Shown in pieces: positions 1 through 64,000 of a stretch of 64,000 nucleotides of DNA. The notes beneath the pieces are model-generated. The model saw nothing but the letters and a program-made list of their open reading frames with translations. It made no database searches and was not told the DNA's origin. Source of the DNA: Entophlyctis helioformis (lineage: Eukaryota > Chytridiomycota > Chytridiomycetes > Chytridiales > Chytriomycetaceae). Each line of letters starts with the position of its first letter. The first letter of the stretch is position 1. Both the position numbers and the translations under genes were made by a program. Location of the stretch: contig JAHLKH010000007.1 of assembly GCA_025526915.1 (NCBI GenBank), positions 62,001 through 126,000 of the forward strand, given 5' to 3'.

Positions 1-483
1 CAGCTTCTTGAGGTTCCCGATGGACGATGGGATCGAGCCAGACAGCCTGGTGCCGCCCATGCGGCTGTTCAAGCGGAGGAGGAGGAGGAGGAGTGCATGC
101 AGGGATATTTGTCAGGATGCTGCTGGTACACGGATGCGTGCGGATGGCGAGCGACAGGAACCGAGGCACTTACAGCTCACGCAGCTCGGTGAGGTCGCCA
201 TACTTGGCAGAGAAGGTGTTGCCGATGCTGACGATGTTGTTGAAGTTGCTGCATGGGGCGGCAGATGCAAGAGCGGTGCAGTGCACGGGTGAGTGGGCGG
301 TTGTGAGGGTGAGCAGGTGGTTGGCATGCGGTGAACAGGCGACGGTGGTGGTGCACAGGCGGCATGGACGTACATGGCAACGATTCGGTCGTTTTCACAG
401 GTGATGATGTCGGTCCTGAGGCAGCAGGTGGACGTCAGGCTCAGCAGCGGGTTGGCTGCGTTGAGCGTCTCGCAGTCGCCCAT
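1..483 (-). CDS. LRR surface protein, 5' part (runs off left edge)
   Basis: This is the start of a plant-like leucine-rich-repeat protein that continues beyond base 1. The model is complement(<1..64, 174..248, 374..483). The ATG is at 483. Exon 1 encodes a Cys-rich cap (DC...CC...C), exon 2 a 25-residue segment, and exon 3 begins an LxGSIPSSIGNLKKL repeat. Both introns have clear GTACGT and GTAAGT donors and both fall in phase 2. The same cap and phase occur in the LRR gene at 12.4-14.8 kb, so the two are paralogues. No signal peptide is obvious before the cap, so an earlier start or upstream exon is possible. The function is unknown; LRR ectodomains usually bind ligands at the cell surface. 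Confidence 0.75.
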
Positions 484-922
484 TGCAGGATGCTTTGGCC
501 GGGTTGGAGGGACTTGGACTGGCGAGACCGAGAGGAACGGCGCCTTCTTATAGCGCGGGAGCAGGTGCGGGTTTTCAACAAATACGACACAAAAACACCG
601 CCATCCGCGGGTGCCATTGCCGCCTGTGCGGACGGCTGGGCAGGGCGAGGCAGGGCGATGCATGGCTGGGCAGGGCGGGTGCAGGCGGCAGAAGGCTCCG
701 ATGCGGGCATGCCGCTTGATGGACGCACTTGCGTATCGCGAGCGGCCCGTGCACCATTGCATCTGCCCGAGCACCGAGCGCTTTGCGCCGCGTTTGCAAA
801 CAGCGACCCGTGGATCCGCGTTGTGCACCTTGGACCCGTCGACAACCGCCAGAGGCCTTGCAGCACAACCAGCACTTGCAGCACTTGCAGCACTTTCAAT
901 CATAGCAGCACATCCAGTAGAG

Positions 923-2946
923 ATGGCATCCAACGGCCACACACACGCACACGGCCACGCTCACGGCCACTCTCACGGCCACGGCCACGGCCACGCTCAC
1001 GCACACAGCGAGCCTGTTGTCCACCGAGCCAACGCTGGCCACGACCACGCTGGCCACGACCACTCTGCGCACGGCCACGCCCACGCCCACGCTGGCCACT
1101 CTCACGCCCACGCAGGCCACTCTCACGCCCACGCACATGCGCCTGCAGTGAGCAACGGCTTTGCTTACGCTCCCGCCAACGGCCTTGTGCAAGAGAAGCA
1201 GCCGCTGCTCCACGGCCACGACCATGCTCACGGCCATGCTCACGACCACTCTCACGGCCACGGCCACGGTCACTCTCACGACCACAGCCACGGCCATGCG
1301 CACGCACACTCGGCCTCCATCGGCATAGCGCTGCCGCTCTTCAAGTCGTCGTCGTCGTCGTCCGTGTCCGACGACGACCCCGACGGCAAGTACCGCAAGA
1401 TGGGCGTGGTGCGCTACGTGCAGGCGGTCGCCACCCGCTACGTGCGGTCCATCGTGCAGAACACAGAGACCCGCAAGGTCTTTTTCTTCCTGCTGCTCAA
1501 CCTGTCGTTTACCTTTGTCGAGTTCCTCTACGGTGCGTACCTGTCTGCTTGCCTGCCTGTCTGGCTGCCGCTGTCTGTCTGTGCACTGGCCCTGCCCGGC
1601 CGCTGCGTGTGTACCTGCCTGGATTTCGCACGTGGCCGATGCCCATGACGCCATTGGCTGCCCGCATTGCAAGCTGTCTGCCTATATGGCTGCCTGTCCG
1701 TCTGACTGACTGACACTATCCGTCTGGCTCTCCTTGCGCCTTGCAGGATGGATCACGCACTCGCTCGGCCTGACTGCCGACGCCGTGCACATGCTCTTCG
1801 ACTCGACCGCCATCATCTGCTCGCTCATCGCCTCGGTCATCACCAAGCGCGGCGCGACAGAGGCGTACACGTACGGCTACGGCCGCGTCGAGACCATGAC
1901 CGGCTTTGTGAATGCCCTGGTTCTCGTGTTTGCAAGCGTCGGCATCGTGTGGGAGGCCTTTGAGCGCTTCTATTCGCCTGCTATCCAGGAGACGGAGAAG
2001 TTGCTTGTCGTGTCGGTGCTGGGCTTGCTAGTCAACCTGGGTAAGCAGAGGCGTGTTGGGCGGTGTGGGCTCGCGGATGACGACTGACGACTGCATGCGT
2101 GTACACAGTGGGCATCTTTGCATTCGATCATGGTGGCGCTCATGGCCATCACGGTCATGATCACGGGCACGGACATGGACACGATCATGGACATGGGCAT
2201 GGCCATGGACACGACCACCATGGGCACGACCATCACGGCCATTCTCACGGCCCCAATCCACTCATGCAAGGCGCGTCTCTTTCCCTCCTTCTTGTTCACT
2301 GCTTGTTATCCACGCTGCTGCCCACTCACACTCTATCCATCTCTCCAGGCATGTTCCTGCATATTCTTTCCGACACGCTCGGCTCGGTCGGTGTTATCCT
2401 CTCGTCAATCCTCATCCAGATGTTCGGTGCGCATTTGTCTGCAGCCCACTCGATCCTGCACGCAGCTGACACGCTCGCTTGCTCTGTGCAGGATGGTACT
2501 GGACCGATCCAGCATGCTCCATCTTTATCTCGGTGCTCACCATCTATACCACTTGGCCGCTGCTCCGCGACTCGGGCAACACGCTTCTCCAGCGTGTGCC
2601 GCCGTCGCTTGAGCACAACCTGCCATCTGCCTACCAGCGCGTATGTCACCATCGTCTCATCTCCCCCTTCCCCTTCTTCCCCCACCGTGCTTTCCCGTCC
2701 GCCTAACACCCCCCGCCGTCTCTCTTTCCAACTCTGCAGATCATGAGCACACCCGGCGTTGCGGGCATCACCCAGGCGCATTTTTGGGAACTCAACATGG
2801 GCAATGTGGTGGGCACCATCAAGGTGCAGGCAGCACCCGGCGCCGACGACCAAAAGATCCGTCTGGACATTGCGTCGCTCTTCCGCGAGCTCGACGTGCG
2901 GAACCTGACGGTCCAAGTCGACTCGGATGTCATGACCTCTTACTAA
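923..2946 (+). CDS. CDF zinc transporter, ZnT5/ZnT7/MSC2-like, histidine-rich
   Basis: This is a cation diffusion facilitator of about 499 residues that would move Zn2+ into secretory compartments in exchange for protons. Exons are 923..1532, 1747..2040, 2109..2270, 2349..2426, 2492..2640 and 2740..2946; the sum is exactly 500 codons. The N-terminal ~145 residues are an exceptional His/Gly/Ala-rich domain. The first transmembrane block follows (HSLGLTADAVHMLFD carries the metal-site H and D), then a second His loop, then FLHILSDTLGSVGVI with the second H/D pair, and a cytosolic C-terminal domain. Intron 3 (2271..2348) only keeps frame with a GC donor. The gene converges on AFG2B, with 96 bp between the stops. 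The family assignment is firm; the exact subfamily is inferred. Confidence 0.9.
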
Positions 2947-3042
2947 GTGTCTCGATCACTCGTCTCCTTTTCTGACTCTCCTGATTTTTGCAAACGTATC
3001 AGTGAAACCACCACCCCGGCTTTAACAGTGGCATTGTGTGTT

Positions 3043-5753
3043 TCATGACCCAAACTTGGCGGAAAAGGATGCGTACTGCGCAATCATGTCGTCGGAAAGC
3101 GTTGGCACGCTTGCGCTCAGCGCCGAGTCAAAGTGCCGTGGCTGGATGCTTGTCGAACCGTCACGGACAGCCGTCAATGCCGCCTCGCGACACAGCCCTT
3201 TGAGATCAGCGCCAGTCATGTTCACGCACTTGTCGGCCAAGCCAGCGAGATCGACAGACTCGTGGAGCGGCATGCCCCGTGTATGGATCGTCAGGATATG
3301 GTGGCGCGCCGACGCCTGCGGAGGTGGGATGTAGATGACACGATCGAATCGGCCTGGCCGCATCAGGGCTGCGTCAATCATGTCTGGCCGGTTCGTGGCT
3401 CCCTGCCAAGGCGGCAGTCATTGCATGTCAGATGCATGCGGCACAATAGCGACGAGAGAACAAGACTTGCCAGCACAAGGACATCTTTGGCGGTCTCGAT
3501 GCCGTCCATCTCGTTGAGGAGGGCAGAGAGCACACGCTCCTGCACAGAATCGCCAGACGATCCGCCATCGCCCATGCTGCGTTTGCCGACAATCGTGTCG
3601 ATCTCGTCCAGGAAAATGACTGCCGGCGATGCAGATCTTGCACGTTGGAACAGCGATCGCACTGCATGGACGGTGAATGGGCTGCCAGACCAGACACTGG
3701 CGCAAAGGAGAGTGGCCACGTACCGATGCGTTCAGACTCGCCGACATAGGCGGAATAGAGCGCAGCACCGTGGATCGTGAAGAAGGTGGCTTTGGCAGTC
3801 GATGCAACAGCCTGGACAACGCTCGTTAGAACATCGCCTATCAGCAGCGTTCCAGCATGCCCATCGACTGCTTGCCTTGGCCAGCGTCGTCTTGCTGCAT
3901 CCGGGCGGCCCGTACAGCAGAATGCCACGCGGCCGCTTGAGTCCAAGCCGCGCAAACGTGTCCTTGTGCGCAATCGGCCACTCGACCGCCTGCCTCAACT
4001 TGAGTTTGGCAGTCTCGAGTCCGCCAATGTCATCCCAAACAGTGCGCACGACGTCGACCGAGCTGCCGCGCATCGCAGACGCTCCCGTGCGTGCAAGTGC
4101 TGTCTCGAAATTCTTTTGTGTGATGGCCGGTGACGATGCCATGGCGGCTGACAAGGACGCCTCGCGGACCAATGCAGCCAGATCCGCGCCAACGTATCCC
4201 ATGGTGGCTGCGGCCAGTCGATGCGTGTCGACGGATGCATCCAGTGGCAGCAGCTGCGTCAGTCGAGTGAGGATGCCGTGCCGCACGCCCTCGGTCGGCA
4301 CATCCATTTGTATCTCGCGATCAAACCGGCCAGGTCTGCGCAGTGCAGGGTCTATTGCATTGGGTCTATTGGTTGCGGCGATGATAAACAGGCCCGTTCG
4401 TGTTGTCATGCCGTCCATCAGCGTCAGAAGCTGTGCGACCACACTCGCCTCTCTTGTCGCACCTTCACGTCGCGGTGCAAGAACGTCCTGAGACGGAACT
4501 GTCAGCAACGCGCACGGCCAGCTTGGGAAGACGGGACTTACAATCTCGTCGATAAAGAGAATCGCTGGCCGGGATGAGGCGTCTGTGCTTTGTGAGGCGG
4601 AATCAGCAGCCGCCTGCGCTTCTGCAAACTTGGATCGCAGCCGCTCTTCGCTCTGGCCGAGATAGCTGCCAAAGACTTCTGGACCTTGGATCACAAACTG
4701 CGCCGATTGACGTCGTCAGACGAGCTAGAGTCGAGCAAGAGAGAGGCGAGCAAGCATACCATGTTGGCATTGCACGCTTTGGCGACTGCCGACACGACAG
4801 AGGTCTTGCCAATGCCAGGCGGCCCTGACAACAGCACGGCTGCAGCACGGATCAGTCGATGCCATGGCAGCATTCACTGGGCTGGGAAGACAACCCCACC
4901 TTTGGGCACTTGGATGCCCAGCTTGCGCAGGGTGGTTGCATACCGCAACGGATACACGACCAGCTGCATCAAGGACTTGTACACGTCGTCCAGCCCAGCA
5001 AGACCGCCGTCAAGCACGTTCATGTCCACCACCGCGTCCTGCGCAGCTGGACGGCGGGGCTGCACTGCTGGTGCTGGCGGCGTCTCAATCACGATGGCCG
5101 TGCCGCGATGAACGATGGCATCGCAGTCCATGTCGCCGTCTTCGCAGTCGATCGAGACCACCTGTCCAAGCCCATGTGAGCGCCAACACGACGCGGCGTG
5201 CCAGAGCAGATCTGCCTCTGTAGCTGCTTACCGAGAGACGGAATGCGCCGTCAAAGACCGGATCGTCAATCACACAATCGATGCCAACGACAGCACCGCT
5301 CAGGATCCTCAGCGCCCGCTCGGGCGTGATCCGCAGCGCTGGCTTCCCTTGGCTCCCAGGTGTCCGCAGCACCTCGATCACGACCTGCGAGGCACGCGGC
5401 AGCTTGGCCGCCCAGCTCTTGACAACAGCCGTGCCGCCGGCCTTGCGCACTTCCAGCGTCTCTGCGTCGGTCACCGGCCGGCTGATGTTGGTGCTGGCAA
5501 CACACACGGCCGGCCCGCTGCCCGCAGGCGACACGAGGAGGCCGGTCTCGAGCGTCCAGAGCCGGCAAAACAGCACCAATGTCGGCGTGATGACTTGGCA
5601 CCAGGAGCCGAGCACCAGGAGCGGCGTGGCGGCGAGCGCAAGCGACTGCATGGTGGGCAGGTCGATGCGAGCGTACGGCGTCGTGGCTGGCGGGACCGTG
5701 GTGAGGGCCACGGGCAGGACCTGCGGCTTGGGCTTCTGCGTGCGTCTGCTCAT
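3043..5753 (-). CDS. AFG2B: AAA+ ATPase AFG2B (SPATA5L1-type), ribosome maturation factor
   Basis: This is a tandem AAA+ ATPase of 756 residues. Exons (minus) are 5753..5232, 5161..4900, 4839..4760, 4697..4542, 4487..3876, 3811..3724, 3661..3471 and 3402..3043. It has an N-terminal domain (1-240), D1 with Walker A GPPGIGKT near 267 and Walker B ILFIDEI near 340, and D2 with Walker A GPPGCSKT near 535 and VIFLDEID near 590. The non-standard GPPGCSKT is typical of the AFG2/Drg1 group. The D2 tail (GADLKGLCREAAL, then LYE/QYA-FSAKFG) matches my recollection of SPATA5L1 better than AFG2A. In animals AFG2A and AFG2B act in the 55LCC complex on 60S ribosome precursors and replisomes. Two introns (3403..3470, 3812..3875) need GC donors. 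Alternative: an AFG2A/Drg1 copy. Confidence 0.88.
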
Positions 5754-6874
5754 CGCTCGGCGAATTCAGGCGAACAGAGAAGAGGAATGCGCCAGATCTG
5801 GCTGTAGTTGGTCGTCGAAGTGGACATGGCGAGTGCCGATGGCTTGCTTGACTGAGATGGAGGAGCACCGCTCACGCTGGCTGAATAGCGAGTACCACGC
5901 AGCATCTGCAGAGCATCGAGATGGCTGCGGATAGCGGCCGGATCCGTCACTCGCACATTGTCCATCCTGCTGCATGATGTGCGATCACTGCCATATTGAG
6001 CAATGGGCTGCTCGAGAAGGGCCGAGTGGGCATGGCAGATGGCAATCCAACCAACAGCGATGGGATGCAGCAGGCTGGCAAGACTGAGCCAGCCATTGCG
6101 CATGGTGATCTGGCACAGACAAACGCATGATCAGGAACACATGCCTGCTGCTTGCATGCATCTCAATGCCGCGAAGCAGATGCAGGCTGCCTTGTCAGCT
6201 CAGCTTGCAGGAACCGATCCAGATGGATCGGCTTACTGGCTATGCTGTCTACTTGGTCGTCACAGCCGAGCTCCTCTCTTCTGCCAAGCTGCCTGGCATG
6301 TAAAGTGCGTAAGAGGACGGGCAAGCGGCACGATGCTGCACTGGGTCTCAATGCGATCGTGCCACATCCGCTTGCGTTTGCATCAATGCCAATGTGAATG
6401 AAAACGCTACAACGGCACTCTGTCCACCTGGCTCTGCTCACGAGACACTCGCTGTTGAATGGAGCGACAGCAGCATCTGTGGACAGAGACACAGCTGATG
6501 CGCATCGGTGTCAGCTGGGCCACAAAGCCAGCCGCACTCAGCATCGACCAATGAGTCATGCCGCATGCCATGCGCTGCTCCACTGCTGCCCTTGCATCAG
6601 CCAAGCATCGCAGCAGCCTGCATGCCGCCACTCGCCGATGCGCCAATGCACGGCGGCTGGGATCATCCAGACATTGGCGGCGCTCTCTCATCTGCGAGAC
6701 GCGTCGGCATCATTATCAAAGGCAACGCGACTGTGCATCATCAAAGCGTGATCAGATCATCTGGCGAGACCCGTTCACAGACAACAAACAGGCACAGCAC
6801 TCGCACTGCAGCAAAAGGCGTTCGAGCATTCAGGCTGGGCTTCCCCAACATCTTCGAGACGAACACCAACTACC
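5754..6874. other. intergenic, no supported gene
   Basis: About 1.1 kb lies between the AFG2B start and the next gene. A 117-codon minus-strand frame (5750..6103) overlaps the AFG2B start but shows no domain, no signal peptide and no family resemblance, so I do not call it. I see no tRNA, tandem array or mobile-element feature here. It presumably holds the AFG2B promoter and the promoter of the plus-strand gene at 6875. Confidence 0.5.
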
Positions 6875-8195
6875 ATGCTCTCGTTTCTCGTTCTGCTCGC
6901 CGCCGTGCTCCTGGCGTGTGTGCCGACATCAACGCCACCAACTCGTCGCACGCTGTCCATCAGCTCGGGCACGGTCGTCTCGCGCGAGTGGCAGCCCTCG
7001 CCCGGCACTTCGGCCATCAACTTCAACAACAACGTCGACGTCGTCGTCCATGCCCACAGCAGCACAGCCGTGAGCGTCTTTCCGTCCAGTGCGCTGGACA
7101 GCAACGACGACAACAACGACGACGCGGTCGCCACTCTGCCAACACGCGCAGAGCAAGAAGGCTTCAGCGTCAGCCGGTACATCGCAACCGTAGGTCCTCG
7201 TGCTTTAGGCTTTCGCTCGTCGCTCTGTCTGCTGTCGGTTGTCTGTTGTCGCTCGTCTGCTGTCTGTTGTTCTGACGCAGTATCATCAGATGCATCCGAT
7301 GATCGTGCGTCCGTGCATTCTGCCTGCCGTTGATGGCGTCGAGATCTTCGTCGGGACAAGCGGGTCGACCGATGCGCGGACACCGACGGACGCATGTGAT
7401 TATTGCATCAACGCGCTCGCGGCCATCAAGCGCATCATCGAACGCGTTGTGATCACACGACTCGATTCATTGATCATTATCGCGGTCATGATCATCGGCT
7501 TCGGCTTCATGGCGCGCCAAGCAAGCTCCGACCGAATCGCCGCCGCTGCCGTCGCCGCCAAACACAAGCTCGAGATCGATCTGATCAAGCACGAGCTTAA
7601 TGCAAGCATGTCATCACTTGTCGCCACACACAGGCTCAAGATCAATACTCTTAAGCAGTCGCTTGACGCCGACAAGGAACGCCTCGCCGCCCTCCGAACT
7701 GCATGGACCGACTTTGAGGACGCACACGAGAAGGAGCTCGCCACGGTACGCCACCGGTGCGCCAAGGGCCATGTCGGTCTCAAGCAAGCCTTTGACAAGC
7801 TCCGCAGGGGATAGACCCACGACGGGGACCTCCTCGTCAAGGGTCTCGGCATCGCAGCAGACGGCATCGTCAGCCTGAGCGAAAGCCAGGAGGCTGGCTT
7901 CAACTCGTTGCGCGACTCGATGTTGGCCGACAAGACAGCGGTCCTTCGCGACCTCAAGGAAAGCGACGCCATCATCGCCAAGATGCTCAAGATCCAGCTC
8001 CTCAATCGCCAGTCACTTGCGTCGGCCATCGCCACACACACCAAGGACAAGGTCAAGTTGGAGAAGCAGCTCCAGGAGCTGCGGGCCCAGGTCGACTCGG
8101 TCGTTGGCTTGGTCAAGGACGTTTGGGCCACCGCTATCGCCACCGCCACTCCGACTCCGCCTGCATCGCCGATGGGGATGTGCTCGCACTTTTGA
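6875..8195 (+). CDS. secretory-pathway membrane protein with coiled coil; in-frame TAG inside
   Basis: No family is recognised. Exon 1 (6875..7189) starts with a strong signal peptide, MLSFLVLLAAVLLACVP, followed by a short lumenal domain. The intron 7190..7280 has a GTAGGT donor and ACGCAG acceptor. Exon 2 encodes a Cys-containing segment, one transmembrane helix (IIIAVMIIGFGFMA) near residue 170, then a long Lys/Glu/Leu-rich coiled coil. A TAG at 7812..7814 ends the frame after about 282 residues, but the same frame stays open and coiled-coil-like for another 126 codons to TGA at 8193..8195. The protein may be truncated, may be read through, or the TAG may be an assembly error. Role unknown; the topology suggests an organelle or surface tether. 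Confidence 0.6.
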
Positions 8196-8803
8196 GACGC
8201 GTCTGCTCGTGGAGCACGGTCATCGATCGCCCACTGTTGCAGTGTCGCAGATCAGGACTGGTGCCCTCGAGCAGACCGTGCCAAAGGATGGAGAGCGCAC
8301 ATGTGCCCCGTCGGAGCTCCTCTGCGGTTCAAGGGAAGAACGGGCGATGACCTCAAGGTGCACTCGATCTTGAAGCACAAGCTCAAGAAGTATGTGTTTG
8401 TGGTCGAGTGGGTGACGGGTGGCCAAGAAGCTTTTGGACGAGCACATGAGCCCATGGATTGTACCATGGGAAGTGGACATGATCTCCAACATGACCGTCT
8501 TCCAGTATTGAACGGCATTCCCCGCCTCTTGTGCTTGGTGAATAATCCACTTCCATATCATTTGTGTGGCGTTGAGTATTGTTAATGGAACAGACTGCTT
8601 CATTCAAAGTGCTCACACTGCTTAGCACGCCGAGTCAGCCGCAGTGCGTGCTACTGCAAACTGCGCGTCCAACCCACACTGCCCATGGTCTGCGCGGATA
8701 GCCACAATCCGCTCCTCTGTGCACTCAAGCACAAAGAGATCCGCACATGATGCAGCACGAGCTGTCGCCAAACTGATGGGCTGAGTCGAGCAGGTTGGCA
8801 TCG
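8196..8803. other. intergenic, possible gene relic
   Basis: This holds no supported gene. A plus-strand stretch near 8340-8420 reads as a short basic and aromatic segment, and the next stretch (8420-8510) reads best in a different frame, which looks like an eroded coding sequence. I could not tie it to a family. The last ~30 bases before 8804 are nearly identical to the sequence just upstream of the ankyrin gene at 16536. Confidence 0.35.
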
Positions 8804-9970
8804 ATGGCGCGGCAAGCGAGCGAGCAGACCAGCAAAGCCAAGAGTGCTGCACATGGTGCCGATCGAGTCGAGTGGGTCTTGTCCTCACAGCCACAAAGCG
8901 AGCAAGCGGCCGTGACGATGCAGACGGAGCTACAGACGGCAGACAGCGAACAGCCGGCTGTGGTCGAGCAGGTCGTTGGAGCGAGTGGCAGCCAAGCCGT
9001 CGAGCCAGGGCCGCCAGCCAAGTAACTCGAGACAGCAGGCACTACACCGAGGCTGCCAGGCTGCAGGCTGGCCGTGCCGTCAAGGCAACCGACTGGTGGA
9101 CGCTGTACCCGCACGAGCTGCAAGCCAAGATCCTGCGGCATGCCGGCCCGCTCATGCAGCTGCTGTGAGGCCATCTCGACGTCGTCCGGATGGACTAAGA
9201 CGCCAAGAGAGTGCTGTGGGTCGACGCGTCCAAGCAGGACTGGCAGGGCGATCTAGATCTGCTTCCGGACGCTGATCTGGTTCCCGAAGACTTTGTGCAC
9301 GTCAGCAGCCGCAGCATGTACCATCGGCTGTGGGCACGCTTTCCCTATGATGACTTGCATGTCGACCGATCCAGCGGCATCCGCGGTGGGATGTGCACGA
9401 TCCCCATTCGCCACATGTGGCTCGACAGCCTTCCACTCGTGCCACACGAATACCTCGCCAGAATGGCTACCCGCGGCGACTGTGACGTTCCTCGAGTACA
9501 TGCTGGACAACGACCTCGTCCCAGTGGAGGCGGTCGAAGCGATCGGCTTCACCGGTTCAACCAGCCGCATCGATGCTGCGGCCCAGTACGGCTCGCTCGG
9601 CGTCATCAAGCTGCTGACGGAATACGACGCGAGTGCGGCATCCAGTGCCATGGACTATGCGGCATGTAACGGCCATCTCGACACGGTCAAGTGGCTGCAC
9701 GAGCATCGCACCGAGGGATGTACAACTTTGGCCATGGACTGGGCCGCCCAGGGTCTGCACCTGCCTGTCGTGCAGTGGCTGCTGGCCAACCGCACCGAGG
9801 GCTTCACGTACGAGGCGATGACAAGAACACTCGATATCCAAATCCCAATCATGCTTGCGGCTTCATTGACCCCCGAGCAGCGTGATGCCATGATCCTCGA
9901 TGCCGAAGAAAATGGCAGCCCCAAATGCAACTTTATGCTTGCTATTCTGTTTGGCGAGTCTGATGAATGA
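8804..9970 (+). pseudogene. F-box-like/ankyrin protein pseudogene
   Basis: This is a broken relative of the intact gene at 16536..18133. It shares the start context and an N-terminal stretch (EQTSKAK, then RVEW-LSSQPQSEQ), the F-box-like core (HELQAKILRHAGPLMQLL), the WQGDLDLLPD segment and at least three ankyrin-type repeats (AMDYAACNGHLDTVKWLHEH and neighbours). It is disrupted by TAA at 9023..9025, TGA at 9166..9168, TAA near 9196 and a frame change near 9465. Where the intact copy has a GT...AG intron directly after its first five codons, this copy runs straight through. Its final ~50 codons diverge from the paralogues. I see no sign that it makes a full-length product. Confidence 0.8.
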
Positions 9971-10425
9971 ACGGCTGGTAGGCTTGTGTTTGATCTCCGA
10001 TGTCCATGCTTGGGAGGCATGACTGTCTGTGTGATCGTCAGTGTGCAGCAAGCGACGAACGCGACCAGCCAGGCGATCCTTGCCACTGCCATCATCCACG
10101 TCATGCAAGTCAAGCGATGCATCCAGCACATTCATCCCACAACCAGCTGTTGCTGTGACGATTTGCTCTTGAAAGCCATATCTGGCACACTCTGCATATC
10201 GAGGGCCGAAGAGACAGGGTTACCAACGAACTGATTCAACTACCCCTGTCTCGACATTCGCCTTCTCTTTTGGTCGCTTCTGTTTTGCTTGTCTCGACTA
10301 TCTGCCAGATACCATGCTCTATCCTCATGCTCATCTCGCATGCGATGCCCTGACAGTCTGCCCTTCTCAAGGCTCCGTCTGTTCAGCAGCTGCCTGACGA
10401 CGCCTTGCACTTGAACGATGGCATT
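9971..10425. other. intergenic between convergent ankyrin loci
   Basis: This lies between the end of the pseudogene and the stop of the minus-strand ankyrin gene. I see no gene, RNA or tandem repeat. It would contain the 3' untranslated regions of both loci. Confidence 0.5.
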
Positions 10426-12104
10426 TTATTGGGCAGCAGCTGACGCCTGCTTCTCAGCAACAGCACGCTCAAGACGCGCAGCAAGTTTGGTGCGACCTGT
10501 TGTGCGTCTGGCCACACGAAGCATCTCGATCGCACGCGCAAGGGACAGACTCTCGACCAGAGTATCGACAATGGCGTCATTCTTTGCTTCACGGAGTGCC
10601 CAGAACGTGAAGGGGTAACCGCGCGCGGCCATGAACTGCACCACAGCCAGATGCCCATTGCCGACTGCATCATCAATCGCATCTGTCATGCATCCTTCGG
10701 CGCGGTTGCCATGCAGAAACTGCACGACATGCAGATGTCCATTCCTAGCTGCATGATCCATTGCATCCGTCGTGCACCCTTCCGTGCGGTTGACATGCAG
10801 CCACTTGACCACATCGAAGTGGCCGCTCATGGTCGCAAGATCCATCGCCCTTGTCGTGCAACCTTCGGTGCGATTGGCATGCAGCCACTTGACCACCTCG
10901 AGGTGGCCGTTCATGGCCGCGCTATCCATCGCCGACGTCGTGCAACCTTCAGTGCGATTGGCATGCAGCCACTGCACAACATCGAGGTGGCCGTTCAGGG
11001 CTGCATAATCCATCACAGTTGTCGTGAACCATGTGTTGCCTGCATGGTGCAGCATCTTGAGAATGTCGATGTGGCCAAATGAAGCTGTCAGGTCCATCGC
11101 CATGTATCCATCATAACTCTTGAACTTGCTGAGATCAACGCCGTGGTGCGCAACTAGATGCTTGAGGAACTCTGCGAAACCAAACCTGATCGCCTTCCAG
11201 CCAAGATAGATCGGGTACGAGAAGTCCATGAGATCGAACCAGCAGTTGCGCATGGGGATGTGCCAGAGGCGAGCCAATATGATGATATCAGATGACTGAA
11301 TGACTTCGGTCTCGTAGTGGTTGCGAGGAGCAGCCTGGTCGCGGTCGTCTGCGCTGGCTTGGTCTGGAAAGCGATAACAGAGGCGGCCGTACATGGACCG
11401 AGAGACATGCGGCGACCGCATGCCGACAGAAGGACGACGATCAGTTCGATCAACCTCGCCATCATAGAGATTGACGTCGGGCAGCAGATCCAGGTCGCCT
11501 TGCCAGTCTTGGGCGATGAAATCGGCCCACAGCGCTTCGACAGTCGCTTTGTTGAGGCTGCTCTTGTCGCCCAGCAGACCGTTGACGAAGAGCGTGAGAG
11601 GGCCGGCTGCCTTGAGGATCATGAGCTGGAGCTCGTATGGGATTGTGCCCCATCGGCTTGCGTCTGGATCGATGCCAGCGAGTCATGCAGGCGACGACGG
11701 ACGGTGGCCGGCATCCAGTCCCACCAGCTGTGGCCAGGCAGCAGCTCACGCAGCGGAGGAGTGATGACGACGGCCGCAGATGACTGAGGAGGGGCAGCGA
11801 GTGGGGCTGGGACGGTCGAGACAGCCAGCGAGTCGTGCAGAGCAGCGAGGGCGGCAGCGACGGTCTGGTATGCGGCAATGGCAGACTGGACAGCAGCGGC
11901 AGCATCAGACACTGCGCTGGCTGTTGGTGACGCAGCAGCAGTCGCAGTCTTGACGGCTGAGTCGGCAGCGGCAGTGGCAGCCTGTGCAGCGAGTGCAGCC
12001 TGCGTGACGGCAGCAGCAGCCGAGGCGGGCAGGCAGGCGGCTGTTGGTGGTGGTGGTGCCGTGGCAGCAGGCGGCTGCTTGACGTTGCGTCGCTTGCTGG
12101 GCAT
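10426..12104 (-). CDS. F-box-like/ankyrin repeat protein (frame or intron unresolved)
   Basis: The main frame (11622..10426) encodes an F-box-like motif (IPYELQLMILKAAGPLTLF), a WQGDLDLLPD segment and six to seven ankyrin-type repeats of ~27 residues with the signature NGHLDVVQWLHANRTEGCTT. A low-complexity Ala/Thr/Pro-rich N-terminal region begins at the ATG at 12104 (MPSKRRN) in another frame that stays open to about 11619. The frames can be joined by a candidate 73-nt intron (GTGGGA donor, CGCAAG acceptor, about 11653..11725) or by one indel. It is paralogous to the gene at 16536 and the pseudogene at 8804. Ankyrin stacks bind proteins; an F-box-like N-terminus suggests a substrate adaptor for SCF ubiquitin ligase, which is inference. 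Confidence 0.72.
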
Positions 12105-12409
12105 GTCGCTGTGCTGCTCAGTTGGTCGGTCGGTCGGTTGGACGGTTGGCAGCAAAGCGCGATGCTCGACGCGTGTCGCGACGACACGATGAGATGGCGA
12201 ACCACTTGTGCATCTGCCAACAGAACAGCGACTGTGCGAACAGATGTGCACAACAAGCCGTGTGTGCAGTCTGCTAAGGGACAGTGCTCACGCAGATCCA
12301 ACAGACGGATGCAGAGGATGGTAAAGTGGATGTATTTGTATGACTGGCGATGCTACAGGTCACAGATGGCAGGTCAAGTCTACATGGGCGTCATGGCAAC
12401 GGAACCAGC
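12105..12409. other. intergenic, promoter of the ankyrin gene
   Basis: This lies between the ATG of the minus-strand ankyrin gene and the stop of the LRR gene, which runs on the same strand. I see a short repeated TCGGTCGGT-type tract around 12120-12140 and nothing else. Confidence 0.4.
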
Positions 12410-14832
12410 CTAAGCAGCAGTCGCTGTAGCCTTCTGGGCTCTCTTGCGATAGACCAAGACAACCAGGATGACTGTGGCAAGGACAACAACGCTGCTCAGT
12501 ACAATGGCGACAATGTACTCTGTCTTGAAGGCAGCCGAGACTGTGGCTGTATGGGCAAGCTTGTTAATTGATAGGCAGGCAAGAAACGAGGCAGCAGAGA
12601 GCAACTTACGATGGAAGCAGCGGTTGTAAGTGACGGCGTCTGTGAAAGAGACACCGGTGTTGCGTGCGTCACATTCAGTAAAGCTACTGCCCTTGAGGAC
12701 AACGCCGGTGGAGCCCTCCAGCTTTGGGTTGTCATTAATAAACCTATGTGAGGCGATAAGCGTCAATGGCATGCTGTGTGCACGGCAGAGTGGCCAATGT
12801 GGAGCAGCGACTTACAAATCCTCGAGGAAAGTTGTAGTACTGGGCCTCCAGGCAGACTTGCCGGCTGGTCTCGGGGCAGTGAGTATGCACGCAGGGGAAC
12901 GGCAGGCAGACGACTACTTCATTGGAGGCAGCACAGACTGGTCTCGGGGCAGTGAGTATGCACGCAGGGGAACGGCGGGCAGACGACTGCAAGAACGGGG
13001 GAACCAGAGCGGCCGGTGCGGCCGACAATGTCTGTCCGGTCACGTGGGTCACGTGGATCACGTGGATCACGTGACCGCGACGAGCATCCGTTACAAAAGT
13101 CAAGTTCTGGAACGACGCTGGAATCTTGCCAGAGAGTTGGCAGTTTGAGAGCGACCTGTGCATTGAACCAGGAGGCTCAGTTTAGTGCATCAGACAAGAC
13201 AAGATAGACAGCCATGATGTGACTATGTAGTACTTACAGACGATAAAGATTGGTCAGGTTACTAATGGATTCAGGGATTGGGCCAGTGATCGGGTTGTTG
13301 TCCAGACGGCTACATCCAAGAGTGTCAGGAGGTCAGCGTCGCAGCATCATGTGTATCAGAGCGGCTGGATGGATGGACTTACAAGTCGAGGAGATTGACA
13401 AACGGCCAAAGGTCTCGGGGATCGGGCCAGTCAGCTTGTTGCTTGAAAGCATGCTAGTGTTGCTCAGGGTCAGTCAGGATGCAGGACATCCAAACAATGT
13501 ATGATGGACTCATCCACTTACAGAGTGTTCAGATACGTGCGGTTGGTCAGGATTTCAATGGAGCCAGTGAACTGGTTGCTGGTGATGTCGCTGTGCAAAC
13601 GAGACATGATGCTGTGAGTTTCAATCCGGACTGCATACATCCAACCCAGCCAATGGCATGCATCAAACTCACAGATCAGTCAGCTGTGGAGCATCAGGCA
13701 GTGCTGAGATATCGGACACAAACTGGTTGTTGGCCAAGTAGCTGTTTGGATGGTCAGCAAGTTGATCGCCTGGATCTCGCAATGGCAAGTGGGCTCACAG
13801 TCTGCGCAATTTGGTCAGGGGCTTGAGGGCATCAAGAGGGCCAGAGAGGGCGTTTTCCTGAAGATACCTGCTCATTGCCACGATGCTTGTCAGCTGCAGG
13901 TCTCGCTGCTTGCGAATGCGACCAGTTCACAAGCACAACTTACAGGACAAGGAGTGATGTCATGTTGCTGAAGCTGGCTGGCAGAGGACCAGTCAGCTTG
14001 TTGTTAAGGAGTAACAACTCTTTCAGATCGGAGAGGTTGCCGAGCGATGCAGGGATGGTGCCATTGAGCCGATTGGAGTAGAGCATCATATTCTGCAGCT
14101 TTGAGAGGCTGCCGAACGATGCGGGGATCGTGCCATTCAGTTGGTTGTTGGAAAGGTCCAGCTCCACCAGGTTGGAGAGGCTGCCGAGAGACGTGGGGAT
14201 CGGACCACTGAACTTGTTCTGAGAGAGGTCCAACTCCACCAGGTTGGAGAGGCTGCCGAGTGAAGCGGGCAAAGGACCCAATAGCCAGTTTCTGGCGAGG
14301 TTCAACGTTTCCAGCCCAGTGAGGTTGCCAAGCGAAGCCGGGATGCTGCCATTGAGCTGGTTGTAAGAGAGGTCAAGCACCTTCAGCTTGCTCAGGCCGC
14401 CAAGTGACGACGGGACATTGCCCGTCAGACCAGTGGATTGGGAAACTCGACTAAGAGAGGCAGGGTGTGAGGTAAGGCAAAGTGAGGTGTGTGTGAGTGA
14501 CGGGATTGCAGCAACAGAGATGGGCTGGTGCAACTCACAGCGAAACAAGCTCAGTGAGCGATCCAAGCGACTCTGTCAGCGGGCTGTTCAGATAGACTCC
14601 ATAGAGCGTGCTGCAGGGATCGACCAAGCAGGTGGCGTTCAAGTGTTGGTCAGCAAGGAGGCGCAGTTGCAAACCAAGGAACGACAACGGCGACTCACAT
14701 GTTGGCGACTCTGCCGTTGGTGCACTCGACTGCTGTACTGCGTGTCTTGGTAAAGTTGCAGCAGTCGGTAACATTGCCAAAGACCGACGGGAACGCCTGC
14801 GCCAGGACAGCGCAGTCTGCAGGCACGCTCAT
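12410..14832 (-). CDS. LRR receptor-like membrane protein, probably decaying
   Basis: The architecture is a Cys-rich cap, an LRR ectodomain of the LxGxIPxxLGxLxxL plant type, a C-terminal Cys segment, one transmembrane helix (YIVAIVLSSVVVLATVILVVLV) and a short basic tail without a kinase. Exons (minus): 14832..14699, 14610..14539, 14450..13944, 13867..13799, 13741..13673, 13590..13522, 13453..13383, 13309..13238, 13155..~13095, uncertain pieces, 12743..12610, 12546..12410. All LRR-region introns are phase 2, splitting a Leu codon. Exon 3 carries seven 24-residue repeats; the later exons carry one each. Exon 13453..13383 is 71 nt, so frame is lost. The 12.8-13.1 kb part holds a 73-bp duplication and a CACGTG array, and I could not restore a clean frame. 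It resembles plant receptor-like proteins in layout only. Confidence 0.7.
12865..12989. repeat. 73-bp tandem duplication, about 1.7 copies
   Basis: The segment beginning CTGGTCTCGGGGCAGTGAGT at 12865 begins again at 12938 with one mismatch visible (GGCAGGC versus GGCGGGC). It falls in the part of the LRR gene between the last LRR exon and the membrane exon, and each copy carries a possible splice acceptor. This duplication may be what destroyed the reading frame. Confidence 0.8.
13039..13074. repeat. 9-bp array of four CACGTG boxes
   Basis: The nonamer GGTCACGTG/GATCACGTG is repeated four times in a row. Each unit holds the palindrome CACGTG, the E-box bound by basic helix-loop-helix factors such as Cbf1 and Pho4 in yeasts. 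It lies inside the damaged part of the LRR gene, far from a clear promoter, so a regulatory role is unproven. Confidence 0.7.
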
Positions 14833-15317
14833 GGTTGTTGAAGACTGGATGAGGAGTATCGATACAGCCTTTTGAGCTTAATGGTCATTTCAGCCAAGCA
14901 GCACTGCAAATTTTCGCCACGCACTGCTGCACATGACCAACAGTGCCACATGGAGCACAGACAGCCGACACGTGGGGATATGGCGACATCTGATTGGTGC
15001 ATCTGGATGTGTGCTCTCCTTCCCCTTCCAGCCTGTCAACGACCAGCAACTCACGAGCCAGGCCTCCTGTGTGTGCTGCCCAGTTGAACATCGTCCTCTG
15101 CCAAGAGCTACGATGCAGGGGACAGTGCCCAAGCTGCTGGACCAGTACCATTCTGCTTTATTGGACACAAGCCGAACTCAACGCGTCACATTCCTTCTGT
15201 GGATCGCCACGCCTCTGTTCCCCATGCGTCGTTGCAATCATATTGCAGGCATTCATCTTGGCAATGCTCATGCTGCCTCTCTCTTGTGCCGAGGAGCCGC
15301 CACACTGGGATCTCTTG
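14833..15317. other. intergenic, no supported gene
   Basis: This lies upstream of the LRR gene (its start is at 14832, minus). I see no convincing coding frame, RNA or repeat. It should contain the LRR gene promoter. Confidence 0.4.
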
Positions 15318-16292
15318 TCAAGGGGGGCGGTAACGAGTGGCAGCAACTGTGGCCACGCATGTCGCCGCCTGGCAAGCCCTTACATCCAAGTCGGTTGCAC
15401 ACGACGGGGCAACTGGCTGCTCGGATTGCCGCGTGAGCATCTGCCGTCCTGCATCGAAACGGTCAATGGCAAGCGTTGCAAGTCGGCCATCTCGACGATC
15501 GCGGACTGGATCGTCGCCAGTGCTGCCGCCGCCTTTGGAGCCAACAGATGGATCCACGGCATGCTTGCCAACAAGCAGGCGGCCAAGAAGAAATCCAGCT
15601 GGAACGGCGCTGCTGGCATTGGCTGCTTGCTGATCCAGTGGAATGGTGCCGCTGTCACGCAGCAGACCCATTCTCATGCAATGCGCTTTCAGAGCGTCAA
15701 CGGCTGTCTGCTCGATCCTGACGCTGGCTGGACACAGACGCGACGGCAGCCACTTGAGCTTGGGTCCAATGGACGTGTGGTCCCAGAGATAGTATCGTGC
15801 TGCGGCTGGTGGCATGTATTGATATGGTGCATTGCGACGCTGCAGAGACGAGGGCGGCGAGTGGATCCAAGGCGGCTGCTGATGCTGTTGCTCGGCTGAT
15901 GGAGCAGCATGCAGGCCGGTATGCTCTTCTGGATATGGGCGGAACGTGCGAGCGATGGCATGCGGTGCAGCGGATGGTTGCTGCTGTTCATGCTGGTCAA
16001 GGGCAGTTGGACACTGGTGGCCTTGAACCTGTTGCGTTTCGGTGATGGGCTCGAGATCCGATGCTGCAGGTGCAGCCATTGACGTACGGGCAGGATGGCT
16101 GCTGGCGTGGCTGCTGGCGACTCGAGTGCGGCCAGCCAAGGTGCGCTCGACAATCGGCACTTGGGCCAGGTGGATCTGCATGGCTCGCGACTCGACAGGG
16201 CCAGATGGCATGCTGCGCACTGCACACTCGTGGACAGCCGAGTCTTGCTGTGGACGCAGATGCAGCTGGGACTGGGACTGTGCAGTGTGCAT
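15318..16292 (-). CDS. uncharacterised Gln/Pro/His-rich protein
   Basis: A long minus-strand frame ends at 15318. Its first in-frame ATG is at 16292; the frame stays open upstream to about 16484 without an ATG, so an upstream exon is possible. The N-terminal half is Gln/Pro/Ser/His-rich and probably disordered. The C-terminal half has a more ordered composition (an aromatic and basic stretch, YYLWDHTSIGPKLKWLP, followed by a helical, Ala/Leu-rich segment). No domain is recognised. It lies head to head with the ankyrin gene at 16536. Confidence is limited because the opposite strand is also open for long stretches. Confidence 0.4.
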   Translation of the reverse strand: MHTAQSQSQLHLRPQQDSAVHECAVRSMPSGPVESRAMQIHLAQVPIVERTLAGRTRVASSHASSHPARTSMAAPAASDLEPITETQQVQGHQCPTALDQHEQQQPSAAPHAIARTFRPYPEEHTGLHAAPSAEQQHQQPPWIHSPPSSLQRRNAPYQYMPPAAARYYLWDHTSIGPKLKWLPSRLCPASVRIEQTAVDALKAHCMRMGLLRDSGTIPLDQQAANASSAVPAGFLLGRLLVGKHAVDPSVGSKGGGSTGDDPVRDRRDGRLATLAIDRFDAGRQMLTRQSEQPVAPSCATDLDVRACQAATCVATVAATRYRPP

Positions 16293-16535
16293 GCTGCGTT
16301 GTGCCACGGAGGCTGGGACTGGCAGCAGGCTGGCTGGGGCAGGTGGAGGGGCGGCGGCAGGGTGGCCTTGGACTCGGACGTGTGCCGACTGGCCGCGCTG
16401 TGTGTGCGGCAGAGGTCGCCGTGCCAGCACTGCATCGGTTGCTGCACCGGCCGAGTCGAGCGGATGCGGCTGTGGGCGGGGCACTGCTGAGCGAGGCTGC
16501 GGCTGCGGGTCGCTGGGTCGAGCAGGTTGGCGTTG

Positions 16536-18133
16536 ATGGCGCGGCGAGCCGTGTAGATGCCGCCCACATGAGAGAGCATCAGAAACCGCACGCCTTCCGG
16601 GCGTCGCGGGTCAATGACCGGATCGCGACTGACGCTGGCTATCTTCTGCATCTGGAACGCAGTGTGGATGGCGGCCGTGTCGCACTTGCTGGCTGACTTG
16701 AGCGTGACAGCCAAGCTGTATGCCTTGAGGCGGGGCTGGGCTGGACGCTTGCTGCCAAGACCGCTGCACAGCGAGCGAGCGAGCAGACCAGCAAAGCCAA
16801 GAGGGCTGCAGATGGACGCGGTCGCGTCGAGTGGATCTTGTCTTCACAACCACAAAGCGAGCAGGTCGTTGGAGCGAGTGGCAGCCAAGCCGTCGAGCCA
16901 GGACAGCCAGGACAGCCCCAAGAGCAGCCGCCAGCCAAGCGACTCAAGACAGCAGCAGCAGCTGCTGCTGCGACACCACAGCCAAGTGTGCCTCGCTATG
17001 TGGTGCCGCCAGCCACCGGCAACCTCGCTTTCGGCAGCAGCCACTGGGACCGCAAGCCCGCCGAGATCCACGCCATGATCCTCAAGCACGCCGGCCCGCT
17101 CACTCGCTTCCTGTGCGGACTGCTCGGCGACACGGACACACTCGACAAAGAAACCAAGCGAGCAGTGTGGACCGATGCGTTCAAGATGGACTGGCAGGGC
17201 GATCTGGCGCTGCTGCCTGACGTTGACCTGACGGCCGACAACGGGCTGCCCCTCGTACACTCTCGCTCCATGTACGGCCGTCTCTGCAAGCGCTTTCCAC
17301 AGTACACCGAGACGGAGTGTGCAAGCTCAGACGCAGACAACAACAACTGCAACGACTCGTTCACGGACGATCCGTGCGACAGTCGTTGGCTGCTCCTCAT
17401 TCCCATGCGGCACGGCTGGTTCGATCTGATCGACTTTACGTATCCGATCACACTCGCTCGCATGGCCATCCGCTTTGGATGTCTCGATCTACTCAAGTAT
17501 CTCGACAACAAGTACCGCACACTCAAAGGCTGGATGGCCAGGCACGATCCGACAAGCGAGTACTGGCACAGAGCAGTTGACCAGGCAGCCCTATACGGAC
17601 ATCTCGACGTTATCCAGTACTTGTTTGATGCTGGTGTGACGGGATGCACGACTCGCGCCATGGACTGGGCGGCTGAAAACGGCCAACTTCATGTCATCGT
17701 CTGGCTCCACGAGAACAGGACAGAAGGATGCACGAAGATGGCGATGGACAGGGCAGCTGAATACGGCCACCTGCATGTCGTCAAGTGGCTCCACGAGATC
17801 CGCCAGGAGGAGCTCACGTCTGCCGCCCTGGATGCCGCCACCAGCCGGGGACACGTGGACGCTGTCAAGTACATGCATTCAAAAGGCGTCCGCGCGCCAT
17901 GGGAAGCCGTCGAGTTTGCAGCCACAGCGGGCAATATCGAGATGCTGCGGTACTTGCTAGATTGCGGATACGCGGTTGAACTCTCAGCACTCGACAACGC
18001 CAAGACTTCCGACATCATCGATATCCTCGTTGGCAGTCTCACACTGGACCAGGCACAGGGGTTGCTTCTGGAGGCCAACCAAGGACTTTACAGAAAAGCC
18101 ACCATCGAGAGGCTGCAATCGTCGAGCAAGTGA
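16536..18133 (+). CDS. F-box-like/ankyrin repeat protein, intact
   Basis: I model a tiny first exon of five codons (16536..16550), an intron 16551..16771 (GTGTAG donor, CTGCACAG acceptor) and exon 2 (16772..18133), giving 458 residues. The frame of exon 2 has no ATG until about 17074, and the pseudogene at 8804 shows the same start joined directly to the same downstream sequence, which supports the intron. The protein has a disordered N-terminus with a basic patch (AKRLK, possible nuclear signal), an F-box-like core (PAEIHAMILKHAGPLTRFL) near 105, a WQGDLALLPDVDL segment, then five to six ankyrin-type repeats (AMDWAAENGQLHVIVWLHEN and similar) and a helical tail. A role as SCF substrate adaptor is inference from the layout. 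Confidence 0.78.
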
Positions 18134-18372
18134 TGAATGGACAGCCAAGACTCGCTGATTGGAATGAAGATGTGATTGCCACGTCTGTGCGTGGATCCCT
18201 CAGACACGGCCACACTTCCGACTCCACAAAAAAGACTGCTGGAACACACCACGTCTCCACACAAGAGAACGCGTCGTGTGCATCCGACCATCATCACACA
18301 AAACAAAAAGGAGATCATCCCGTAGTGAACCAGCATGGTCCCGAGCGTTTGTGCTGGTCATGAACAGCAAAA

Positions 18373-18454
18373 TGCGTGCGATGGGGTTCGAACCCATGCA
18401 TCTTTCGATACCAGAACTTGAGTCTGGCGCCTTGGACCACTCGGCCACACACGC
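18373..18454 (-). tRNA. tRNA-Leu (anticodon CAA)
   Basis: The minus strand folds as a class II tRNA of 82 nt. The acceptor stem is GCGTGTG with CGCACGC plus discriminator A. The D arm contains TGGCCGAGTGG. The anticodon stem-loop is CCAGA-CT-CAA-GT-TCTGG, giving anticodon CAA, with a long variable arm and a T arm GGTTCGAACCC. No intron is visible in the anticodon loop. It sits between the ankyrin gene and the WNK gene. Confidence 0.95.
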
Positions 18455-18717
18455 GCATAGAGAGTTTTCCGCCCGTTCGCTTTACGAACCCGCCCGCCTG
18501 TCCAAGCATGGAGCACTGTACGTGTCCACCAACAGGGAAAAGAAAACGATACAAGCAACACGGCACCTATAAGAAAAGCATGCTTTTAGTTTGGAACGAG
18601 CCGGATGCAATGACAAGAAGAAAAGAAAGGAAAACACGATCCAAAATGCAAGACGTGTGCAAGAATTTAGACGCCACGGATGAACACAAAAGAAACGAGG
18701 GTAGGTATGGTGCATGC

Positions 18718-21700
18718 TCAAGGATGCAAAGACGCAGCCGAGGCAGCCGACTGGCTGCTGAGTGTGCGATGGTGCTGTTGCTGCGCTTCCGCTTCTTGGG
18801 CAGGCTGTGGCGGTGGCGAGACTTGTGCCGGCAGTGGCCGGGACACGGCCACGGGTGCTTGCAGCTGCGGTGCACCTGGCATGGCGGTTGCAGGGACGCC
18901 TGTTGCAAGCACAGACACCGAGGCCGGTGACGAGGATGACGATGAGGATGGCGCAGATGCCGAGGGCACGCCCGTGACAGACGATGCACACGAGGACGAT
19001 GCCGACGACTGGTGTGTTTGCTGCTGGACATGGGCCGATGGGCCGGCAGGCACAGGACGCGGGAGCATGGGCCGCTGCAGACCGTCAAATCCAACGGCGT
19101 GTGTGCGGGCGGCCTGTGGGGGCGGTGGGATCTGCCCAAAGGGCTGCGGGCTTGAACTTGTCGAGCTGGACGCGCTGCTGCTCACACTGCCGACACTGTT
19201 GGAAAGCGCTACTCCTGGTGCAGGTGCAGGTGCAGCAAACCCTTGCTGCGGCCGCTGTTGGAGTTGCGGCTGGGACGGCTGGGAGGGATGGGACGACGGC
19301 TGTGTGGATTGGGTCGTCGAGTTCTTGCGCGAGAGCATCTGCTGCATGGTCGGCGCAGAGGCGAATCCAGGACCTTGCATTGTGATGCCAAAGTTGAAGA
19401 GATTGCTCTCCTGCAGCTGTCTCAGGCGATCGGCCACGTTGGCGTCGGCGTTGGGAGCTGCAAACACCGACTTGAGCTGCCCAGCAGGGAGGGCCGACTG
19501 GACAGAGGCGTGGCCCATGGAAAAGTACAGGATGCTGTTCTGCTGCGACTGCTGTTGTGCCGACTGGGGAGCATGCTGCTGGTGCGGCGGCGGGATGCTG
19601 GGCCAGGTCGAGATGGATGCCGGGTGCGAAGAGTGCTGCGCCATGACAGCCGCCGACGCTGGGAGGGGCACAGACACGATCGCAGGCTGCTGTCCAGACA
19701 CCGGCCCCCACGATGCAGACATGGACGTGGGCAGACCCCCCGCCGCCGCAGACCTGGACAGGGGATCGATCGTCGCGGCATAGGAAGCAGCTGCGGCAGA
19801 AACGGCATCAGCCAGGTGCACCAGGTTCGGCGCGCTCGAGCTGGTCTGCAGCAGGGTCGGTGCTGGTGCGGACGGCATGGCCAGGGCGACCGCGTGTGAG
19901 GCCGGGATCGGACCAACAGCCGGCACCTCGACGGGGTGACGCTCCGCATCGGCCAGCGGCACGGATGCGTCAACCGCCCATGCAGGCGGGAGCTGGAAGT
20001 TGGTGACGCTGGCCGACTTGGTGTGGCGGCTCTCGGTCCGGGGCGGGAATGCGTTTGGCGAGTGGTTGACGGGCATGCTTGGAAGCGTAGCGGGGGCCAT
20101 GGTTTGGCCAAACGCGTCGTCTGCATGCAGCGGGCCAAACGCCGGAGAGGTGTGGACGGCAGTGACGCCAGCTTGTGCACCGAAGCCAGATGCGGGCTGC
20201 GAGACGTCACGGGACCAAGAGGCGTGTGGGGCCGGGGGGAGAGGCGGCGAGGTGCGTGTTTTCGGGAGAGGCAGGGTGAAGTGCTGCGGATTGGCGGATG
20301 ACTGGGCCGGCGTGTTGGACGAGCGAGCCGAGCGAGGGAACGTCGCGGCACCATCGATGCCGAGCACGGCCGACTCTGGCACGGACGGCATTGGGGACGG
20401 GGGCCGCACGGCAGCCGATTGCAGAGACGAGATCGACGACGCAGTCGATGCGGACGACGACGACGAAGCCAACGTCTCCATCATGGCCACAACGGCCGCC
20501 GACGTGACGCTCATTCCTCCAGCCTGTACGGGGATGTGCACAGGCGACATGGCGCGCGAGAGCCCAGACGCCTGTGACGGCGGTGGCTCGATCGGCAGAC
20601 TCTCGGCATCTGCAGACGGATACCGCTGGTGGCCTGGCGCGTCTGCAAGGGTGGCGTCCATGAGCAACACGCTCTTGGACGGTGCAGCCTGGGCAGCGGA
20701 TGCAGCGGGCTGAGCCGCGATCGGAGCAGCAGATGAGGAAGACGCCGCGACAAACGACGCAGCCAACGCAGCAGACGCGGCGTTGACAGTGACAGAAGGC
20801 AGCGTGGAGCTCGAGTCGATCACACCCGAGCGGCTCGAGTCGCTCTTTTGAGAGACGGCGTCGACAGACCGCCTGCGCATGAGCACGCTGCGGATGGCTT
20901 CCTCGATGCGGCGGCGGGCAATCTGCTCGTCCTCGGCCTGGATGAGCGACTCGCGCACCATCTCCGAGACCACATCGGTTGCCGTGTCTTCGTTGAGGTT
21001 GAACGGGAACTTGATGTCCTGGGTGACATTGCCATTGCGGTACGTCATCTTGAGATTGACGACGCTGGGTTCTGGGAATCCAAACGCTTCGACCTGGCAG
21101 GTGGCAAGGACGCCAGACGGCTGCTGCCCTGGAGGAAACACGCTTGGCCGCTCGAGAATCAAAAACGTGTGGTTCTCGGCATCGACTGTGGTTGCCGAGG
21201 ACGCGGTGGATGTGGACTGGGGGCCGGGCTGGATGATCTGGGGGATTGCGATTCTGGCCGGCTGCTGTGGAGCAGGCAGCGGCTGAGACAATGCGCGAGC
21301 CGGCACCGATGCCGGCGCCAGCGCCAGCGCCGGAACAGACACAGCCGACGACGATCGCGACGTTTGGGCAGACCCGCTGCCAGCAGACGCAGAGTCGGAC
21401 GGGACGTGGAGCATGGCGGCACTCGAAGCCGACGCCTGCGCATAGGACTGCGTTGGCGGCACTGACGGCGGTGGCGGCGACGGTGTCGGTTCGCGGCCCA
21501 AGTGCGACGGAGAGGGAGATCTGCGCGAGTCAAACGAGAGCGTCTGCCGCATGCGGGTTGGCGACTCTGTCATGTGCTCGACATTGGTCAACGGCAGCTG
21601 CTTGGCGCCCGTGGGAGGCTTTGCGTTGAGCTGCAACGGATTCGAGGGGAGTGGCTGGCGAACTGGCTGCTGCTGTTGTTGCTGTTGCTGTTGCTTCTCT

Positions 21701-24212
21701 GCAAAAGCCGGCTCAGAAAGCGAGCTCTGGAGGGTGTTGCCAAAGGACGAGTCTTGCATGCTGTCCATGGAGCTGGACGAGCCATTCGAGCCAAACTTGG
21801 CCGGCTGCGGCGGCGGCGCAAGGGCAGCCGACGTGATGAAGGGATGCATGAGCAGCTCGGCGGCCGACGGACGCTTGTTCGGGTTGGACTCTATGCACAG
21901 CTCGATAAACTTGCGGGTCTCTTCGTCCGAGATCTTGTACAAGGCGGCCGGCTTGACGCCCGTGGACACCTTTTTGTAGATCTGCGCCTGGTTGGTGCAC
22001 TCTGAGTAGGGGTATTCTTTGGACACGATTTCGAGCAGGACCTGTGTGCAGGGGCATGGGCAGTGTGTAAGGAGAAGCGAGCACGAGCACGAGCACGAGC
22101 GCGGCAGCAGAGTGGGCGAGAGCGTTTTCCAGACGCACCATGCCAAAGGCGTAAACGTCGACCTTTTCGTCGTATTTCTCGTCGTAGAGCTCCGGCGCCA
22201 TAAACTCGGGAGTGCTGCACGGGGCGGAGAAGAGGCAGTGAGCAGGGCAGAAATAAGGAAAATAAAGGAGGCAAGGCATGTGCAGGGATATGCAGGGATA
22301 CAAAGCACAAGAGCACAAAGCACAAGAGCACAAAGCACAAGCACGCACCCAAGGACCGACGAGAGGTGCTCTCTGCGCTTGACGGCGGCCAGGCCCAGGT
22401 CGCCAATCTTTGCCTGGCCGTTGTTGCCGTTGATGAAGATGTTTTCGGACTTGAGGTCTCTGTGGATGATGGGCGGGTCGCGGGTGTGCAGGTAGAGGAG
22501 GCCGGACAGGATCTGGCGGGCCCAGTTGCGCAGGATCTTTGGCCTGATCTGGCCCTTTGTCTTGCGGCTGTACGACTTGAGCGTGCCCGACGTCATGAGC
22601 TCGGTGATGAAGTAGATGCGGTCCTTGCCGTTGGGGCCCTTGACGACCCACGAGTGGAAAAAGTTCTAAAGTCGTTCGTGAGTGAGTGAGACAGCCGTGA
22701 GACAAGCGTGAGACAGCCGTGAGACAGACATGCGTGAGACAGACAAGCGTGAGACACACACACACACACGAGACAAGAGAGACAAGAGAGACGCACAATG
22801 ATATTGTCGTTGCGCAGGCCCTCGAGCAGCTGGATCTCGAAAAAGACGCGCTGCACGTCCTTCTTGGACAGGTGGTCGAGGCGCAGCTGGTTCCAGGCGA
22901 CCTCGACGCCCTCGTCCTGGTCAAAGGCCTTGAAGACCTCCTTGTAGGCGCCCTTGCCCAGCGACTGGGCGTAGCGCTCGAAGCGGCCGGTGGGGTCCGT
23001 CTGGCCCACACACACACACGCGCAGTGGATGAGACAGTGTGTGAGACAGTGGGATGGGGCAGTGGATGAGACAGTGGATGAGACGGTGTGAGACAGCCAG
23101 TGTCGCGAGATGTGCATGCATGCACAGTCAATGCATATCCACTGCACATCCACAATAGATGACGCAAGTGCCTCTTGCCGATAGCGGCAAGACTCGATGC
23201 ACAGGCACAAGCAGCCAGGCAAGGCAAGCACGGGAGCCACTTTACAAATTACGACACCAGAGAGACAGGCAGGCAGCCTCTTGGGCAGCCTCTTGGGCAG
23301 CCTCTTGGGCTCTGCACGCACAGTCACACACAGTCATACATGCACAGACAGCCACAGCCACGCATCTGCACACACCTCGACTACTCGGTGGTCGTCGTCA
23401 TCGTCGTCGTCATCGTTGAGCTGATGCACGTTGATGGCCGGCCCTTGCTGCTGCTGTTGATGTTGCTGCTGTTGCTGCTGTTGATGTTGTGGTTGTTGAT
23501 GTTGTCGGGGCATCTGCGTGGTCGTCTGCGCTGTCGCCGGCATGGCAGCCGATTCACGATAAAGCGGCTGTTGCTGCTGCGAGTGTTGCTGTTGAGACTG
23601 CGAGTGCTGCTGCGAGTGCTGCTGTTGAGCCTGCAGAGCAACCGGCTGTGGATGTGCCTGCTGGTACGCTGCAATGAGCGACGGCCGCAGCGCCCCTCCT
23701 GGCGAGCCGGGCGACGGAGCGGCGATGCGCTGGGGCAGCATCCACTGCTGCACTTGCTGCTGCGTGTGTGTCTGTGTCTGTGTCTGTGACTGTGGCTGCT
23801 CTCGCTGCTCTCGCTGCTGTGTCTGCTGCTCTCGCTGCACTTGCGGCTGTTCGCTGTGCGGCTGACTCGCAGAGTTCAAGCCCTGCAGATTGACGCCGTC
23901 GGCCCCGAGCCGCATTGCCGGCGCCGCGCTCTCAGTCTCGGCCACTGCCTCGGCCTCAGTCTCGGCCACGGCCACGGGCACTGGCACTGGCCGTGCGAGT
24001 GCCGGCTTGGCCACCGGCGTGCGCTGGCTGTCCTCGTCGTCGCCTTCGCCGTCGTCCTTGTTGTCGTCCTTGTTACGGCTGTCGTTGTTGCCGTCGTCGT
24101 TGTTGTCGTTGCTGCTGCTGCTGCTGCTGCTGCTGCCTTCGGCGGCAGTCTTGCCTGCGGGATCCGCTCCCGGTGCTGCGGGCGACGCCGTCAGCGCGGA
24201 TCGCAGGCCCAT
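18718..24212 (-). CDS. WNK-type protein kinase with OSR1_C-like domain
   Basis: Exons (minus) are 24212..23376, 23000..22797, 22665..22349, 22214..22139 and 22041..18718: 1,585 residues. After a poly-Asp/Gln-rich N-terminus, the kinase domain begins with [12 protein letters not shown] near 294. The usual beta-3 lysine is replaced by Asn in EVAWNQL, while a Lys is present in GAYK, as in WNK1. HRDLKSEN is near 415, and the activation loop has GDLGLA instead of DFG and [10 protein letters not shown] second folded region near 775-870 (begins [15 protein letters not shown]) fits the OSR1_C/PF2-like domain that binds RFxV-type ligands. The rest is long, Ser/Pro/Gln/Ala-rich and probably disordered. 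WNKs sense chloride or crowding and signal through OSR1/SPAK kinases to ion transporters. Several introns hold simple repeats. An earlier ATG near 24434 is possible but would nearly abut the next gene. Confidence 0.93.
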
Positions 24213-24489
24213 GGCGGCCGGGGCAGAGTCGAAAGGCGCGGGCTGGGCGGGTCGCTCCTCGTGGCCCGACGTGTGCAGGCGGCCGGAGCGGGGCGTGCGG
24301 TGAGCGTGAGCGTAGGCGTGAGCGTCGCTGTTGTTGCTGCTGCGCTCGCTCGTTCGCTCGCCCGCTCGTCGCTTGTCCGAAAATGGAAAGAAAACAATGA
24401 AAAACTTTTCGGTTCCGAAAACCATCGCCTTCATTCCGCAGATCTGCAAAACAGCGCGTGAACAGCGCGCGAGCCGCGAGAGTACAACG

Positions 24490-26463
24490 TCACGCCAGGT
24501 TCTGCAGCCAGCGCCCGACGCCGTACGGATCGCCGCCAACCTGCACCCACTGCGCAACCGACGGCATGCGCCCGTCCACCACAAACAGCTGGTACCAGCC
24601 CGGCGGCACAATCGCCGCGTTGGGCGGACCCGTCACCTGCACGTTGTACAGCGGCGTCTGCTGCGTCTGTCGCGCCGCCGCCGCCGCGCCTGCCCCGCCC
24701 ACGCGCTGCCACACCGCGCTCAGCTCGACGCGCCGCTGCCCCATGTGCGTCGAGTGCGTCACAAAGCCGTCTGCACGTCCATTGCCTGGCGTTAGTCTCG
24801 CTGCCAAGCACAACATGCCAAGCACAGCATGCCATGGACCAGCAGCCATGGAACAGCAGGCAGAGCCGTGCACCCACTTGTCATGAGAACAATCTGCGCC
24901 TGCTGCGGTGCGCCAGACGGCAACGCCACGTTCAACGTCATCGCCTGCATGTACGCGACACCGCCCAGCGGCACGCCGCCCATGAGCACTGGCCGGTACC
25001 CGCCGTTGGCCAGATACGGCGGCGTGTACACCTCGATGCGCAGCTCGTTGGGGTACGGCACCGTGGCCGGGTCCACGTTGGCGTTTGCGTTGGGCGTCGA
25101 CCCAAACACGAGCACACGGCCGTCGTCCATGAGCAGCGCTTCCGAGTGGTACAGCCGCGCAATGGTCGACGTGGCCAGCGGCCGCATCCGCGCTCCGACC
25201 GGCAGGTACGGGTCGTACAGAACCGCCGTCTGCACCGGGTACTCGGCGTTGGCGAAGCCGGCCCAGCCCGTCTGCGCGCCGTTAAGGATGAGCACCGTGC
25301 CGTCGGGCAGCAGCGTCAGATCCGGCATCACCCGTGCATACGGCTGTCGCATCAACACGCGTCAGTCAGCCAGTCAGTCTGCCAGCCAGTCCCATCCACG
25401 CCATATCCCACGCACGCACCATCGCCTCCATCTGCCACTGGGCCGCAGGATCGAGCGGCGAGATGCGGCCACACGACGCCAGCGCCGGCGCGGTAATCAC
25501 CGTCCCCGTGCCACCACCGCACACGAGTACCTCGGCCAGATAGTTGTTGCGCGGCGACAGCGTGAGCAGCACCGACCCGCCCGTGAACGGATACGTGCGC
25601 TTGCCGTCCGGAATGACGGGCAGCTCGGCGACCGGCGCAAACGTGTTGGGGTTGAGCAGCTGCGAGCGGTCGCCGGCCATCAGAAACACCAGGTTGTTGG
25701 GCAGCAGGTGCGCGTGCGGGTACATGTTGTACGTGTCCGTGTCGACGAGCAGCTGCAGCGTGATCACCTGCTCGCCGGCCGCTGGCGGCACAAACTCCAT
25801 GTTGGGCTGGTTAAATGCCGGTGGGAACACGCCGACGATGCCCGTGGTGCCGCCAATGACAGCGACGCGGCCATTGGCAAGTGGCAGCGCCGTCGGATAC
25901 CATCTCGGCACCTGTGCACACAGATAAGCGCACACGCGCGTCAAAACGTCAGTTGCCTCTACATTGGCATCACCACCCCCGCGCGCAACACCAAAGCAAC
26001 CAGACAGTCATCGCACCTTGAGCGCCGCAAGGGTAGCGTCCTCGGCCCACTGGCACTGACCAAACAGGCCAGGCGTTCCGCACGGCACAAACACACGCAC
26101 AGCCTCAAGCGCCGGGCCGATCCACCCGCCGACATTGAACACGCGGGCAAGGGGGTCGGGCGACACGAAGCCGGCCGAGCAGAACACGTCCGAGGCAAAG
26201 GCGACGGGCCGCACCGCGAAGGTTGTTGTGTCAAACTCCATGGCATGCACGGTGCCGGCTTGGCCGCCGTCGATGCGCTCGAGCATCATGACTTTGCCGG
26301 TGCGCGGGAGGAGCACGGCGTGGATCGAGGCTACAAGCCCCTGCGCGACGATCTGGAAGAAACCGTCAAGGGCTGGCGTCTGGGCGGCTGCATGGCCGCT
26401 GAACAGGGCGACTGCGGCAGCTGCTGCTGCGGCCGAAAAGACAGTCTTGGCAGGGAGGCGCAT
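24490..26463 (-). CDS. secreted glyoxal oxidase (copper radical oxidase)
   Basis: Exons (minus) are 26463..26017, 25911..25420, 25343..24878 and 24770..24490: 561 residues, the usual size. A signal peptide (MRLPAKTV... to HAAA, ~27 residues) precedes a glyoxal-oxidase N-terminal beta-propeller and a C-terminal DUF1929-like domain. The expected copper-radical residues are visible: Cys95 in DVFCSAG, Tyr154 in PRWYPT, the Tyr378-His379 pair in RLYHSEAL, and the C-terminal His in [12 protein letters not shown] near 474. The enzyme oxidises simple aldehydes to acids and releases H2O2 outside the cell, feeding peroxidases or wall chemistry. It lies upstream of the WNK gene on the same strand. The alternative is another AA5 subfamily member. 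Confidence 0.93.
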
Positions 26464-26663
26464 TGCGTTGGACGTGGATGTGGATGTAAAAGTGGATCTG
26501 GTGGTGGCGGTTGTCGCGGTTGTCGCGGGTGTACAAGCGTCGAGGCAAAGCAGCAACGAGCGGTTTATGTATGGCACAGGTGCAAGAGCAGCGACAGTGG
26601 GACAAGTGCCACGACCCATCAACAGCATGGCGTGTGAAGCACAGAGACACGCGGAGAAACCCG

Positions 26664-28050
26664 TCAACGCGGTGTTTGTGTCCGCAGCTGCGTCGGTGTT
26701 TGTGTCGGCGGCTGCAGGACAGGCGGCTCATTCGCTGCAGCCTGACGGCGCGCTGCTTGCTGCGCTTCCAGCTGAGCCTCGATCTGCGCAGCCAGCACTG
26801 CACCAATGCCCGACGCATCCAGCGCGGCTCGCTGCGCAGCCTGTCTCGCCTCCTTGCGTGCAATAAAGAACCGTCCGACCTTGTCCGGCACGCGCGTCAG
26901 CCCTCGCAGCCGCCGCCGCGCGTTGATGATCACACTGTCCGTCACCGAGTCAGCCAGTCAGTCAGTCAGTCAGTCAGTCAGTCAGCCAGTCGCCGTCACA
27001 GCGCATCACGCCACCGTCACAGTGATCCAACGCAGCAGCAGCGGCATCAGGCCACGTCACTCTTACTTTTCCGGGACGCCGGCCAGATGCGCCGCCGTGA
27101 AGAGATGTTCCGGGTCGGCCGCCAGCGAGAACTCGCGATCGCCTCTGTCGGTCGCCAGCAGGTGAGCGCACAGCACCGTGAGTGCAAAAGAAAAAGAGTG
27201 GAGGCGAGGGAGGACGCGACAAGAGCACGACGTCCAGCTTACGCAATGGCGTGCCGCGTTGTAGAGACCGTGTGCAAGATCCTGATCGCCATGGCCGTCG
27301 TCTGGTTCGCAATCCGGCCCACGGTCTCACTGCCACAGTCACGAGACGGCCGCGTTAGCGCACTCCTGCACGTCGCAGGTATGTACACGCACGTGCACAG
27401 CCATTCACCACCCACTTCTTCTCAAACACCCACGGATCGATCGAGTCGTTGTGCACCGCCTCGTCCGCCCGCTGCGCCAGGTGACCCAAGCGCATCATGG
27501 CATCCACCTCGCGCGGGGACATGGCAGCCGGATCCGCGAGCACGGTGCTCCAGTTGGCCTGCGGCGGCCGCAACCGCGTCTCCGAGTCGACCACGCAGCG
27601 CAGGGCGGCCACGAGGTGGTCGCGCAGGTGCTCGGACACGTCGAGCGACGGCACGGGCTTGGCCGGGTGCGTGGTGCGGACGGGCTGCGGCTGCACCGAG
27701 GCGGGCACGGCCTGGCGGATGGACGTGTGCGGACGCGGCGGCGGCAGCTTGGTCGGATCCAGCGGCCAGCGGCCAGCCCTGCCCGATGCAATTGCAAGGC
27801 GTCAGACGCGCCGAGCGGCACAAGAACAGTATCAGACAAGAGCAGACAAGAGCAGACGAGCAGAGGAGTGGCACAAGAGCAGAAGCGTAAAGGCCCACCT
27901 GGGCGGGGCACGGTAGCGCTGCTGCGAGTGCGTCTCGCCCACGATGCGCACGGTGTCGTTGAGCGCGTTGTGGGCCACGAGCCCAGACACTCGCCGCAGC
28001 TCGAACAGCATCGCCTCGCGCAGCCGCGTCCGGGCTGCGGCGCCGGACAT
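26664..28050 (-). CDS. uncharacterised conserved-looking protein
   Basis: No family is recognised. The splice model closes at 328 residues: 28050..27899, 27778..27416, 27365..27243, 27144..27067 and 26934..26664 (minus). Donors GTGGGC, GTGGGT, GTAAGC and GTAAGA and in-frame joins support it. The protein has a Pro-rich stretch, a helical middle (DVSEHLRDHLVAALRCVVD; PREVDAMMRLGHLAQRAD), a segment LAADPEHLFTAAHLAGVPEN, and a basic then Ala/Gln-rich tail (RLRGLTRVPDKVGRFFIARK). The frame is open upstream of 28050 through a Ser/Asp-rich and Gly-rich tract, so the true start may lie further 5'. It is divergent from the gene at 28414. A (CAGT)n tract sits in intron 4. Confidence 0.6.
26947..26992. 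repeat. (CAGT)n microsatellite in an intron
   Basis: About eight to ten tandem CAGT/GTCA units with two single-base variants lie in the last intron of the minus-strand gene 26664..28050. Confidence 0.85.
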
Positions 28051-28413
28051 GACCCTGCGCGGCTTGGCGGGCGTGTCGACGCTGCCGTCGCCGGCCGTGG
28101 CATTCGCATTGGCCGTCTTGGCCGTCTTGGCGTTGGCCGTCTTGTTGGCCGCTGTCGTGGCAGCACGGCCGATGCTGTCGGCGCTGCTGTCCGACGGCAC
28201 GCTGTCGACGTCGCTGTCGACGTCGCTGCTGCTGCTGGCGGGCACCGCAGGCTCGTCCTCGCTCTTGACCGCACCACCACCACCACCACCACCACCGCCG
28301 CCGCCGCCGCCGCCTCGCCTCGCCCTCGCCCTCGTCCACCACCACCGCCTCGACGTCGTCCAACTCCGCGCAGCATCCCGCTTGTCGTCACATTGACAAA
28401 CCCGCCCGGCGCC
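28051..28413. promoter_or_regulatory. divergent promoter region with GC-rich triplet tracts
   Basis: The region separates two divergent starts (28050 minus, 28414 plus). It contains CACCAC and CCGCCG triplet runs near 28270-28320, which translate as homopolymers in every frame. Part of it may be an N-terminal extension of either gene. No TATA box or defined operator is visible. Confidence 0.35.
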
Positions 28414-30427
28414 ATGCTCGCCGAGTACCTGCTGCAGCTGGCGCAGTTCCCCGAGCTCGCCGAGTGCGTCAGCGTCGTGCTGAGCGCCTGGCTGGCCCGC
28501 AAAACCGCCGTGCTGGTCGCCATGCCCGAGCGGGACGCCGACCGGGTCTGCGACGGCCTGCTCGAGGTGCGCCTGCCATCGCTGCCATCGCTGCCATCGC
28601 CGTGGCTGCAGTTGCCATTGTTGCTGCTGACGGCCTCGTCGACCCTGCAGGTGCTCAAGCGGGTGCTGTCGACCACGCCGCTGTTCCTCGAGGTCAACGA
28701 CACAACCCGCCCCGAAGAGATCCTGCAGCGCCTCGAGGCGGCCAGCGGCCTGCGCTCGACTGGCGGCAGCGGCGTGGGCTCGCTGCCCGGCGCCATGAGT
28801 CCTGCTCTTACAGGCGGTCTTACAGCCGGTTTTACAGGCAGCCACACCGGCGTGCAGGGCCACCGTCGCACCAACTCGGGCCTGTCGATCGCAGGCACCG
28901 CTGCTGCTGGCGGCCTGGGCGGCTGGGCGCTGCTGGCCTCGCTGGCGACCGGCGCACACCCGCACTCGTCGCTCGCCGACGGACGCCGGCCGTCTGCCAG
29001 CGTCGGCTCGCGCACGTCGATGGACGCAACAGTCGCACCGTCTGCACCAACCACATCTGCCGCTGCCGCCGCCGCAGGATCAGCCGCCGCCGCAGGATCG
29101 GCACCTTCACAGCCGGGCTTCCTGTCAACGTCGCCGCCCTCGGCCTCGCCGCCCATCCACATCAATACGGCTCTGCAGCCCGATGCCCGACGGCCCAACG
29201 CGCGCCGTCTGACGGCCGGCTCCACCGACCCGCTCATCAACACCAGCTTCAGCTCGGTCGCCAACTCGGCCATGTCGGTGGCAACGTCGCCGCCATGGTC
29301 GTCGGCAGCGTCCCCGCACGGCGTCGCGATCCCGCATTCGCAGACCCTGCCGCAGCTGTTCCAGCCGCCGGGGTTCCAGCCGCTGTTCTCGCCAAAGTCG
29401 CCTCGCGCGAGCCGGCTGTCGGTGGGCCGCGCGCCGTTTGACCGCGCGTCCACCGTCGTGGGCGGGCTGGGCGTCAGTGGGCTGGGTCCGGGCGGCTTCA
29501 ACCCGCCTGCCGGCATGGGCACGGGCATGGGGCTTTGAAGGCCGCGCACGCTCAGAGTCTGTTGGCGCGTCTGTCGTCTCCACGGGCAGCCACGGCGGGC
29601 ACGGTGGGCAGCCGGGCGATCTCGTGGCGCGGCAGCTGCTGCGGTCAGTCGTTGTCGTGCGGTTCGTGGCCGGACACCGCCATGCCGTCTCGGACGTGTT
29701 TAACTCGTTCCTGACGTTTGGCAAGGTGGACCACGATGCCATCACTATCCACGCCATGGACGAGAGCCTGTTCATCTTTGTGGGCACCGAGACGGGCGGC
29801 GTGGTCAATGTGCCCAAAGACCTTGTGAGTCTGTGCCTTGCATACACGACGCCGTGGCTTGCCGTCGCATGCTGACCGTCATCGTGCACGTGCAGCTGGA
29901 CTTTTGCTTCATGTCCACTCGGCTGAGCGCGTCGGGCATGGCGCTCATCTCGCACAACATGCACCGCATCCCCGCAATGGACATGACAGTGAGTCGTTGC
30001 GAACATACAGCCGCCGTTCAACCCCGTTGCATCGAACGCGCAACTGACAGATTGTGTGTGTGTATGGTAGCGGTTCGACGCTATCCGACAGAAGCTCGCA
30101 CGCATCAAGATCCACCCAGACGTGCAAGAGTACATCCGCTCGCTGATCCTCACGACACGGTCCAACCCCGACATTTCGTCGTGCACGCCGACGGCCGCGT
30201 ACACGCATCTGTGCACCGCCGCACGCATCCGCGCCATGCTGGCCAGCAGCAGCTTTGTGAGCCCCGACCATGTGCAGAGCGTCGCCTTTCGCGTCATGCG
30301 CCACCGGCTGTTTCTGCTGCACCTCGAGGCGTACGCACCTCTGCGCGTCAAGGAAGCGTATCGCGACATTGACATGGACCAGCTGGTGGCGTCTGTGCTG
30401 ACGGACCGCGTCTATCCGCCCATATGA
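28414..30427 (+). CDS. MoxR/Mg-chelatase-related protein of fungal type (no clear Walker motifs)
   Basis: Exons are 28414..28566, 28651..29421, 29558..29824, 29896..29988 and 30071..30427: 546 residues. The C-terminal ~120 residues (IHPDVQEYIRSLI...THLCTAARIRAML, SFVSPDHVQSVAFRVMRHRL) look like the helical lid of MoxR/magnesium-chelatase ATPases, as in uncharacterised fungal proteins annotated that way. The N-terminal half starts MLAEYLLQLAQFPEL and leads into a long Ser/Ala/Pro/Gly-rich insert. I see no Walker A motif, so ATPase activity is doubtful. The second junction (29422..29557) is the least certain; the first intron is in frame and could be retained. Function unknown. Confidence 0.6.
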
Positions 30428-30646
30428 CCGTTCTACCCCACCCCGTCGTCGTTGCCGTATCATCATCCCCTCTTTGTATTCTAGCCACACACACGCACAC
30501 ACCTACATAAATACACACTTAAATACACGCATGTATTGTTACAACTACAACCAAGCATGACCCACCATCTGCCAGTTTATTTAGAGCTGCGCGCGGCAGA
30601 AGGTGGGGGAAAGGGGAGGGACTGCAGCCCTCCCTTTCCAGCCCCG

Positions 30647-33507
30647 CTAGAAGGCAAAGACACCGCTGCCCCATTCGCCGTCCTCCATCAACAGACTGCG
30701 CGCGCCACGACTCCGAACACCGCCGCCAGCGTATCTCGATGCTTCCGAGACCGCTCCCCCAATACCACCTGCACCGCCACCAGCACCACCAGCGCCACCA
30801 CCACCACCACCCATACCGCCAAGACCAGCACCAGAGCCGAAACACGCAAGCAGCGCAACCATGGCCGACTGCCGCTGGTCAAACCCATGACGCGCCATGG
30901 CCATCAGATCACCGGGCGCTGCCGCGGTCAACAAAGCCGGCAGGTACACGCTCTGCAGCACGCTGCACATGTCAACGAGCATCTGCAGCCCGCCGTCCCA
31001 CGTGAATGTCCGATTCGCACTCCCACTCCCACCGCTACTCCCACCGCCGCCGCCCCCGTTGTTGCAGAGAACGACATGCTCGAGCGTGCCCGCGAACCGG
31101 TACGCGAGCGTGCCAAGGCTCTTGTCCGTGAGCGCGGCCGTGTCGTCGGGCACGAGCGGATCGAAATCCGAGACAAACGAGTGGCCGTTGGCGAGCAGCG
31201 GGTGTCCATGGCCGTACGTGTGTCCATACGTGTGTCCATAGGTGGGTGTGTACCCCTGCACCACAGCCTCAGAGGCAGTGGCAACAGCAGGGATAGGCGC
31301 CGGTGTTGGCGACAATGGCGTCAATGGCGAGGCCATGGACGATGGTGAAAACGACGACGATGACGACGACGACGACGACAAGGCAGCGAGTGCGGCCAGC
31401 ACGCCGGGGTCAGGGAACATGCCGTCCGCGTCAGCCGTGACGAGGTGCAGCCGACGCAGGCGGACAAGCGGCCGCGTGAGGCGGTCAATGAACGCGTCAG
31501 TGAGCGGCTCGTCGTCGGGGACGCAGGCCGCGAGCGTGTACAGCATCGGGTAGGCGGCGGTGAGGTCAGCGAGCCGCGCGTCGGCCAGACGCAGGTCGGA
31601 CACGACGAGGTGGACGAGTGCCGGCACGCGGGTCTTCATGGCCGCGATCGAGTGCAGGCGGAGCGTGTACTGGTGCACGCGCGGCGTGGACGCGTGGCGG
31701 GTGGACAGCGACGCCAGCGCCGGCGGCCCGTCTGTGCCTGCAGGATCAGCGGCAGGTGCAGCCGGCGGCACCATGACCACGTTGTTGGTGAACCACAGAG
31801 CAGTGAGCGAGGCCGGCATGGCGTCGACGAGCATGTCCCAGTACGAGGCATCGAGTGCCGAGAACGCGTCGCGGCCAGTGGCATTGACGACCGTGTCGCG
31901 CAGGACAAGGACCGACAGGGTCGGACAGCGGCCGAGGATCGACCACAGCAAGTCGGGCGTCGCAAAGTAGCACGACACAAAGAACAGTTTGGCGAGCTGC
32001 GGGCGGAGAGGGAGGCCCGGCACCGGCAGAGGCAGCGCAGGCTCCGCGGTGCCTGGCAGCGTGCCCGATGATGGCGTCCGGAGCGGATGCAGCGGTTGCG
32101 GCAGCACGCCGGGCGGCAGCAGCCACGCACTCGACGGAGTGAAGCGGAAGCCCTCCAGGGCGAGCGCGCGCAGCCGGTCCGAGTCGGCCCAGATGCGCTC
32201 GACCGAGGCAGGCGTTATGCGGCACGACGGCCCGTTGACCAGCCGCACGCTGCGCAGGTGCACACGGAAATGCGCCGCGACCTGCAGCACCACGTCGGGC
32301 GACGCGGTGACGGCGTCGTCCTGCAGCACCAGACGCTCCAGCTTTGGGAAATACATGAACAGGGATCTGTGGCATCCATGTGGCGCGTCAGCTCGCGTGC
32401 ACCACCAACACCAACACAACAACTACCACCAGCAACAGCAAAAGCAGCAGCAGGACGCAGACAAGGCCAGCCACAACAGCGCGACGAGACGTACGCAATC
32501 TTGCGATCCGACGGCAACAACGACGACAGAATCTCGCGCAGTTCAGGCGTGTGCTGCAGCTCGGACCACGAGCCACGGGCAGCCACGCCACCAGGCCACT
32601 CGCGCATGCCGCCGTCGAGCACCTTGGCCAACTCGCCGTAGCGGTCGCGACAGCGCGGCACCAGGTGCAGGGAGCGGATGCTGGGCACGCGGATGGCGAC
32701 AAGCCGCACAAGGTCGGGCCACCGCATCAGCCACACGTGCGGCGGGATCTCGCGCAGGTTGACGCACTGGTCGATGAGCATGTGCAGAAAGGTTTGAAAG
32801 GCCGGGTGCACGCGGTCGATGCGCGTGACGAGCGAGAGCAGCGCCGTTCCGCGGTCCGAGAACGGCCCTGTAAAGGAAAAGTTGGCGAGATCAGCCAGCA
32901 GGCTGGTTTGCTGCTGCTGTTGGTGTTGGTGGTGTTGTTGTTGGCTGTGGTGTTGGCTGTATGGGCCAGACGGCGACATGGCCGAGATGGTGAGCGGCGG
33001 CACGAGCGCCGACGACGACAGCGACGAGAGCGAAGGGACGCTCTGCGGGTAGCAGGCCACGGCGCGGTAAAAGTCGAGGGTCGCAGCGATGGACGAGATG
33101 CGAGGGCGACGCCAGAGCAGCGGCGTGGCCAGCAGCGACAGCGTACGCGACACGCGGGAGAGCGACAGCAGCGTCTGTTGCTGCGATGCGTAGGCGGCGG
33201 GCGGATGCTTGTGCGACTGCTGCTGCTGCTGCTGGTTGTGGTGCCGGTAGTAGCTGTGCTGGTAGTGGTGCTGGCTGGCGTGCGGGAGGCCGGCAGAGGC
33301 GGCCAGGGCGGACTGCGGGCAGGCGGGCTCGGGCAGCGTGGTGACCAGCAGCACGACGAGGGCCCAGACCTCGGTGGGCAGGCGCGGGCAGACGCGGGCG
33401 GCGACGGCGGCGGTGGCAGCTGGCGGGCGGTGGTGGTCGTGGTGGCGGTTGTGGTTGTGGTTGTGGTTGTGGTTGTGCCTGGGCAGCACGTCGCTTGAAC
33501 CGAACAT
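30647..33507 (-). CDS. F-box-like protein with leucine-rich C-terminal region
   Basis: Two exons (minus), 33507..32495 and 32366..30647, give 910 residues. The first has a His/Asn repeat tract, then an F-box-like motif (RLPTEVWALVVLL ... SLLATPLLWRR) interrupted by a Gln/His-rich insertion. The rest reads as irregular LRRs (FPKLERLVLQDDAV; LRSVRLVNGP; LRALALEGFRF; LSVLVLRDTVV; RLRRLHLVTADADG). This is the layout of fungal F-box/LRR substrate adaptors for SCF ubiquitin ligases. The C-terminus is Gly-rich. The intron has a GTACGT donor and CCACAG acceptor. It is divergent from ERG8 with 151 bp between the ATGs. Confidence 0.75.
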
Positions 33508-33557
33508 GTCGTTGTCGTCGTGGCCGTCGATGTTGTTGTTGTTGTTGTTGTTGTTGT

Positions 33558-33591
<34 letters not shown>

Positions 33592-33658
33592 GAGTCAGGC
33601 GAAGCTTCAGATACAGATTGACGCGCTGCTGCTGCTTAGCGTTCAACTCAAACCGCCA
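33508..33658. promoter_or_regulatory. bidirectional promoter with (GTT)n tract
   Basis: Only 151 bp separate the F-box gene ATG (33507, minus) from the proposed ERG8 ATG (33659, plus). Most of it (about 33529-33590) is a (GTT)n microsatellite, so it must also hold the core promoters or 5' leaders of both genes. If ERG8 starts elsewhere, the interval changes. Confidence 0.5.
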
Positions 33659-35651
33659 ATGGGCAGGTTGGTTGCGCCAGTTGCGCCAGTTGCTGCTGCA
33701 GGTGTGCACCACTAACACGGCACGGCTCGGCTCGGCGACGGTGGCAGCCCGCCTGCATCTGCGTCTGCGTCTGCGTCTGCGCCCGGCAAGGTGCTGCTCA
33801 CGGGCGGCTACCTCGTGCTCGACCGCCGCTTCTCGGGCCTCGTGGTCGCCGTCGACGCCCGCTTCTCCGTGTCCGTGTCCGTGGTGCCTGCGTCTGCCAC
33901 GACGACACCAGCGACGACACCAGCGGCCGTGCCCATCGCCGTGCGCTCGCCGCAGTTCACCGACGGCGCCTGGGACTACGCCGTCACCCTCGTCGACGGC
34001 CTCCCGCACCTGTCGCCCGCCCCCGCCCCCGCCCCCGGTGCACACTCGCCCGCCAGACGCAATCCGTTTGTCGAGACGGCGCTGCTCTACGTCCTGCTGG
34101 TCGCCGCTGCCGCTTCGGCGTCGGAGCTGGCCGAGCGGCTGGGCAGCGGCCTCACCATCACCGTGCTGGCCGACAACGACTTTTACTCGCAGGCCGCAGA
34201 CGTAAGAGCCCTCCGTGCCTGCCCGTGCTGCACGCTCCCACCCACACCGAGACTGATCTGATCCCGCATGCCGCATGCCGCCATGCCATGCCGCCTCGCT
34301 TCCTGCCGCCAGCTGCAACGGCGCGGCCTGCCCGTCACCGTCGAAGCCCTAAAGTCGCTGCCGCCGCACAACGCCACGCACGGCCCCGTGTCCGCCGTCG
34401 CAAAGACCGGCCTGGGCTCGTCGGCCGCCATGACCACCGCCGTCATCGCCGCCCTGTGCGCTCACTTTGGGCTGGCCACCACCACCCCGATCGCCGAGTG
34501 CGACCTCGTGTACAATCTCGCCCAGCTTGCACACTGCGTGGCGCAGGGCAAGATCGGCAGCGGCTTTGATGTGTCGTCGGCCGTCCGCGGCTCGCATGCC
34601 TATCGCCGCTTCTCGCCGGCCCTCCTCGATCCCGTCTTTAACGCTGCTGCGGCCGGCGATCTGCCGGCGTTGGCGGCCACGGTCGTGTCCGTTGTGCGCT
34701 CAAAGTAAGCCAACCTGTCAGCCTGCTTATCTGCCTGCATGCATGCCTTCTTATAGATCTCACGCGCCTGGACAGATGGGACTGGGATGCCCGGCCGTTT
34801 GTCATGCCAAAGCGGCTGTCGCTCATGCTGGGCGACGTGGCCGCTGGCAGCAACACGCCGCAGCTCGTGTCCAAGGTGCTCGCGTGGCGCAAAGCACAGC
34901 CGTCCGAATGTAAGCGCGCGCACAAGGCTGCCGCCTCTCCCATGCCGAAACTGCTGTCTGCACGCACGCGTAGACTGACACGCAGTCGGTGACAGCCGAG
35001 GCTCTGTGGACGCGACTCGATGCTCTCAATCTGCGCGTGCAGGACGGTCTTGGCCGGCTGACCGAGCTGCAGACATTGGATCCGGCAGCCTATGACGCAG
35101 ACGTGAGCGCCTGTGCTGCTGCTCCAGCCGACCGCTGGGCATCTCTCCCCACAACGCCGGTCATCGGCTGCCTCGTGGATATTTACACAACGTTCCAGGT
35201 ACGCACTCCGCCTTGGGTGCTTGCTGCGTGTGCACCGACTGCCGTGGTACAGAGTGCTGATGCCGCGGTGGTCGCAGGGCGTGCGCGCGTGCCTGAGGGA
35301 AATGACAGACGCATCGACAGCACCCATCGAGCCCGTCGAGCAGAGCAGGCTTCTCGACGCCTGCATGGCCGTTCCCGGCGTCCTCATGGCAGGTGTCCCC
35401 GGCGGTACGTCCACCATCCCTCTTCCATCTCGTCCATCCCTCGTCCATCCCTTGTCCCGTACTGACCAGACCCACCACGACACCAACGCCAATGCAAACC
35501 AAAAACAGCCGGCGGCTACGACGCCATCTTCTGCATCGTCCTGTCAGACGACGCGCGTCTCGCCGTGCACAGCCTCTGGTCGTCATGGACAGAGACGCGC
35601 GTGGTGCCGCTGCTCTGCGCAGAGGCGCACGCCGGCCTGCTCACCCAGTAA
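33659..35651 (+). CDS. ERG8: phosphomevalonate kinase
   Basis: This phosphorylates 5-phosphomevalonate to the diphosphate in the mevalonate route to ergosterol and isoprenoids. Exons are 33659..33666, 33748..34201, 34313..34704, 34776..34909, 34996..35198, 35278..35404 and 35509..35651, giving 486 residues. The GHMP fold is shown by APGKVLLTGGYLVLD near the N-terminus, the ATP-binding loop TGLGSSAAM near 186 and the C-terminal motif AGGYDAIFCI near 443. The first exon is only eight bases (ATGGGCAG), followed by an intron with a GTTGGT donor and a CTAAC branch-like site. Without it the main frame has no ATG before the kinase motif, and yeast ERG8 also starts just before this motif. The exon 5 acceptor was chosen to keep frame. 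Confidence 0.92.
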
Positions 35652-35862
35652 CGCGCGTGCGACAATACACTTTGCCAAGCATGCCCGCGTCGCTGCCGCA
35701 CTCCCATCACGCATGTGTCAGACGCTTTTATTCCATCGAGTGCTTGTCGCGGTAATGGTAGCGGGGAGTGCATGTAGTTGTGGACGTAGTTCTGGATGTC
35801 TGTGGATTGGCAGTAGCGGCAGAGGACAACAGGGAGAGAGCGGAGAAGAGGGGGACGAGACC

Positions 35863-37117
35863 TTACTCGGTGTAGTCCTCGTCATCGTACGCCACGCGCA
35901 GACGTTTGGATGCCTGGCGTTTGTGGAACGAGCGGCCAGCCAATGGCGAGTGCGACGATGGCGACGACGACGACGACGATGCGGGCGACGACTCGCCGTG
36001 GTCAGAAGGCGACGAGATGGGCGACAGTGACCGTCTCTTCAGGGACACGCGTGCGGCATCCGTGTCGCCGTTGTCGGTGTTGTTGTCGTGGCCGGCGGCA
36101 TGGTGCTGGTGGGGCTGGCGGCGGTGGCGGGGCTGGTGGTGCGACGGCGACTGTGTACGCAACGATCGCTTGGCAATGTGCGAAAAGGGCGGCAGTTGCA
36201 CGGATAGGGACGGCAGGTTGGGCATGGGTGGTTTGGAGAGCGAGTGGACGGCGTGGTGGGTGGGATGGTCGTGGGGATGGTCGTGGGAGTGCTCGTGGGA
36301 GTGCTCGGCAGCAGGAGCGAACTGGGGGAGCGTGTCGTGCATCATGATGGCGTGCACGCGCATGGGGACAGGCGTGTGTTGCTGGTTGTACATGGCATGG
36401 TGCGGGCCAAACGACGGGTACGAGGCCGACTTGCACGTGTCTGACGCACCAGTGGTGGGGGTGGCACAAGGCGGGTACGCGGTGGTCGCTACGACGTGCT
36501 GGACATGCTGGTAGTCGTGCGGGTGGCAAGAGTTGTGCGTGTGGTGGCTGTCCATCATGACCGCGGCGAGCGAGCCGTACGAGGACGCGTTTGGCTCTGC
36601 AGACTGGCACGGCATGGGCGTCATCGGAGTGGGCGGGGCGATTTCAGAAAAGATGGTGGCGGCGGGCTCGTGGTGGACGGGGGTCGAGACATGGACATGC
36701 TGGTGTGCAGCAATGTGCGTGCAGTCGGCGATCGCAAGCAGGGCTTCAGCAGCACCCGACAGTTCATGGACCGACTTGTCATCAGCGCATGCGGCCGTCT
36801 CGCGGCCACCCGAGTAAATCGACTTGACACGCAACAGTTCCTGGCGAGCCAACGTCAACGCCAACAGAAGCAGAAGCCAGGCAGCCAGCCAGCGAATAGA
36901 CGACAGCCAGAGCGCGTGTCAGCTCGCGAGATGGGCCAGACGTACGCCATCGAGCATGGACAAAACACGATAGCCAAGCCCTCACATTCTTTGCCTCGAT
37001 TTCCGAGAGCCGCAGAGAAGCCGCGAGCCGTTTCCAATGCTCCTTAAAAAGGCAATATTGAAAATGACAATACCATTACACGAAAAGGCACGTTTAGCAA
37101 AGCGCGTCAGTCCCCAC

Positions 37118-37179
<62 letters not shown>

Positions 37180-37413
37180 CGCGGCAACATCACGTTTCAC
37201 AGCAAACAATAGCATAAGCAGGCAACGTACGACTTGCGGCTCGAGCTCAGACACGCGGATCCGCAGCACCTCGCATTCCTTTTCAAAGCTCTCGAGGGCG
37301 AGCGTCTTCTTGTTGCGCGACTTGCGGCCGGCGCACGTGAAACAAAAGAGGCGGCCCTTGACGGCCGGGTTCTTGCAGTCAACCATGTATCCCTTGCACG
37401 ATCTCGACGACAT
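35863..37413 (-). CDS. Cys-motif and coiled-coil protein, probably nuclear
   Basis: Exons (minus) are 37413..37231, 37042..36986 and 36840..35863: 405 residues. The N-terminus begins MSSRSCKGYMVDCKNP and carries CX6C...CX2C with a basic patch (AGRKSRNKK), which could be a small zinc-binding element. A short coiled coil follows (LESFEKECEVLRIRVSELE, continued across exon 2). The C-terminal 300 residues are His/Pro/Ser-rich with a basic cluster (KRRSLSPISSPS; KRQASKRLR) and an acidic end. The domain order resembles transcription regulators, but no named family is recognised. Intron 1 contains a long (CA)n tract. Confidence 0.6.
37115..37176. repeat. (CA)n microsatellite in an intron
   Basis: About 30 near-perfect CA dinucleotides lie in intron 1 of the minus-strand gene 35863..37413, read as a polypyrimidine-poor (TG)n on the sense strand. 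Confidence 0.95.
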
Positions 37414-38250
37414 TTTTGGAGAGTTGGGTAGGCTTTGGGTCGTGTGTAGTGTAGTTTAGTGTAGTGTAGTGTTGTAGGCGGTTGGCTGTTGGACAGTTGG
37501 TTGGTATACGCGGCGCGATTGACGAGACTGGAAAGGGTTTGGGCGAGCGCGGTGCGATGAGGAGACGGCAAACAGAAAGAGTAGTAGTGTTGGACAGGTA
37601 ATGGGTACAGGTGGTGGTATAGATCTATGGTCTAGGCTTGCGGGCGAGACGAGCGAGGCTGTGGCGGCCGGGGAGTGAGCTCAGTAAAGGGAAGAGGAGG
37701 AGGAGTAGTGGTACAAAAGACTGAAACAAAGCGAAGAGTGAGTTGGAGCGTGGTTGAATCAGATGTTGAGCAACATGCAGGTGTAACGCATCACGACACA
37801 CGCGAGACGCGGCGTGCCGCGAGTCGCGGCCATGGTGGTATGCGGCATCGGCATGGCACACACGGTGCTGGCCAGAGCACGGTCGAAGCAGCACGGCACG
37901 GCGCAGACACACACGCCAACGACATGCCCACGCGCACGGTCCGCAGCAGCGTACCTTTTACAAACACAAGGCGAGAACGGGAGGCGACGACAGGTAACGA
38001 GCCGCAACCGAGAGACGCGTTCAACAGGTCCAAGAAAGCGAGCTAAAGAACCAAAGCACGAGACACGACAAAGAAGATGGATTCAGGGAAAAGGGCAGGT
38101 TAATGCCGATGATTTTAAATCGCCGCGTTGGGCGGGCAGGCAGCCAACGCAGACAGTCACGCAATGAATTGCCGATGGCTGCGGCGACGATGCGATCAAC
38201 AGCAGCTGCAGGCATCGGGCATCGGCCGTCCAACCCACCACCGGCACACC
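37414..38250. other. unresolved interval
   Basis: Upstream of the Cys-motif gene. It contains TAGTGTAGTG-type direct repeats near 37440-37470. Several minus-strand frames of 60-95 codons overlap here without a consistent splice path. They may be the 3' exons of the fragmentary gene at 38270-38757, but I cannot support a model. Confidence 0.3.
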
Positions 38251-38757
38251 GAGAGCCGTGGCGTACTTATAGTCAATCAGAGCGCTGTGTGTGACGAGCG
38301 ACACGGGCAGCCATGGTCAGCAGGAGAGCAAGCGGGCAGGCAAGCGGGCAGGCAGGCGAGAGAGAGGCGAAACAATGTGTGCTGAAGCGAGTCGCGACGA
38401 CACGACACAACACGGCATGGCATGGCACGCGCGCGCGCGACAAGACTGCGCGGCAAGACACGGCGAGTCCTGCCATGGCCGTGTAGGAACATACGTGGCG
38501 TGCCGCGAGTCGAGCAGCGCCCGGCAGACCGACTGATTGCATGCAGACGCTGCTCGACCCGTGCCCGCAGCATCGGTTGACGCTTGCCCCCGCGACTCAT
38601 CAAAGGCTGCCAGGCAGACGCCGTCGCACAGACTTACAAGCAGATTGGCCGATAGATGAGCAAGTTCGGCGCGGAACAAAAGCGCTTGTCAACGCCTGCG
38701 GGCAGTTCATGGCACGACAGCCCGTGCCGTGCCTCCAGCCCGTCGACCACCAGCATC
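38195..38757 (-). CDS. fragmentary uncharacterised gene
   Basis: The best piece starts at an ATG near 38757 (MLVVDGLEARHGLSCHELP) and ends at a GTAAGT donor near 38636. A second piece could be joined by a GCAAG acceptor near 38590. A third piece near 38270-38195 reads ALIDYKYATALGVPVVGWTA after a CACACAG acceptor. That last sequence resembles the end of TIM-barrel phosphodiesterases (GDPD-like), but this is only a resemblance. Start, stop and exon order are not secure. Confidence 0.35.
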
Positions 38758-38867
38758 CACTAGAGAAAAACGCAAACTTTATGGACATGAAAAGAGGCAA
38801 TGGACAGAGCCATGAGCAAGAGATGCAAGGGATCAGACCAAAGTGATAAAGAGGAGGGAGGCTTTGG

Positions 38868-41772
38868 TCAGAGCTGCTGCATCATCTTGGCCGTCCGCTT
38901 GACCTTGCGCCACTTGCACTCGCCGTAATCCAGCAGGATCCAGAGCGTCTCGCGTTTGCGCACTCCGTTCGGGTCTGCAAAGATGCGCTCGCTGAGCATG
39001 ATCTCCTTGATTTCGACGCGTTTGACTGTCCACCACAGACCGGCCCAGCCGTATCGGTCAGTACGATGCACTCCATCGGCAGATTGACAGACAGGCAGGC
39101 AGGCAGGCAGACGTACCATATCGGCCATTAAGAAAGTCGCTCACGGTGTTCATATCCTCCTTGGACAGACTGGCATTGCCAATCACCGCAGAGACGTCTA
39201 GCGGTTGCGGTTGCTGCTGCTGCTGTGTTGTTGTTGTTGTTGCTGCTGCTGCGCATATGGATGCGGTGGCGGCACCACGGCCGGCGGCGGTGCAGGCGCG
39301 TACGGTTGCTGAAAGGGCGACGCAGCAGGTATTTGGTCGGGATATGGCGGCAGAGGCGGCAGTTGGGACGCGGTTTGGTATCCACCAGCCGGGACGTTGC
39401 TGCCGTGTGGCATGGGCACAGGAGGCAATCCGCTGGCTTCGTAGAAGACAGCATTCGCATCGTGTGCGCCGCTCAGGGCAGTGGCGGGAAGGAAGGCATG
39501 TTTGGCGGGAATCCAGCAAAGTGGTCGGGGTGTGGCGGCAGGTGCGGCAGCGGTTGCTGGTACATGTGCTGTGGCGAGAATGGCGGGAATGCGCCAGACG
39601 GCGACATGGCAGACGGCGACGTGGGCGAGCCCATATCTGCAGACGACAGCCGTGGCCGCTTGGCTGCTGATGGTGGTTGTGGTGGTTGCAAACAGCGAGA
39701 AAACGCATATCAGCAAGTGCACACACATCAAGCAATGGAAGCAGGCATATCGACATACCATTGTGCTCTTCCAGTGCCTGTAAATGCCGCTGCTTGCGCT
39801 CCTCGCGCTCGCGCTCTTTGGCTTCCCTGGCCTCAGCCTTGGCCTTGCGCTCCTCCTCCAGCCGGATCTTCTTGAGCCGCTTCTCCTCGGCCTCGTGCTC
39901 CTTGGCGTCCTTCCGCGCTTGGATCTCTGCGTCCTTTTCGCGCTGCTTGCGGTCCTTCTCGGCCTTGGCGTCGTCCTCGATCTTGCGCTGCGCATCCGTC
40001 TTGGACTTGTCAATGTCTATCGCCTCTTCAATGTGCAGAATCTTGATCTTGGACTCTTTGCGGAACCCGCGTCCGATCATTGGTCCAAAGCCAGAGAGCG
40101 TGCCATCGGCGCGTGCAGAGCTGGGTCCCGTCAAACTGGTCCGGCGGCCAATGGGCGTGACGGCGAGCTGGCTCTTTTGGCGTAAGAACGGCGTGGGTGC
40201 CTTCTTGCGCACGCTGCCAGCTTGCGCCGATGCAGGCGACAGAGCAAGGAGCGACGCCGTCGAGTCCGTCTTGCTCAATCCACCCGGCGACTGCCCGGCA
40301 CCGCCCATGCCGCCCAGTGCACCAGAAAAGGTCGCCGATGTTGCAGACGTTGCAGATGTTGGCGTGCTGCCAAACCGCGGCATCGAGTTGCGGCGAGGGC
40401 TCTGCACCATGCCGTACGAAGCGATGCGCTCTTCCAGAGGCAGGATGGCATGCTCGTCCTTGAACTGAAAGGCAGGAGTGTGCGAGGATGACGATGCACC
40501 CGGTGTGGATGGCTCACGTACTTGCAACGACCGCCGCACGTTGTGGCCCAGATATGCAATCTCGCGCGGCGCAAAGCGGTGTGATCCGAGCGACTGGCGC
40601 ATGGCCTCGAGGACTGGCGCAAACACTGGCGAGTTGTCAAGCACTTCGTCCGAGCCAAAGTAGCCGTGAGAGACCCACTTGCTGACCGCCGCCGCGAGAA
40701 TGCGCACATACTCGTCCTCGTCTTGCAGGCCGAGTTCCACGAGCTGCTCCACGAGTTGCACGGAAAAAGGGAATGGCAATGGCAAGGCATAAGCAAGAAG
40801 CCCAAGGACCGGACGACAACAAGCACGACAACAACAACGGAGAGAGAGAGAAACGCACCTTTTCAGAGACTTGCTTGAGATCAGACGAGATGCGCTTCTT
40901 GGGTGATGCGAGGATGGCCAGCAAGAACCCAGCGCGGAACCCTGGCTGGCTGGCCATGGACGGCCACTTGAAGACGAGAAACTCGAGGATGTCGGCCGAC
41001 AGATGTGCAGACACGCGGTCGTTGATGCTCCACGGCACAGACGTCAGCGCCTTGCCGAAGTATAAGTAGACCTGGTCGAGCCGCTGCTGTTGCTGCTGCA
41101 AAGCCATCTGTTGTTGCTGTTGTTGGTACTGCTGTTGCTGCTGCAGTTGCTGAAGGTACTGCGCCTCCAGCGGCTGCACTTGCCCTTGCAGTGGCGGTTG
41201 TGGTGGTGGTGGTGGTAGTTGCTGCTGGTCGCTCATGGCTGCAAAGGATCAAACACGTTTCCGTCGTGGTCGCAAGTCGGGGAACAGAGCGTCGAGTGCA
41301 GATGTGGATGCCGATGCAGTTGCGGATGTGGATGCAGATGCCGAGCGTGACGAGGGGGCACGGGATGGGCAAAAGCAAGGAAAGATGGGCACTGGAGATG
41401 GAGAGGCAACACACGGGCTGTATTGCAGGGTAGGTGCGGTGGGTGCAGTTGTGGCTGAGCAGAGGTAGAGTGGAGATGAGAGGGCGTGGCCGTACAGCAT
41501 TCGTCAAGCGGTCGATGTCGTCGATGTCAAAGTCGTCGTCGTCGTCGGTCGTCGGTGGTCCTGTCGGCGCGTCGCGTGTCGCAGGGGGGAAAGGCGCGTC
41601 CGAAAGTGTCCGACTTGGCGGAGTGTGGCTTGGCGGAGTGTGGCTTGGCCGTGCTTGGAGTCTTGTTTTTCGGAGGAGACGGTAGACTGCGAGGCGGCTT
41701 TTCAGACTTTTCGCGTTTGATTTGAGGCGGCCCCGACTGCTGCGCTGCGCTGCTGGCCGGGGCAGCAGTCAT
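38868..41772 (-). CDS. NELF-A-like transcription elongation factor, frame breaks present
   Basis: The main exons (minus) are 41236..40859, ~40743..40522, 40464..39759, 39666..~39473, a P/Q-rich region with two frame changes, an exon ending at 39117, and a last exon ending at 38868. The N-terminal helical part (DQVYLYFGKALTSVPWSI ... DILEFLVFKWPSM) is followed by ILPLEERI, a basic linker with KAPTPFLRQKSQ and RKESKIKILHIEEAIDI, a Lys/Glu/Arg coiled coil, a Pro/Gln region and a C-terminal domain (LSKEDMNTVSDFL ... RVEIKEIMLSERIF ... LLDYGECKWRKVKR). Order and spacing match metazoan NELF-A, including its HDAg-type C-terminus. NELF pauses RNA polymerase II. An upstream exon (41772..~41511, ending in an Asp-rich helix DFDIDDIDRLTN) likely belongs here but needs one frame correction. 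Confidence 0.7.
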
Positions 41773-42111
41773 GTCAGCGGCGGCCTTTTAAACTGCCCGC
41801 GGATCGCGCGCCTGCACGGCTGCCGCAAAAACAGCGCAGTCTCGGCCGCGGTTGTGGGACCTCCTTTGGCCCGATAACGGAGAAAATGAAAATTCAAGAA
41901 CGGGCGGAGTTTTTAAAAAAGAATCACATGAATGCTCATCCCACGCACACCTCAGCCTCTCCGGCTCTTCTTGGCTGCCCTGCCTGGTGCCGGTGCCGGT
42001 GGTGCCGCCATCCCGTCGCTGCCAGCGCTGATACTGCTTGTGCTGCGTCGGCTGCTCCTCCGCAGTCCATCTGTCGTTGAGCCCCTGCTGATGCTGCTGA
42101 TCCTGTCGGTG
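41773..42111. other. intergenic, no supported gene
   Basis: This lies between the 5' end of the NELF-A-like gene and the end of the next minus-strand reading frame. An A-rich stretch near 41880-41930 precedes it. I see no gene or RNA. Confidence 0.4.
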
Positions 42112-44320
42112 CTACCAATGCTGGAGCAGATCGAGCCACACTCTGCTGCTTGACCCCCTGCACGCCGTCCATCTCGTCATCTTCGCGTCCTCCTCGCTCG
42201 ACTCGCTCGACTCGCTCGACTCTTCTTCGCTGTCCTTGTCCCACGATCGCCGGCGTTTCGGTGTGCGGCTGACTGGGGCCACGGCTGCATGTCCCGTCAA
42301 TGCTGCTGCTCCCGTCGCGGCCGTCGATCGCTTGCGCTGCACTGTGTGGCACTGGCTATGCGTCTGGGCTTGGTCCCGTCGTGGGCAGTTGTCTTTGAAG
42401 CAACAGGCGCGTATGCCATCAAGGCAGTGGTAACCTTGCCTGTCCGCGATGTCTTGAGTGCTGCCATGACTGACCGCGCCGAAGTGGTGCCTGACGCTGC
42501 ACCTCCTGCCCCGCCTTGCCCTTCCGTCCACCACCGCCACCGCCACCGCCAGCCCCACCAGGCCGTCCAAGACTGCGGAGGTCAATGTTCTCAAAGGGAT
42601 CAGCCGGCCGCTCTGCCACGCGTCTGAAGCTGGGCATCTCGTCGAATGGCGAGGACGACGTCGCAGAGTCGAGAGACGAGAGGACGGGCGTGGATGTGCC
42701 CATTCGAGTGCTGCCATCGGCATCGTCTGCATTGGCAGTCGCAAGGTCATGCTGGTGCGTGTCAGCGTCCTCTTGCGACTGCGACTGTTTCTTGGGAGAC
42801 GCGGCAGGCGGAGACGATTCGAGTTCGCGGATCTTGCATGCAGTCAATGCCTCGGCGACAACCGGCTCTGGCTTGACGGCTTCCTGGGCAGCCCACGAAA
42901 AGAAGCCAAAGTCGTCATCGTCAATGTCTCTGGCCGATGCTGCAGTGACCCCAACGGCAGATGTGGATGTCGACAGTAACAGCGGGTTGGTGTCAGCCGT
43001 GCCGTTTGAGCGGCTGCTGAAGCTACCACGGCTACTGGCTGCAGTCGTCGAGGGAAGCGGCGACGACTCGGCGCGCGGATGACTGGCCAGAGGCAGCTGC
43101 CTGCCGCATGTCCTCGTCCCCATGAGCGCTTCCAGTCCCAATGCCACAGAGGTCATCGACGCGTAAACCAAACGTTGCCGCTCGTCCAGAAGAAGGCGTG
43201 TTGTGATGGTCAAAGCCGCCAGCATCAGCCTCGATAGCTAGATCGGTGTCGTCGCCACCAAATGTGCTGCGACGGTCTGGAATGGGCGACAGCAGCGACA
43301 GGTTGGGGCTGTCGAGGTTGGGCAATCCGCCTTGCAGAGCAGCGCCGCCAAGGCTGTATCTGACATCGCGTGCAGCGCACGGACTGGCTGGTGCGCCACC
43401 ATCGACGTCCGCCGCCTCATCGCTTGTCGTCTCGCCAACATGGTCACTGCCTTCGCTGCCCTCGCTGCCCTCGACCAGACAAGGCCCTTGTTCGAACAGG
43501 ACGCCAAAGGGACGACGGCCAGAGACCGACCGCTGCAGGACGACGCTCTCCTCGACGTTGGCAGGCGACATCAGCGTGAACGGATCTGTGGCCGTCAAGG
43601 CTGCTGTCGTCTCGTCCTGCAGATGCAGCTCGGCTGGTGCAATGTTCTCCGTGTCGTCGTCGTTGTCGTTGCCGTCGTTGCCGTTGTTGCCGTCGCGGCC
43701 AGCAGCGCTGCTGACGAGATAGGAGCAAGTGGAGGCTTGGCTGCCGTTGCAACCAAGCGAGATGCCCTTGCCGCAGCAGGAGCAGCCTTGGCAGAGACCG
43801 TCGACGCCGCCTTTATCTTTGCAGCAGTCTTGGCTGTTCGCTGGGGAGCCGGCTGCTTGGACGGCACGGCGGCATCCTTGGCGTCCGAAGCCTTGCTCTT
43901 GCCGCCGTTGCTGCCAGCACGATTGGTGGGAGCGTTCTCCTTGTCGTTCTCGGCGTCGTCCGCAAAGGCAAACGGGTCGGCCGCCGAGCTGCTGCCGTGG
44001 GCAGACGATGCTGCTGCTGCTGCTCTCTTGGCAGCGCCAGCTTGCCCCTTGCCGGCTGCACCCAGAACGCCTCGTCCGCTTCGGGTTCTGGTCGACATGT
44101 TTGGAGATTTCGGGGAAAGTGGTCGTGTCGTTGACGAGGACAGGGCTGCCACGGCGGCTATCTGCTTGGGAAGTCTGCGTGCAGCGGGGCCAGTGCTGGC
44201 TAGCGTCGTCTGTGCTGTCGCTGCAGTTGCAGTTGCTGTTGCTTTGCCAGCTGCTGTCGCTGCCGCTGCTCTCAGGGGTGCTGTTGTGGTTGTGCGAGTG
44301 CGCAGCGTTCGATCAGACAT
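42112..44320 (-). CDS. large disordered protein, multiple frame breaks
   Basis: The ATG is at 44320 (MSDRTLRTRT). The reading frame moves at about 43650 and 43050 and again near 42480, with no good GT donors at those points, so the model is several joined open frames rather than a clean gene. The sequence is Ala/Thr-rich and basic at the N-terminus, then Asp/Ser-rich with short motifs (NIAPAELHLQDET; TDPFTLMSPANVEESVVLQ; DDDFGFFSW; DPFENIDLRSLG), and ends in a basic patch plus a Ser/Glu run ([21 protein letters not shown]). The composition suggests a nuclear or cell-cycle regulator, but there is no family match. Either assembly indels or decay explain the breaks. Confidence 0.45.
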
Positions 44321-44499
44321 CCGCTTTGTTGTTGCCAGGGAAAGTCATGCACGGCCACATCCAGGATCTGAGCGACTTCAAAGTCGTTCATTGCAGCGGC
44401 AGGCTGGTCAGCATCTCGGCGCCGCATATCCAGAGCGCACACCGCTGGCCAAGTCGCTGGCGAAACAACGGCCGTCAGCACCACCCGACACCATCGCAA

Positions 44500-46198
44500 T
44501 CATCCCGCGGCTGCACCTACGCTTCTGTATGGCCCGTCCAGCAGCTCGATGCGGTTCTCGACTGAAGCGACAATGCGTCCGTTTGGCAGCTGCACTGTCC
44601 GTCGACTCTGATGCTGAAACCGAGCAGCAATCTGCTGCTGCTGCTGCTGCTGCTGCTCGTGCACTTGCTGCGTGTCTCGTGCGTCGTCCACGTCATCTGG
44701 CTGTCGGTGCTTGTGCTGTGTGGAATCCAGATACACGCGATACAGTGCTGCGCGTCCATCCGTCTGTGACGTGGTAAAGAACAGTCGATAGGTTGGCACG
44801 GCATCCCACATGGCCCCCAGGGCGGGCTTGGTCATGGTCTCGCGCGATCCGGCCGTCGTCGGTATCAGGTCAGGGTCAAACGCCTCTTGGTTGTTGTCCT
44901 GGAACCCTGCAGATACGGACGAATTCACAACCTGTCCAAGCCTGCAACTCAGCCATTCTGCATCCAGCCACAGGCCCATTCATCGCGCATGGACTGAACA
45001 AGCACGACTTGCCACAATCGGGATCCACAGCGTCTTGGCAAGGCTGGCAAGCAGCTCTGCAAAAGTCGCCACTGTATTGTGCCCTCCCTGTCCAACGATC
45101 GGCGACAGCAAATGGCCGACTGAATCAATGATGATCAGGCTAAGCGGTCTGTGAGTCTCGCTCCCGTCAGCGCCGTCCGCCGGATGAAGCGTCTCGAGGT
45201 ACTTGATTGCGTCAAAAATGCCAAAGCACTGCACGCATTGAATGCGAGAAAGAACGCTGGCAAGATCCTGCCGCATATCTGCTGTTGAGTGCCGATGCTC
45301 CAGCACGAGCGATACAGCCAGCGCTGCTTACGAGCATATCGACAGGTATTTGCTGGCGAAGCGATGCCGACGATGCCAGAAAGTCGTGCACGCGGGTTGC
45401 GTAAAACGATCCGCTTGTGTCCATGTACAGCACGCTCGCGTCCGTGACTGTCGCTGCAGTGAAGGCCGCAATGTAGTGGCACATCTGCAGGTTGCATCCA
45501 GTCGCAAAGTCAGCCCGATGCCATGCGTTGCCATGCGTTGCTGTCCTTCACGAGTCGCATCGCTTGCCTGTGTCTTGCCCGCCGATGAGACGCCAGCCAG
45601 CTCGACAATCTCGCCAGACCGCAGACCGCCGTCCAGCATGGCATTGACCTCGTCGATGCCCGTGGACAGCATCCGGAACTGCGCCGCCTCGGACTGGATC
45701 GCATCTCCTGCGGCCATGAACGGCGATGCCGCAGCGACATGCTCAACGACCGCATCGTGCAGCTGCGCAAAGTCCTGTGTTGCGCAGGTCAGCGATGCAG
45801 ATCCCGCCGGCGAGTACGGGGCGACGTGCCTGTGGAGAGCAGCTGCCCCAGTCGAACAGCCGAGAGCGGTCCGCAAACAGCAGGTCGGACACTGCGCAGC
45901 CCCGTGGTCAGCGCATGGACGGCCGCACGCCAGCCGCAGACATGGCTCGAGCGAACGTGCATGCAGACTGCACGCAGACTGCACCTGTTCGGACACCAAC
46001 TCGCTGCAGGCGGAGAACCAGCGGCATCCACCGCGCAGCCTGCGCAGACGTGGGGGTGGCGAGTGCGGTCATGCCATCATCTACACCATCGTCATCTTCA
46101 TTCAGCTGCAGCGCTGCCCTGTGCGCGGCCGCCGCCTGCGTCGCCGTGGCTGCCTCCTCGCACCACTTGTCAACCACGTGTACCAGCAGCTGCGACAT
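44500..46198 (-). CDS. RAD51D-like recombinase paralogue
   Basis: Exons (minus) are 46198..45985, 45891..45830, 45774..45568, 45484..45332, 45297..45013 and 44931..44500: 450 residues. The helical N-terminal part (LRLQRVGVRTVSDLLFADRS) is followed by RMLSTGIDEVNAMLDGGL, Walker A GVSSAGKTQ near 155, Walker B LSLIIIDSVG near 270 and the C-terminal core KPALGAMWDAVPTYRLFF. The set and spacing fit RAD51D; Rad57/XRCC3-type paralogues are alternatives. In animals RAD51D works in the BCDX2 complex, loading RAD51 at breaks and stalled forks. A Gln run interrupts the C-terminus. Three introns (45775..45829, 45485..45567, 44932..45012) need GC donors, and the 45298..45331 intron would be just 34 nt. 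The ATG is 35 bp from the stop of the upstream lipase gene. Confidence 0.8.
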
Positions 46199-46233
46199 CC
46201 GAGATGGGCGGACGATGCCAGCATGCGACGACG

Positions 46234-47904
46234 ATCAAAAAGTGGGGATGCGAGAGTCTGGCCGAGGGCATCTGGGCACGGGAATGCCGTCGCCAGGCGC
46301 AAGCGTGCGTGCCTTGTCTGCAAACGGCACAAACAGATTGTTCCTGCTCACGATACGACGGTCAGCCACGAGACGGATCTGCGTGCTGGATGAAGCCCGC
46401 CACAGACGCCGATCAACTCACCATACGCCTACAGCCAGAGCTTCGTGTGCTGCAACGGCTGGATGGAAGCAGTCGGTTTCGCTCAGGAAGTCCAGTCCCC
46501 AGTCGCGCACACTGACCTCGCTCAGAAGCGGATCAACCACAACGGCAAACGACGGATCGGCGCGTATCTTGGCTTCTGCTCGGTACTCGAGCGCGATGCT
46601 CATCAGCCGGGCTTGTACTGTTGCACACGCTCGTCCATGAGCGATCGCATGATCGTGCCGGGCGGCCCAGGCTGGAACGCGCATATACATTCAAACACGA
46701 GGCCGCTGGTTCGGAGAAGCGTGCACCGTGTGTCCTTGTGTGTGGCATCCCAGACCTACATATCCAGCAGCCTGTTGTCAGTATGCCGGCATGCGCGCCA
46801 AACATGCAAGTTCGTAACAGCGGCAGCAGCAGCAGGATAAGTTGTACCTGCGAGACGTTGAACTGCATGAGAATGTTGACAACCAGCCGAGGGACACGCG
46901 ACCTGAGTGTGTCAAGTACTTGGCGCATGTGCAGCTCGAATGCTTCTGGGGACAGCATGCCATCGATTCCGCCACGAATGCATCCAAGGCAGACGTCGTT
47001 GCTTCCAATAAACAGCGTCAGAAGCTGGGCTCGCAATGTCAGTCCCGTGGTGCATCCCATCCGTCGTCCTCGCTGGCCATGAAGATCATGCAGACGATCA
47101 CGGACTATGCGTATCATGCGGACGATCACGGACCTTAAAGTCATGCTCAAAGTCAATGACAGGATCCGTCTCCATCTGCTTCACGAGATAGTTGATCTCG
47201 TGGAAGAGTGTGGGCACAGTGGCACCTGACTGCGCAGCATTGAACCGATCCTGGGCCGGCCAGTACTGGAACGGCAGGCAAATGGCCAGATAGCAGATCT
47301 CTGCTATATGGTCGCCTGTCGATGCGCCGACCAGACCTGGCCGATACTTGGACATCAGGTTGGGCAGCGTGATCGCACCATCGTCGCCACCCATGGAGAA
47401 TGCAACCTGGCGAGCCCATGTTAGCTGGAATGCGGCTGCCAGGCAGCTGGACATGCGGCCACTCACGCCGCGGTTCTCGAGCGTGTTCTTCATGGGAATG
47501 GGTGTGGACGAGTCGTCGGGGCCCTTGGCAGCGAATCCTGCCGAAATGCTGTCGCCGAGACTCGCAATGACGGCAAAGTCGTCGATGCGAAGGTCGTGCA
47601 CGGATGTTGGTTTGGTGGGTCTTGGCGGCAGAGCAGGGCATGCCTGAATGGCTCTGTTGATCTGTCTGTTCTGGAGGCGGCCGGCTGGTTGCTGCAAGGG
47701 TTGCTGCAAGGGCTGTTGGCGACCAAGATTGACGCGGTGACTCCAGAAACCCTGCTGGCTGTCTTTGGCAAGACCAACAACGGCAGCTGCGAGTGCTGTT
47801 GCAGAGTACACAAGAACGAGTGCAGCGAGAGCGACAAGAGATGCCAGCACCATGCCTTCGGCTGCGTTGCTGTTGGATCTTGGGCAAAGGCTGTCCCCTG
47901 GCAT
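46234..47904 (-). CDS. secreted or membrane PLB1-type SGNH phospholipase (one frame break)
   Basis: Exons (minus) are 47904..47134, 47024..46848, 46755..46422 and 46342..46234, about 463 residues. A hydrophobic N-terminal anchor (VLASLVALAALVLVYSATALAAAVV) is followed by the SGNH blocks: ASLGDSISAGFA (nucleophile Ser), a Gly block (SMGGDDGAITLPNL; NAAQSGAT), LTLFIGSNDVC (Asn), and DCFHP near the end (catalytic Asp/His). It ends AVGVWNNLFVPF, as PLB1/phospholipase B family proteins do. These hydrolyse phospholipids or lysophospholipids outside the cell. Exon 3 is 334 nt where 335 are needed; frames change near 46615, pointing to a one-base deletion in the sequence or a damaged gene. Confidence 0.82.
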
Positions 47905-48065
47905 TCTCCAGCAGCCGATTGGCTTTCCTTCCCTTGCTCATGTGATGTACGCTTGTCGGAGTTTGGCACATCCCGCATCTGGGATTGAGCGTTGAACTGC
48001 CTTTGGATGCCACAGAGATCCAATGAGGCACGGTATCGTCGCAGACATGCGCTTGTATTGGTGCA

Positions 48066-49647
48066 TCAGCAGCATACATGTGGACGTGAGGCAGCTGCAG
48101 CTCCAGCTCCGACATCAACAACGCCAGTGCCGGCCGGTCCGATACTGTAAAGCAGCAAATTCGGATCCTCCGATGTGATGTTTGTGATCATGCCGGGCGT
48201 TGCGGCTTTTCTGAGGCCCGTGTACAGATCGGCAATGCTCACAGTCGGATACTCGCTGAGAACAAGAGCCATCACGCCTGACACATGCGGTGTGGCCATG
48301 GACGTGCCAGAAAGCGTGCGCACGCGGTTTGTGTCCAAGATCGAAGTAATGTCGACACCCGGTGCATAGATGTCTGTTGGTGAACCAGTCAAGTCGCGTG
48401 AGAGGGCGAGCAACCAGACACAGGACAGACAAGAAGCGGTGGAATATGAAAACACTTGCCAATGCAACTGCCATAGTTGGAAAACGGTGCTCGAGAATCA
48501 TTGGCATCACTTGCACCAACAGTCAACACCAAGGAAGAGTTGGCTGGAGAGAACGCGCAAGCTGGATTGCATTCCCGTCAAACCCCGGCATGATGCCACA
48601 ATGTCGCCAGTAAACTCACGCGGCCGTCTCTTACCTTCCTCATTGCCGTTTCCGGCAGCTGCTGCAACAGCAATGCCCAAGCCATTCAGCACTGTCATTG
48701 TGGTGCCATAAGCAACCGACGTGTTCCAGCCAGCTCGTCCAAGCGAAAGGTTGACGACCGATCGACGGCCAGATGCCTTGGTTGCCCGAGTAACATAGTC
48801 AAGGCCATTCAAGAGATTGGCCATTGTGCTCCCGCCGTCCGAGTCAAACACTCTGACTGAGACTACGCGAGCAGACTTGGCGACGCCGTACGTTTTACTG
48901 GCAACGATGCCAGCAACATGCGTGCCATGGCCAACGCCGTCAATGAAGGATCCGCCTTCCACAAACGACTCGCCGTTGACGGCGCGTCCCTCAAAGTCGG
49001 GATTTTCCACAGACACGCCCGTGTCGACAACGTACACGTCCACGCCCGATCTGTTTGCTTTGGCAGCGTCAGAGCACGCAGCACACTGAGCCACGGCCAC
49101 CTTACCCGCCATGACGAGGATACACGTATCGACTGCCGCGAGACTTTGCTGGGTTGTCGCGGCTTGAGATACGAGCGAGGCTCCACTGGGCATCAGGCTG
49201 GACAAGCGAGTAGTCGCTCTGCTGCACATAAACGCGCTGGTTCTCCTCAACGGCCGTGACAAGCGAGCTCTGGCGCAGAACGTCGGCAAGCCAGCGCGGT
49301 AGATGGCCATGGTACCCGCGCAGCACTGTATCGTACTGGCGGAGCACACCCTTGAACTTGCCGGCGTCTGTGGTGGGCATGGCAGCAATGGCGCTGCTCA
49401 GCAGTTGTCTCATCTTTGAGGATGTCTCGCCTGGAAAGAGCGACTGCACTCGGAGCGTGGCGCCAGACACGATGGACGCAACCGTTTGGGCGTGGGTTTC
49501 AAAGTCGATGTCCGAGATGGACGGCTCGAGAAGGACAATGTACTCGTCAGGAACGATATCGGCGAGGCCAGCCGTGGGGACAAGACCCGTGTCTGCCGCC
49601 AAGACAAGGGCCAGGAGAGCGAGAATAGCAAGGCGCATGGAGAGCAT
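48066..49647 (-). CDS. secreted subtilisin-like serine protease (S8A, proteinase K type)
   Basis: Exons (minus) are 49647..49126, 49085..48635, 48561..48460 and 48373..48066: 460 residues. A signal peptide (MRLAILALLALVLAADT) and an I9-type propeptide (DEYIVLLEPSIS ... ENQRVYVQ) precede the catalytic domain. The triad is visible: Asp195 in VVDTGV, His227 in GHGTHVAG and Ser383 in SGTSMATPHVSG, with an oxyanion Asn in AAAGNGN. No C-terminal extension is present. Such proteases degrade host or substrate protein and are expanded in some chytrids. Intron 3 (48374..48459) needs a GC donor; intron 1 (49086..49125) is only 40 nt. It sits in a run of secreted-protein genes on one strand. Confidence 0.92.
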
Positions 49648-49873
49648 TCTTGGTTGCAAGACAGCAAGCAAAGCAGGTCGCGTTGCCTTTCAGCCGATCG
49701 CGTTTGCATCAAGCCAGCCAGTGCAGGCATCCGCCACTATGGGCAAGCATGAACCGCATTCGTTGGATCGCCAATAAGCAAGCCGAGAGTCAAAATGGAT
49801 GTATATTGGATGTAGTAGATGAGAGTGGCAGAGGCAAATGGAGCGACGCCAAAAGAGCAGTTCAAGCCGAGGA

Positions 49874-50950
49874 TCAAGCCATGACAAAAGCGAGCACAGC
49901 AGCCAGCAGGGAGATGCCGGCAGCAAACGACGATCTGACCGCCGCAGATGGTGTGAGGGCGTTAAAGGCGATCTTGTTCCAGACAGACTCGTTGCGAAGA
50001 CCGTACGAGATCGAGTAGCCAAGCGTTGCGTTGGTGGCAAACATGGTGCGCGACATGTTCTGGAAGCGATTCCAACGGTTGTTGTCAAGAGCATTGAGGA
50101 GCAGGCCACTGTCATCTTCACGGACGACAGAGTCCAGTGGATACCGGATAAAAGAATCAGCCCTGGCTGAAAGGCAGCCAGTCATCATGTAGTCCTCGAC
50201 ACAGTAGCAGCCTGGGAAAAGGTCGATTGTACTGGCGAGACCAATCATGACATCCGCCCAGGACGTGCCGTTGGTGAACCACGGCTCGAGAAGCTTGGTG
50301 CAGGTGATGTTGAACGGATTGGTGGGCAGTGTCGCATTGGGTCTCACGATATTGCGATTCAGCAGCTCGAGCTGTGGCTGCTGCTGCTGCTGCGGGTGGC
50401 GCGACCGGTGGTGCTGTGCCGTGGTGGCAACACGATCTGCAAGAGTCTCTGATGCCAAGGTGTCGTCGCCAGCCTCGATGCTGCCGCCGTCCACCTGAAC
50501 GTTCGCGATCGAACGCTTTTGGCCAGTCCAGCCATCCGACGATCCGTATCCAAAGAACTCGCCTTGGTTGCTGCAATGGTCGGGGGTGGCTCCACACCAG
50601 CCATGCCGGCTGCAGCACTTTCCATCAGGGCAGACACCGAAGAACGGACCGCACTGGCCGCTTGTTGTGACGGGCAAGCAGCTGCTCGACACAGAATCGC
50701 AGGCGTTGCCACAATGCTCCTGGTTGCTGCCTGTCACAGCCTGCTGGCTGGGATCGCAAGCCTCAGCGACCGAGGGGGCGAGTGCGGCCAACACAGCAAC
50801 GGCGGCAACAGCAAGAGAGAGGAAGCGAGGACGACGCTGCTTGGCTGCTGTTGGGGCAGGCTGTGGCGTTAGGATAGAGACGATGGCGCTCGACAAGGCG
50901 TTTCGCTTACCTTGCTGCAGATCGGCTTGGATGGTCTTGGCGACTCCCAT
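49874..50950 (-). CDS. secreted chitin-binding (CBM18) protein
   Basis: Exons (minus) 50950..50911 and 50847..49874 give 337 residues; the 63-nt intron is in frame, so an unspliced 358-residue form is also open. A signal sequence (FLSLAVAAVAVLAALAPSVAEA) leads to a Cys-rich region and one hevein-type CBM18 (CGPFFGVCPDGKCCSRHGWC). Then come a Gln tract, a second Cys-containing domain with N-glycosylation sequons (ITCTKLLEPWFTNGTSW; PGCYCVEDYM), and a hydrophobic C-terminus preceded by small residues that could direct a GPI anchor. CBM18 binds chitin; in chytrids such proteins may shield or attach the cell wall. The second domain is not recognised. The gene is adjacent to the subtilase. Confidence 0.88.
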   Translation of the reverse strand: MGVAKTIQADLQQGKRNALSSAIVSILTPQPAPTAAKQRRPRFLSLAVAAVAVLAALAPSVAEACDPSQQAVTGSNQEHCGNACDSVSSSCLPVTTSGQCGPFFGVCPDGKCCSRHGWCGATPDHCSNQGEFFGYGSSDGWTGQKRSIANVQVDGGSIEAGDDTLASETLADRVATTAQHHRSRHPQQQQQPQLELLNRNIVRPNATLPTNPFNITCTKLLEPWFTNGTSWADVMIGLASTIDLFPGCYCVEDYMMTGCLSARADSFIRYPLDSVVREDDSGLLLNALDNNRWNRFQNMSRTMFATNATLGYSISYGLRNESVWNKIAFNALTPSAAVRSSFAAGISLLAAVLAFVMA

Positions 50951-51698
50951 GTCGAGAAGGGGGGATGCTGAGCACTGAACAGGAGGTGCCCAGCGCTTAA
51001 GTTCTCGGAGCTCAAGTCAGCTGGACACACTCATTATTACCTTTTATGGTATATTTGCCAATGTTGCTGCTCGATCGCGTGGTAGACGTCCGCGTGGCGA
51101 GTTTGCTCTCCGACCGCATGAGCCAAGCAAAGACTATCCGCGACTGTGCTGACCGATTCCTCCTTGATGGTCCAAGTCAGCCACCGCCACCTCTTGTTAT
51201 CGTCGCCGTCGCCGTCGCCTTTGTTGTCAGTGCTGCCGCTGGTGAGCTGAGCGGCTGCGTGTGCCGAGTTGAACGCCTGTCGACTTCACACGCCATACGC
51301 CACGCAGCTGTGCACATCCGCAACCAAGACTGCTGCGCAAGCCGCCTTCCAGTTGCGCCACTCCCGAGCTCACCTGCGAGCACCACTCCTGTCTTGTGTC
51401 GGCACACATGGCGGCGGACGGACAGTCCGATGATGTTGTCACGATGACAGAGTACCGCCATCGAGTTGGATCGGAACGCCACCACTCATGAGCCCACCTG
51501 CGGGTCTGTGCACACATGACAGTGTCAGCTGATGACCAAGGACCGCCGCGGTTGCCGCAACGCCATTCCAGCACAAAGCAGCCGGTCGTCATCAAGAGGC
51601 TTTATTCAGACTCGCCGGGCGTGTCGCAGGCACACTGGCCAGCATCAACACCGACCACGAGCACCAGCGAGTATCAAGAGTGTACAATCAAGGGCAGG
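50951..51698. other. intergenic, upstream of the CBM18 gene
   Basis: This lies between the CBM18 gene start (minus) and the stop of the next minus-strand gene. An AT-rich patch with TTTTATGGTATATTTGCC near 51040 is the most promoter-like element for the CBM18 gene. A 133-codon plus-strand frame (51046..51447) with a hydrophobic stretch overlaps, but I do not call it. Confidence 0.4.
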
Positions 51699-53123
51699 TC
51701 AGGCTGTGCGCCGGATGTAGCTGGCTTCCATGACGCCAAACTGCTGGTTGGCGACATCAGCCACCGCGTTTTGGCCCGTGATCTCCAGGACGCCAAAGTG
51801 CTGGTTGGCGAGATTCGAGGCATCGTGGTCGGCGAGCTCCATGATGCCAAACTGCTCGTTGTCATGATCGTGCTCCATGTTGATGACCGATTGCTGCGAG
51901 AGACGCTGCGCCTCCTGATACGTTGGCGGCAGCGGCGGCGGTGGCTTCAGTATCATCTCGTCTTGGTCCATGGCTGGCATCGTCGTGGTGCTCTTGCCGT
52001 CTTGCTGGTCAATGTCTGGCTTTGCTGCTTTGGGATCGGATATTCTGGACAGTATGCCCCAAAAGCCGCGGGCAGGGCCGGGATCGCTGCTGGCGTGGCC
52101 GCCGGTGATGGTTGTGCTGCTGCTGGTACTATCGCGCAGGGCAACCGACCCACTTCGGCGCCAGACGATCAAGAACGCGGCTGCACCGAGTGTGGCTGCA
52201 CTTGCAAATGCTATTCCTACAATCGCACCTGGCGGCAACTGCAATGCTGAAGATGATGATGGAGAGGACGGTGCTGGTGTTGGTAAAGCGGTCCATGTCG
52301 GTGAAGCCGTCGTTACGCTTGACGTTGACGTGGGCAATGGCCGCGGCCGAGGTGGCGGCGGCAGCTGCTGGCTAAAGCGAGACGAGCTGGCCAGTCCTCT
52401 GCCGACAGATCGCTGGCGGCTGTACGCAGAGCCAGCCGAGCACTGTGAAGGGAGTCCATTCGATGCTGGCCTGAGCCCCGTTGCAGTGTTGTTGCAGCCG
52501 ATGCTGCAGAGCTGATCGCTGCACGTCCTGGTGACAACGCTTGGGCTTTTCTCGGAGAAAGTGCTCAGGGCAAACGTGGCGCTGGCGACGCGACTGCATC
52601 TCTCGAAAAAGTACTGCACGATGCCAGTGACAGGGTTGTCGCTGCACGTTGGCGACAGATGCACCGTTTGCAGACTGTATGACGTTGCTGTTTGGCCGTT
52701 TCCGAGTTTGCCAAGGACGCCTGATGCTGCGACGCTGCTCTCCATTTCGTCAAAGGCGAGGGCAGGATAGGACGAGAAGGCGAGAAACGTTGGTCCGCAA
52801 GGAAGCGTTGTTCCGTTCTGCCACACGACGGCCGTCTCGACGAGATGGCAGCCCGACCCACAGTCGCCTGATGGGCATCGGAACCAGTCAACAGCACGCT
52901 TGGAGTCGTCCAAGTACTCCAAGTAATAGGACGCTGAGGATCCAAACGTAAAGCAGAGACGCGGCTCTGTTGTCAGGGTTGCTGGCATGATATAGTCTGC
53001 CAAATCCGCAGATGTTGCTGCGCCAAAACACGTGTGGACGCTCGAGTAGATGACCCAGTCCATGGCTGCGGCTTGCTGTGCAAGACTGACGACCAGCAGC
53101 ACAAGCACGCACGCAACATGCAT
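51699..53123 (-). CDS. type I membrane surface protein, Cys-rich ectodomain
   Basis: This is a single exon of 474 residues from the ATG at 53123 (signal peptide MHVACVLVLLVVSLAQQAAA); the frame is open upstream without a better start. The ectodomain (about 20-240) has at least ten Cys, including DWFRCPSGDCGSGCH and TCSDQLCSIGCNNT, then a Ser/Thr/Pro-rich stalk and a transmembrane helix (AIVGIAFASAATLGAAAFLIV). The cytoplasmic tail is Pro-rich and ends with three related units (EQFGIMELADHD, QHFGVLEITGQN, QQFGVMEASY). No family is recognised. Layout suggests a wall sensor or adhesion receptor; that is inference. Confidence 0.75.
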   Translation of the reverse strand: MHVACVLVLLVVSLAQQAAAMDWVIYSSVHTCFGAATSADLADYIMPATLTTEPRLCFTFGSSASYYLEYLDDSKRAVDWFRCPSGDCGSGCHLVETAVVWQNGTTLPCGPTFLAFSSYPALAFDEMESSVAASGVLGKLGNGQTATSYSLQTVHLSPTCSDNPVTGIVQYFFERCSRVASATFALSTFSEKSPSVVTRTCSDQLCSIGCNNTATGLRPASNGLPSQCSAGSAYSRQRSVGRGLASSSRFSQQLPPPPRPRPLPTSTSSVTTASPTWTALPTPAPSSPSSSSALQLPPGAIVGIAFASAATLGAAAFLIVWRRSGSVALRDSTSSSTTITGGHASSDPGPARGFWGILSRISDPKAAKPDIDQQDGKSTTTMPAMDQDEMILKPPPPLPPTYQEAQRLSQQSVINMEHDHDNEQFGIMELADHDASNLANQHFGVLEITGQNAVADVANQQFGVMEASYIRRTA

Positions 53124-53355
53124 GGCGACTTGTTTTGTCAAGGATGCAAACCTAAGGCCGTGGCTGGAGCGGGGGTTTTCAATGCAGCGTTCCATACCGC
53201 GTCGGGCCACAAACAATAGTTCGGTATCAGCACGACCGAGGATAAACTGCCCTGCTATGCAGCACAAACATTGCGTCAAACAAACCACCGTGTTGCGTGA
53301 AACGAGCGCTAGTGACAATGAATATATTAAACATGCGATTTTCTGAGCTCGAGAA

Positions 53356-53428
53356 GCCCGGCTAGCTCAATCGGTAGAGCGTAAGACTCTTAATCTTAAG
53401 GTTGTGGGTTCGACCCCCACGTCGGGCT
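53356..53428 (+). tRNA. tRNA-Lys (anticodon CTT)
   Basis: A 73-nt class I tRNA. The acceptor stem is GCCCGGC with GTCGGGC plus discriminator T. The D arm contains TAGCTCAATCGGTAGAGC. The anticodon stem-loop is TAAGA-CT-CTT-AA-TCTTA, anticodon CTT. The T arm is GTGGGTTCGACCCCCAC. There is no intron. Confidence 0.95.
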
Positions 53429-53567
53429 CGCTTCTCTTTTGCCCATCTCGCCATTTTGCTCGACATGTGGACACCGATCCCGTCCACGCTCTCTTTTGCC
53501 ATGTGCCGTTCAGCGGCGAGCATACAAGTCGGCGTTCATTCGAGCCGTCACGATATCCATCCGTTTC

Positions 53568-54806
53568 TTACTCGGGAACGCGCACAAGGATCTTGCCAAT
53601 GGAGGCGTTGGACTCCATGTGGCGGTGGGCGTCCGAGATGCCCGTCCACGAGTCAAAGACGCGGTCGATGACGGGCTTGAAGGTGCCGTCGGCAAAACCG
53701 GGGAGACACTTTGCGACAAACTCGTTGCGCAGGGCGATCTGGTAGTCGACGGTGCGCGAGCGGAGGGTCGAGCCGTTGATCTGCAGACGCTTGCGCAGAA
53801 TCGGGGCCAGATTGCTTGCTGGATGGCATGGCACGGGTGGTCAGTGGTCAGTGGACAGTGGCCATTGGGCGATGTGGTTGGCCGGGGATCCAGCAAGACA
53901 ACAGGAACAGGCGTGGACTTGCATTGGAGCTGGGCACCGCCGAGAAAGGCGAGCATGACCATGCGGCCATCCATGGCGAGCGAGTCGAGGTTCATGGTCC
54001 AGTACTGAGCGCCGACAAAATCGACAATGACGTCGACGCCGCGGCCGCCCGTGATCTCGCTCACGCGCTGTGCAAAAGAGTGCGTCTTGTAGTTGACGGC
54101 CGCCGTCGACCCGAGGCTCTCGCAGAACTTGACCTTGTCGTCTGATCCGGCCGTTGCGATGACATGGCGGCTCTTGTTGTGCTTGGCGAGCTGGATGGCG
54201 GCCGTGCCGACACCGCTGGCACCGGCATGGATGAGCACATCCTCGCCGGGCTGCAGCCGGTTGACGAGAAACAGGGCCTGGAACGCGGTGAACCAGGCCT
54301 CGGGGATCGCCGTCGCGTGCTCGTACGGCATGCCGGCGGGGATGGCGATCGCCATGTCCTGGTGGATGACGGCGTACTCGGCATAGGCGCCGCCGGGGAC
54401 GAGACCAAAGACGCGGTCGCCCGTCTTGAAGGACGAAGACGCTGGTGCGTGGACAACGTCGCCAGCAAACTCGACGCCCAGGATGTCGGAGGCGCCTGCG
54501 GGCGGCGGGTAGAGGCCGTTGCGCTGGAGAATGTCCATGCGGTTGAGGGCGAAGCACTTGACTCGCACGAGCAGCTCGTTGGCCTTGGGGACGGGTGTGG
54601 GCACCTGGCCAATCTCCATGAACGCAGCATCGCCTGGCCCGAGAAAAGGCATGTCAGCGGCGGGCAGGGCAGGGCAGGCAGGGCAGGGCAAGCAGGCAGG
54701 GCAGGGCATGCGAGCCAGTGCGTGAGTAGTTGGCATGCATGGCATGCACACCTGGCTTGGTGACGACGACGGCACGCATGGTGGTGGGGGCGGGCGATGA
54801 CGACAT
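53568..54806 (-). CDS. NADPH:quinone oxidoreductase, PIG3/TP53I3 type
   Basis: Exons (minus) are 54806..54752, 54633..53923 and 53818..53568: 338 residues. This is a zinc-free medium-chain dehydrogenase/reductase: MRAVVVTKPG start, ALNRMDILQRNGLYPPPAG, GVEFAGDVV, GAYAEYAV, the nucleotide loop IHAGASGVGTAAIQLAK, and a C-terminus with RSRTVDYQIA and ASIGKILVRVPE. These features fit human PIG3, which reduces quinones with NADPH. Intron 2 (53819..53922) keeps frame only with a GC donor (GCAAGT). It is divergent from the transporter gene at 55068. Confidence 0.92.
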
Positions 54807-55067
54807 GGAGCAAGTTGGGGCGAAGCGGGGAAACTGCAGGAAGCGGCCTGGTGCACACGATGTGGGCTGGTGGCCTGGCGGTGAGCAAAGGCTGCTGATC
54901 TGGCGAGGGGCGGCGGCGGGTGCAGGCAGATGCGATGCGGCGTGCGAGAGCGGCGGCAGCAGCAGCAGCACGGACAGCAGCGACCGTCGCAGCGACCGTC
55001 GCAGCGATGCCGAGTGCGATGCCGTGCGTGCCAGCATTCGTGCCACTTTCCACTCACCAACGAAACT
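54807..55067. promoter_or_regulatory. bidirectional promoter region
   Basis: There are 261 bp between the PIG3-type gene (minus) and the transporter gene (plus). The region is GC-rich with GCAGC triplets near 54955-54975. No TATA box is visible. Confidence 0.4.
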
Positions 55068-56395
55068 ATGGACCCAAAGTACGCTGAGCTCAAAGACATC
55101 GAGGCTCAGACGGCTGCCGGCGCTGCTGCTGCCTCTTCAGCAGCAGATGCAGACGCAGACGCAGATGCAGACACTCTTGTCGAGGACGCTGCCTCCCACA
55201 GCCGGCTGCACCTGCCGCATGTGAGCCGGCCAATGACCGTGGGATGCGCTGTCGAGCAAGCCGAGACGCTGACCCGCCACGGCAGGACGGCGACCGCAAG
55301 GCACACACGGCCACAGCCAGCTCGTCGTTTGTGTTTGCCAGGTTCGGCATCCTCAGCCCGTCGCAGGCCAGCCTCAATGCCATCGCCATCGCCCTCAACA
55401 TCCTGTCGTCGGTCGGCATCGTGCTCGCCAACAAATGGGTCTTTGCCCGCGAGGGCTTCTCCTTTGGCACGCTGCTCACCGTCATCCACTTTGTGGTGAC
55501 GTTTGTCGGGCTTGAGATCTGCGCGCGGTACGGGCTGTTTGTGCGCAAGCGCATCCCCGTCCGGCAGGTCGCTGGCCTGTGTCTGGTGTTTTCGGCCTTT
55601 GTCGTCTTGACCAACCTGAGTCTGCAGTACAACTCGGTCGGCTTCTACCAGGTCTGTCTGTCCATCTGTCTAGCATTCGCCGTGCTCAGCGATCTGCATG
55701 GTGCTGACTGCGACTCGTCGACAGATGGCCAAGGTCCTCACCACGCCGTTCATCGTGGTGGTGCAGACCATCTTCTACGGCATGTCGTTTTCGCTTCGCG
55801 TCAAGGCCGCATTGACCGTCACATGCGTCGGTGTGGGCATCTCGAGCGCATCCGACGTGCAGGTCAATGTGCTGGGCACCGTCTTTGCACTCGCAGGTGT
55901 GGCTGCCGCAGGATTGTACCAGATCTGGGTCGGCACGCGGCAAAAGGAGCTGGGCGTGGATTCGTTCCAGCTGCTGTACTACCAGGCACCCATCTCGGCG
56001 ATGATGCTCTTGTTTCTGGTGCCCGTGCTGGACGACATGGGCAAATTATCCAAGTTCGAGTGGACCGCTTCGGCCATCACAAGCATTCTCATCAGCGCAT
56101 CTCTGGCGTTCTTTGTCAACCTGTCCACGTTCCTCATTATCGGAAAGACAAGCGCAGTGTACGTCGTGGTGCGTGCATGCTCTTGTCTGCCGTCTGCCAT
56201 CCACTCACAGCACATGGAATCGACGGACTGCACAGAACATACAATGTCGTTGGCCACTTTAAACTCTGTGTGGTTGTGATTCTGGGCTTCATCATCTTCC
56301 TTGACCCGCTTGTGTGGAAGAACGCGCTCGGTATTGCCATTGCCCTTGCAGGCGTGTTCTGGTACTCGTACATCAAGCTCAACAACCAGGCATGA
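55068..56395 (+). CDS. TPT/SLC35E-type nucleotide-sugar or sugar-phosphate transporter
   Basis: Exons are 55068..55220, 55286..55651, 55725..56158 and 56236..56395: 370 residues. After an acidic Ala/Asp N-terminus, about ten hydrophobic helices follow. Diagnostic pieces are ALNILSSVGIVLANKWVF, VIHFVVTFVGL, SLQYNSVGFYQMAKVLTTP, LYQIWVGTRQKEL and AVTYNVVGHFKLCVVVILGF, typical of the triose-phosphate-translocator family near SLC35E3. These proteins exchange nucleotide sugars or sugar phosphates across Golgi/ER membranes. The exact substrate cannot be read from sequence. The last donor (GTACGT at 56159) was chosen because it restores the conserved TYNVVGH motif. Confidence 0.9.
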
Positions 56396-56795
56396 GCCCT
56401 TGCTCAGCGTATATAAATGTGCACATTTGCTTGTTTGGCTTTTTTGGTTTATTGGCACATGTGTGTGGGGACGGGGAGGGTTGAGCTGCTGTTTGGTCAT
56501 ATCTTGCTGCCTGCGGCTCTGCTGGCAGACGGCTGTTTTGACCTGACGGCTGGCGCAACCATGGCTTCGTTGATTCTCACTGGACACAGATTGAACCTGC
56601 AGTCGCTGTATGGGTCAGCGTCGCGTCGCAAGCCATGGCACACCGTCGCAAAAGCTTACACGAGCCAGATGTGGATCACAAACGTGCCGATGTGGCCGGC
56701 AAGTTGTGTGGGAAACGGCCACGAGTCGAGCCTGATCAGGTCGATCGTCTTGGTCTAGTGCATCTCACGCGTGAGCTAGCCAGCATCCATAGCGC
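56396..56795. other. intergenic between convergent genes
   Basis: This is the 3' flank of the transporter gene and of the seven-TM gene. I see TATATAAATG just after the transporter stop, which could be part of its 3' end signal, and nothing else. Confidence 0.4.
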
Positions 56796-58864
56796 TCATG
56801 CAATCCATGCACTCGCAGGACGTACCACAACGGGCAACAGACCCCAGAAGAGGACATAGTACCTCAGCGACCTGATCATCTGCAGCTTCTTCTCGTACAC
56901 ATCCAGGATGTTCCACGACTCGTACAGGTACATGAAGCGCGGTTTGGAGACTGGCCACACCACGTCACACAGCCTGGACGTGGCCCGCATCACAAACGCC
57001 GCGACTGCCCGTCGATAGTGCCGTGTCCGCACAGCCAGCGATGGCGCCTTTGCAAGCCCAGCCTTGGTGCCAGACTCTCTAGCGACATCGCTCGCATCGA
57101 CAGCCAGCGGCGAGGCTGATTGCGACACGCCCACGGGCACGATGGGCCGGGGGGCGAGTTGCGGGATGCTTGGCGGAAGCGGCGGCTCAGACGAGGCGTC
57201 CTCGCTGCTGGTCTTGATGGAGTGGATGTAGGTTTCGAGGACGATGAGCGCGTGGCGGATATTGTATGCGGCCAAGACGTACACAACGACCTCCATGATG
57301 GCTGATCCAAACTGTGCCCCGATCATGGTTAGTTCGGCAAAGTGGCTTTGATGTCAGCGAGATTGCTCCAATGGACCTACAATCGATCCCTGGAGATCGA
57401 GGTTGTATGCGAACCCTGCGACGGTGTACATGGTGATGACGGACGCAAGGATCCGTGTTTCGGCTGTCGTCAGTGTCGGACGCGTGATGCTGAAGCCTTT
57501 GCTCAGAAGCAGCTGGACCGAGACGGTCAATACGATGTGCACCACAAGCAGCATTTCAACAAGCACGAACAAGACGGTCGATGGTCGTCCTGCCAAGTGC
57601 AGAGCGCGTGTGTGAGGGTCAGACGTGCCGCATGGCCAACCATACAAGAAGCGAGCAGCGACGCACCAACGCGCGCCATCCACAGGAACATTCCAACACG
57701 CGCAAGCTCCAGACACAGCGATGTGCCAAGAAGTGCCGAGATGAGCCACAGCATGGATGTGCTCTTGAACTGTCATACCCAGGCCGGCAGTGGTCAGTGA
57801 GCTTGCAGCCAGCTTGCCAGCCAGCTTGCCATCGTTGTCACCAAGCATGCCATCGTACCTGCTGCTGATTCCGCCAGCACCGGCCGGCCCAAACAACGCC
57901 GAGCAAGCCCCACAGCCCAGCAAACACCGCCGACAGCATCACGAGACTGATCTGTTCCGACGAAAGCCCCTCCAGGCCAGCGACCGGATTCGTCATTTGC
58001 ACACTGGCCGTCCCCAGCAGCTGGATGGTGGGCGGCAGACACGCGACGAGGTACACCGAGTAGAAGCCGCCTGACATGGCCCAGAAGCTGATGGCGCGCG
58101 CGGTGGAGTCGGCGGGATCGGTGGCCTCGCCGCTCTCCACCACGCGAGGCATTTCCGCGAGGTTGTGTATGACGCTGCATCGTGGCTCGGACGGCACGAT
58201 GCGGCACAGTGAAACGGGCAGTCGAAGGCCAAGCTGTCGGAGGGTGGACGATCGGAGGGGGTTGGCCACGCACCGTGCCAGCAAGCGTCAGCAGCCATGC
58301 CTGGCAGGTGCGCAGATCGACTTGCGGGCCAGACAGCAAGCGTTGCAGCAAGCGTTTGCTTACCGTGGCATCAGCAGTGCTGTCGCAGACAGCGACAAAG
58401 GCGTTGGCGAGAGCGTTGCTGCCGTTGATGTTGGCTACCAATGCACGGTTGCCGTCGTCGCCAGCCGCCACTCCCAAGCCGCTGCTGCCGTCGAGTGGCA
58501 CAGCCAGCGATGACCGCACACGCCGGCCGTCGGCATCTGCCCATGTCGCTGGCTGGCCAAGGGCACTGATGGCCGGGCTGTCGGCCTGGGCGGGAGCGTC
58601 GAGCGGCGTGGTGATGGCCAGGCCGCGCAGCGACACGGACAGGGTGCCGTTGGGCAGGAAACCAAAGGAGCGGGGGGTCAGGAGAGCGACGGGGTTCAGC
58701 TGCGACAGGCTGAATGGCTGGATGGCGGAGAGGGCCGACGATGGTGGCGCGAGGGCCACAACGAGCACGGCCGTGGCGACGGCTGCGAGTGCGCGTGCCT
58801 GCGACGGACACGGCTGCCGTGTGCAGCCATTCAAGGGGGCGGCTGCATGCTGTGCGCTGTGCAT
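56796..58864 (-). CDS. seven-TM protein of the lung-7TM/GOST type
   Basis: Exon 1 (58864..58364) has a signal peptide (ALAAVATAVLVVALAPPSSA) and a beta-rich lumenal domain with FGFLPNGTLSVSLRGLAI, which fits GPR107/TMEM87/GPR180-like (GOST) ectodomains. A short 27-nt exon and the exon that ends near 57860 follow, with TM helices (AISFWAMSGGFYSVYLV; LVMLSAVFAGLWGLLGVVW). Later exons near 57.75-57.36 kb carry more helices and SKGFSITRPTLTTAETR, the loop typical of this family. The last exon (57326..56796) ends with a helix and a long basic tail. Exon borders after 57.9 kb are approximate. The family acts in Golgi/endosome trafficking; ligand unknown. Confidence 0.65.
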
Positions 58865-59069
58865 GGCTGGCTGTCGGTCTGTCTGGTAGTTTGTGTGTCT
58901 GGTAGTTTGTCTGGCTGGTAGTTTGTGTGCTCGTTCAATTGTAAAAGACAAACTCCGACGCGCTGAAGGTCCGCCCATCTGACAGGCAACAGACATGCAG
59001 ACAGTCAGGCAGGCACCGCCAAACACATGGACAAACGCCTTTGCTGCTGCACAGGAGCGGCCAGCCCGC

Positions 59070-59701
59070 TCACACGGAGCATCGGCTCGTGGACATGAGC
59101 GTGTGAAACTGGCGGTATGTCAAGTGCGTGCGGCCAAGCGGCGATCCGCCAGCAGCAGCAGCAGCAGCAACAGCAGCCGTGTTGCGGAAGAGCAGCAGGG
59201 CAGCATCGGGCGACAGGCCAGGCAGGTGCCCGTGCACGGCGCGTTCCAGATCGCACACCTCGAGGAAGCCCTTGCCGTGCGTGTCCAGCGCCAGAAACAT
59301 GCGGCGGATGGTGTCGTCGTCATCGACACGTCCGAGTCGGTGCCGCATGGCTGCCTTGAACTGCGCCAGCGATGTGGTGGCCGTGGCAGTCGTGGTCTGC
59401 GTCGCCTCCCTGCCAAACATGACGGCCATCTCAAACTGGCGCGGCTGCGGTGAGGGACTGCCCGCTGGCCGTAATGGGCTGACAGACGCACCTTTGACGG
59501 CTTGTATCCAAGGACGCATGTGCAGGCGACCTTGAGCTGGTGGCGGTCCAGGTGGCCGGCACCCGCCGTGTCTGCAAACGCAAAGGCCTGGTCCGCACGC
59601 AGCGATGCGGTGAGCACAGCGACTGGCCAGACGGGCAGCAGAGGGGAGAGGCGGGACTGCACCCGTTCAATGGCGTTGCCACCGTCGTCCAAGCCGGTCA
59701 T
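59070..59701 (-). CDS. EF-hand protein, EFCAB11-like
   Basis: Exons (minus) 59701..59663, 59587..59492 and 59435..59070 give 166 residues, close to the ~163 of human EFCAB11. The signature GYKPSK closes the first EF-hand-like unit (AFAFADTAGAGHLDRHQLKVA), and the second half has IRRMFLALDTHGKGFLEVCDLERAV and LTYRQFHTLMS. Calcium ligands are only partly conserved, so binding may be weak. The first intron (GTGCAG donor) is inferred from length and frame. It lies 45 bp after the GET1 stop on the same strand. Function in animals is unknown. Confidence 0.78.
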
Positions 59702-59746
59702 GGCAGCAGCATGGAATCGCAAGTCGCAGTCAAGTTGCCATTTCAT

Positions 59747-60145
59747 TCACTCGGATGCAGGCGCAGATGCAGATGTAGGCACAGATGCAGACGCAGATGC
59801 AGGCGAGGGGGCAATGTACTTCATGGCGCGGCCAAACACACTGCGACACGCATAGAACCAGTACAGCACGCTCACCGATCCTGTCACGGCACCCAGTCAG
59901 TTGATCGCCTATAAGCACCCGCACACAGCGACTGCCAAGCTTACCGGCCGGTGCAAACGGAAAGCGCAGCCACGACGAGAACGGGCCGACCCAGTCTCTC
60001 GGGATGTAGAACATGGCCTCTTTGCGCCACACGATGATGAAGAGGATCTGCAGCACCCAGAACAGGATCCAGAGCCCCCACGACATCATGAACTCGAACG
60101 ACGACTTTTTCGATGCGCGTTCCTTGGCTGCCCAGATCCAGCGAG

Positions 60146-60193
<48 letters not shown>

Positions 60194-60670
60194 CATGCGT
60201 GTGTGTGCACTCGCACAGCAGCATGGCAGACATACCGGCTTGTTCAAAGTTGCTCAGCAGCTTGTCGTACTGCCGCCGCATCTTGGCCCACTTGGCAAAC
60301 TCGTCCTGTGCACTGGTCCGAGAGATGTCGTTCTTGAGCGACAGGATCTCGGCCTTGAGGTCCCGCAGCTTCTGCGCCTCTGCGGTCTTGAACAGACGCT
60401 GGAACAGGCGGTGTGTCTGGCGGGTGGGAGTGCCGGCGTGGCGTGAGCGAGTGCCAGCAGACATATAGGCAGACATATAGGCAGACAGCCAGATGCAAGC
60501 AGCCAAATACAACGCACCCGCGCAGCCAGCTGGCTGAAGCCCACGGCACTGACGGCCTGGAACAGACACGCCACCACAAAGACGGCCAGCAGCGGGCCGA
60601 GCGTGCCGTCGTGGTCGCTGCCGTCGCTGCCGTCGAGGTCGTAGTCGAAGTCGTGGCCGCCGCTGCCCAT
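59747..60670 (-). CDS. GET1: GET1/WRB, receptor for tail-anchored protein insertion
   Basis: Exons (minus) 60670..60518, 60398..60236, 60127..59945 and 59880..59747: 210 residues. Layout is TM1 (LLAVFVVACLFQAVSAVGF), a cytosolic coiled coil that binds the GET3 ATPase (KLRDLKAEILSLKNDISRT ... EFAKWAKMRRQYDKLL), TM2 (GLWILFWVLQILFIIVW) and TM3 (VLYWFYACRSVFG). This matches the WRB/GET1 (CHD5) family, which with GET2/CAML forms the ER insertase. A (GT)n tract lies in intron 2. It is divergent from CCT8 with 56 bp between start codons. Confidence 0.93.
60149..60183. repeat. (GT)n microsatellite in an intron of GET1
   Basis: About 17 tandem GT units (CA on the sense strand), followed by imperfect GTGCGAGTGTGTGC sequence, lie in intron 2 of GET1. 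Confidence 0.9.
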
Positions 60671-60726
60671 TAGGAGGTTTCGCGCAAACCCGCAACCGCC
60701 CGCAACCGCCGCAACAACCCGCAGCA
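60671..60726. promoter_or_regulatory. 56-bp bidirectional promoter, GET1 / CCT8
   Basis: The two ATGs (60670 minus, 60727 plus) are 56 bp apart. The interval holds three close copies of CCGCAAC (in CCCGCAACCGCCCGCAACC), which is a plausible shared element. Both genes serve protein folding or targeting. Confidence 0.55.
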
Positions 60727-63643
60727 ATGGCGCTCAAGATCCCAAAGGTCGGCCTGACGCAGATGCTCAAGGATGGCTACAAGGTGCGTGCGTGCGTCTG
60801 TCTGCGTATCTGTCTGTCTGTGTGTCTGCGTATCTGCCTGCCTGCCTGGCTGTCTGGTGCCGTCACTCACGCTCGCTGCCTCACTCGACCGCCCGTTGAC
60901 CGACCGCCCGTTGAACGCCGTGTGCTGCACACGACCCTGGCTCGGCTGGCTGATCCTGCTCGGCTGGCGGCCGATGCCCTGCCCTGCCCTGTCTTGCCCG
61001 ACCGACCCGTCTGTCCGACCGCCGCTACAACCACACCTACAACGACTGCGGGCCATGGCTGCAACTACTACTACTCCCACGACACCCACAACCACGACAC
61101 CCTCAGCACATGCAAGGCCTGGAAGAGGCCGTCTACAGAAACATTGCGGCCACCAGAGAGCTCACTGAAATCACACGCACGTCGCTCGGCCCCAACGGTG
61201 CGTGCTGCCTGTCTGCCTGTCTGCCTGTCTGCCTGTCTGTCTGCCTGCCTGCCTGCTTCGTTGGTTGGCTGGCTGGTTGGCTTGGCGTCTGTCCGTCTGG
61301 CTGCCTGCCTGCCTGGCTGTATCTGTGCTGCTGTCTGCCACCGCTCCGTCTGCCACCGACGCCGCCCTCTCTCCGCTCGCTCGCTCGCTGCAAGATCTGG
61401 ACAGCCTGCCAACCAGCCTGCTCGGTCGGCTGAGCGTCCGCTGCTCGCTCCGACCCACTGCTGGACAGACGGGCCACAGCACAGATACTAGTGCAGCCGT
61501 CTTGGCCCTCTGCGACTGCTCTGACTGACACTCTACATCTGTGCACGGCTGCGCTCTTGACCTGGACATCATGGACCGGCTCGTTTGGCTTCTTGGCTCT
61601 GGACACACACAACGCTGCTGGACGCTGCTGAACTGGACTGCACTGGATCCGTTGGAATCGGACGGCGTCACAGGCCGCAACAAGATGGTCATCAACCACC
61701 TTGAGAAGCTGTTTGTCACCAACGACGCTGCCACCATCATGAAGGAGCTCGAGGTCGTCCACCCCGCTGCCCGTCTGCTCGTGCTCGCCTCGCAGCAGCA
61801 GGAGGCCGAGGTGTGTTTTGGCTCTCCAGTCGCGCATGCCGCTTGTCTGGAGCATGCGTTTCCTGTGGCCCTGTGCCTGGCCTTGCATGCCAGCCGTGGC
61901 TGACATGCCACGCTCTCGCGACGTTGCTGCGTGCTGGACAGATGGGCGATGGCACCAACTTTGTCGTTGTTCTGGCCGGCGAGCTGCTCCAGCAGGCAGA
62001 CTTTCTGCTCCGCATGGGTCTGCACCCCAGCGAGCTGATCCAGGGCTACGATGTCGCTGCCAAGAAGGCGCTCGAGATCCTCGAGACGCTCGAGGTGGAC
62101 AAGATCGCCGACTGCCACAGCGTGTCTGAGCTCACCAAGGTCGTCCGCAGCTCGATTGCTGCCAAGCAGGTGAGTGACTCTGGCGCTGCTCAAAGACCTG
62201 ATCCGCGTCGCATGCGATCTCCCCTTTCTCTGACACGCGTGCATGCTCCATGATACGCGCAGTACGGCTACGAGGACCTTCTCTCGTCGCTTGTTGTCAA
62301 GGCTGCCCTCGAGGTGATGCCCAAGACCCCTGCCGCCTTCAACGTCGACAGCGTCCGTGTCGTCAAGGTTCTGGGTGCCAGCATCCACGAGTCGACGGTG
62401 GTCCGCGGCATGGTCTTTGGCCGCGAGCCCGAGAGTGTGATCAAGTCTGCCACCAAGGCCAAGGTGGCCATCTTCACGTCTGGCATCGACATTGCGCTGA
62501 CCGAGACCAAGGGCACGGTTCTCATCAAGAACGCCAATGACATGCTCAACTTCTCCAAGGAGGAGGAGAAGAGACTCGAGGCCGCCATCAAGCAGCTTGC
62601 TGATGCCGGTGTCAAGGTCGTTGTTGCCGGCAGCGCCATTGGCGAGCTTGCTCTGCACTTTATCAACCGCTTCAACATGGTGGCCGTCAAGATCCTGTCC
62701 AAGTTTGATCTCCGCCGCCTGTGCCGCGTGACTGGCGCCACAGCCCTGTCCCGCTTTGTGAGTGTCTGCGCTGTGGTCTAGGCGGATTGCGTGGGTCAGA
62801 TGCTGACACGTGCGATCCATGGTCTGCTCCAGGGTGTCCCCATGGCCGAGGAGATGGGCTTCTGTGATGTTGTCGAGGCCGTCGAGATTGGCAGTGACCG
62901 CTGCACCGTCTTCCGCCAAGGTCTGTCTCTTTGGATGCCTGCTTACCTCGTTTGAGGAGGGCCAGGAGAACTGACAGGTGCTGGCTGGCATGCGCATCAG
63001 ATGACGAGACGACCAAGACTGCCACGATTGTGCTCCGTGGCGCCACGCAGAACTCGCTCGACGACCTTGAGCGTGCGATTGACGATGGAGTCAATGTCAT
63101 CAAGGCAGTGACGCGCGACCCGCGTCTGATTGCCGGTGCCGGTGCCGCCGAGATTGAGCTTGCGCGCGCATTGCAGACGCTTGCCGAGAAGACGCCCGGA
63201 CTCAACCAGTACGCCATTCAGAAGTTTGCGCAGGCCCTCGAGGTCATTCCCCGCACGCTCTCGGACAATGCCGGTCTGGACGTGAGTCTCATGGCTCTGC
63301 TGTGAGCAGTCTGCTGCTGTACGCGTGCTGATCATCTGCCATCCACCGACCGACGTGCTGCGTGATGTGGGGCTTGCAGAGCACCGAGGTGATTTCGAAC
63401 CTGTACGCTGCCCACCAGCAGGGCAAGACGGCGATGGGCGTGGACATTGAGAGCGAGAAGGACGGGATCCTGGACGCCAAGGAGAGCGGCATCCTGGACA
63501 TTCTGTCGGTCAAGCGCTACGGCATCAAGCAGGCGGCGCACGTGGCCATGACGATCCTGAGCATTGACCAGATCATCATGAGCAAGCCGGCCGGCGGCCC
63601 CAAGGTCAAGGAGAGCGGCAACCAGGACTGGGACGAGGACTAG
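60727..63643 (+). CDS. CCT8: chaperonin TRiC/CCT subunit theta
   Basis: Exons are 60727..60783, 61107..61197, 61674..61810, 61942..62169, 62263..62757, 62833..62920, 63001..63281 and 63380..63643: 546 residues, near the usual 548. Theta-specific sequence includes MALKIPKVGLTQMLKDGYK, LEEAVYRNI, NKMVINHLEKLFVTNDAA, the ATP motif GDGTN, and VVAGSAIGELALHFINRFN. The C-terminus has VDIESEKDGILDAKESGILD. CCT8 is one of eight subunits of the cytosolic ring that folds actin and tubulin. Introns 1 and 2 (323 and 476 nt) are the longest in the window and hold CTGCCTGTCTG-type repeats. Confidence 0.97.
61203..61320. repeat. CTGCCTGTCTGC simple repeat in CCT8 intron 2
   Basis: Degenerate tandem CTGCCTGT and GGCTGGCT units fill the first quarter of intron 2. 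The same unit type is scattered at 1540-1620 and 60790-60855, always within introns. Confidence 0.6.
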
Positions 63644-64000
63644 GCGTGCTGGCTTGCCTGGCCTGCGATGACGATGATGATGATGACGATGATGATGCAC
63701 ACATTGGCAGTGCATTCTGGTACTGGATGAATGAAGTGGATGAATGAGACGGGCCGGTGCAAGAGCGATCTGCTGGCCAGCGAGCCATTGGGCCGATCCA
63801 AAATCACCTGAAGTCGAACATAGCCAGATGGAACCCGTATCACGTGGATACACGTGACTGTGTGGCGGGCCAATCAGAGCGCCTGCACCAAGGGCCACGG
63901 CTTGGACGGCGAACACGCCGCAGCCACTTTGCGAGCGACCGGCAACAGGCTGCGATGCTTGCGCAACCGCCGACGATGAGCGAGCTGCCGACACCGCTGC
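63644..64000. other. 3' flank of CCT8 and window end
   Basis: A (GAT)n-like tract (ATGACGATGATGATG) lies near 63667-63690. An ATG at 63956 opens a plus-strand frame (MLAQPPTMSELPTPL) to the window edge, which may begin the next gene, but 15 codons are not enough to call it. Confidence 0.35.

What the first reader, a model, noticed from the sequence alone, without database searches (positions are those of the whole stretch)
38868..41772. NELF-A-like pausing factor in a fungus
The protein matches metazoan NELF-A in domain order: helical N-terminus, LPLE motif, basic linker with a KxxPFLR-type element and RKESKIKILHI, then the C-terminal domain with IKEIMLSER and DYGECKW. NELF is known from animals and some protists and is absent from yeasts. 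A fungal copy would mean promoter-proximal pausing machinery was present in early fungi and lost later.
Basis: partly seen in the sequence, partly recalled or inferred. Interest (0 to 1): 0.75.

Follow-up and report, generated by a model that had tools for sequence, protein, structure and literature searches.

The report
Fungal NELF-A gene in a chytrid
A chytrid fungus carries what is most likely a divergent copy of NELF-A, one part of the complex that holds back RNA polymerase II in animals, together with its partner NELF-C/D, so part of this machinery seems older than animals and was lost in yeasts.

Summary
The window is from the chytrid fungus Entophlyctis helioformis (100% match to a deposited hypothetical protein). 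The minus-strand gene at 41236-38868 most likely encodes a divergent NELF-A. Its N-terminal domain hits Pfam NELF-A_N below the cut-off (18.1-21.3 bits against 27) and resembles human and fly NELF-A above every shuffle. Against this, one apparently unrelated ORF of the same genome scores about as high on NELF-A profiles, though not against fly NELF-A or in global alignment. The same genome has a clear NELF-C/D (TH1 E 2.9e-39), as have three other chytrid species. NELF-B and NELF-E were not found, with limited sensitivity. The four full-length chytrid NELF-C/D proteins lack the segment (human 36-182) crystallised with NELF-B but keep the NELF-A-binding core. Best reading: chytrids keep a NELF-AC module, perhaps without the BE lobe. 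The parts are known; the combination would be a reduced NELF variant.

The parts
40859..41236 (-). [quoted passage not shown]
   Evidence: splice; reads as deposited P0001; Pfam NELF-A_N residues 71-195
39759..40743 (-). exon 2: rest of the N-terminal domain (Y138, P165, FAPREIAYLGHN), basic linker with TPFLRQKS and RKESKIKILHIEE, long charged helix
   Evidence: middle part 47 of 2000 shuffles; included in the global hhalign alignment
39473..39666 (-). exon 3 as deposited: AAKRPRL..., stop TGA in this frame at 39475-39473
39250..39472 (-). proline-rich open stretch in another frame between the deposited stop and the polyQ run; end set approximately; not clearly coding (GC 0.60 at position 3, 0.75 at position 1)
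   Evidence: frame change or unrecognised intron not resolved
39117..39230 (-). QPQPLDVSAVIGNASLSKEDMNTVSDFLNGRY piece, third frame; upper boundary approximate
38868..39025 (-). last exon: VKRVEIKEIMLSER...LDYGECKWRKVKRTAKMMQQL and stop; candidate NELF-A-like C-terminal tail
   Evidence: GT-AG intron 39116-39026; GC 0.85 at position 3; similarity to the NELF-A tail not significant

Best explanation
The gene is a divergent orthologue of NELF-A in a chytrid fungus. Its N-terminal helical domain and following extended region bind NELF-C/D, which the same genome encodes, to form a NELF-AC module that docks on RNA polymerase II and slows early elongation. Shown: the gene and its splicing to residue 518, N-terminal similarity to NELF-A above shuffles, and a clear NELF-C/D that keeps the region by which animal NELF-C/D binds NELF-A. 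Inferred from known NELF structure: that the two proteins bind each other and Pol II. Not shown: any pausing in this fungus, and the C-terminal tail.
Against: The Pfam score stays below the curated cut-off. The only six-frame hit of that profile in the whole genome at E <= 10 is another ORF (C19, 20 bits; 17.5 bits in hmmscan). On my own HMM of 14 NELF-A rows the trimmed C19 ORF (16.3 bits) equals the trimmed window protein (16.1); on whole proteins it is 14.7 against 19.2. Against human NELF-A the C19 ORF scores 62, close to the 68 of the window protein. Identity is not enriched at columns conserved between human and fly (16 of 62 against 12 of 65, p 0.22). hhalign probability is low (3.7% with vertebrates only; 26-43% with human and fly added). 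The single-sequence fold was poor and matched nothing. No relative was found among 1587 candidates, although NELF-C/D of three other chytrid species was. tblastn with human or fly NELF-A, E scaled to the genome, does not see the gene at E <= 100.
Confidence: 0.8

Rival explanations
1. The protein is not NELF-A. It is another helical, charged nuclear protein whose N-terminal helices resemble the NELF-A profile by chance, as those of the C19 ORF seem to.
For: Sub-threshold Pfam score; a second ORF of the genome scores about the same on two profiles and near it against human; no enrichment at conserved columns; single-sequence fold without match.
Against: Against fly NELF-A the C19 ORF falls to z 3.3 (3 of 500 shuffles) where the window protein reaches z 10.5 (0 of 500). 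C19 covers Pfam profile 19-113 only, has no global hhalign alignment (E 0.95) and its local alignment ends before the P.E..YL..N....L stretch. NELF-C/D is present in the genome.
Confidence: 0.16
2. It is NELF-A (a sub-case of the best explanation) and the whole four-subunit NELF is present, with NELF-B and NELF-E too diverged or too intron-broken for the searches used.
For: Six-frame search breaks at introns; the NELF-A gene itself was missed by the family search and by tblastn. The COBRA1 search rang in 0 of 14 control genomes, as did TH1 and NELF-A_N, so the controls do not test it. [quoted passage not shown]
Against: Human NELF-B gave only one match, E 0.76, on the strand opposite an ankyrin-like frame (judged by eye), and PF06209 had no candidates, while human NELF-C finds its chytrid gene by tblastn at E 1.5e-4, scaled to the genome. 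Four of four full-length chytrid NELF-C/D lack the NELF-B-bound segment. The NELF-E query found three RRM matches only, in what read as Pumilio-type and PABP-type proteins (judged by eye).
Confidence: 0.35
3. It is a NELF-A relic: the reading frame changes at 39473 and in the polyQ run mean a decaying gene.
For: Two frame changes before the C-terminal piece; the deposited protein stops at 518 aa.
Against: The first three exons are open with GT-AG introns; exons 1-2 and the last exon keep coding-like base periods. The changes sit in Pro/Gln-rich sequence where assembly errors or unseen introns are common (inference).
Confidence: 0.08

Closest known systems
Metazoan NELF-A (NELFA/WHSC2; PDB 5L3X, 6GML)
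   Same: helical N-terminal domain and NELF-C-contacting stretch, then a linker with an RKE...K(I/L)L.I motif in the same order
   Different: 21-24% identity in the alignments, Pfam score below cut-off, Q/P-rich start, long charged helix after the linker, tail not demonstrably homologous
NELF-A homologues of Dictyostelium, Chlorella and Capsaspora (Vos 2016 PMC4940160, passages; Chivu 2024 PMC11482795, passages)
   Same: NELF-A outside animals
   Different: this one is fungal; none of those sequences was compared here. Chivu report the HDAg-like part only in animals and Capsaspora; that part was not tested here
NELF-C/D (TH1 family)
   Same: four chytrid proteins align with human from residue 196-236 to 561-581, z 38-45
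   Different: they lack human 36-182, the NELF-C/D segment in crystal 8JJ6 with NELF-B

Membership tests
NELF-A | Pfam NELF-A_N (PF23553) hit at or above the curated 27 bits | tested here: not met
   18.5, 18.1 and, trimmed, 21.3 bits; E 2.8e-4 at best
NELF-A | N-terminal domain similar to NELF-A of more than one phylum beyond chance | tested here: met
   human 0 of 2000, recalled fly 0 of 500 shuffles; control ORF C19: 0 of 500 for human but 3 of 500 for fly
NELF-A | NELF-C-contacting residues (W24, W89, a7-a8 138-154; named in PMC4940160, passages) | tested here: inconclusive
   W24 kept as W69 in global alignments only; W89 is Y138; 6 of 15 identical in 138-152; but no enrichment at human-fly conserved columns, p 0.22
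[quoted passage not shown]
   matches NELF-A first only when NELF-A rows were in the alignment; single-sequence model uninformative
NELF-A | Pol II-binding (HDAg-like) region and C-terminal tail | tested here: inconclusive
   middle part 47 of 2000 shuffles, tail 266 of 2000 and 112 of 2000; no HDAg profile searched
NELF-A | partner NELF-C/D in the same genome | tested here: met
   G000:C27:113883-111868 minus strand, TH1 E 2.9e-39
four-subunit NELF complex | NELF-B (COBRA1) present | tested here: inconclusive
   no credible hit, but the controls rang nowhere and the search breaks at introns
four-subunit NELF complex | NELF-E present | tested here: inconclusive
   three generic RRM hits, E 0.003-0.02
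four-subunit NELF complex | promoter-proximal pausing of Pol II | not testable with these tools
   needs PRO-seq or an in vitro elongation assay

The most novel reading that the evidence does not exclude
Chytrid fungi keep a minimal, two-subunit NELF made of NELF-A and NELF-C/D alone. NELF-B and NELF-E were lost together with the NELF-B-binding segment of NELF-C/D, so this module would work only through the lobe that sits at the Pol II secondary channel. It would contradict the view that NELF-B plus NELF-C/D is the indispensable core to which NELF-A was added near the origin of animals.
Probability: 0.4. Interest if true: 0.75.

Novelty: new variant of a known kind. Interest (0 to 1): 0.6.

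Why it matters
A 2025 structural paper still calls NELF metazoan-specific (PMC11881899, passages), and a 2024 survey finds the HDAg-like part of NELF-A in animals and Capsaspora only and treats NELF-B and -C/D as the ancestral core (PMC11482795, passages and section 35). A NELF-A with NELF-C/D in a fungus would put NELF-A in the common ancestor of animals and fungi, with loss in yeasts. If NELF-B is truly absent, chytrids offer a natural test of what the AC lobe does without the BE lobe.

Tried and rejected
The C-terminal tail is left open: it looks right by eye but fails both shuffle tests. The only genome-wide hit of PF23553 (C19) was examined and set aside as apparently unrelated; its family is not known to me. 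The only human NELF-B hit (C4) lies on the strand opposite an ankyrin-like frame. NELF-E hits are RRMs of what read as Pumilio-type and PABP-type proteins (judged by eye). 7SK and HEXIM gave no match; the 7SK control rang only in three prokaryotes below cut-off and the HEXIM control rang nowhere, so neither shows absence. Single-sequence AlphaFold was uninformative. A conserved-column test was not significant. PDB searches with the window protein and its C-terminal piece gave only chance-level hits. Listing single introns that would link exon 3 to the C-terminal piece gave 31 solutions, none convincing. Paper searches for NELF with chytrid, NELF with early-diverging fungi, and negative elongation factor with Chytridiomycota found 0 papers; negative elongation factor with Batrachochytrium found 1 review, seen in the listing only.

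Full report
What the window is. The genome behind the window is 29.57 Mb in 482 contigs. A search with residues 52-240 of the spliced protein found one protein with E <= 0.001 among 1587 candidates: P0001, BC831DRAFT_274868 of Entophlyctis helioformis, 100% identical. The taxonomy places it in Chytridiomycota. Neighbouring open frames fit a fungus: an OSR1-type kinase, a glyoxal oxidase piece, a chitin-binding domain, ankyrin proteins, an alcohol dehydrogenase and a CHD5 protein (20 chosen frames scanned, 9 with a match at E <= 0.001).

The gene. On the minus strand three exons, 41236-40859, 40743-39759 and 39666-39473, give the deposited 518-residue protein. Downstream, in other frames, lie a proline-rich stretch, a short piece ending NGRY, a 91-base GT-AG intron and a last exon ending at 38868. 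The last exon looks coding (GC 0.85 at third positions), but it is not in the deposited model and no RNA evidence was available. Whether unseen introns or assembly errors cause the frame changes is open.

Is it NELF-A? The Pfam NELF-A N-terminal profile hits at 18.1-18.5 bits on the long protein (E 0.002-0.0027) and 21.3 bits (E 2.8e-4) on the domain alone, below its cut-off of 27. Local alignment with human NELF-A 1-160 scores 68 (z 8.4, 0 of 2000 shuffles); four other vertebrates give z 6.3-9.3, 0 of 300 each. Fly NELF-A, recalled and checked by its 264.8-bit Pfam score, gives 80 (z 10.5, 0 of 500). The aligned residues include NELF-C contacts described in Vos 2016 (PMC4940160, passages): W24 is W69 in global alignments, W89 is Y138, and P, E, Y, L, N and L of the buried helices 7-8 are identical, 6 of 15 residues in human 138-152. 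The basic pair R65 R66 is K113 K114.

The middle and the tail. The linker with RKESKIKILHI aligns with human RKERGVKLLDI in the right order, at 47 of 2000 shuffles, and 16 of 500 for human and 26 of 500 for fly in a rerun. The C-terminal piece is not significant in either test (266 of 2000; 112 of 2000). I therefore do not claim that the whole animal domain order is present.

NELF-C/D. The TH1 profile finds a gene on C27. Spliced by hand into nine GT-AG exons it gives 490 residues, with TH1 at E 2.9e-39 and human NELF-C/D at E 4.5e-24 over residues 121-449. The deposited protein P0122 (TH1 protein-domain-containing protein) joins exons 1 and 2 differently; the other chytrid proteins favour its junction there, and favour mine at the last intron. 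The third protein search found 5 proteins among 4691 candidates: P0122, Polyrhizophydium stewartii (named Negative elongation factor C/D), Batrachochytrium dendrobatidis, B. salamandrivorans and one unnamed 292-residue fragment. So NELF-C/D in chytrids is already in public records.

A reduced complex? In the PDB, NELF-C/D residues 36-182 form a chain of entry 8jj6, which also holds NELF-B, and 186-590 the chain of 5l3x, which holds NELF-A. One paper calls 8JJ6 the NELF-BCE and 5L3X the NELF-AC complex (PMC11881899, passages). The four full-length chytrid proteins match the TH1 profile only from position 183-224 on; the fragment, left out of the count, from 284; the same profile covers the recalled human protein from position 4. 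Their N-terminal parts (102-126 residues, acidic then mostly low-complexity) show no similarity to human 36-182 (60 to 411 of 500 shuffles reach the score), while the rest matches human 186-590 with z 38-45. Proteins of three genera agree, so a single wrong gene model is unlikely. NELF-B was not found: no PF06209 candidate and only a spurious E 0.76 hit with human NELF-B. In comparison, human NELF-C finds its chytrid gene by tblastn at E 1.5e-4 scaled to this genome. But the same tblastn does not see NELF-A, the family controls rang in none of 14 genomes, and a fly NELF-B query did not complete. Absence of NELF-B is therefore suggested, not shown. [quoted passage not shown]

How it would work. 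In the reported structures the AC lobe can block the Pol II secondary channel, the TFIIS site, and the BE lobe lies near RPB5 and can reach downstream DNA (PMC11881899, passages). A chytrid NELF-AC would by inference hold Pol II back through the first contact alone. Nothing here shows pausing.

Compared with print. I found no paper joining NELF and chytrids in the held library. The NELF-A itself would be a new member of a known family; the combination, if NELF-B is absent, is a new variant.

Noticed in passing
G000:C27:113883-111868 (minus), locus L004: NELF-C/D gene; the deposited protein P0122 keeps the last intron as coding (GTSIRCLCCISACWQCNSLLVSA), while my splice likely carries about a dozen intronic residues at the start of exon 2; the alignment with the other chytrid proteins shows both.
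   Followed up: partly
G000:C19:136171-136464 (minus), locus L009: A 647-residue ORF with a 17.5-20 bit match to Pfam NELF-A_N and no other clear Pfam family; judged a chance match here, identity unknown.
   Followed up: partly
window 18721-22665 (minus): Protein kinase with an OSR1 C-terminal domain, as in the WNK-OSR1/SPAK pathway, in a chytrid.
   Followed up: no
window 25369-26007 (minus): Glyoxal oxidase N-terminal piece.
   Followed up: no
window 53356-53428 (+) and 18373-18454 (-): Two tRNA genes by Rfam.
   Followed up: no
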